Source: an uncultured Verrucomicrobiales bacterium (GTDB lineage: Bacteria; Verrucomicrobiota; Verrucomicrobiia; Limisphaerales; UBA1100). Taken from it: a DNA stretch of 41,261 nt. Positions 1 to 41,261 of this stretch are shown piece after piece. The DNA is taken from positions 1 through 41,261 of the forward strand of contig CAJWVY010000008.1 in assembly GCA_913048135.1 (NCBI GenBank), given 5' to 3'. Position 1 is the stretch's first letter; each line of letters starts with the position of its first letter. Under the pieces are notes generated by a model, which was given only the letters and a program-made list of their open reading frames with translations, had not been told where the DNA came from and did not search any database. A program made the translations under genes and the position numbers.

Positions 1-52
1 CGTCAGGCTCATAACCTGAAGGTCGTCGGTTCAAATCCGGCTCCCGCAACCA
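1..52 (+). tRNA. 3' part of initiator tRNA-Met (CAT anticodon), truncated at window start
   Basis: Anticodon loop CTCATAA, T-arm gtcggTTCAAATccggc, acceptor tcccgca + A + CCA; nearly identical to the remembered E. coli initiator 3' half, including A72. Confidence 0.93.
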
Positions 53-60
53 ATTAAAAA

Positions 61-82
61 CCCGGCCTCGGCCGGGTTTTTT
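61..82 (+). terminator. Rho-independent terminator after tRNA
   Basis: CCCGGCC-TC-GGCCGGG inverted repeat followed by TTTTTT, 8 nt after the CCA end. Confidence 0.85.
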
Positions 83-128
83 GTGGCCACATTGATGGCC
101 GCATGAAGAAGTGATTCGTCTAGGGAAG

Positions 129-620
129 CTAACCCTGAATGGCCGCCAACACTTCGGCTGCGTGTTCTTCGGGTTTTACCTTGGGCCAGATTTTCTGAAT
201 CTTGCCCTGCGGATCGATTAGGAAGCTGATGCGATGGATCCCTTCGTATTCCTTGCCCATGAATTTCTTTGGGCCCCAAGATCCGTACGCGTTTACGATC
301 GTTTGATCTTCGTCGGACAATAGTAGGAAAGGTAGGTCGAACTTGGAGATAAATTTGTCGTGCTTAGCTACGGAATCACAGCTGACCCCCAGAACTACGG
401 CATCGGCCTCTTCGAATTGAGCGTGTTCATCCCGGAAAGCACAGGCTTCCTTCGTGCAGCCAGGCGTGTCGTCTTTGGGATAAAAAAACAGAACCACATG
501 ACGGCCCAGAAATTCGTTGAGCGACACTTTGCCGCCGCCGCTTGTTTGCGCAGTAAACGCAGGCGCCTTATCGCCTTCCTTTAATGTTATGTTTGGACTG
601 AATGCCATATGTTTGAACAT
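129..620 (-). CDS. bcp: Thioredoxin-dependent peroxiredoxin, Bcp/AhpC-TSA family (start possibly 608)
   Basis: FFYPKDDTPGCTKEACAFRD motif and full-length family similarity. Confidence 0.95.
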   Translation of the reverse strand: MFKHMAFSPNITLKEGDKAPAFTAQTSGGGKVSLNEFLGRHVVLFFYPKDDTPGCTKEACAFRDEHAQFEEADAVVLGVSCDSVAKHDKFISKFDLPFLLLSDEDQTIVNAYGSWGPKKFMGKEYEGIHRISFLIDPQGKIQKIWPKVKPEEHAAEVLAAIQG

Positions 621-649
621 CTAATGACGGCACCCAACTGTCAAGTCGG

Positions 650-1240
650 TCACTCCTGTTCATCCTCCGGCTGTGCCGCCGGGTGTTCTGAGAATTGGCG
701 AATCCCTTCGCGCACATATAAGACGCCCGTGATTACCGTTGTCACGGCCACCGCGGCGGCCAGAGCCACGGTACCTATTCCAGGCAATTTACAGAGCACC
801 CAGCCAATCAGCACCATCTGAAGCACTGCCGAGGTCTTGCTCATGAATAACGGCTTCACCTCTACGTTGCCCAACACAGCGAACAGTAGCGCGCTGCCGG
901 TCACCACGATAGCATCGCGGCCGATAACCACGCCGGTGAGCCAAAGCGGGATGCGTTGTTCGAAAGGGTTGGATTCAAATTCAATGCTGAGCAAGATCAA
1001 TCCAGAGAACATTAGGAGTTTGTCCGCCAAAGGGTCGAGGTAGGAGCCCAATTGCGTGGCCTGCCCCCGATGCCGGGCCAGATAACCATCCACACCGTCA
1101 CTGATCGTGGCCACCAGAAATGCCGCCATGGCCAGATACCGATGAAGTTCGTCGCCTGTGCGAAAGTAGTAAAGCAATTGAACGACGAAAAAGGGCACGA
1201 GAACTATCCGGCCGATGGTAATTTGATTCGCAGTCGTCAT
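650..1240 (-). CDS. pgsA: CDP-diacylglycerol-glycerol-3-phosphate 3-phosphatidyltransferase
   Basis: CDP-alcohol phosphotransferase motif DGVDGYLARHRGQATQLGSYLDPLADK; N-terminus NQITIGRIVLVPFF. Confidence 0.93.
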   Translation of the reverse strand: MTTANQITIGRIVLVPFFVVQLLYYFRTGDELHRYLAMAAFLVATISDGVDGYLARHRGQATQLGSYLDPLADKLLMFSGLILLSIEFESNPFEQRIPLWLTGVVIGRDAIVVTGSALLFAVLGNVEVKPLFMSKTSAVLQMVLIGWVLCKLPGIGTVALAAAVAVTTVITGVLYVREGIRQFSEHPAAQPEDEQE

Positions 1241-1279
1241 GCCTGTGCCGGCGGATTGGACAAAATCCGCCGCAAAAAA

Positions 1280-2614
1280 TCAACTCATCGCAGCCAAGGC
1301 CTTATCGAATCTTACCAACACCCGGTCCCGCCCCAGCACGGCCATCAGGTCGTAGAGACTGGGCCCCACCTTCACACCGGTGCAGGCGCAGCGCGCGGGC
1401 ATTACAAGCACACGCACTTTGACGTCCAATTCCTCCGCCAACGCCTTCAGCGCCGCCTCCAACGGCTCCGGCGTGAAGTCCTCGACGCCAGCGAACACCT
1501 CGCGCAGGCGCGCAAAGGGTTCCTTGTTGTCCGGCGCAAAGGCCTTGGCAGCCATGGCTTCGTCGTAGTCGAATTCGTCCGTGAAATAAAAACTGCAGAA
1601 CGTCGGTAGATCGTCAACCTGCTTCACCTTGTCCTGACAAGTGCCCAAGGCGGCGGCAATGTAGTCCTCGGTGGCACCCCCGAAATCCACCCCGGCCGCC
1701 ACGGCGCGTTCGCGGTAATCGGCCATCGGCAGAGCGCGCAGGTGCTCGTAGTTCATCCACTGCAGTTTCTCCAAATCAAACCGAGCATTGGCCCGATTGA
1801 TTTGCGGCAGATCAAAGCGCTCGATGATTTCGCTCAACGGCATCACCTGAGAATCGTCCTTGGGCGACCAGCCGAGCAGGCTCAGATAATTGGTCACCGC
1901 ACTGGGCACATAGCCGGCCTGTTGCCAGCCCTCCAGCGAGGCGCCTTCGTCGCGCTTGCTCATCTTGCTGCCGTTGGCATTAAGGATCAGCGGGATATGC
2001 GCGAACTGCGGCGGCTCCACGTCGAACGCGCGAAACAGTGCGATATGCTTGGCGGTGTTGGATAGATGATCTTCACCACGAATCACGTGTGTGATGCCCA
2101 TCTCGATGTCGTCCACCACGTTAACCAAATGAAACACCGGTTTGCCGTCCGAACGCACGATCACGAAGTCGGGCTGTTCCTGTTCGCGATCGGTCAATTC
2201 CCGCACCACATCGCCGCAGATCAAATCCGGAATGGTCACCGCCTCGCGCTGCATGCGAAACCGGATGGCGCCGTCGTCCTCATAGGCGAGCCCCTTGGCC
2301 TTCAGCTCCTCCACGCGCCGCGCATAGATCTCCGCGCGCTGGGATTGATAATACGGCCCACGATCACCCACGCTGTCGCCGGCCGGATCGTTGCTAGCCG
2401 GGCCTTCATCCCAGTCCAGCCCCAGCCAGCGCAGGCCCTCGAGAATCACATTGATTGCCTCAGGCGTGTTACGTTCCTCATCCGTGTCCTCCACGCGCAG
2501 CACAAATTTGCCGCCTGCATGACGGGCATAGAGCCAATTAAACAACGCCGTGCGGGCACCTCCAATATGCAGATACCCAGTGGGACTCGGCGCAAATCGT
2601 ACGCGGACACTCAT
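1280..2614 (-). CDS. gltX: Glutamyl-tRNA synthetase
   Basis: RFAPSPTGYLHIGGARTALFNWL, RVEDTD, KMSKRDEGASL; ATG at 2614 overlaps the panE stop (ATGA). The ORF extends to 2656. Confidence 0.96.
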   Translation of the reverse strand: MSVRVRFAPSPTGYLHIGGARTALFNWLYARHAGGKFVLRVEDTDEERNTPEAINVILEGLRWLGLDWDEGPASNDPAGDSVGDRGPYYQSQRAEIYARRVEELKAKGLAYEDDGAIRFRMQREAVTIPDLICGDVVRELTDREQEQPDFVIVRSDGKPVFHLVNVVDDIEMGITHVIRGEDHLSNTAKHIALFRAFDVEPPQFAHIPLILNANGSKMSKRDEGASLEGWQQAGYVPSAVTNYLSLLGWSPKDDSQVMPLSEIIERFDLPQINRANARFDLEKLQWMNYEHLRALPMADYRERAVAAGVDFGGATEDYIAAALGTCQDKVKQVDDLPTFCSFYFTDEFDYDEAMAAKAFAPDNKEPFARLREVFAGVEDFTPEPLEAALKALAEELDVKVRVLVMPARCACTGVKVGPSLYDLMAVLGRDRVLVRFDKALAAMS

Positions 2615-3579
2615 GGGCGCGGAAGATAACGGGTCAGCTTTTCCAAAACAACACAAAGCGCCTCCAGCCGCGGTATGGTGGCGCCTGCTGCCTGTGCCCG
2701 CCGCAGTGGTTCCAGAAATAAACTTTCCAACTCCATCGACCGGCCGAGTTGGAAATCAATTACGGTCGAGGCGTAATACGCTCCCATGGCTCGGGTATTG
2801 ATCACCATCCGATCGGCAAGCGCCGGAGACAGGATAATCTCTTGGGCGGCGGCAGCCTCAATGAGTTCCTGCATCAACGCGCGCACCTCCCCTTCCCAAC
2901 GGGGATCAGCCAACAGGCGATCCGTCGGCCAGGGTGCCCCCAATTGTTCAGGCAGTTTTCCAGACTGCAGCGCGTCCCATCCGGCGGCTGCGGCAACGCC
3001 CAATCCGTTGAAGGGAATGTTCCACATCAATTTACCCCACAAGCCTTCGTCCAAACGATCGACCACCTCGCAGGGCACTCCGGCTTTCTGAAATAAATCT
3101 GCAATGGCCTGCGTGCGCGACAATGCGGGCCGGCCGAATTCGCCCAGCACAATTTTACCAAATCCCTGATGTGCCACCACCCCGGGCGCGGTGCGGTTCA
3201 AGCACACAAAACACAAGCCTGCCAGAATCTGTTCGGGATCAAAGAGTGCGGCCAACTGTTCGCAGTTGCCCAAACCGTTTTGCAGACAAGCGATGGCCGT
3301 GTCCGGCCCCGTTAATGGCCTGATCAATTCCTGGTAGCGGTCGTTGGCGGTGGTTTTCAGGCCCACGAGGACGAGATCGCATTCGCCGATTGTTTCGGGT
3401 CGCTGATGACAATGCGGCTCCACCGTGACGGTTTCCTCACCGCTATCAATCCGAATGCCGTTGGACCGCACCATATCGTAATCGGTGCGCAACAGCAGAT
3501 GCACCTCGGCACCGGCGCGGTGCAGCAAGCCACCGTAGTAGCCTCCCAACGCGCCCACGCCAACCACGCCGATCTTCAT
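2611..3579 (-). CDS. panE: 2-dehydropantoate 2-reductase (ketopantoate reductase family)
   Basis: MKIGVVGVGALGGYYGGLLHRAGAEVHLL Rossmann motif; family layout incl. LWGKLMWNIPFNGL. Confidence 0.9.
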   Translation of the reverse strand: MKIGVVGVGALGGYYGGLLHRAGAEVHLLLRTDYDMVRSNGIRIDSGEETVTVEPHCHQRPETIGECDLVLVGLKTTANDRYQELIRPLTGPDTAIACLQNGLGNCEQLAALFDPEQILAGLCFVCLNRTAPGVVAHQGFGKIVLGEFGRPALSRTQAIADLFQKAGVPCEVVDRLDEGLWGKLMWNIPFNGLGVAAAAGWDALQSGKLPEQLGAPWPTDRLLADPRWEGEVRALMQELIEAAAAQEIILSPALADRMVINTRAMGAYYASTVIDFQLGRSMELESLFLEPLRRAQAAGATIPRLEALCVVLEKLTRYLPRP

Positions 3580-3605
3580 GCGGTTAATCTACGAAAAATG
3601 AAGCC

Positions 3606-3634
3606 ACAAAAAAAGGCGCCCCTTGCGGGGCGCC
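3606..3634 (-). terminator. Rho-independent terminator downstream of HU gene
   Basis: On the minus strand GGGCGCCCCGCAAGGGGCGCC followed by a T run. Confidence 0.8.
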
Positions 3635-3652
3635 CGTGAGAATTTGTTTCAG

Positions 3653-3940
3653 TTAGCCGAGGATTTCTTCCTTGGCGGCTTTCAGGAACGTGAATTTCAG
3701 CTTGGTCTTGGCCGGCACATCGATCTCTTTGCCTTCGTTCGGGCCGAAGCGCATGACCATTTTGCGGGCCTTGGTTTGACGCACGCTCACTTTGCCCACA
3801 CCGGGAATCGTGAAGCCGTCCTTCGCATTGTCGTAAGCCAGGCTCGCCACCGCTTCCAGCGCGGCTTTGGCCTGCGCCTTGGAAATGTCGGCCGCCTCGG
3901 CCACGGCAGCAATCGTTTGGGTTTTCGTCAGTTTCGCCAT
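3653..3940 (-). CDS. HU-family DNA-binding protein
   Basis: MAKLTKTQTIAAVAEAADISKAQAKAALEAV...IPGVGKVSVRQTKARKMVMRFGPNEGKEIDVPAKTKLKF; ATG at 3940. Confidence 0.92.
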   Translation of the reverse strand: MAKLTKTQTIAAVAEAADISKAQAKAALEAVASLAYDNAKDGFTIPGVGKVSVRQTKARKMVMRFGPNEGKEIDVPAKTKLKFTFLKAAKEEILG

Positions 3941-4125
3941 TTGTTTTTCTCCTTTGGTTAAGATTTGTCGCCCTGCGACTGCCCGCAGTAAACGGACGTT
4001 TCGGGCCAATCAGCAAGGGAAAAACTGGTCTTCTCACCAAAAGATATTCGCAAATAACCCTGTTTTTTCAGCACAAGCTTGACTTGACAGCCTGTGCGGA
4101 GAACATCGCCGGCAGTTCCGGCACC

Positions 4126-5019
4126 ATGGAAAAAGTCCCTGAAAAAATCACCCTCGGCCTGTTGCAGCACGCGTGTGATCCCAATCCAGCGCAGAATCTG
4201 GATTACGCGCTAAACGCCGCAAAAAACGCGGCTCAAGCCGGCGCTCAGATCATTTGCACGCAGGAACTCTTTGCCTCCCAGTACTTTTGCCAATCCGAAA
4301 CCCACGAGCATTTTGACCTCGCCGAACCCATTCCGGGCCCGAAAACCACGGCATTTCAGGAATTAGCCCGCACCGAGGGTGTGGTGATCGTCGCTTCGCT
4401 ATTCGAGAAACGGGCCGCCGGATTGTACCATAATTCCGCCGTCATTATTGATGCCGACGGTTCCCTGCTTGGTACCTACCGGAAAATGCATATCCCGGAT
4501 GATCCGCTGTACTACGAGAAGTTTTACTTCACCCCAGGCGATCAGGGCTTCCGCGCGTGGGAAACCGCCTACGGTCGCATTGGCGTGTTGATCTGCTGGG
4601 ACCAGTGGTTCCCCGAAGCCGCCCGCCTGACCGCCTTGGCCGGAGCCGAGCTAATCCTGTACCCCACCGCCATCGGCTGGCATCCCGCCGAGAAAGCCGC
4701 TGAAGGCAAAGCCCAGCACGCCGCCTGGCAGACTATTCAGCGCGGCCACGCCATCGCCAACGGCTGTTATGTGGCCGCCGTTAACCGCGTCGGCCATGAA
4801 GCCCCGGGCGGCGGCGCGGGACTGGAATTCTGGGGCCAAAGCTTTGCCTGCAATCCGAGCGGCGAACTCATCGCCCAAGGCAGCGTGGATCAAAACGAAA
4901 CGGTGCTGGTGGAAATAGACCGCGCCCAAGTCAACGAAGCCCGCACCCACTGGCCTTTCCTGCGAGACCGCAGGATCGACGCATACGACGGCATCACCCG
5001 ACGTTTTCTGGATTCATGA
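4126..5019 (+). CDS. aguB: N-carbamoylputrescine amidohydrolase (nitrilase family); ORF opens at 4084
   Basis: Glu-Lys-Cys nitrilase motifs: TQELFASQYFCQ, YRKMHIPDDPLYYEKFYFTPGD, GVLICWDQWFPEAAR. Confidence 0.9.
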   Translation: MEKVPEKITLGLLQHACDPNPAQNLDYALNAAKNAAQAGAQIICTQELFASQYFCQSETHEHFDLAEPIPGPKTTAFQELARTEGVVIVASLFEKRAAGLYHNSAVIIDADGSLLGTYRKMHIPDDPLYYEKFYFTPGDQGFRAWETAYGRIGVLICWDQWFPEAARLTALAGAELILYPTAIGWHPAEKAAEGKAQHAAWQTIQRGHAIANGCYVAAVNRVGHEAPGGGAGLEFWGQSFACNPSGELIAQGSVDQNETVLVEIDRAQVNEARTHWPFLRDRRIDAYDGITRRFLDS

Positions 5020-5810
5020 ACTACCGCGGCCGCCTAGCCCCCACGCCCACCGGCTATCTGCACCTGGGCCACGCCCGTACGTTCTGGATCGCCCATGAGC
5101 GTGCCCGAGCCGCCGGTGGCACGCTGCTGTATCGCAATGAGAATTTGGATTCTGCCCGCTGCAAACCGGAATACACCGAGGCCGCCATGGAAGACTGCCG
5201 CTGGATCGGCCTAAACTGGGAAGGCGATGTCCTTCATCAATCCGGTCGATTGGACCTGTATCGGGAGGCTTTCGAACAGCTCAAGCAATCGGGTTACTTG
5301 TTTCCCTGCACCTGCACCCGGCGCGATCTGGAAAACGCCGTTGCCGCGCCGCACGGTGAAGGCGGTGAAACGATTTACCCCGGTACTTGCCGTGAACAAA
5401 CCACGCCACCCGAAGCCGACTGTAACTGGCGTTTCCGTGTACCTGACGGAGAGCACGTCACATTCGAAGACGCGCACTATGGCCCGCAACAGTTCGTGGC
5501 CGGGCGCGATTTCGGAGATTTCCCCGTGTGGCAGAAAAACGGCATGCCCTCCTATCAACTCGCCGTCGTGGTGGACGACGCAGCTCAGGAAATCACTGAG
5601 GTTGTCCGCGGGGCAGATCTACTCGTCTCCACCGCACGCCAGCTCCTTCTCTACCGTGCTCTCGAACTAATCGCCCCAGCGTTTTATCACTGTGACCTGA
5701 TGCTTGATGCCGAAGGCAATCGCCTTGCCAAACGTAACAAAGCACTCAGTCTACGCGAATTACGAACTAACGGGAAAACTCCGGAAGAAGTGCGAAAAGA
5801 ATGGATTTAG
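5016..5810 (+). CDS. gluQ: Glutamyl-Q tRNA(Asp) synthetase (GluRS-like)
   Basis: RLAPTPTGYLHLGHARTFW, zinc-type CTCTRRD...YPGTCR, VVDDAAQEITEVVRGADLL, RLAKRNKALSLREL; lacks the GluRS anticodon-binding domain. Confidence 0.9.
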   Translation: MNYRGRLAPTPTGYLHLGHARTFWIAHERARAAGGTLLYRNENLDSARCKPEYTEAAMEDCRWIGLNWEGDVLHQSGRLDLYREAFEQLKQSGYLFPCTCTRRDLENAVAAPHGEGGETIYPGTCREQTTPPEADCNWRFRVPDGEHVTFEDAHYGPQQFVAGRDFGDFPVWQKNGMPSYQLAVVVDDAAQEITEVVRGADLLVSTARQLLLYRALELIAPAFYHCDLMLDAEGNRLAKRNKALSLRELRTNGKTPEEVRKEWI

Positions 5811-6160
5811 TCCCCACCCTCGTTACTGAGTGCGTGCCCTGGAAAAGTACACATCGGCGGATTGGTCAACCCGGTCACCACATAAAGACCTCCGCTTGGA
5901 CAATTTGTGGAAACACCTTCAGCCAAATACTCAACTATTTCAGCAAACGTCACTGGCGCATCCATCGGCTTTGCATTGTCCAATTGCCACAAACGCATGG
6001 CCTTATCAATTTCACGCAGGTTTTTTACACACTTTTGAATACTGAGATCCTGTTTCTCAGAAACGGTATAAGGAATCAAAATAGCGACCCCCACCATCAA
6101 AATCGCTAATATGATTAGGCCATCGAGCACACCAAAACCACGTTGTGATATGGGGTCCAA
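5807..6160 (-). CDS. Divergent type II/IV pseudopilin-like protein (TTG start proposed at 6160; annotated ORF opens at 6217)
   Basis: QRG^FGVLDGLIILAILMVGVAILIP prepilin-like N-terminus; tail CPSGGLYVVTGLTNPPMCTFPGHAL is paralogous to the upstream pseudopilin; GAGGA 9 nt before TTG. Confidence 0.75.
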   Translation of the reverse strand: MDPISQRGFGVLDGLIILAILMVGVAILIPYTVSEKQDLSIQKCVKNLREIDKAMRLWQLDNAKPMDAPVTFAEIVEYLAEGVSTNCPSGGLYVVTGLTNPPMCTFPGHALSNEGGD

Positions 6161-6165
6161 GGGGG

Positions 6166-6528
6166 CTAATCCTCTAATTCTTCTTCCACCTGCAGTGTGT
6201 GCCCCACTGTTGAACAAGTCGGCTTATCGGAGACCGTGCCCAAAGTATAAACACCTCCAGCCGGACAACGAGGGATCCCATCCTTAAAATACTCCGCCAA
6301 ATCCTCCATTGAGACCTCGGCATCGTCAGCCTTCCTTTTCTCAAAAGACCACTGAATGATGGCTGATTCGATGACCTGCAAGTTCGCTTTACAGCCATTT
6401 ACTTGCGCATTCTTCTTCGCCTTAAGCAAATTTGGAATAGCGACCGCCGCCAAGAGTCCGATGATCGCAACCACGATCATAATCTCCACCAATGTAAACC
6501 CGCGCTGAATGTGTGATTGAATTTTCAT
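6166..6528 (-). CDS. Type II secretion/type IV pilus pseudopilin
   Basis: QRGFTLVEIMIVVAIIGLLAAVAIPNLLKAKKNA N-methylation motif. Confidence 0.95.
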   Translation of the reverse strand: MKIQSHIQRGFTLVEIMIVVAIIGLLAAVAIPNLLKAKKNAQVNGCKANLQVIESAIIQWSFEKRKADDAEVSMEDLAEYFKDGIPRCPAGGVYTLGTVSDKPTCSTVGHTLQVEEELED

Positions 6529-6575
6529 ATCCCCTTACAAATTTTCTAGCATATACGTCTGAGCAGATCAACTCG

Positions 6576-7604
6576 TTACACTAATCTCGCATCCGGCACA
6601 CAGGCCGGGCAAGCTTCCACCCAATGACCTTGCTCCAACTCAAGGAAGGGCGGCTTGGTTTTAAGCACTTCATCCGAATATTCCAACCCACTTCGGGGGC
6701 AAAAACGACAACCTTCGGGCGGATCAATTGGCGAAGGCACATCACCTTCGAGAATCACGCGCTCGGGCTTATGAGTGGGGTCGGGCACAGGAATAGCTGA
6801 TATCAATGCCTTGGTGTATGGATGGACTGGGTTTGAATAAATCTCAGCCGCCGGCGCCAATTCTACAATGCGCCCTAGGTACATAACTGCAATCCGATCA
6901 CTGATATGCTTTACCACAGCAAGATCATGCGAAATGAAGAGATAACTCAGTCCCATGTCCCGCTGTAGTTCCATCAGCAAATTAAGCACCTGACTTTGGA
7001 TCGACACATCCAAAGCACTCACCGGCTCATCACAAATCAGCAATTTCGGCTTTAAAGCCAATGCTCGCGCGATACCGATGCGTTGCCGCTGCCCACCGGA
7101 GAATTCGAATGGAAACCGGTTCATTGCGGATTCCGACAAGCCGACCTTAGTCAGCAATTCCGCCACCCATTCCCGCCTCTCCTCGCGAGTACCCATCCCG
7201 TGAATCACAAACGGTTCCTCCACAATCGTTCCGATGGTATGTCGCGGATTCAGAGACTCATACGGATCCTGAAAAATCATTTGTATCTCGCGCCGATAAG
7301 GTTTCAATTGGCCTCGTGACATTGAGGCTAAATCAACCCCCTCAAAACGGATCGCTCCCTCAGTAGGTTCATAAAGTCGTGCAATCGTTTTACCAAACGT
7401 ACTCTTACCACAACCGCTTTCTCCAACCAATCCGAGGGTTTCTCCATGCTCTATGGATAGACTCACCCCGTCCACAGCCTTACATGAAGCCAATGCACGC
7501 CGGAATACTCCGCCCTTAACCGGAAAATGCATCCGGAGGTCTTCCGTTTTTAAAATGGGGGTCGACGTATCCATCACGTACATACCGGACAGGCTTCCAC
7601 CCAA
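6576..7604 (-). CDS. Peptide ABC transporter ATP-binding protein (OppF/YejF C-half type)
   Basis: Walker [13 protein letters not shown], signature [15 protein letters not shown], Walker [13 protein letters not shown], oligopeptide C-terminal RFCPRSG. Confidence 0.95.
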
Positions 7605-8623
7605 TGACCGGATGAAATTTCTACAAAGTCCGGTCTTACTTCTAGATGATGCGGTTCATAATCCCTCTCACTTCGAGGACAGAAACGGCAACCGGGCCGG
7701 AGTTCATTCAAGGCCGGCACCATGCCATCGATAGTAGTGAGTCGCGACTTTGGAACCCCATTGAGTCGCGGAATGGAACTTAGCAAACCCTGCGTATAGG
7801 CGTGTCGCGGATTGGCAAATAACTCCTTAGCATCTCCCCGCTCCACCACGCGCCCGGCGTACATAACACACACCTCATCACAAGTTTCGGCAATCACACC
7901 GAGATCGTGTGTAATGAGGATGATCGACATCCCCAGATCCCGTTGCAGTGATTTCATCAAATCCAAAATCTGCGCTTGGATGGTCACATCGAGTGCCGTG
8001 GTTGGCTCATCGGCAATGACCAGTTCCGGGCCACACGCCAAGGCAATGGCGATTACCACGCGCTGCCGCATGCCGCCGGACAGTTGATGCGGATATTCGG
8101 TGGCACGTATTTCCGGTGACGGAATACCCACCTTATCGAGCATCTCCACCGCCCGATTCCATGCAACGTCCGGCTCGAGATCGTTGTGCTGAGTGAGCAC
8201 TTCACAGATTTGTTTGCCAATGGTATGCACGGGATTCAGGGCCGTCATCGGTTCCTGAAAAATCATGCTGATACGATTCCCGCGAATGGACCGCATGTCA
8301 TCGCGCGGCAAAGTGGCGAGGTTCACCCCGTCAAACTGCACGTTGCCCTGAAGAATCTTCCCCATCGGCTGCGGCAGCAACCGCATGATGCTCATGGCAG
8401 TGACGCTCTTGCCGCAACCGCTTTCTCCCACAATCCCCAAGGTACGACCGCGCCGAACATCAAAGCTCACGCCATCCACCGCGGTCAATTGACCGGCATC
8501 GGTGTCGAACGCCGTGACGAGGTTGCGCACCTCCAGCACGTTATCTGATGCGGCGTCGGACACGTTAATCGAGCTTGTACTTATCGAACACCCGAATGGA
8601 CGCAGCCCCGGAAGCTTTGCCAT
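7574..8623 (-). CDS. Peptide ABC transporter ATP-binding protein (OppD/YejF N-half type); a GTG start just after the upstream stop is possible
   Basis: Walker [40 protein letters not shown]. Confidence 0.95.
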
Positions 8624-10718
8624 CCTCCATCGCCTTGAGCGTACGAGCCTTTTCGTCCGAATCGATCCAGTGGATGTGGAATTCGAACGGCTCGCGACTC
8701 TCGCGCACGTTGTAATCCTTGGGATATTTCACCCAACGCCATTGACCCACGCGATACCACGGGCGCACCCAACCGGGCACATAAGCGCCGTGGTCGTGAA
8801 TTTTCTGGATCAACGTGTGCGACAATTGCGTGATCTCCTTGAGGTCTTCGCTTTCCCGATAGCGTTCGATCAACCCGTCAATTTCGTGATCGGCCATAAG
8901 GGTAAAGCTGTTGGTTACCGGCTTGGGCGTCAGGCCCGGCTTGAGTTTGCCATTGGCATCGTAGCGATCTGCCTTGTCTTCCTTGTAGGCGTTGTCCGAG
9001 TGGTAGGGTTCCCAGAAGCGAGGGTACATCTCCACGGAGGTGTTCAGCGCGCCCAGCATCATCTCGTGCTTTTTCTCACTGATTTTTTTCCAGGCCGCCG
9101 TGCGTTCCATAACCTCCACTTGCAGCTCCACTCCAGCCTTCTTGGCTTCCTCCTTGAGAACGGTCATCACGCCGGCTTCATCCAGTCGCTTGTATGGCGT
9201 GGTGAAGACAAACGACAGTCGTTTGCCGGCGGGCGTTCTTAGGATGCCGTCCGGCCCCAGCTCGGTGTAGCCAGCCTTGGCGAACTGTTCCTTGGCTTTT
9301 TCCACCGAGAATGCGCGAGCCTTGAGGTTTGGGTGACTACGAGGTCCGTAACCATCGGCCACCGTCCGCATTCGTTCGTAGTCGTTACGGAAACATTTTT
9401 CGATGACGGCAGAAAAGTTTAGGGCATAGTTCATACCCACCCGAATATCCTGATTCGATAAAACCGGATGATTTGAATTCAACCGCACCGCCCAAGTCGG
9501 CCGGGGTACATCGTTGTGAAATTGAATCTTCTCCACATGCCCGTTCTTCACGAGCTCGTGGTCGTCCGGCAATTTCTCATACCAATATTCCGGCAAGGCC
9601 AAACCGTGCCAGTCGAGGTCGCCTTTCAGGAACAATTCAAACACCTTGGCCGGCTCCCGTACCACGGTCACCTTAATGGCATCGGGGTTAAACCGGTTCC
9701 GGAAAAAGCGCTTCTTGTCCGCCCACCAACCAGGCACGCGGGTGAGCGTGACGGATTCGCCGGACTTCACATTATCTGTTTTCACCTCATAAGCGCCCAA
9801 TGTCGGTTCAAATTTGAACTGAAAATCCTCCACATATTGTTCGTCCAACTCGCCATAAAAATGTTCCGGCACCGGCCGCAAGCCGGCGATCTTTTCAATA
9901 ACATCCGGCTTGGCCTTATAAAAACGAATCGAAAGCGTCTGCTCATCATAGATCGTCACGTTTTCAAATTTCTCATCACTGAAATAGTCATTATACCATG
10001 GCGCTTGAATGTGTTTACTGCGCATCATGTAGAGACCAAAGAAGAAGTCCGTCACTTTGAGCGGCTTGCCATCCGAATAACGCGCATCAGGATCGATCCG
10101 GAAAAACACCGTGCGCCCGTCTGGCCCATAGGCCCATTCCTTGGCCAGGCCAGGATAATACCCATCGCCATTCGGGTGCGGCATCACCAGATACACCGCG
10201 TTGTAATCGAGCATATAACTCCGAAACGCCCCATTGGCGTCCGGCCCCACAAACCGAAGTGTGCGCGGATAGTCCGACGTGTATTCCATGAATGTGCCTC
10301 CCCGCTTGGCCTCGGGACTGGCAAACTCCTCCAACTCAGCTCCCGTCACCCATTCCAGTCCCGACGGCAAATCGCCGGGTTGAGCCACTGTGAAACCATC
10401 GGGATTGGCCTCGTAAAACTCCATCACATCTGGCGCGCTCTTCAGCGTCACGGCGCGGCCCACGGGTGGCGTGGGCACAACCGGCCCCGTTTGACCCGTT
10501 CCTCCATTGGCCAACGTCACGTTTTGCCGCTTCAATTCCGCGGCAAATTCCTGCGCAAAAACCTGCGCCATTTGCCGCACATGATCTTCACTCATCGCCG
10601 CAGCCGCCGCCGGTTTGTCGTCGCCTGTGGAGGCCGGTTTCTTTAACTGCTTTTGATTGCACCCCCCCGCCCAAATCAAGGCGGCGGCCAGAAGGAATCC
10701 TGTCAGTTTTGTTTTCAT
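8565..10718 (-). CDS. Extracellular peptide-binding lipoprotein, SBP_bac_5/YejA type
   Basis: Signal/lipobox [20 protein letters not shown]; family 5 body ([38 protein letters not shown]). Confidence 0.9.
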
Positions 10719-10719
10719 G

Positions 10720-12066
10720 TTATTCGTAGGTTGTAAATTTTTTGGGATCAAAGGCTTCCCGCACGGCTTCGCCGATAAACGTCACCAGCGTCAACACCAT
10801 GACCATCGCTGTAAAGGCGGACAACACGATCCACGGTGCATGCAGGTTCGCCACGCCTTGTTGCAACATCCGCCCCCAACTGGGAGTACCGGACGGCAGA
10901 CCAAACCCGAGGTAATCCAGTGCCGTGATCGATATGATCGCGGTGGCGACGGTGAATGGCATGAATGTCACTATCGTGGAAATTGTGTTGGGCAGCAAGT
11001 GATTAAAGATGATGCGCGGAGTGCTGGCGCCAAGCATCTGCGCGGCCGCCACATAGTCACGTGATTTTTCACGCAGAATGGATGTCCGCATGTAATACGT
11101 CATGCTCGTCCAGCTAAAAAGCACCATGATGATCAGTAGCACCAAAATCTTGAACCATGCGGGTAATTTAAACGGCAGGTCACTGATAGCCGCCACCGCA
11201 ATGATGACCATGTAAAGGAACGGAATATTCTGCCACACCTCCACGGCTCGTTGCCCCAGCAAATCCACCCAACTCCCGTAGTACCCCATCAGACAGCCGA
11301 TCACGACGCCGATCAGATAAACCACCAAGGTAAACATCAGCGCAAAGATCAGCGTAATGCGAAACCCGTAAAACAGGCGGGCAAAAATATCCTGCCCGAT
11401 CGGATCCGTTCCCAAAAAATGGCGCGCCTCGAAATTAGGCGGCGACGGATGCTGCGTACCGTCGCCTATCCGTCGCGTTTCCTCCGGACTATACGGCACC
11501 AACGGCATCACCACAGTCCCTTTGCCGGCAGACTGAAAGTGCGCCTTTAACTCACGGTAATTCACTTCGTAACTGTATTCCTGACCCTCCGCATCCGTCT
11601 CCATCCCAAAATCCACGCCCGTGTGTGATGCGGCAAACGGGAGGGCCGGAAAATAGGTCTGCCCTTCATGCACCACAACCAGAGCCCGGTTGTTGACGAA
11701 AAACTGACCCAACAAGGAAATTGAAAACGCGCCCGCTAACAGGATCAGTGACCAGTATCCACGTTTGATTCCATAAAACCGTTTTAGCTTGCGCAACGTC
11801 TGTGGATTAAACCGCAAGGTAGCGCACCATCCACCTCCCAATAACGCGCCCGCAGCCCCGACATACAGGAATCCTTGTTTCACTCCATTGATAAACCCCG
11901 CTCCGACCTCAGCGCTGGTCAGGAAAAATTGTCCGTAAAGCCCACCCAGCAAACCGCCCAATAATCCACCGACTGCAAAGCCTACCATCAGCCCTACCAA
12001 AACCCACACGACTACCTCCCAAATGGGGCGTGCGGGGGGAGCAGTACTGGCATTATCCTCAATCAT
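10720..12066 (-). CDS. Peptide ABC transporter permease, OppC/YejE-like, with extra Gly-rich N-terminal membrane segment
   Basis: FLGTDPIGQDIFARLFYGFRITL, YVAAAQMLGASTPRIIFNHLLPN EAA-loop, LDYLGFGLPSGTPSWGRML. Confidence 0.93.
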   Translation of the reverse strand: MIEDNASTAPPARPIWEVVVWVLVGLMVGFAVGGLLGGLLGGLYGQFFLTSAEVGAGFINGVKQGFLYVGAAGALLGGGWCATLRFNPQTLRKLKRFYGIKRGYWSLILLAGAFSISLLGQFFVNNRALVVVHEGQTYFPALPFAASHTGVDFGMETDAEGQEYSYEVNYRELKAHFQSAGKGTVVMPLVPYSPEETRRIGDGTQHPSPPNFEARHFLGTDPIGQDIFARLFYGFRITLIFALMFTLVVYLIGVVIGCLMGYYGSWVDLLGQRAVEVWQNIPFLYMVIIAVAAISDLPFKLPAWFKILVLLIIMVLFSWTSMTYYMRTSILREKSRDYVAAAQMLGASTPRIIFNHLLPNTISTIVTFMPFTVATAIISITALDYLGFGLPSGTPSWGRMLQQGVANLHAPWIVLSAFTAMVMVLTLVTFIGEAVREAFDPKKFTTYE

Positions 12067-13736
12067 CAGTTGAATCGAACCCGCGGATCCACCAAGGCCA
12101 CGAGAATATCCGAGATGATATTCCCCAAGAGCATCAAGGTGGCGGATAATAAAAAGATCCCCATTACCACAGGAATATCACGGTCCAAGACGGACTTAAA
12201 TCCCAACAGCCCAAAGCCATTGATATCAAATATGGTTTCAATCAGAAAACTGCCGGCTACAAACAACGTGATCTGATGTCCAATGTTGGTCGCCAATGGA
12301 ATTAAAGAATTGCGCAAGGCATGTCGTCGTACGGCCTGTGAAAACGGCACCCCTTTTGCGATGGCTGTGCGCATGTAATCTGAAGAGAGGTTGTCCATGA
12401 GATGGTTTTTCATGAGCATGGTCACAAACGCAAAGCTGCCGACGAGGTAACACAACAATGGCAACACCGCATGCCACGCCAGATCCAAGGCCCGTCCCGA
12501 CGGGCTTGTATGGCGATGCAATTCCACCTTCGCCGCATTGGCCTGCAGCGTCACAGGTTTACCGCCTGATTCGGGCAGCAGCTCAAAGGTGTCAGCATCC
12601 TTTACCGCCACCACATAAGCCGCCTCCTTCTCCAACACCGGCTCGGCCGCCGGCACAGTTCCTTCCAGCCAAACCTCCTGCCCATCCCGAAGACCGTGCC
12701 GTTCGGCAGTCCATTCACTGGTTCCGGCCATCACACTGACATTTTCGATCGGCGTACTCTCGTAATTGGGTCCGGTAAAACCGCCCGTGGGAAACCATTC
12801 CCAGCGCGCCGCCAGAAACACCATCATCAAGGCTCCCAACACATAGCCCGGAACGGCATAACCCATAAAGATAAACACCGACGATCCGTTGTCGAACCAG
12901 GTATTGTGCTTCATCGCCTTAGCAATCCCCAACGGCACACATACGAGAAAGGTGAAAAAGAACGTCAGCAATCCGTAGAATGTAGAGACTGGAAGGCGCT
13001 CCAACATGACATCCAAGACCGGCTCCCCATGCCGGAAGGATTTACCCAGATCACCCTGCAGCACTCCGGCATATCGTGTGCGATATAGCTCCGCACGCGG
13101 AACGTTTGGCGTTTCTTCTCCCGATTCCACCAGCCGCACTTTCCAATCGACCATTGTTTCATCGGCGTTGACGATTTGTGGCTGGCCATCGATCAACTGA
13201 ACCAACACCCGTTCCCTAGCCCGTTCAATGGAGGCCGACTCGGCTTCCGCCTCCCACCCGTCAATCCGGCCATCTCGGTTTGTGTCCAGTTGATCAAATT
13301 TCACATAACCGACCACACTCTCGGGCACTTCAGTCGTCTGCACAAAACCGTCTCCATTCCAATCCAGTGCAGCCACATGAAAGGCCGGCACCCGCATACG
13401 AACTGTAAGCTCGGTTTTATCATCCACAAAATCGACATCTCGCCGATTAAGTTCCCGTGGCATCAAACCCAGCCAAATCAGATAAGCTTCATGGATCGGT
13501 TTATCGTACCCATAGAGCTCCTTCATTTGTTCGAGTTGCTCTTCGCTAAGCGCAGCGCCTTCGGAACGGCCGCCGCCGCCTTCCATGGAAACCATCTGCG
13601 CCTCCATCATCGCCTGTTCCATGGGGCCGCCGGGAGCGATGCGGGTCACCCCGAAGACGATCATGGTGATCACCAACAGCGTGGGAATGAGCAGCAGAAA
13701 GCGCCTGATGAAATAGTCCCGCATACCTCGTCGCAA
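12066..13736 (-). CDS. Peptide ABC transporter permease, OppB/YejB-like, with two non-canonical inserts
   Basis: RRFLLLIPTLLVITMIVFGVTRIAPGGPMEQA, YGYDKPIHEAY, YMRTAIAKGVPFSQAVRRHALRNSLIPL, NGFGLLGFKSVLDRDIPVVMG. Confidence 0.93.
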   Translation of the reverse strand: MRRGMRDYFIRRFLLLIPTLLVITMIVFGVTRIAPGGPMEQAMMEAQMVSMEGGGGRSEGAALSEEQLEQMKELYGYDKPIHEAYLIWLGLMPRELNRRDVDFVDDKTELTVRMRVPAFHVAALDWNGDGFVQTTEVPESVVGYVKFDQLDTNRDGRIDGWEAEAESASIERARERVLVQLIDGQPQIVNADETMVDWKVRLVESGEETPNVPRAELYRTRYAGVLQGDLGKSFRHGEPVLDVMLERLPVSTFYGLLTFFFTFLVCVPLGIAKAMKHNTWFDNGSSVFIFMGYAVPGYVLGALMMVFLAARWEWFPTGGFTGPNYESTPIENVSVMAGTSEWTAERHGLRDGQEVWLEGTVPAAEPVLEKEAAYVVAVKDADTFELLPESGGKPVTLQANAAKVELHRHTSPSGRALDLAWHAVLPLLCYLVGSFAFVTMLMKNHLMDNLSSDYMRTAIAKGVPFSQAVRRHALRNSLIPLATNIGHQITLFVAGSFLIETIFDINGFGLLGFKSVLDRDIPVVMGIFLLSATLMLLGNIISDILVALVDPRVRFN

Positions 13737-13827
13737 GCTACAGCGTGGCCAAAGCCCTCACGCTTTGCCAGTCAAAACGAATCAATCGCATGGACATGAC
13801 GCGGGCTTTTGCGCACTCTCTGCGGAG

Positions 13828-14673
13828 ATGACACACCTCACGCTAGGCCATTCTCCTGATCCGGACGATGCCTTTATGTTTTATGCGCTGGCAAAGGATC
13901 TGATTGATCCGCGCGGGTACGCCTTTGAGCACATTTTGCAGGATATCCAGACGCTCAACGAACGCGCCACGCGCGGCGAGCTGGATATCAGCGCCATCAG
14001 CATTCACGCCTACGCTTATGTGAGCGATCAGTACGCCCTGTTGCCCAGCGGGGCGAGTATGGGCGACGGATACGGCCCGATGCTGGTAGCCAAGGAGCAT
14101 TATTCGAAAGAGGAAATCGCCGGCAAAAAGATTGCCGTGCCCGGTGAAATGACCAGTGCGTTTCTGGCGCTGCAGTTGTGGCTCGGCCGGCCGAAAACGG
14201 AGATTGATTATGTGGTGGTGCCGTTTGATGAGATCTTTGCCACGGTCAAGGCAGGGCAAGCCGATGTGGGTCTGATCATTCATGAAGGCCAATTAACTTT
14301 TGAAAATGAAGGGCTCGTGTGCTGCATGAATCTCGGCGTGTGGTGGGGCGAGGAAAACGACGGCCTCCCCCTGCCCCTCGGCGGCAACGTGATCCACAAA
14401 CGCATCGCTGAGGCGGAGCGCAAGGTCGTGAGTGATCTGCTTACCGAGAGTATTCAGTACAGTCTCGACCATCGGCCTGAGGCCGTGGAGCACGCGCTCC
14501 AGTACGCGCGCGATATGGGCGTGGAATTGGCGGATCAATTCGTGGGCATGTACGTAAACCATTGGACTCTCGATTACGGCGACAAGGGGCGCGACACCAT
14601 CACGCGTTTCCTCGGGCGCGCCCATGAAGCCGGGCTCATCCCGCACCGGCAAGAATTGGAATTTGTGGCATGA
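13828..14673 (+). CDS. mqnD: 1,4-dihydroxy-6-naphthoate synthase (menaquinone via futalosine)
   Basis: LGHSPDPDDAFMFYAL, IHEGQLTFENEGL, NVIHKRI; ATG at 13828. Confidence 0.88.
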   Translation: MTHLTLGHSPDPDDAFMFYALAKDLIDPRGYAFEHILQDIQTLNERATRGELDISAISIHAYAYVSDQYALLPSGASMGDGYGPMLVAKEHYSKEEIAGKKIAVPGEMTSAFLALQLWLGRPKTEIDYVVVPFDEIFATVKAGQADVGLIIHEGQLTFENEGLVCCMNLGVWWGEENDGLPLPLGGNVIHKRIAEAERKVVSDLLTESIQYSLDHRPEAVEHALQYARDMGVELADQFVGMYVNHWTLDYGDKGRDTITRFLGRAHEAGLIPHRQELEFVA

Positions 14674-15860
14674 TGAAATACCGCCGATTCGGAAAAACAG
14701 ATTTAGAGATGCCCGTGTTCTCTTGTGGAGGCATGCGTTATCAGCACAAGTGGAGCGACATCGAATGGAGCGAGGTGCCCGATGAAGGCCAGAAAAACCT
14801 CGAGGCCACGATCCATCGCTCGGTGGAATTGGGCATCAACCACATCGAGACGGCGCGTGGCTACGGCAGCTCCGAGATGCAGCTGGGCCCCGTGCTCAAG
14901 CAGTTCCCGCGGGAGAAACTGATCGTGCAAACCAAGGTGGCGCCCTTTGCCACGACCAAGGAATTCCTCGATACCTTCAACACCTCGATGGATTACCTGC
15001 AGCTGGACCACGTGGAATTGCTTTCGCTGCACGGAATCAACAATCAGGAACTGCTCGACTGGTCATTGGGCGAGAACGGCTGCCTGGCCGCCGCGCGCCA
15101 GCTGCAAAAGGAAGGCCGCTGCCGGCACGTCGGCTTCTCCACCCACGCCACTACGGATATCATCCTGAAAGCCATCGAGAGTGACGGATTCGATTATGTT
15201 AACCTCCACTGGTATTTCGTCAACGACCTCAACTGGTCAGCGGTAGAAGCCGCCGCCGCGCGCGACATGGGCGTGTTCATCATCAGCCCCAACGACAAGG
15301 GCGGCAAACTCTACGCCCCGCCGCCCAAGCTCACCGAGCTATGCGCCCCGCTGCATCCTATGCAGTTTAACGCGCTCTACTGCCTGAACCGCCCCGAGGT
15401 GCACACCCTCAGCTGCGGTGCCGCGCAGCCCAGCGATTTTGACTGCCATCTCGAGACGCTCGAACACTACGACAACATCGCCCCCACCATCGCCGAGATC
15501 GAGCAACGGCTCCGTCAGGAAATGGACAACGTGCTCGGCGCGGACTGGTGCGCCCGCTGGCCCGAAGGCTTGCCGCATTACGTGGATGTGCCCGGCCAGG
15601 TAAATATTTCCGAGATCCTGCGCCTCTGGACCTACGCCAAGAGCCTCGACCTCGTGGACTGGGGTAAGATGCGCTACAACCTTCTCGGCCAAGCCGACCA
15701 CTGGTTCCCCGGCGAACATGTTGCCAAGTTGGATATGGAATCGGCCAAGGGCGTGCTCAGCAACAGCCCGTTTGCCGAACAGATTCCGGGAATCCTTAAG
15801 GAAGCCCACTCCATGCTCCTCGATCAAGAACAGAAGCGGTTAAGTGAATCGGAAGATTAG
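14670..15860 (+). CDS. Aldo/keto reductase family protein
   Basis: KYRRFGKTDLEMPVFSCGGMRYQ, GINHIETARGYGSSE; overlaps the mqnD stop (ATGATGA). Confidence 0.9.
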   Translation: MMKYRRFGKTDLEMPVFSCGGMRYQHKWSDIEWSEVPDEGQKNLEATIHRSVELGINHIETARGYGSSEMQLGPVLKQFPREKLIVQTKVAPFATTKEFLDTFNTSMDYLQLDHVELLSLHGINNQELLDWSLGENGCLAAARQLQKEGRCRHVGFSTHATTDIILKAIESDGFDYVNLHWYFVNDLNWSAVEAAAARDMGVFIISPNDKGGKLYAPPPKLTELCAPLHPMQFNALYCLNRPEVHTLSCGAAQPSDFDCHLETLEHYDNIAPTIAEIEQRLRQEMDNVLGADWCARWPEGLPHYVDVPGQVNISEILRLWTYAKSLDLVDWGKMRYNLLGQADHWFPGEHVAKLDMESAKGVLSNSPFAEQIPGILKEAHSMLLDQEQKRLSESED

Positions 15861-15866
15861 AGTGCT

Positions 15867-16466
15867 CTATTTGCCCCCGCCACTCCCCTTCTTGGGGTCA
15901 CTGAGGTTCAATTGTTTGAGCACTTCCTCAGTTAAATCATTCGCTTCAGTGGTATAAACCACAATCGGAGCAATTGCGGCTGAACGCCCTGCTTTGTCCA
16001 ACACCAAATCCAATCCTTTTGATTTTGCCGCGGCGGCGACAACTTGCTGGATTTCTTCCATGATAGTTTCCCGCGCCTTGCGCATATCCAATTCCAGATT
16101 CTTTTGGGTGGCGTTCTGAAACCCTTGAATCGCATCCTGTTGTTGACGCAATTCCTGTTGCTTTGCTTGTGCCTGCTGTTGCCGCTTAGTTTTTTCCGCG
16201 ATTGATAGGTTGGGATCATTCAGTGCCTTAATCATCCGTTGAAGCACGTCGCCTTCTTTTTGCAAAGCTTCGTTGAGTTTTTTGATTTTCCCCAAGGCTT
16301 CTTCCTGTTTGTCCTTGAGCTTTTTATTCTCTACATCCGTTTTCCAATAACCGTTGTACACCTTATCCAGACTGATAGTTCCAATCGAGGTTTCCGCCGT
16401 AATCGTTGGCGTCCAAGCCAAACAGGCAATCAGAAGTAATGGCATCAATACGCGTTTCATAATCAA
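15867..16466 (-). CDS. OmpH/Skp-family periplasmic chaperone
   Basis: Signal peptide, IGTISLDKVYNGYWKT, coiled-coil, LDLVLDKAGRSAAIAPIVVYT; sits directly after bamA. Confidence 0.88.
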   Translation of the reverse strand: MIMKRVLMPLLLIACLAWTPTITAETSIGTISLDKVYNGYWKTDVENKKLKDKQEEALGKIKKLNEALQKEGDVLQRMIKALNDPNLSIAEKTKRQQQAQAKQQELRQQQDAIQGFQNATQKNLELDMRKARETIMEEIQQVVAAAAKSKGLDLVLDKAGRSAAIAPIVVYTTEANDLTEEVLKQLNLSDPKKGSGGGK

Positions 16467-16470
16467 TCTC

Positions 16471-19230
16471 CTAGAAGGTTGTGGTGTAGCCCATATTCAC
16501 TTGGAATTGACCACCGCCATCATTATAGCCGTCTCCCGTCAGGGGAATGGCATAATCCAAGCGAATGGGGCCTAAGAATGGAATCTCCAGCCGAACCCCG
16601 ATTCCCACGTCATCGTTGTAACCGCTGAAGCTGAAGTCGTAGGCATCCTTGTTCACAACGCCGATATCATAAAAGGCCGCCATACGGGCCATCTCAATGG
16701 GCGTGGGCACACTGTATTCCACAGTTGCGTGCATCATGGTATTACCGCCGATATAATCCCCGGCCGTTCCACGCGGCCCCACCTCTCGGAAATCATAGCC
16801 TCGCAGATTTCGCGAACCACCCAACGCATGGCGATACAGGTAGGGAACCGTTTGACCCCCAGTCAAGCTATCGATCGTAGCGGCTTGAGATAGCAATTCG
16901 ATGGTATGTCCTTCGCCTAATCCCTTGAAGTACCATGCACTCTTAAGATGAACTCCGTAAAATTCCTTTTCACTACCCAGTACATCCGGGGCGAAATCCA
17001 CATCTATGGATGAGCGCTGCCCTTTGGTGGGAATAATGCCACCACCGCGGGTATCCAATGTGAGCCCCACGCCAATTTTGGAAATCAAGTCGTGCCCGCG
17101 TTCGTCCAATAATTCCTGAGAAGCCGTGCTTTTCATATCAACCATCCCGATGCTCTCAACCGTGTAGTTCACACGCCCCCGGAAGTAGTCGTTACCAAAC
17201 ATCGCCCGCTCCAGACCAAGTCGCATGCCGGATTCCTCAACATCAAACTTATCGTGGAAGTATTCCAACTCCCGAGTGTATAGATTTGTGGTGAAACGCA
17301 GCTTTTTCCCCATCAGCCACGGCTCCTCGAAATCGAGTTCGTAGTTATTAAAGCGGCCGCCGGCAGTGGTGCGCAAACGAACCTTCTGACCGCCGCCCTG
17401 CCAGAAGTACGGTCGGCGCCAGCGCATGATGTCGAAGTTCTCCTGCGCCACAATCACATGGGCAAAGGCGCCGTAGTCTGTGCTGAATCCGCCACCAATC
17501 TGGAACCGGCCCGTATTACTTTCCTTCACGGAAACCACTAGATTTTCCACCGTAGAGCCGCGTTCCCGGTCGCTGTATTCCGGTGTAGCACGCACACTTT
17601 CAAATAAACGAAGCCCCTCAATCCGGCTGCGACTATTTTCCATTTTACCAAGATCGAACGGTTCCCCGGGAGAAATCGCCAGCTCACGGCGAATCACAAA
17701 ATCCTTAGTCTTCTCATTCCCCTCAATTTTCACTAATCCAACATTAACCGGATCACGCTCCCATTTTTGAACTCCGTCTTCCTCAAAGAAATGGTCACCC
17801 TCCACCACCTGAAAAACCAGATCGATGGTGTTATTGGTCAGGTTGGGGGATTGTTTCACCGCCGCGCTGGCGTCGATGTAGGCACGATGCCCGTAGGCAT
17901 CCTCAATGATTTCCAAATCAGAATCTTCGCGCTCATCCACCCGCAAGGCGGCCGGGCGAAAGACTTCCCCGGGCCGCAAAACCAACATACTCCCCAACAC
18001 ATCGGCACTGATTACCGGTCTAAAATCTGGAAACAAGGCAGGGTCAACCGACTGAAATTCCCCATCCACCCGGCGGCCATGCTGAATGGTTACATTGCCG
18101 ACCAAATACTGAGGGCCTTCATCAACGGTGAATACAAACGCAACCCGATCCACTTCATCCAGATAATCTTCAAACTCATCCTCGGCATCATCCAATGCAT
18201 CTTCCGCATCGTCCAAGCGGTCTTCGGCCACTTCAACCAGACGATCCAGCTCGCGCTCGTCATCATCAGCTCCGGCGTTTTCCAGTCGACGCTCGGCATC
18301 ATCCAAATCCTCCATGGCCTGCGCATGACTTGCCCTGGCCTGAAACAGCTTGGTTCGAAGCGTCTCATATTCCGGCGACGTCAGCACCTTGTCCGCGCCA
18401 TGGCCAATGGCGACCTTAATGTCCAGATAGCCTTCATCCCGGTAAAATTTTTCCAACTTCTCAATATCCTCCTCATATTCTTTCGGCAACAAACGGCCAT
18501 CATCCACGATCCAGGAAACCGGATTGTACCACGTGCGACGCTGCCGAATCTTGACGTTCTTACGAAGCTCCTTGTGGCTAAAGCTCAACTCCGTGTTATT
18601 CGCTGATTCGAACTTCAATTCTCCCCTCTCCACACGGAACTTCTCACCTTCACTGATAATATACCGCACCGAGCCGCCCACCCGCTGGCCCTTTACCTTG
18701 ATGGGGTAATAGCCTTTCTTGCGGTATTCTTCCTCAAGCAATTTCTCATCAGTGTGCATCCGGGCAGAGTTGAATTGCTGGCCCTTGATCATTTGGAGCT
18801 TTTTCAGGAGTTTGCTTTCTTTGATGGCGAGATATTCCGCATCCATCAGGTCCGCCAAGGCCGGGTTTCCAATCGGCTCCTCCGGACCCAGTTGGCGCCG
18901 CAGCAGAAAGAGCTTCACATCCGTCACCAAAGGAAAAGCCCGAACCTTAAAAGTAAGTTTGATTCCATCCTCGCCCACCAATTCCGTAGCCACCTGCACA
19001 TCCTCGAAACGACCTGTTTTCATCAGTGCCACCACGTCCTCATTGGTGCGGCCTTCCAAATACACGTCACCGGGCTTGAGACGTATGTTGGTTTGCACAT
19101 AACGCTCGGTCACATTACCGAGCCCCGTAACGTCCACGGTGATCTCCGTGATATTGCGCTGGGCGAACAATGACGGACCCGCCATCATGGCGAGCAGACA
19201 AATCCAACAAACCAGTTTCTCTCTAATCAT
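16471..19230 (-). CDS. bamA: Outer membrane protein assembly factor BamA; ORF extends to 19305 but the ATG at 19230 gives a signal peptide
   Basis: MIREKLVCWICLLAMMAGPSLFAQRNITEITV, POTRA repeats, surface antigen C-terminus (GGSRNLRGYDFREVGPRG, GVRLEIPFLGPIRLDYAIPL, terminal F). Confidence 0.93.
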   Translation of the reverse strand: MIREKLVCWICLLAMMAGPSLFAQRNITEITVDVTGLGNVTERYVQTNIRLKPGDVYLEGRTNEDVVALMKTGRFEDVQVATELVGEDGIKLTFKVRAFPLVTDVKLFLLRRQLGPEEPIGNPALADLMDAEYLAIKESKLLKKLQMIKGQQFNSARMHTDEKLLEEEYRKKGYYPIKVKGQRVGGSVRYIISEGEKFRVERGELKFESANNTELSFSHKELRKNVKIRQRRTWYNPVSWIVDDGRLLPKEYEEDIEKLEKFYRDEGYLDIKVAIGHGADKVLTSPEYETLRTKLFQARASHAQAMEDLDDAERRLENAGADDDERELDRLVEVAEDRLDDAEDALDDAEDEFEDYLDEVDRVAFVFTVDEGPQYLVGNVTIQHGRRVDGEFQSVDPALFPDFRPVISADVLGSMLVLRPGEVFRPAALRVDEREDSDLEIIEDAYGHRAYIDASAAVKQSPNLTNNTIDLVFQVVEGDHFFEEDGVQKWERDPVNVGLVKIEGNEKTKDFVIRRELAISPGEPFDLGKMENSRSRIEGLRLFESVRATPEYSDRERGSTVENLVVSVKESNTGRFQIGGGFSTDYGAFAHVIVAQENFDIMRWRRPYFWQGGGQKVRLRTTAGGRFNNYELDFEEPWLMGKKLRFTTNLYTRELEYFHDKFDVEESGMRLGLERAMFGNDYFRGRVNYTVESIGMVDMKSTASQELLDERGHDLISKIGVGLTLDTRGGGIIPTKGQRSSIDVDFAPDVLGSEKEFYGVHLKSAWYFKGLGEGHTIELLSQAATIDSLTGGQTVPYLYRHALGGSRNLRGYDFREVGPRGTAGDYIGGNTMMHATVEYSVPTPIEMARMAAFYDIGVVNKDAYDFSFSGYNDDVGIGVRLEIPFLGPIRLDYAIPLTGDGYNDGGGQFQVNMGYTTTF

Positions 19231-20755
19231 TCGGCACATCTCCGGGATCAACCCGACTGGCGCTTTCGAAGCGCGTGTAATGTTTGAGGAAGACCAATGG
19301 CACATCCCCCGTGGGGCCGTTGCGCTGCTTGGCCAGAAGCAGGTTCACTGGCACCCCCTCACTTTCATCCGGCGGACCTCCCTCCCCATCCTCGGAGTAC
19401 GCCTTGTAAAGCAAGCCAACCAAATCGGCGTCCTGCTCAATGGAGCCGGATTCGCGGAGGTCGGAAAGCCGCGGTTTGCGGTTCTTGTCCTTCTCCATTT
19501 CGCGGTTCAACTGGCAGAGCACAATCACCGGCACACCCAGCTCCTTGGCCAAGCCCTTAATGCCGCTGGAAATCTCCGCCACTTCCTGCTGGCGGTTATC
19601 CGACGCCCGGCGCGAAGTAGAGTGAAGGAGTTGCAGATAGTCAATCACAATGAGTTTTATCCCATGCTGGGAATGCATCCGGCGCGCCTTAGCCCGCAGC
19701 TGCAAAATGGACAGGCCCGGCGTGTCATCAATATACAACGGCGCCTTGTGAAGCTTGCCGGCGGTCTGGGTGATCCTCTGGAAATCGTTGGCATTGAGTA
19801 GTCCGTCCCGAAGGTTTTTGAAATTCAGCCGCGCATTGGAGCAAATCATACGGGTAACCAGTGATTCCGCGGTCATCTCCAAACTGAACACCCCGACCGG
19901 TACGTTTTCGCTGAGCGTGACGTGCTCCACGATGTTCATGGCCAGAGAGGTTTTCCCCATGGATGGCCGCGCAGCGATGACGATCATCTCCGCCGCATGC
20001 AAGCCGTCGGACATCTTGTCAAAATCCATGAAGCCCGTTGACAAGCCGGACAAACCACCACCGCGTTCATGAAAATCCTGAATGCGCGAAATCGCCTGCC
20101 CGACCAGTTCCTTCATCGTGGAAGCGGCTTCACCGGCTCGCTCCTCATTGATCTTCTGGATCTTGCCCTCCACCTCATCGAGCAACCGTGCCACTTCTCC
20201 CTCGTGCTCATACGCCTCGCGCACAATCTCAGTGCAGGTGCGCACCGTCTTGCGCAGCAGATATTTCTCCCAGACAATGTTGAAGTAATACTCCAGATTT
20301 GCCGCCGACGGCACGGCGTTCATGAGCGTGGAGAGATAGGCCACGCCGCCTACGGACTCGAGCTGTTTTTTGTCCGTGAGAAATTGTTTGAGCGTGATGA
20401 TATCGATCGCCTGCTTGGCCTCGTGCAGGTCCAGCATCGACTCAAAGATCACCTGGTGTTTCAGCTCATAAAAAAACGTCGTCGCATTGTGCGTGTACGA
20501 ACCATACTGGCCGCGCTCGCGTTTGGGCAATTCCAGTTGGCGCGGTTCCTTGAGTTTTTCCAGACAGAAAGTGAGCCCTTCATCCGGATCCAAAAGCAGG
20601 CAACCCAGCACGCCCTGTTCGGCTTCAATGGAGTGCGGTGGAGCCCGGTCCACATCTGCTTGCGGCCTCGCCTGTGCGGGGCGGCGCGGAGCCTGCACCA
20701 GATCTTCCATTGGCGGCTCAGGCATCGGCTCTTCGTTAGCGTCGATCATCGACAT
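19223..20755 (-). CDS. dnaB: Replicative DNA helicase DnaB
   Basis: PPHSIEAEQGVLGCLLLD, ARPSMGKTSLAMNI, VIDYLQLLHS, LCQLNREMEKDKNRKPRLSDLRESGSIEQDADLV. Confidence 0.96.
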   Translation of the reverse strand: MSMIDANEEPMPEPPMEDLVQAPRRPAQARPQADVDRAPPHSIEAEQGVLGCLLLDPDEGLTFCLEKLKEPRQLELPKRERGQYGSYTHNATTFFYELKHQVIFESMLDLHEAKQAIDIITLKQFLTDKKQLESVGGVAYLSTLMNAVPSAANLEYYFNIVWEKYLLRKTVRTCTEIVREAYEHEGEVARLLDEVEGKIQKINEERAGEAASTMKELVGQAISRIQDFHERGGGLSGLSTGFMDFDKMSDGLHAAEMIVIAARPSMGKTSLAMNIVEHVTLSENVPVGVFSLEMTAESLVTRMICSNARLNFKNLRDGLLNANDFQRITQTAGKLHKAPLYIDDTPGLSILQLRAKARRMHSQHGIKLIVIDYLQLLHSTSRRASDNRQQEVAEISSGIKGLAKELGVPVIVLCQLNREMEKDKNRKPRLSDLRESGSIEQDADLVGLLYKAYSEDGEGGPPDESEGVPVNLLLAKQRNGPTGDVPLVFLKHYTRFESASRVDPGDVPND

Positions 20756-20859
20756 CGAAGAAACAGCCTAGCATCCTTCCCCCTTTCGGTAGCAACGCGG
20801 AGTTACTGGCAACACTCAACCCCTTGTTCACAAGCCATTCGCAGCCAAGGACTCCCGCA

Positions 20860-20886
20860 TAAAAAACGGGGCCTAAAATGGCCCCG
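20860..20886 (-). terminator. Rho-independent terminator downstream of rplI
   Basis: Minus strand GGGGCCATTTTAGGCCCCGTTTTTT. Confidence 0.8.
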
Positions 20887-20910
20887 CCTGAAATAATTTC
20901 AACGGCCGAT

Positions 20911-21426
20911 TTATTCCGGAGCCGCCGCTTCCGCAGTCTCTTCTTCGACCACCTCGATCGGGTTTTTGCTTTCCACGAACACCTTTAACTCGGCTTCAAT
21001 CTCCGCGTGCAAGTTCAGTTTCACGTCGTACTCACCAACGGCCTTGATGGGCTTGGGCAGGCTCACACGCTTCTTCTCCAACTCCACATCGAACTGGTTG
21101 CGCAGCTCGTCGCAGATGGTGCCAGAAGTCACGGAGCCAAACATCTTGCCGCTTTCCCCCGTCTTCACCAGAATGTGCAGACGCAGGCTCTTGAGCGACT
21201 CGTGCAGGTCTCTCATGTGCCCCAGCTCCGTCGCCTCACGTTCAGCCCGACGGGCCTTCAGGGCTTCTAGGTAACGTTGGTTGGCGATGCTGGCGGGGAC
21301 GGCCTTGCCCTGCGGCAAGAGAAAATTTCGCGCGTAGCCGGGCGCCACTTTCACCTGATCGCCTTCGTTGGCGTTCAAGCTTACCACCGGTTCGGTCAGG
21401 ATTACCTCAATCTCTTTCTTAGCCAT
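20911..21426 (-). CDS. rplI: 50S ribosomal protein bL9
   Basis: EVILTEPVVSLNANEGDQVKVAPGYARNFLLPQGKAVPA. Confidence 0.95.
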   Translation of the reverse strand: MAKKEIEVILTEPVVSLNANEGDQVKVAPGYARNFLLPQGKAVPASIANQRYLEALKARRAEREATELGHMRDLHESLKSLRLHILVKTGESGKMFGSVTSGTICDELRNQFDVELEKKRVSLPKPIKAVGEYDVKLNLHAEIEAELKVFVESKNPIEVVEEETAEAAAPE

Positions 21427-21453
21427 GATACTGTTCAGTTAAGTTGTTAAAAA

Positions 21454-21924
21454 TTAAAACGGCACATCGTCGTCTTCTGCAAACCCACCGCCGCCACCGG
21501 CCGCCGGGGCCGCACCGCCCGCTGCAGGAGCCGCGCCGCCGTCGCTGAAATTGCCTCCACTCCCGCCACCAGCATTACCGCCGCCTTCGCCGCGGGAATC
21601 GAGGAATTGGAAATTCTCCAGAGTTACCCCCATCTTGCTGCGCTTTTGGCCGGTTTGCTTGTCTTCCCACTGGTCCAGCTTCAGTCGGCCTTCCACCATG
21701 ATCGGGCGGCCCTTCTTGAGGTATTGCCCGATGGTCTCGGCCTGGCGCCCGAAGGCATCCACATCCACAAAGGTGGTTTCTTCCTGTTGCTGACCATCCT
21801 GATTCCGCCAATGACGATTGATAGCCATGCCGAGTTTCGCGATGGCGGTTCCGCTGGAAGTGTATCGCACTTCCGGGTCGCGGGTCAGGTTGCCCATCAG
21901 GATGACTTTATTGTAGTTCGGCAT
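21454..21924 (-). CDS. ssb: Single-stranded DNA-binding protein
   Basis: NYNKVILMGNLTRDPEVRYTSSGTAIAKLGMAINR; Gly/Ala-rich linker; acidic tip EDDDVPF. Confidence 0.97.
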   Translation of the reverse strand: MPNYNKVILMGNLTRDPEVRYTSSGTAIAKLGMAINRHWRNQDGQQQEETTFVDVDAFGRQAETIGQYLKKGRPIMVEGRLKLDQWEDKQTGQKRSKMGVTLENFQFLDSRGEGGGNAGGGSGGNFSDGGAAPAAGGAAPAAGGGGGFAEDDDVPF

Positions 21925-21942
21925 GGCGGCAATGGGTTTGGG

Positions 21943-22242
21943 TTAGGCGGCTACTGGAGCGGACAGGGTGATTTGAGTACGGAACACATCCTCGCGTTTA
22001 CGAAGGGCGGTCTTGAATCCCTCCAGCGCTCCGGCTTCCAGCTCGAAGTGGAGGCTCACGTAGAAGCCGCCGCTGTGCTTCTTGTCGACCACACGGGCAA
22101 AGGAGCGTCGATCGAGCTTCTGCTCGTTGGTCACGTTACCGCCGGCTTCCTTAATCAGTTCGCCGATGGCCTTAATAATATCATCCACAGTGGCACCGCT
22201 GGTGTCCGTATCGAGGATGAACAAGCCTTCGTATTGTTTCAC
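21943..22242 (-). CDS. rpsF: 30S ribosomal protein bS6
   Basis: MKQYEGLFILDTDTSGATVDDIIKAIGELIKEAGG; position next to ssb. Confidence 0.92.
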   Translation of the reverse strand: MKQYEGLFILDTDTSGATVDDIIKAIGELIKEAGGNVTNEQKLDRRSFARVVDKKHSGGFYVSLHFELEAGALEGFKTALRKREDVFRTQITLSAPVAA

Positions 22243-22853
22243 GTTATTTCTTTCTCAGTTGTCTCGTCTGGGAAATCCAGTTTCCCGTTAAATTCATTCA
22301 TCGCCTTCGCGACGCCCTGTTGCAGCCAGCATTCGGTCTGTTGGCGGACCCGCTGGAGCACCAGCCCCAAATGTCCCACTTCTTCCGCGGCAAACCGGCC
22401 AAGCACGTGTGCACTCATATCGCGCCCGCTGGACGGGCGGCCAACACCGATCCGCAATCGCGGATAATCCGCTGTGGCCAAGTGCTGCTGCACTGAGCCG
22501 AGCCCGTTGTGCCCGCCGTTGCCGCCACCGGCCCGCAGACGGATCTGCCCAAAAGGCTGCTCGGTGTCATCCACGATCACCAGCACCCGGGCGGGAGTGA
22601 TTTTGTAGTAATCACTCACGGCCCCGACTGCTTCGCCGCTGAGGTTCATAAACGTCTGCGGCTGGCAGAGGTGAAGGGCTCTACCTTCCACCGTGGCCCG
22701 GCTCATACGGGCCTTAAATTTTTTCTCATCCGACCACGTTCCGCCCCAAACTGAGGCCAGTTCATCCAAGACACGAAACCCGATGTTGTGCCGGGTGTGG
22801 TCGTACTTCGCGCCCGGATTACCTAGTCCGGCAATAAGATGAGCCTCGTTCAT
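22239..22853 (-). CDS. pth: Peptidyl-tRNA hydrolase
   Basis: LIAGLGNPGAKYDHTRHNIGF, QPQTFMNLSGEAV, GGGNGGHNGLGSV. Confidence 0.96.
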   Translation of the reverse strand: MNEAHLIAGLGNPGAKYDHTRHNIGFRVLDELASVWGGTWSDEKKFKARMSRATVEGRALHLCQPQTFMNLSGEAVGAVSDYYKITPARVLVIVDDTEQPFGQIRLRAGGGNGGHNGLGSVQQHLATADYPRLRIGVGRPSSGRDMSAHVLGRFAAEEVGHLGLVLQRVRQQTECWLQQGVAKAMNEFNGKLDFPDETTEKEIT

Positions 22854-22870
22854 GGCTCATCCAAGCGGCA

Positions 22871-23512
22871 CTATTCGGCCGCGCCGCCTCCTTCGCCCTC
22901 TGCACCTTCTTCAGCATCGGTTGCCTCTTCAGCAGCCTTAGCCTTACCGGATACGCGGGGTTTGGAGATGGAAATCACAGGGTTGCTGGCGTTACCTAAA
23001 AGCTCCACACCTTCGGCTGTGGCCACATCGCCCACATGAAGGGTTTGGCCGATGTCCAGAGCAGAAACATCCACTTCGATAGATTCAGGAAGTGTACTGG
23101 GCGTACCTTTCACTTTAATGTAGCGGAGCACATGCTCCAAAGTGCCGCCACCGGTCTTCACGCCCACGGACTCGCCCATGGGCACAGTCGGCAAAGTCAC
23201 GATCACGCTTTGATCGGGCTTCACTTCCCGGAAATCTACATGGAGCGCCTTGCGGCTCACGGGGTGGTGCTGCACTTCCTGCACCAAGGCCAAGCGGGTG
23301 CTGTCGCCAACTTTTAAATCCAACAATACAGTGTCGGAGGAGGCGCTGCTCATAACGCGCTCAAAGGTTTTCTCATCCACTTCCACCAGCGGATTGTTCT
23401 CTTCGCCACCGCCGTAGACGACGCCCGGGACGCGGCCGGCCTTACGGGAGGCCTTGTTCCGGTTGCGCTTTTTAGTTTCGCGTGGCTGTGCTTCTAATTC
23501 GACTGCGTTCAT
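22871..23512 (-). CDS. rplY: 50S ribosomal protein bL25 (CTC/TL5 long form)
   Basis: KASRKAGRVPGVVYGGGEE, VQEVQHHPVSRKALHVDFREV, TL5 C-terminal domain. Confidence 0.93.
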   Translation of the reverse strand: MNAVELEAQPRETKKRNRNKASRKAGRVPGVVYGGGEENNPLVEVDEKTFERVMSSASSDTVLLDLKVGDSTRLALVQEVQHHPVSRKALHVDFREVKPDQSVIVTLPTVPMGESVGVKTGGGTLEHVLRYIKVKGTPSTLPESIEVDVSALDIGQTLHVGDVATAEGVELLGNASNPVISISKPRVSGKAKAAEEATDAEEGAEGEGGGAAE

Positions 23513-24459
23513 TATCCTATTCGTATCCCGTCAAACTCAAACAGCGAGGTCACCGAGGAATTCGTATGAATCCGCTTGATCGCCTCACCCAATAAACCCG
23601 CCACCGAACAGGTGGTGAGTTTCACCCCTTCGATTGGGGGGCGGGGAACAGTATCAGTCGTAATTAGTTCGTCAATGTTTGATTTACGCAATCTTTTGAT
23701 GCCCAAATCATTCAAAACTGCGTGGGAAACCACCGCAATAATGCGTTTTGCGCCCCGACGCCGAAGAATTTTTGCGGCCGAAACCAGTGTTCCGGCTGTT
23801 TCGGTAAGGTCATCCACCAAAACGACGGTTTTATCCCGAACCTTGCCGATGACCGAAACGGTCTCGATTTCCGTGTCGCTCATGCGACGCTTGGCCACGA
23901 TGGCCAGATCGGCGTGCAACAGCTGTGAATATGCGTGCGCCATCTTGATGCCGCCAACATCCGGGCTCACGACCGCGATCTGCTCGCCCAAATCCATGGT
24001 CTTAAGATATTCGAACATCACCGGGGCCGCATACAGGTGGTCCACCGGGATATCGAAGAAGCCTTGAATCTGTTGGGCATGGAGATCGACCGTCAGCACG
24101 CGGTTGGCGCCGGCGCTGACCAACAGGTTGGCCACCAGCTTGGCGCTGATAGGCACACGCGGCTGATCCTTACGATCCTGCCGAGCGTAGCCATAGAACG
24201 GCAGCACGGCGGTGATTCGATTGGCACTGGCGCGACGGAGGGCATCTATCATGATGAAGAGCTCCATCATGTTCTGATTCACCGGCGGGCACGTACTCTG
24301 CACGATGTAAGTATCCTCCCCGCGCACGTTCTCCTCAATGCGAGCGAAGGTCTCGCCGTTGGGGAAGTCACGCAGCAGCACCTTGCCTAGGGGCACATCA
24401 ATGGATTTACAAATGGCCTCAGCCAATGTCCGGTTGGATCTGCCCGCAAAGATTTTCAC
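23512..24459 (-). CDS. prs: Ribose-phosphate pyrophosphokinase
   Basis: FPNGETFARIEENVRGEDTYIVQSTCPPVN, YARQDRKDQPRVPISAK, VVLVDDLTETAGTL. Confidence 0.97.
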   Translation of the reverse strand: MKIFAGRSNRTLAEAICKSIDVPLGKVLLRDFPNGETFARIEENVRGEDTYIVQSTCPPVNQNMMELFIMIDALRRASANRITAVLPFYGYARQDRKDQPRVPISAKLVANLLVSAGANRVLTVDLHAQQIQGFFDIPVDHLYAAPVMFEYLKTMDLGEQIAVVSPDVGGIKMAHAYSQLLHADLAIVAKRRMSDTEIETVSVIGKVRDKTVVLVDDLTETAGTLVSAAKILRRRGAKRIIAVVSHAVLNDLGIKRLRKSNIDELITTDTVPRPPIEGVKLTTCSVAGLLGEAIKRIHTNSSVTSLFEFDGIRIG

Positions 24460-24561
24460 CGCAATGGTATATATAGGTTCAGGACTACGCGTTGGAACGG
24501 ACCTTTCCTAGCCCTCCCACATCGTAGCCGCCAGTAAAAAATCTGTCCTACGCAAAAAATG

Positions 24562-25065
24562 TTAGACCGCCGGCAAATCCTGGTTGGCCTCGCCGTCAGC
24601 GGTCTGTTGCGTCCGGAAATTTTCGTAGGCCTTTTTGTACTCAGGATATTTGTTGCCGAGAATGGCCGTGGCGAGCAATGCCGCGTTTTTTGCGCCGGGC
24701 TTGCCGACCGCCAGAGTGCCCACCGGCACGCCGCCGGGCATTTGCACCATGGACAACAGGGAATCCAGACCTTCCGTGCTCCAGGCCTTCATCGGTACCG
24801 CCAGTACTGGCACGGATGTGATGGCTGCGGTTACGCCGGCCAAATGGGCCGCGCCACCGGCCGCGGCAATGATGACCTCCATGCCGTTTTCGGTGGAGGC
24901 GTTCACCCAGCGGTGTAACAGCTCCGGGGTTCGGTGTGCCGAGATAACCTTGGCCTCGTACGGCACGCCGAGGTCTTTAAGTTGCTTTGCACAGTTCTCC
25001 ATCACGGACCAGTCTGAGTGACTGCCCATGATCACGCCAACCAGGGGTTTGGTTTCCTCGCTCAT
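24562..25065 (-). CDS. purE: N5-carboxyaminoimidazole ribonucleotide mutase
   Basis: VGVIMGSHSDWSVMENCAKQLKDLGVPYEAKVISAHRTPE; AAAGGAAHLAGVTAAITSVPVLAVP. Confidence 0.95.
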   Translation of the reverse strand: MSEETKPLVGVIMGSHSDWSVMENCAKQLKDLGVPYEAKVISAHRTPELLHRWVNASTENGMEVIIAAAGGAAHLAGVTAAITSVPVLAVPMKAWSTEGLDSLLSMVQMPGGVPVGTLAVGKPGAKNAALLATAILGNKYPEYKKAYENFRTQQTADGEANQDLPAV

Positions 25066-25124
25066 GATTCGGGCGGGAAACTAGCGAAGGCCGTCGGAGG
25101 CTTCAACCCCCAGTCATCAACAGC

Positions 25125-26222
25125 TTATCCACCCACCCCGATGGTCAGCGCCGGGGCCACTGTTTTGATCTGACCGGCCTGCAGATTGAAGAGCTGCGTC
25201 AGCAGCATGAAGGTGCTCTTGCTCTCCAGATCATTGTCCGCAATGTAAAACCACGCCCCGCGATACGGCACCGCCACAAACGCATTGGCCGGCCGGTTGG
25301 TGGACGAGCGCACCCGAAAGAGGCCGCCGGTCACTTCGTTCCAGTCAAAGGCTTCGCCCTCGGCCGATTGCGTCTGGGTCACCAACCCGGCTGCCTGATG
25401 CGGCTGCGGCACTTCGGCGTTATGCGAGAGATAGAACAGGATCCCCATCATCGAGCGCGTGCGCACCGCTAGGCCGTCCTTCGGCCGGTTCAGGAAATCG
25501 TTGGTCAACCGTAATTGATCGTTCGCGCCTTGCACGCCGAGCAATTCCTTGAGCCGCGCCACCCGATCGGTTGGTGCACCAGGCTTAAGCTGCAATACGA
25601 GATCGTGCCCCTCCTTCATGTGCCCGTCGGCATCCGGCTCACATGTCGCCGCGCCCAGTTCTAGGGCATCAGCCACCTGCAGTTCGCGCAGGATCTCCGT
25701 CATCTCGGCAAACTGCTCGAAGCGCGGCTCGCGCGTCGGCGTGGGGCCCGAGGCGTTGCTGGCGTTATCCAGTCCGTTCGCTCGCTCCACGCACACGCTA
25801 ACCACCCGTTGCACGCTCCAGCCGCTTTGCGTCAGGATCAACACGGCCTCTAACGGCACGGGCGATAGAATTTGTTTCAAGAATTGATCTCCGCTTAAAG
25901 GAGAATACGAAATCGTTGGGGTCTCCTTATAGGTGATACCAGCCGAAGGTGTCAGCGTGTCACCACCCCGAATTAGTTTCACACTCGCGCTCACGTCGCT
26001 CTCCACCGACTGCTGCGTTGTTACGCTGGCCACGCCCAGGAAGTATGGGTTGTCCCGGTACTTCAATCGCACAAGGTTCAGCAGAAACTGCTCGTCGAGA
26101 CTACGCGAAATGGCGTGGTTATATTGCGGATGCGTTTGCTGCAGTGAAGTTGGCCCCACCGTGCGGCAACCCAACGCCACGCACAACACGACCGCCAATA
26201 AAACGGTTTTGATCTGGATCAT
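25125..26222 (-). CDS. Uncharacterised probable lipoprotein (ORF opens at 26291)
   Basis: MIQIKTVLLAVVLCVALGCRTVGPTSLQ lipobox-like start; no domain confidently recognised. Confidence 0.75.
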   Translation of the reverse strand: MIQIKTVLLAVVLCVALGCRTVGPTSLQQTHPQYNHAISRSLDEQFLLNLVRLKYRDNPYFLGVASVTTQQSVESDVSASVKLIRGGDTLTPSAGITYKETPTISYSPLSGDQFLKQILSPVPLEAVLILTQSGWSVQRVVSVCVERANGLDNASNASGPTPTREPRFEQFAEMTEILRELQVADALELGAATCEPDADGHMKEGHDLVLQLKPGAPTDRVARLKELLGVQGANDQLRLTNDFLNRPKDGLAVRTRSMMGILFYLSHNAEVPQPHQAAGLVTQTQSAEGEAFDWNEVTGGLFRVRSSTNRPANAFVAVPYRGAWFYIADNDLESKSTFMLLTQLFNLQAGQIKTVAPALTIGVGG

Positions 26223-26247
26223 AAATGGTTCGCCCTCCCTGACGAAA

Positions 26248-28377
26248 TCAGGGTGAAAACTTACCAGTATCCTCCAAGGCATCCAAGACAATTTGAGGCG
26301 TCAACATCACGGGCAACACCTCCGGTTTATTCTCATCCGGTGAATAAACCAGCACCAACGGAACGCCCGAGCGGCGGTGGTCATGCAGCACCTTGGTGAT
26401 GCGCGGATCCTTGTTGGTGTAATCGCCCGTCATTGCCACGACGCCCTTTTCCTTCAAAATGGCGCGTACGGATTCAATCTCGATGGAGGTCCGCTTGTTT
26501 GCCTTGCAGGTTATGCACCAGTCCGCCGTAAAATCGATCAGCACCGGTTTACCCGCAGACCGTGCCTTCTGCTCGGCTTCCGGACTCCAAGCCGTCCATT
26601 TGATGGAATCATCCCGTGTCTGGCGCCAGTCTAATCCCCATTCCATCGCCAAACCGTATCCGGAAAACAACAACACGCCGCAAGCCACCAGCGGCCCCAT
26701 GCTCATTGAGGCCGCGCGTTGTTTAAACTCCCCAAACACCCACGCCGCCAGCGCCACAAACACCAGCAGCACTCCCAGCCACAACACACCGCCTTTGCCG
26801 AACATTGGTCCGGTGAACGATAGAATCCAAATACCGGCCGCCAACATCGGAAAGCCCATGATCATTTTAAACTGCACCATCCAGTCACCCGGTTTCGGTA
26901 GAAACTTCAGCCAGTCCGGTCGGAAGCTCAGGATCACATAAGGCGAGGCCAAGCCGAATGCCACCGCGCTCATGGCCGCAATAATCGTCCCCTGCCCCTG
27001 CGTCAACGCCACGCCCATTGCTCCGGCCAGAAACGGCGCCGTGCACGGCGTGGCCAATGCCGTGGCCAGCACACCATTGAAGAAGGCGCCCATGAATCCT
27101 TCCCGACTGGACAGCTCACTGGCCTTGGTCATCGCGCCGCCGCCCAAGGTCACTTCAAACACTCCAAATAAATTCAACGCCACCAGCACCACCACGAGCA
27201 ACAGCACGAGGTTGAAGTACGGGTTTTGCATCTGCATCCCCCACGACGCCATTTGCGTGGTGTTCTTGGCTGAAATCAATACGCCGGCCAGCGCCAGAAA
27301 CGACGCCCACACGCCCAGTCCATAGGTCAGCCCCAGCTTGCGCACGCGCTCAGGCGATTCCTGGCTTTGCTGAACGAATCCGAGAATCTTCATGGAGATC
27401 ACCGGCAGCACGCACGGCATGATATTCAAAATCAATCCACCCAAAAATGCGCCGCCCAAAATCAGCCAGATCGATCGAACCGGCTCTTCATTCGGTGAGC
27501 CACCGGACGTTTCCTCTCCGTCTCCCACCTGCACTTCGGTCCGATATCCCTGCACCTCTCCATCCAGTTCCACACGTAACACCCCGGAGATTACTGCGGG
27601 CCATTCTCCTTGCTCACTCTCAACCGTTTTGCGGATAAGCGTTTGCCCCACTTCATTGACCTGTACGGAGTCATGGGAAATTGACCACGCCTTGCCCCTG
27701 GTACTATCCGGAATAAACGCCACCACAGCGCCCTTGCCAAACGGCGCCTCAATAGCAATCTCGCGCTTGCCTTCCACGGGTTTGCCCGTCCAACGGGCTG
27801 GGATCGCCGGTAACGCTTGAGCGTCGGGCAGCTTCTTTCGCCATGTCCCGAACAAATCCGCATCAGGCCCCGGCTCGGTGGCCTCTCCCACAACCAGAGT
27901 CGCCGACACTTGTTTATCACCGGGCAGACATGACTCCTCGCACTCCAGCCATTCCACTTTGCCTTTCAGCTCATATTCGCCAGGCTTTACATCGGCAGAA
28001 AGTTTCAAGGGGATCATCAACAAGACGTCGTGATGGTAGGCGTAGGTAAACATCCCCAGCCATTCCACCTTCTCCGGCACCGGCCATTGAATCGCGCCGG
28101 CGGTGATGCCCTCTGGAAGGTTCTCCCACGTCATCCTAGTGGGATCGCCGCTGTCGCCGGGGTTCAGCCAGTAGGTATGCCACTTGTCCGGCATGTGAAG
28201 GTGCAAGCCGACTGTCACGGTCGTGCCCGGTTTGGCTTGAGCCGGTTCCACCAGCAGATCGACCTTGGTCTTGGCCGAGAAATCATCCTCCAGCGGCTCC
28301 AGTAAGGTGCCAAGCGCGTCCTGCGCATGGAGGACGCCGCCGGTCAGAATCAGAAATGAAAGCAGGAAGCGTTTCAT
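26248..28377 (-). CDS. DsbD-like thiol:disulfide interchange protein (N-terminal Ig-like domain, CcdA-like membrane domain, C-terminal thioredoxin)
   Basis: Signal MKRFLLSFLILTGGVLHAQ; NIMPCVLPVISMKILGF and TPCTAPFLAGAMG membrane cysteines; FTADWCITCKANK thioredoxin motif. Confidence 0.92.
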   Translation of the reverse strand: MKRFLLSFLILTGGVLHAQDALGTLLEPLEDDFSAKTKVDLLVEPAQAKPGTTVTVGLHLHMPDKWHTYWLNPGDSGDPTRMTWENLPEGITAGAIQWPVPEKVEWLGMFTYAYHHDVLLMIPLKLSADVKPGEYELKGKVEWLECEESCLPGDKQVSATLVVGEATEPGPDADLFGTWRKKLPDAQALPAIPARWTGKPVEGKREIAIEAPFGKGAVVAFIPDSTRGKAWSISHDSVQVNEVGQTLIRKTVESEQGEWPAVISGVLRVELDGEVQGYRTEVQVGDGEETSGGSPNEEPVRSIWLILGGAFLGGLILNIMPCVLPVISMKILGFVQQSQESPERVRKLGLTYGLGVWASFLALAGVLISAKNTTQMASWGMQMQNPYFNLVLLLVVVLVALNLFGVFEVTLGGGAMTKASELSSREGFMGAFFNGVLATALATPCTAPFLAGAMGVALTQGQGTIIAAMSAVAFGLASPYVILSFRPDWLKFLPKPGDWMVQFKMIMGFPMLAAGIWILSFTGPMFGKGGVLWLGVLLVFVALAAWVFGEFKQRAASMSMGPLVACGVLLFSGYGLAMEWGLDWRQTRDDSIKWTAWSPEAEQKARSAGKPVLIDFTADWCITCKANKRTSIEIESVRAILKEKGVVAMTGDYTNKDPRITKVLHDHRRSGVPLVLVYSPDENKPEVLPVMLTPQIVLDALEDTGKFSP

Positions 28378-28452
28378 CGGCGGAGAGCTTTCCAAAAATG
28401 ACCGCGTTTTGAAATGCTTTATTCAGGAGCCGGTCTGCTCTAAAATCCCTCC

Positions 28453-28842
28453 GTGCTTGCAGGTAAACGCAAAACCGAATCCAGTGGCGACGTCAAATAC
28501 CGTACGGGCGACGAGCGTCTGGTGAAGCTGACCTCCAACGCGGCGGATAAAGTATCCGCCCTGCTCCAGCGCCAAGGCCGCCCCGAAGGCGTCCTGCGCG
28601 TCGCGGTGATGGGCGGCGGCTGCAGTGGTCTACAGTACAAAATGGATTTGCAGGATAGCCCGGCCAATCGCGACATTCTCGTGGAAAGTCAGGGCGTGCG
28701 CGTGGTGGTGGACCCCAAGAGCGCGCTGTATGTCACCGGCAGCGAACTGGATTACCAAAGCGGTCTGGAGGAATCCGGTTTCCAGGTCAACAATCCCAAC
28801 GCCGCCACCACCTGTTCCTGCGGCGAAAGTTTCAGCGCATGA
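28453..28842 (+). CDS. HesB/IscA/ErpA-type Fe-S carrier protein (GTG start)
   Basis: VKLTSNAADKV, VAVMGGGCSGLQYKMDL, NPNAATTCSCGESFS cysteine pattern. Confidence 0.93.
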   Translation: MLAGKRKTESSGDVKYRTGDERLVKLTSNAADKVSALLQRQGRPEGVLRVAVMGGGCSGLQYKMDLQDSPANRDILVESQGVRVVVDPKSALYVTGSELDYQSGLEESGFQVNNPNAATTCSCGESFSA

Positions 28843-29408
28843 CCGACGCCTTCGCGCTGCTGGAGTTTCCGCGCCAGCCGTGGCTGGAACCCGACGCCCT
28901 CAAGCAAGCGTTCCTCGATCGCTCAACAGCCACGCACCCGGACAAATTTACGGATCCGGACGACAAGGAATCGGCACAGGCCCGGTTTTCGGAATTGAAT
29001 CTGGCGCACGATACCCTGCGCGATCCCAAGCGGCGCCTGCAGCATTTGCTGACGCTCGAGCGCGGCCATAAACCGGAGGAGGTCCACGATATTCTGCCTG
29101 AGACCGCCGATCTCTTTCTCGAAGTCGGTCAGCTTCTGAAACCCATCGACACTTTCCTCGCAGAGCGGGAAACCCAGACTTCGCCGCTACTGAAGGCCCA
29201 ATCCTATCCTCAAGCTCTGGAATGGCTGGAAAAAAACAACACCTTGCTTAGCCGCATCCAGCAGGAATTACACGCTCTCGACGCCGTCGCGCGCGAGCTC
29301 AATGCCCGATGGGATTGCGATGCCATTGAAAAACTTTTTCACCAATACAGTTACCTGCAAAAATGGCTGGCCCAGCTCAATGACCGGGCCGTTCGATTAG
29401 GACTGTAA
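28839..29408 (+). CDS. hscB: HscB-like J-domain co-chaperone
   Basis: HPDK J-domain motif, HscB-like C-terminal helical domain, ATGA overlap with the IscA-like gene. Confidence 0.85.
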   Translation: MTDAFALLEFPRQPWLEPDALKQAFLDRSTATHPDKFTDPDDKESAQARFSELNLAHDTLRDPKRRLQHLLTLERGHKPEEVHDILPETADLFLEVGQLLKPIDTFLAERETQTSPLLKAQSYPQALEWLEKNNTLLSRIQQELHALDAVARELNARWDCDAIEKLFHQYSYLQKWLAQLNDRAVRLGL

Positions 29409-29470
29409 ATTGTGTGCAATTTGGTTGAATCCCTCCACGATTCAACGTATCCAATCACGAACCTTTGACC

Positions 29471-30946
29471 ATGCGCACGACTTTCATCCTCCTGACGTGG
29501 ACCCTAGGCCTACAAACTCTCTCCGCCCTCGATTGGCCGCAATGGCGCGGCCCAAACCGCGACGGGGTCAGTAAGGAAACAGGCCTACTAAAAAGCTGGC
29601 CGGCAGCCGGACCAGCGCGCGCCTGGATCTTCAGCAATGCCGGTGCCGGTTATTCCAGTTTCTCCATCGCCAACGGCAAGCTTTACACCATGGGCTCCCG
29701 CCGCGGAACCGAGCAGCTCATCTGCCTAGATGCCCGCACCGGCCGGGAGCAATGGGCTGCCAACATCGGGCCCGAGCTCAAGAACAAGTGGGGAGGCGGC
29801 CCACGCGGCACACCTTCGGTGGATGGCACGCGCATTTACGCTATGGGCGGCCAAGGCAACCTGATCTGCACCGATCTCAACGGCCGCATCCAATGGCAGA
29901 CCAGCATGAACCGGCTCGGCGGCAAGACGCCCGGCTGGGGTTACACCGAGAGCGTGTTGGTCGATGGCAACCTCGTGATTGCCACCCCCGGCGGTAGTCA
30001 GGGCGCCGTGGCTGCATTCAACAAACAAACCGGCCAAGTCGTTTGGCGCAGCGAACAATTTAAGGATGGCGCCCAATATTCCTCGGTCATCGCCGTCAAT
30101 CACAACGGCGCTCGCCAGTACATTCAGTTGACCCAACAAAACGTGGTTGGCCTCGACGCCCGCAACGGCAATGTGCTCTGGAAGTCGTCTTGGCCCGGCC
30201 GCACCGCGGTGGTGCCCACACCCATTTTCAGCAATGGCAATGTCTACATTAGCAGCGGCTACGGCGTTGGCTGCAAGGTGGTGAATGTCGGCGCCAGCAA
30301 TCGTGTGCGCGATGTCTGGCAAAACAAGGTGATGCAAAACCACCACGGCGGCGTGATCCAGCTCGGCCAGCATGTGTATGGTTTCGGAGACGGCCGCGGC
30401 TTAGTCTGCCAAAAACTGTCTGACGGCGAAGAGGTCTGGACCGGCGACCGATCCCTGCGAAAAGGCGCCATCACCATCGCCGATGACATGATCATTGCCG
30501 TAAACGAATCGGACGGCACGGTGGCCCTCGTGCCAGCCAACCCGACCGCCTTCCGAGTCGCCGGCAAATTTCGCCTGCAACCACAGTCCAGCATCCGCAG
30601 CCGCAGCGGCAAGGTGTGGACCCACCCAGTGGTCGCCAATGGTCGCCTGTATTTACGTGATCAGGAACACATCTACTGCCACGTCGTCGGCAGCAACGGT
30701 CTTGGCGGCCCCGTGGGCAAAACCCGCCCTTGGACGGCCAGCGTGAACGACACCTCCATTGACACCATTTACAAGGGCAAAACCAAAGCCGTTGTGGAAC
30801 AAGTCTTCGGCAAGGCCGACAAGACTCAGGGCGGCTGGCTCGGCTACACGGGCATGAATGTGAAAGGCCCCAAAGGCGAAGCCTACACCACTGTCTGGTT
30901 CGGCATCGCCAACGACATTGTGCAACAAATACGGTTCGATAAATAA
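29471..30946 (+). CDS. PQQ-type beta-propeller protein, secreted, with an extra C-terminal domain
   Basis: Signal peptide then DWPQWRGPNRDGVSKETGLL; repeated propeller blades; extra ~65-aa tail. Confidence 0.88.
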   Translation: MRTTFILLTWTLGLQTLSALDWPQWRGPNRDGVSKETGLLKSWPAAGPARAWIFSNAGAGYSSFSIANGKLYTMGSRRGTEQLICLDARTGREQWAANIGPELKNKWGGGPRGTPSVDGTRIYAMGGQGNLICTDLNGRIQWQTSMNRLGGKTPGWGYTESVLVDGNLVIATPGGSQGAVAAFNKQTGQVVWRSEQFKDGAQYSSVIAVNHNGARQYIQLTQQNVVGLDARNGNVLWKSSWPGRTAVVPTPIFSNGNVYISSGYGVGCKVVNVGASNRVRDVWQNKVMQNHHGGVIQLGQHVYGFGDGRGLVCQKLSDGEEVWTGDRSLRKGAITIADDMIIAVNESDGTVALVPANPTAFRVAGKFRLQPQSSIRSRSGKVWTHPVVANGRLYLRDQEHIYCHVVGSNGLGGPVGKTRPWTASVNDTSIDTIYKGKTKAVVEQVFGKADKTQGGWLGYTGMNVKGPKGEAYTTVWFGIANDIVQQIRFDK

Positions 30947-30971
30947 CCCTCACCCATTTAACAAAACAAAT

Positions 30972-32192
30972 ATGCGTATTCTCACAACCTCTCTAGTGCT
31001 GGGCTTGACGCTCAGCGTATTTGCCGCCGACTGGCCCCAATGGCGTGGGCCGAATCGCGACGGCGTGAATCTCGAAAAAGGCCTGGCAGCCGAATGGCCG
31101 GAAGGCGGTCCCAAGCTGCTCTACAAGGCCACCGGCGTTGGTGCCGGTTTTTCCAGCGTCGTGATTGCCGACGACACCGTGTACACCCTCGGCGATCTGG
31201 AAGATGCCTGCTACCTGTTCGCTCTGGATCTTAAGGGCAAACATAAGTGGAAGAGCCGCATCGGCGAACCGAAGGGCCACCGTGGCTATCCCGGCCCGCG
31301 TTCCACTCCGACCGTTGCCAATGGCCACGTGTACGCGCTCGGCCAACAGGGTGATCTCGTGTGCGTGAGCACCGAAGGCAAGGAAGTCTGGCGCGTTAAC
31401 ATCCAGAACGATTACGAAGGCCGCATGATGAGCGGCTGGCGCTGGAGTGAATCTCCGCTGGTGGACGACGGCAAAGTGGTCGTGACCCCCGGCGGCGACA
31501 AGGGCGCCGTGCTCGCGCTGGACGCCAAGACCGGCAAACAAGCGTGGCGCTGCGAAGGCCTCACCGATCCGGCCGGTTATTCCTCGCTGATCATCCGCGA
31601 AATTGGCGACATCAAGCAGTACATCCAGCTCACCGGCAAGAGCGTGGCGGGCATTGATGCCGGCAACGGCAAATTGCTCTGGCGCGCCGATCGCCCCGGC
31701 AAGACCGCGGTGATTTCCACGCCCATTTACGACAAAGGCACCCTATTCGTCACCAGCGCCTACGGCGTGGGCTGTAACGGGTTCAAGGTTGAGTATAAGA
31801 ACAACCAGTTTGTCGCCAATGAAATCTACAAGCACGTGGGCGGCGCCGGCATGGCGAACCACCACGGCGGTGCCATCCGCGTGGGCGACTACGTCTACGG
31901 CTCCAACAGCGGCCAGCTTTCCTGCCTGCGCCTGTCTGACGGCGAGGTGATGTGGAATGAACGCAGCGCCGGCAAGGGCGCCATCATTGTGGCCGACAAC
32001 AAGATCATCCTTCGCACCGAACGCGGGCCGGTTTCCCTAGTGAAACTGAGCCCCACCGGCTACGAAGAAGTGAGCCGTTTTGATCAACCGGAACGCACCC
32101 GCGCCCGGGCTTGGGCTCATCCGGTGGTACTGGACGGCAAACTCTACCTGCGCGATCAGGACAACATGTTTGTCTACGACATCAGCCGCTAG
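30972..32192 (+). CDS. PQQ-type beta-propeller protein, secreted (tandem paralog); ORF opens at 30918
   Basis: MRILTTSLVLGLTLSVFAADWPQWRGPNRDGVNLEKGL; same blade order as the upstream gene. Confidence 0.88.
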   Translation: MRILTTSLVLGLTLSVFAADWPQWRGPNRDGVNLEKGLAAEWPEGGPKLLYKATGVGAGFSSVVIADDTVYTLGDLEDACYLFALDLKGKHKWKSRIGEPKGHRGYPGPRSTPTVANGHVYALGQQGDLVCVSTEGKEVWRVNIQNDYEGRMMSGWRWSESPLVDDGKVVVTPGGDKGAVLALDAKTGKQAWRCEGLTDPAGYSSLIIREIGDIKQYIQLTGKSVAGIDAGNGKLLWRADRPGKTAVISTPIYDKGTLFVTSAYGVGCNGFKVEYKNNQFVANEIYKHVGGAGMANHHGGAIRVGDYVYGSNSGQLSCLRLSDGEVMWNERSAGKGAIIVADNKIILRTERGPVSLVKLSPTGYEEVSRFDQPERTRARAWAHPVVLDGKLYLRDQDNMFVYDISR

Positions 32193-32217
32193 AACATTGC
32201 GGCAACGAAAACTCTCA

Positions 32218-32248
32218 CGGTCGGCGGCAACGCCGGCCGTTTTCTTTT
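32218..32248 (+). terminator. Rho-independent terminator after beta-propeller genes
   Basis: CGGTCGGCG-GCAA-CGCCGGCCG stem with one T-G wobble, then TTTTCTTTT; touches the stop codon of the convergent helicase gene. Confidence 0.8.
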
Positions 32249-34268
32249 AATCCAGCATCTCCCGCATCGCGGTGAACATATCGCGACCTTCATCGAGGCT
32301 CACCGGTTCGCTGTCGATCAGCTCATCACACAACTCCTCAGGCACTTCCTTCAGGAAACTCGACGGATGACAGAGCACCTTGCTGCCGTATTTCATCCGG
32401 GTCCGGCAATGCGTGATAGCCAACGTCTGCATGGCGCGCGTGATGGCCACGTAAAACAGCCGCCTCTCCTCATCCAGCGTGCCCTCCACCGCCGACCGCG
32501 AATGCGGCAGCAAACCTTCCTCCACGCCCACGAGAAACACATGCGGATACTCCAGCCCCTTGCAGCTGTGCGTGGTGATCAACGTCACCATGTCCCCCTT
32601 CTCTTCCCGATCCTCCTCTCGCTCGGCGTCCAGCGTGATGTCGTCCAGAAACTTAACCAACCGGTTGGAGGGAATGAGTGTCTCCCCTTTATTATCCATA
32701 GTGCGCGTCAGTTCGCGCAGATTACGCATGCGGTTCTCGGCATTCTCTGGATTCTTCTCCCCCTTCTTCAACTCGCGCTCGTAATCAATGTCATCTAGGA
32801 ATTGATCCGCCCAAGCCGATAGCTGGAGATTCTCCGCCTTCAACGGCTCGCGAAACTCCTCCACCAAGGTCACAAATTCCTCGATCGATTTGCGCGTGCG
32901 CGGCTGGAACTCGTGAATCACCAAGTCATTTTTCATCGCCTGCCACACCGAGCATTCGCGTTCCTGACTTGCCGCCAGCAGACGTTCCATGGTCACGTCG
33001 CTCAGGCCGCGCGCCGGCACATTGGCAATACGCAACAGGCTGGCGTCGTCGTTTGGATTAACCATGGTTTTCATGTAGGCGAGAAAATCCCGTATCTCGC
33101 GCCGATCAAAAAAGCTCTGGCCTCCGATCAGATTATATCGCACCTGCGCCTTGCGCAGCGCCGTCTCCAGCGGCCGGGCCTGGATGTTCGTGCGAAAGAG
33201 AATGGCGTGTTCCTTCCACGGAATCCGTTTGCCCATACGGTTGAATTCAATCTCCCCCACAATCGCCTCGGCCTCCTGTTCCTCATCCTCAAACGACTGT
33301 AGCCTAATCATTTCGCCCTGACCCTTGGCGCTCCACAACTGCTTGGGCCGGCGTTGGGGATTGTTCTTAATGACCGCGTTGGCCGCATCGAGAATCACCC
33401 GGGTGGAGCGGTAATTCTGTTCCAACTTAATGACTTTGATCTCCGGATAATCCTTCTCCAAATCGAGAATATTGGAAATCTCCGCCCCGCGCCAGCCGTA
33501 GATGCTTTGGTCGTCATCGCCCACCACGCACACATTCCGGTGTTCCTTGGCGAGCAGATGCATCAACTCGTACTGGGCGGCGTTGGTGTCCTGATACTCA
33601 TCCACCGTCACATACTGATAGCGTTGCCGGCATTCCTCCAGTGCGTCTGGATGTTCCTGAAATAGCTTCAAGGTAAGCACTAGCAGGTCATCGAAATCCA
33701 CCGCGTTGGCGGCCTTGAGGGCAGTGTCATAGCGACTGCGAATATGATCTGCCATAGCCACCGCCTCTTCGCTGCCGAAAATCTTTCCGGCCCCGCGGGA
33801 GCCGGCATTCTTCAGGCGACTGAGCACCCCATGAAGTTCACGCGGATCCGCCTTCACGTCCTTGCCGGAAATGGCGCTCAGGATTTTTTTGACCACCCCG
33901 AGCTGTTCGCTTTCGTTGTAGATCACGAAATTACGTTTGTAGCCCAGCTTGGTGATGTGCCGGCGCAGAATCCGAACGCACAGGGAATGAAACGTACACA
34001 CCGTCGGCTTCAGCGGCTTGCCGTCATCGCGCGTGGGCCCTTTGGGGATGAGCTTGTTGACGCGCTGTAACATCTCGCGCGCGGCCTTGTTGGTGAAGGT
34101 GACTGCCAGAATGTTCTCCGGCGAGATACCTTGATCAACCATGTGCGCCACCCGATGCGTCACCGTGTTGGTCTTGCCCGTTCCAGCACCGGCCAGAATC
34201 AACACCGGCCCGCGAATGGTCTCCGCGGCGATGCGTTGTTCAGGATTCAGGCGACTCAGGTTGGCCAT
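32247..34268 (-). CDS. UvrD/Rep/PcrA-family ATP-dependent DNA helicase
   Basis: LNPEQRIAAETIRGPVLILAGAGTGKTNT, VDEYQDTNAAQYELM, GDDDQSIYGWRGA, LITTHSCKGLEYPHVFLVG. Confidence 0.95.
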   Translation of the reverse strand: MANLSRLNPEQRIAAETIRGPVLILAGAGTGKTNTVTHRVAHMVDQGISPENILAVTFTNKAAREMLQRVNKLIPKGPTRDDGKPLKPTVCTFHSLCVRILRRHITKLGYKRNFVIYNESEQLGVVKKILSAISGKDVKADPRELHGVLSRLKNAGSRGAGKIFGSEEAVAMADHIRSRYDTALKAANAVDFDDLLVLTLKLFQEHPDALEECRQRYQYVTVDEYQDTNAAQYELMHLLAKEHRNVCVVGDDDQSIYGWRGAEISNILDLEKDYPEIKVIKLEQNYRSTRVILDAANAVIKNNPQRRPKQLWSAKGQGEMIRLQSFEDEEQEAEAIVGEIEFNRMGKRIPWKEHAILFRTNIQARPLETALRKAQVRYNLIGGQSFFDRREIRDFLAYMKTMVNPNDDASLLRIANVPARGLSDVTMERLLAASQERECSVWQAMKNDLVIHEFQPRTRKSIEEFVTLVEEFREPLKAENLQLSAWADQFLDDIDYERELKKGEKNPENAENRMRNLRELTRTMDNKGETLIPSNRLVKFLDDITLDAEREEDREEKGDMVTLITTHSCKGLEYPHVFLVGVEEGLLPHSRSAVEGTLDEERRLFYVAITRAMQTLAITHCRTRMKYGSKVLCHPSSFLKEVPEELCDELIDSEPVSLDEGRDMFTAMREMLD

Positions 34269-34328
34269 GGGCGGGGGGAGTTAACCCAAGACCCCTATGC
34301 GTTCCAATTGGAAATTAGTCACAGACGA

Positions 34329-34808
34329 TTAACCCTGCCGCTCCAAGTCTTCCGCCAGAAACTGTGCGACGTCTTTAAACTTCGGCACGTTATCCGGATT
34401 GACCTCCATGAGCAGTTTGTGGGCTTCCAGACTGGCTTCGGTCAACGTGCGCTTGTCCGCCTGCGTGCTGTCAGCGGTCTCCAGCCGGTCATCAAAAGGA
34501 TTGACGCCCTGCCCGACGGACATGAGATCCAACACGCCCAAATTCTCCAACAGATCGGTCACCCGCTCACAGGGATTGAGTAGCTCAATACGGTCCAGTT
34601 TGCCCGTAAGCCCGACCAAAATTCCGAGAAACGTGCTGTCCATATTCGGGCACGCTGCGAGATCGAGTAGCAACACGCGCCCGCCCGCGTCGCAGCATTG
34701 GGTGGCCACGGATTTGAAATCCACGCTCACGGCGAAATTCGCCGGGCCTTCCACGCGTATGCAGGCCACAGACTCGGTCACAGCCACCTGAAGCTGGGTG
34801 GTCATCAC
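34329..34808 (-). CDS. STAS-domain protein (anti-sigma factor antagonist-like)
   Basis: VLLLDLAACPNMDSTFLGILVGL STAS motif; VTDLLENLGVLDLM. Confidence 0.82.
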   Translation of the reverse strand: MMTTQLQVAVTESVACIRVEGPANFAVSVDFKSVATQCCDAGGRVLLLDLAACPNMDSTFLGILVGLTGKLDRIELLNPCERVTDLLENLGVLDLMSVGQGVNPFDDRLETADSTQADKRTLTEASLEAHKLLMEVNPDNVPKFKDVAQFLAEDLERQG

Positions 34809-35938
34809 GCGGCTTCTGCCTCCCGAATCAGGATTTGAGTCAGAGCCTGCTGCAACACAAAGGATTCATCCAGTGAACTGGACACCAATCGCCGGTTGCA
34901 TTGCATTAGCAGATCCAGCGCCCGTATCAGTTCGCCTCGCGAATAATTTCGGGCCTGATTGGTGGCGCTAAACAGGACATAAGGGTGCAATCCCAGTGGA
35001 CTGATCCGTCGATCATCCGCGAACGCATCCGCCGGCAGGTTGTCCAGCTGGGATTTGAACTGCGGATAATTCCGAGCCGGCTTCACCCAGCCCGCATCCA
35101 GCAATTCGCGCGCGAACAACAGTGAGCGCACCTTACTGACTAGGCCAGCCACGAGGCCGATCACCGATTTCTTGCGATCGGTCTTGGCTGCCCACAAATC
35201 CTCGTCCAAACGCCGAAGCACCTTAGGCAGATTCCGTTCCCCCACCGCATCGCCCAGCGCGAAGGCCTTGGCGAGCTTGCCTTGCGTGACAATCGCCCGG
35301 ACATCCTCCGACGTGATCTCGGCGCGGTCGCCCACGTAAATTGAAAGCTTCTCGCATTCACTGGCCAAGGCGCGCGTGTCCGGCCCGACCATTTGGGCAA
35401 GCTCCGTCACGGCACGATAATCCGGTTTCTTTTTCAGGGCCTTAAGTTTCGCTCCGATCAACTGCTCAGCCTTGGCCTGCCATTCCTTGTCATCCACACT
35501 CAAGGCGGCAAACTCCTCAGTGTGCCCGAGCTTGGAGACGGTTTTATAAAACGTCTTACGCTTGTCCGCCTTGGCGCCACTGAGCACGAGCCGCACGCCG
35601 GCCCAGTCGAAGGTCTTTAGCTTGGCCGCCAGATCGGCTAATCCGGAACTGACATCATTGGCCTTAGCAGTCCGGTCGTCCCCGAGAAAATTACAGTCCT
35701 TGAACCAGACCACTTTGCCGCCGCCAAAAAACGGCAGGGTATCAATGGCTTCATGCAATCGACCGAGCGCCCTGACGGCTTCCCCGGCGTTGGCAGAATG
35801 CGCCTCGATGATCTCGTTATCCTCCCCGCCTTCGGCTTCGCACCAACCGTGGTAAATTTGCCGTGCGCGCTGGGCCACGGCAAAATCGTCGTCACCGTGC
35901 ACGAATGCCAGAGGGCCTTCCGGCAGCGCCTTACTCAT
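34805..35938 (-). CDS. holA: DNA polymerase III subunit delta
   Basis: VHGDDDFAVAQRARQI, clamp-loader delta layout, LASECEKLSIYVGDRAEITSEDVRAIV. Confidence 0.88.
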   Translation of the reverse strand: MSKALPEGPLAFVHGDDDFAVAQRARQIYHGWCEAEGGEDNEIIEAHSANAGEAVRALGRLHEAIDTLPFFGGGKVVWFKDCNFLGDDRTAKANDVSSGLADLAAKLKTFDWAGVRLVLSGAKADKRKTFYKTVSKLGHTEEFAALSVDDKEWQAKAEQLIGAKLKALKKKPDYRAVTELAQMVGPDTRALASECEKLSIYVGDRAEITSEDVRAIVTQGKLAKAFALGDAVGERNLPKVLRRLDEDLWAAKTDRKKSVIGLVAGLVSKVRSLLFARELLDAGWVKPARNYPQFKSQLDNLPADAFADDRRISPLGLHPYVLFSATNQARNYSRGELIRALDLLMQCNRRLVSSSLDESFVLQQALTQILIREAEAA

Positions 35939-36398
35939 CCTCGGAGCCGCCCTCCTCTTCCCGGCTTTGATTGATCTGCTCGAGCACCTCGCTCATGTCC
36001 TCCACTTCGGCAAAGAGCGTGCTGCTGACATACACGGGAATTTTCTGGGACGCGGCAATGGCCAGGCAATCGCTAGGACGCGCGTCGAGTTCCACGATCT
36101 TGGTGCCCAGCTCATTCTCCATCTTGAGAATCATGCGGGCGAAGTAGGTGGAATTCTTGAGTTCCGTCACCACGACCCGCTCCACTTCAATACCGAATCC
36201 CTGAAAGACATTCGACATGAGATCATGGGTGAGGGGGCGTTCCTTGGGAGCATCGCTCAGAAAATTGCCGATCACCTGCGCCATGGCGGCTTCCACCTGA
36301 ATGATGAAAACCTTCTCCTCGTTGCCGAGAAATATCGCAGCACCGCTATGGGCCGGCAGAATGCCGCGAATCTGGACCAGCGTGACCTCCGCGTTCAC
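35931..36398 (-). CDS. Bifunctional nuclease (BFN/DUF151) family protein
   Basis: RPLTHDLMSNVFQGFGIEVERVVVTELKNSTYFARMIL, ELDARPSDCLAIAASQKIPVYV. Confidence 0.93.
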   Translation of the reverse strand: MNAEVTLVQIRGILPAHSGAAIFLGNEEKVFIIQVEAAMAQVIGNFLSDAPKERPLTHDLMSNVFQGFGIEVERVVVTELKNSTYFARMILKMENELGTKIVELDARPSDCLAIAASQKIPVYVSSTLFAEVEDMSEVLEQINQSREEEGGSEDE

Positions 36399-36463
36399 GT
36401 CCCGAATCTACGCCGCGCCCGCCCGATTGACAAGCCCTTGCCCACTACGGCAGGATTCGCCTG

Positions 36464-36949
36464 TTGAATTTTCAGGAAAAAATTCTCTCTGCCGATTCCC
36501 TGCCCACCTGGCGCGAGGCACTCCGAGCGCAGGGTAAACCGCTGGCCGCCACCAACGGATGCTTTGATATTCTCCATGCCGGCCACGTGAATTACCTCCA
36601 AGCCGCGCGGAATGAAGCAGGCGCCCTGATCGTGGGTTTGAACAGCGACCGTTCTGTCAGCGAACTCAAGGGACCCGATCGCCCCATCCATTCGGAGGCC
36701 GACCGCGCTGCCGTGATCGCTGCACTCGAGGCTGTGGATGCAGTCTTCATTTTCGATGAACTGCGAGCCACCACATTTCTGGAACTGACCCAGCCTGATG
36801 TTTACGTAAAAGGCGGCGATTATGATGTGGAAGATCTGCCCGCCGAGGAACGCGCCGTGATCGCCGCGCAAGGCGGCCGCATTACGGTGCTCGGTCATGT
36901 GCCCGGCAAATCCTCCAGCGACATCGCCCGCCGGATCCTTGCGGACTGA
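36464..36949 (+). CDS. rfaE2: D-glycero-beta-D-manno-heptose 1-phosphate adenylyltransferase (RfaE2/HldE C-domain)
   Basis: AATNGCFDILHAGHVNYLQAAR, VGLNSDRSVSELKGPDRPI, YVKGGDYDVEDLP. Confidence 0.92.
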   Translation: MNFQEKILSADSLPTWREALRAQGKPLAATNGCFDILHAGHVNYLQAARNEAGALIVGLNSDRSVSELKGPDRPIHSEADRAAVIAALEAVDAVFIFDELRATTFLELTQPDVYVKGGDYDVEDLPAEERAVIAAQGGRITVLGHVPGKSSSDIARRILAD

Positions 36950-36994
36950 CACTTCCCGCTTGCCAAGCCCACCCTCTCTCTGGCAGGTTCGGCC

Positions 36995-38566
36995 ATGGCG
37001 GCTGAACAGAACCCTTCGGATACCGATTCCCAGTTTTATTTGCCCGCGGACACCTTCTTCCCGCGGCACGCCGACATCGGCCTGACCTACGACGACGTCA
37101 CCCTCGCCACGTTGTATTCTGACATCCTACCGCGCGACGCCGTGCTGGACACCTCCCTTGCCGAAGGCCTCGATCTGCATCTGCCCATTGTCTCCGCCGA
37201 CATGGATACCGTCACCGAACACCGCATGGCCATCGCCATGGCGCTCAACGGCGGCCTTGGTCTCATTCATTACAACATGACTGAGAAACAGCAGCTCAAG
37301 GAAGTGAGCCGCGTTAAAAATCATGTGCATGGGTTGATTCAAGAACCCATCACCGTCACGCCCGACCTGAGCGTGGGCGATGTGCTCGAGATCATTGAGG
37401 ACCGCCGTTACACCTTCAGCACCTTTCCCGTGGTGGACGGCAACGGCCGCCTTTCCGGTCTGCTCTCCGGCAGCGTGGTGAAACCACGCTACGCCGACCG
37501 CCACGTCGCCGAGGCCGCCATCCCACGCGACAAGGTTCATACCATAAAGCAAAAGGACCTTGACCCGGATCCAATTAAGGTGGCCGACCGATTTTTCACC
37601 GATCATCCCGGCATTAACAAACTGTTGGTGATGGATGACGATGACCGCCTGCACGGCCTGTTTACCTTGAGCGATCTAGAACGCATCACGCAGGAGGCCT
37701 CCGCGCAATTCAAACCCGCGCGGGACGGCCTGTTCCAGCTCCTGTGCGGCGCGGCCATATCTGCCACGCGCACCAAGAGTGGCGATCTTGATCGAGACCG
37801 CATTGTAAACCATGTCGGCGCCCTCGTGGATCGCGGGGTGGATGTCGCCGCCGTCTCCACCGCCCACGGTCACAGCGCCGGGGTCGGCGACACGGTCCGG
37901 CTCATTCGCGACGCATTCCCTGCCCTGCCCATCATCGCCGGTAACGTCACCAGCGGAGCCGGCGTGGAATACCTAGCCGCAGCCGGAGCCAATAGCATCA
38001 AGATCGGTCAGGGCCCCGGATCCATTTGCACCACGCGCGTGGTGGCTGGCGTAGGCATCCCTCAACTAACAGCCCTCTACACCGCCGCCCAAAGCGCCCG
38101 GTCCAAGGGCGTGACCCTCCTCGCTGATGGCGGCATCACCAAGAGCGGAGACATCGTTAAGGCGCTCACCCTCGCCGATGGCATTATCTGTGGCGGTCTA
38201 CTCGCAGGCTGTCAGGAATCGCCCGGCGACATCGTTGAGATTAGCGGCAAACGCTACAAACAATACCGCGGCATGGGCAGTCTCGCCGCCATGAAAGCCG
38301 GCAGTGCCGCGCGCTACGGGCATTCCAACAAGGACACCACCCGCAAGGCCACCGCCGAGGGTGTAGAGGCGCTCAAGGAAGTTTCCGGTTCAGTCGATCA
38401 AACCGTCCAGCAACTCGCCGGCGGCATCCAAAGCGGCATGGGATACTTGGGCGCGACCAATCTGGAAGCGCTCCGGAGCCAAGCCCGCTACATCCGCCTC
38501 AGCCCCGCTGGTCTGCACGAAAGCAAGCCGCACGACGTCATCGAGGTCAAAGCCACCCAGGCTTAA
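36995..38566 (+). CDS. guaB: IMP dehydrogenase with CBS domains
   Basis: [70 protein letters not shown]. Confidence 0.96.
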
Positions 38567-38787
38567 AACTGCACGGAATTATTCATGCGACCGCATTCCG
38601 GGCACAAAGACCGCTCCACATCCGCGTCATCGGTGTAAACATAATCGCATTCCTCACACCGGAACACCTGATCGCCGCTGGATTTTGGCGTGAAATCTGA
38701 TTCCGGCCGGCGCGTGTAATACGCCACCGCCGCCCAGCCCGTCAATAGCACGAGCAAAAACGCGAAAATCAATTCCGAAGGATTCAT
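38563..38787 (-). CDS. Small membrane-anchored zinc-ribbon/rubredoxin-like protein (74 aa)
   Basis: [24 protein letters not shown] single TM then CEEC-(x18)-CPEC; ATG overlaps the upstream stop (ATGA). Confidence 0.75.
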
Positions 38788-39533
38788 CGTGGAAATCGCT
38801 CCGTCACGTTGGTCACCGAAGTCGGATCCGTGTGCCATTGAAACACCAGCTCTCCGGAGGCGTACGCCGTGGAGTTGGTGATGGCGTTAAACCGGATTTC
38901 CTTCAACGCCAACTCCATTGCTGCGGCATCGGCCGGTGCGTGCCCGGACTCGGCTAGTAAGACTCCGTTCATGACGCGCCCCATGGAATCCACCAACACC
39001 TGCACACGGGTCGGCCGCAGGAAGGAGTCGTGTTCCCACGCTGCTTTCAACACAACCGCCCCAACCAATGTGCGCTCAGCCAGGCCTCCTCTTAAAACCA
39101 ATCGGCTCCCCTCTTTCGGGCGCAGTGGCGGCACGCTGATACGCGTGAGCTTCGGTACGGGTTTTTCAAACGAACGAAATTCAGGTACGGGATTTTTCTC
39201 CAAGGCTTCATGAATAATCGTCTCCACCACGTTGGTTTCCGGTGGCAATGGAATATCCGGCGGGGTCCAGCGGGCGAATTGATGTTGCAAGGATTTAGGT
39301 TTCAGCCAGACGGCGGAAAATCCGTTTGTGCGCGGTTGCCCCAGAGACATGGGCCCTTCCAAGGCCAGTGCCTCCACAAGCGCAGGGTCCACTTGCACCA
39401 GCGATGCTTCATCACGGTTTCCTTGGTCAGGCTTGCCGGAAGATACCCACCACAGGAGCACGGCCTGCACCCCGAACACCACCGCCACCCACCAACCCCA
39501 TTGCGAGGATTCGCTGGAGTCCGATTCGTTCAT
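38784..39533 (-). CDS. TonB-like energy-transducer-family protein (divergent)
   Basis: Single N-terminal TM (WWVAVVFGVQAVLLWWV), proline-rich middle, C-terminal VQVLVDSMGRVMNGVLLAESGHAPADAAAMELALKEIRFNAI as in TonB C-terminal domains; follows exbD-like gene. Confidence 0.7.
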   Translation of the reverse strand: MNESDSSESSQWGWWVAVVFGVQAVLLWWVSSGKPDQGNRDEASLVQVDPALVEALALEGPMSLGQPRTNGFSAVWLKPKSLQHQFARWTPPDIPLPPETNVVETIIHEALEKNPVPEFRSFEKPVPKLTRISVPPLRPKEGSRLVLRGGLAERTLVGAVVLKAAWEHDSFLRPTRVQVLVDSMGRVMNGVLLAESGHAPADAAAMELALKEIRFNAITNSTAYASGELVFQWHTDPTSVTNVTERFPR

Positions 39534-39952
39534 TCGAATAACCTTGGACGTGCCGCCAACCAGGTTTGGCGTACACCTACGGTTTGCGCGGCGTCCGCCA
39601 AGCGCGTGATTTTTTCATACGAAACGGACTTGTCCGCTTTTAATACCAACAGCAAACCGGATTTCCCTGCCTGTTTCGCCAACTGCCCCAATTGCTTTTC
39701 CAATTCCGGCAACTCGATTTGTTGATTCCGAAAATACAACCGTGCCTGATGATCCATCGCCACCACGGTGGAATGAGAAAACCCCTTGGGCATCCCTGAG
39801 CCGCCTTCTGGCAACCGCACCAGCGATGCTCCCTCGGTGAGCAACAAAGCCGAGTTGGACAACAAATAAAAGAGGAGCATGAACATCACCCCCACCAACG
39901 CCACTGCCGACGGTGCATCGCATAAAAATTGATGACTGCGCTTGAACCTCAT
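39530..39952 (-). CDS. ExbD/TolR-like protein (divergent)
   Basis: Short N-term, single TM VALVGVMFMLLFYLL, periplasmic domain LLVLKADKSVSYEKITRLADAAQTVGV typical of ExbD. Confidence 0.82.
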   Translation of the reverse strand: MRFKRSHQFLCDAPSAVALVGVMFMLLFYLLSNSALLLTEGASLVRLPEGGSGMPKGFSHSTVVAMDHQARLYFRNQQIELPELEKQLGQLAKQAGKSGLLLVLKADKSVSYEKITRLADAAQTVGVRQTWLAARPRLFE

Positions 39953-40623
39953 AATTCCTCAAACAATTCCGGCCCAGCTTCCTCTACTTCGGGTTTCGCT
40001 GGCAACACCGTCTTACGCCGACCCCGACGGGCCGGACCCTCAAGTTCACTCACCATCCGCAAGGCCCGCAAACCGGCCTTCTCCATATCAATCACGATAC
40101 TACCCACCACTGCCACCAAATGATTATACCCAACGAAGCACGGCACTCCGACTGCCAGGCCCAGAGCCAGCGGCATCATGGCCTTGGCAAAATGAGCGTG
40201 ATGATCGGTGATCACCGTTTCGCCCGTTTCCATAAATCCCAGCACTGCGCCCAACAACCCTAGCAACGGTGCCACCTGCCCCAGCGTAGCCAGGACCCCA
40301 AGCCGTTGCTCCAAACGTGCCACTTCTTCGCTGCCTTGTTGACCCAGAATTTCCTTCACCTCCTCGCGGGCCAACCGGTGGTTTTCCAAAACCGTCTTCA
40401 CAACACGCGCGGTCGGGCTAGGGGTGGCGTCGCAGATGCCGATGGCTTCGACGAGGTTGTTTTGGCTGAGCACGTTTTTCAAACCGCCCAGCAGTGCGGT
40501 GGTGTTGATCTGCACGCGGTGATAGGTGAGGCGGCGTTCCACAAACACCACCACCCCCAACGCGCTGGCGGCCAACAGCACCCACACCATCGGCCCGCCC
40601 TGCAGCAATGTCGCAGCTAGCAT
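39949..40623 (-). CDS. ExbB/TolQ/MotA-like protein (divergent)
   Basis: VWVLLAASALGVVVFVERR, GVLATLGQVAPLLGLLGAVLGFM, GLAVGVPCFVGYNHL. Confidence 0.9.
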   Translation of the reverse strand: MLAATLLQGGPMVWVLLAASALGVVVFVERRLTYHRVQINTTALLGGLKNVLSQNNLVEAIGICDATPSPTARVVKTVLENHRLAREEVKEILGQQGSEEVARLEQRLGVLATLGQVAPLLGLLGAVLGFMETGETVITDHHAHFAKAMMPLALGLAVGVPCFVGYNHLVAVVGSIVIDMEKAGLRALRMVSELEGPARRGRRKTVLPAKPEVEEAGPELFEEL

Positions 40624-40730
40624 GCCTGTTTGTAAAACAAGCCTCCGCCGCGGTCACGCCCAAAGCCCTGCCAATAAGGACGAATAACTTCCCCTTGCCG
40701 CTGTCTCCCGCTCCTTCACATCATCAGCCC

Positions 40731-41111
40731 ATGGACCAGCCAGACCAACTTCGCGAACTGTTTCGCATGCAGAAATCCCTCAACGAACGCATTGGCGTGC
40801 ATACTGACGGTATGACCGATGAGCAGAAAACCGAGTGGGTGCTCAACTACTCACGCGCCATGACGCAGGAGATTGCCGAGCTCACCGACAGTGTGCCTTG
40901 GAAGTGGTGGGCCAAATACCAGAAGCTCGATGAGCAAAACGCCCGCGTGGAGGTGGTGGATCTGTTCCACTTCCTCATTAGCCTGGCCCAAGTACTGGGC
41001 ATGAGCGCGGATGATGTGTTCGAGGCGTACATGAAGAAAAACGAGGTTAACTTCCAGCGTCAGGACAGCGGCTATACGGAAAAGGACGAAAACGACTCCA
41101 AACACATTTAA
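40731..41111 (+). CDS. Dimeric dUTPase / all-alpha NTP pyrophosphatase-like protein
   Basis: EIAELTDSVPWKWWAKYQKLDEQNARVEVVDLFHFLISLAQVLGMSADDVFEAYMKKNEVNFQRQ (ExxE...ExxD helices, KNxxNxxRQ). Confidence 0.85.
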   Translation: MDQPDQLRELFRMQKSLNERIGVHTDGMTDEQKTEWVLNYSRAMTQEIAELTDSVPWKWWAKYQKLDEQNARVEVVDLFHFLISLAQVLGMSADDVFEAYMKKNEVNFQRQDSGYTEKDENDSKHI

Positions 41112-41116
41112 CCCCA

Positions 41117-41261
41117 ATGCCCGCCGCCACGCCACCGCCCGAGCATCTGCGCCAGGAGGTGCAGAACGTGCTCATCGGAGAGACGGAAATCGCTGGGCGT
41201 GTGCGTGAATTGGCAGCGGAGATTGAGCGCGATTACGCCGACAAAGATTTGCTAATGGTGG
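41117..41261 (+). CDS. Probable hypoxanthine phosphoribosyltransferase, N-terminal fragment cut by window end
   Basis: MPAATPPPEHLRQEVQNVLIGETEIAGRVRELAAEIERDYADKDLLMV resembles HPRT N-termini. Confidence 0.6.
   Translation, partial: MPAATPPPEHLRQEVQNVLIGETEIAGRVRELAAEIERDYADKDLLMV

Follow-up and report, generated by a model that had tools for sequence, protein, structure and literature searches.

A Verrucomicrobiota Ton-like operon suggests a natural 'motor' that whole lineages no longer run on protons

The operon and its neighbours

The window, the whole stretch of 41,261 nucleotides analysed here, comes from contig CAJWVY010000008.1 of an uncultured Verrucomicrobiales bacterium (assembly GCA_913048135.1) and carries near its end a four-gene operon on the reverse strand. 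The genes follow one another as exbB-like, exbD-like, tonB-like and membrane-anchored zinc ribbon, and all three junctions are ATGA overlaps. The reading frames, 4-bp overlaps and residues given in an earlier reading of the letters alone (the sequence-only reading) were all correct. The features are as follows, TM standing for transmembrane segment.

39949-40623, reverse strand: exbB-like gene, 224 aa, MotA/TolQ/ExbB family (PF01618; orthologues in the order at 41-99% identity; HMMER match to TolQ/ExbB structures)
40246-40248, reverse strand: ExbB-like Ala126 at the E. coli T148 position (HMMER alignment to 5sv0)
40183-40185, reverse strand: ExbB-like Lys147 at the E. coli E176 position, not diagnostic (HMMER alignment to 5sv0)
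40168-40170, reverse strand: ExbB-like Leu152 at the E. coli T181 position (HMMER alignment to 5sv0)
39949-39952, reverse strand: ATGA overlap of exbB-like and exbD-like genes
39530-39952, reverse strand: exbD-like gene, 140 aa, TM Asp missing (PF02472; model of the periplasmic domain)
39890-39892, reverse strand: GGG codon, Gly21, at the E. coli ExbD Asp25 position (HMMER alignment)
39530-39533, reverse strand: ATGA overlap of exbD-like and tonB-like genes
38784-39533, reverse strand: tonB-like gene, 249 aa, with N-terminal TM, linker and TonB-like C-terminal domain (TonB_C matches of relatives; model)
39465-39467, reverse strand: TonB-like Gln23 at the TonB His20 position (alignment with the E. 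coli TonB TM)
38784-38787, reverse strand: ATGA overlap of tonB-like and zinc-ribbon genes
38563-38787, reverse strand: gene for a 74-aa protein, one TM followed by a CxxC...CxxC zinc ribbon (family alignment; weak matches to zinc-ribbon models)

The family assignments of the first two genes held in profile searches, both scoring far above the curated cut-offs (ExbB-like against PF01618, 62.2 bits versus 22.9; ExbD-like against PF02472, 52.2 versus 25.4). The solved structure with the top-scoring HMMER sequence match to the ExbB-like protein is TolQ. The ExbD-like protein has the single N-terminal TM and the periplasmic fold of its family, and the model of its periplasmic domain matches E. coli ExbD (8p9r) with a TM-score of 0.83 on the target. 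The TonB-like protein of the window is itself above no Pfam cut-off; TonB_C is matched at E<=0.01 by 13 of its 35 relatives, and every one of the 12 best PDB matches to its model is the C-terminal domain of TonB or of a TonB homologue (best E 0.012), which with moderate strength predicts a TonB fold for the C-terminal domain. Together, the Pfam and structure matches confirm that the first three genes encode ExbB-, ExbD- and TonB-CTD-like proteins. The fourth protein gives weak matches to many zinc-ribbon models, and in its family alignment C45, C48, C63 and C66 as well as Y52, T53, D54 and D55 are invariant; judging from an Arg-rich stretch after the TM, the ribbon probably faces the cytosol.

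The IMP dehydrogenase gene (guaB; 36995-38566, forward strand) is convergent with the operon and overlaps its end by 4 bases, and MazG/dUTPase-like and hpt-like genes lie divergently on the other side (40731-41261, forward strand). With neighbours named from our own reading of the sequences, a guaB-cluster gene is the downstream neighbour in 26 of the 80 named loci of the order, and hpt (11) or a MazG/dUTPase-like gene (7) is the divergent one. This looks like conserved synteny within the order; for a functional tie between the operon and purine metabolism, it is no more than a lead.

The missing aspartate and the pore positions

The conserved Asp of proton-driven 5:2 motors (ExbBD, TolQR, MotAB) is absent from the TM of the window's ExbD-like protein, where Gly21 stands in its place. 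In the HMMER alignment to the solved Serratia ExbD (7ajq_F), LVGVM pairs with FIDVM and Gly21 falls on the Asp25 position. A sideways misalignment of the TM was ruled out by the agreement of the HMMER pairwise alignment with two multiple alignments; the HMMER alignments to solved structures do not depend on the E. coli reference sequences of our multiple alignments. In E. coli ExbD, the Asp pair is required and D25N is inactive (PMC11658791), and the Asps face a ring of pore Thr residues (PMC12215075). This Thr ring, formed by T148 and T181, is likewise not present in the window's ExbB-like protein, which has Ala and Leu at the two positions; the alignments to solved structures bear out all three replacements as first proposed.

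The sequence-only reading went further and considered the whole proton pathway lost. This stands for the ExbD Asp and the Thr positions of the window's ExbB but is otherwise overstated. E176 is missing from two of the three Asp-bearing ExbB paralogues of the same genome (Ala and Ile), and it is therefore no marker of function here; in the order clade, its column is variable (Q52 E27 K11 R5). At the T148 column, 87 of the 103 clade members have Thr and another nine Ser (T/S in 96/103), T181 is T/S in 50/103, and apart from the window's family only a few others have lost both. The TonB residue is weak evidence as well: the His of the TonB TM (SHLS motif) is indeed absent from the window's TonB-like protein, but His20 is a contact residue, touching ExbB Ser34/Trp38 in the structure from E. 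coli (PMC12215075), and its absence alone does not amount to loss of the proton path.

No replacement carboxylate conserved in the ExbB or ExbD TMs was found in the clade; more broadly, across its 103 members no TM column of either protein is conserved as Asp, Glu, His, Lys or Arg, the E176 position excepted. With the Asp gone and no carboxylate replacing it, pmf-driven rotation of the known type is unlikely.

Conservation and repeated loss

ExbB-like orthologues (>120 bits) are present in nearly all of the 58 relatives, with the exbD-like gene adjoining them and the TonB-like and zinc-ribbon genes following. The Asp column is non-Asp in 52 of 52 ExbD orthologues of the order (G32 A12 C3 S3 V1 I1), and neither Asp nor Glu occurs there in the enlarged order clade of 103 sequences (G58 A17 C13 S9, others 6). 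As a control, the Asp is kept in 30 of 30 ExbDs sampled from other operons of same-order genomes, these being the best-scoring ones, so that the sample leans towards canonical members. Separate genomes with 91-99% ExbB identity share the loss, which rules out an assembly error. Between close species of a genus, dN/dS is 0.03-0.16 for exbD, 0.05-0.08 for exbB, 0.11-0.29 for the TonB-like gene and 0.07-0.13 for the zinc ribbon; the frames are intact and overlapping and the gene order is kept across dozens of families, while the ExbD and TonB-like sequences are poorly conserved between families. The intact operon is held under purifying selection, which supports the original judgement that the locus does not look like decay. 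The sequence-only reading had allowed that relatives with intact residues might expose this copy as a lone degenerate. Asp-bearing relatives do exist, in other orders, but the lone degenerate is refuted by the conserved Asp loss among order relatives and the low dN/dS. At seven loci whose operons group with the window's order, MAG titles such as 'Akkermansia muciniphila', 'Klebsiella pneumoniae' and 'Proteobacteria' look wrong.

The four-gene operon extends to other Verrucomicrobiota, among them Kiritimatiellae and Lentisphaeria. In members not belonging to the order clade, the ExbD Asp column reads D42 N22 C7 S3 G2, and a further class-level set, Opitutales-like by gene content, gives D13 N11 S1 L1. 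In the latter set, the ribosomal-protein cluster carries the zinc-ribbon gene after rplQ, and several genomes have exbB-exbD ~35 kb from it; that the gene for the TM zinc ribbon stands alone behind rpsD-rpoA-rplQ (L208-L243, e.g. L216:328-555) hints at a role tied to housekeeping. In one family (L379-L390), the operon's ExbD has diverged strongly and reads LLDL (Asp) or GVNL (Asn) by member. In one class family, ExbBD at first seemed to occur without the zinc ribbon, but the exceptions were divergent zinc ribbons overlooked by the profile and found in place downstream of exbD and the TonB-like gene; a few genomes still have no detected zinc ribbon, so that co-occurrence is not strict. The sequence-only reading had suggested that another energy or regulatory input might involve the zinc-ribbon partner: the gene is genuine and widely linked, but since Asp-bearing operons have it too, it is neither a marker of Asp loss nor a stand-in for proton drive.

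The history of the loss was traced on two trees, one from FastTree (184 rows) and one from IQ-TREE (103 rows), both built without the Asp column and the second also without the three ExbB columns. A single branch separates the order clade from the remaining rows (SH-aLRT 99). Parsimony needs 16 changes between Asp and non-Asp on the FastTree tree and again 16 on the IQ-TREE tree, many of them Asp-to-Asn, and well-supported branches of the former force at least 11. Parsimony alone gives no direction; with canonical Asp-bearing ExbDs as outgroup, the Asp is probably ancestral and was lost repeatedly.

Other residues vary with the Asp. A hydroxyl at T181 is found in 42/42 Asp-bearing and 79/137 Asp-less members, that is, lost in 0/42 versus 58/137, and T148 is lost in 7 Asp-less and 0 Asp-bearing members. 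The His of the TonB-like TM is present in 33/42 Asp-bearing members, in 25/102 of the order clade (Gln in 60) and in 5/22 Asn members, the TM having been located automatically and some rows being noisy. When phylogeny is respected, ~2.7 independent pairs show Asp and T181 changing in the same direction and 0 in the opposite, too few pairs for significance. The pattern would be expected if coupling had been abandoned and the remaining residues then drifted.

A putative uncoupled complex, its rivals and its relatives

From these data, a Ton-like complex without proton drive can reasonably be inferred, and we think it somewhat better than an even bet that the complex is uncoupled from the proton gradient and serves as a trans-envelope scaffold, or as a signal relay, with a cytosolic zinc ribbon. 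By analogy with homologues, from which the stoichiometry is taken, an ExbB pentamer would surround an ExbD dimer; the TonB-like arm would extend into the periplasm, with the membrane-anchored zinc-ribbon protein on the cytosolic side. The ancestor of the phylum's copies was probably a normal proton-driven Ton-like motor with Asp, pore Thr and TonB His. The Asp would have been lost in several lineages and across the window's order as sampled, pore Thr and TonB His drifting afterwards, and selection would retain the complex for a role needing no proton-driven rotation. The invariant or near-invariant ExbB positions cluster in the cytosolic helices, and their conservation, together with that of the zinc ribbon, indicates a cytosolic interface. 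Most likely the complex would be a passive scaffold spanning the envelope, or would relay signals between its cytosolic parts, the zinc ribbon and the ExbB helices, and its periplasmic ones, the ExbD and TonB domains. Counting against the uncoupled complex, the pore Thr ring is just partly lost in most of the order, and the co-loss of Asp and T181 falls short of significance under phylogenetic control.

The leading rival is a mixed motor, still proton-driven, in which the Asp-less ExbD sits in the ExbB pentamer beside an Asp-bearing ExbD encoded elsewhere. The sequence-only reading had advised looking for a canonical exbBD set elsewhere in the genome, and such genes are there: three further ExbB-ExbD pairs have the Asp and both Thr positions intact. 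Other PVC motor clusters, too, pair different tolR-like genes (PMC12204202). We nevertheless find a mixed motor unlikely, as none of the examined loci has a second exbD in the operon and ExbB has also lost pore Thr positions (both of them in the window) that a shared motor would be expected to preserve. The genome also holds a flagellar MotA/MotB pair: an extra ExbB match on contig 49 (L093:3865-5614) is MotA, followed by MotB with its Asp and a fliD-like gene, and represents a flagellar stator.

Alternatively, the complex could still be ion-driven through a relocated coupling residue, as in GldLM, which sets a precedent for a differing carrier position. The candidate would be Gln116, a near-invariant new polar residue in TM2 of the clade's ExbB; with no conserved charged or His column in the TMs apart from the variable E176 position, this path seems to us improbable. 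The natural Asn substitutions resemble the inactive laboratory D25N, and with canonical Ton pairs in the same genome, the Asp-less complex might act on them as a brake or decoy in a dominant-negative-like manner. We give this little credence: the ExbB-like protein and canonical ExbB share only ~30% identity, at which mixed rings are unlikely, and the operon brings a TonB-like arm and a zinc ribbon of its own. That a redundant Ton operon is slowly decaying would fit the lost key residues and the divergence of ExbD and the TonB-like protein between families, but it is very improbable and already largely refuted by the low exbD dN/dS, the intact overlapping frames in a conserved order, and the strong conservation of the zinc ribbon and ExbB cytosolic helices.

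The uncoupled complex may reach beyond the order. In its fullest form, which we hold tentatively and at slightly less than an even chance, a phylum-wide Ton-like complex has repeatedly turned non-motor and would be a pore-filled, uncoupled ExbBD scaffold that ties the membrane zinc ribbon on the cytosolic side to the TonB-like arm in the periplasm; among 5:2 complexes it would be the first natural 'pseudo-motor'.

Among known systems, the operon resembles ExbB-ExbD-TonB in its three protein families, the exbB-exbD-tonB order and the folds of the ExbD periplasmic and TonB-like C-terminal domains, but differs in lacking the TM Asp and, in the window, the pore Thr, in having Gln for TonB His20, and in the extra membrane zinc-ribbon gene. 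It recalls TolQ-TolR-TolA through the TolQ match of its ExbB-like protein, but the window locus has neither Pal/TolB genes nor an equivalent of Asp23. GldL-GldM is a 5:2 complex without the usual dimer-subunit Asp, its charged carrier residing in the pentamer subunit GldL; the present complex, whose 5:2 form is presumed from homologues, shares the absence of that Asp, whereas no conserved charged carrier was found in the pentamer subunit of the window's clade. The PVC vWA force transducers, with vWA domains on TolQ/TolR-like motors that keep the Asp and Thr ring (PMC12204202), are likewise uncharacterised PVC envelope complexes on a TolQR-like motor; unlike them, the window operon combines a TonB-like domain with a zinc ribbon and lacks the Asp. 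Searches of open-access papers turned up no description of this four-gene operon or of any ExbD clade lacking the Asp.

For ExbD, TolR and MotB, the intramembrane Asp counts as both defining and essential, and the 'proton channel' annotation of PF01618/PF02472 pairs can be wrong. Having lost this Asp repeatedly, one orthologous operon presents a set of natural variants on the same scaffold (Asp, Asn, Ser, Cys, Gly, Ala), which makes it testable whether 5:2 complexes have functions independent of proton flow and which pore residues, changing only after Asp loss, are tied to coupling. In rumen Lentisphaeria, six loci show Cys in place of the Asp yet keep the His of the TonB-like TM, and at several of the rumen loci exbB overlaps at its start with a TPR gene.
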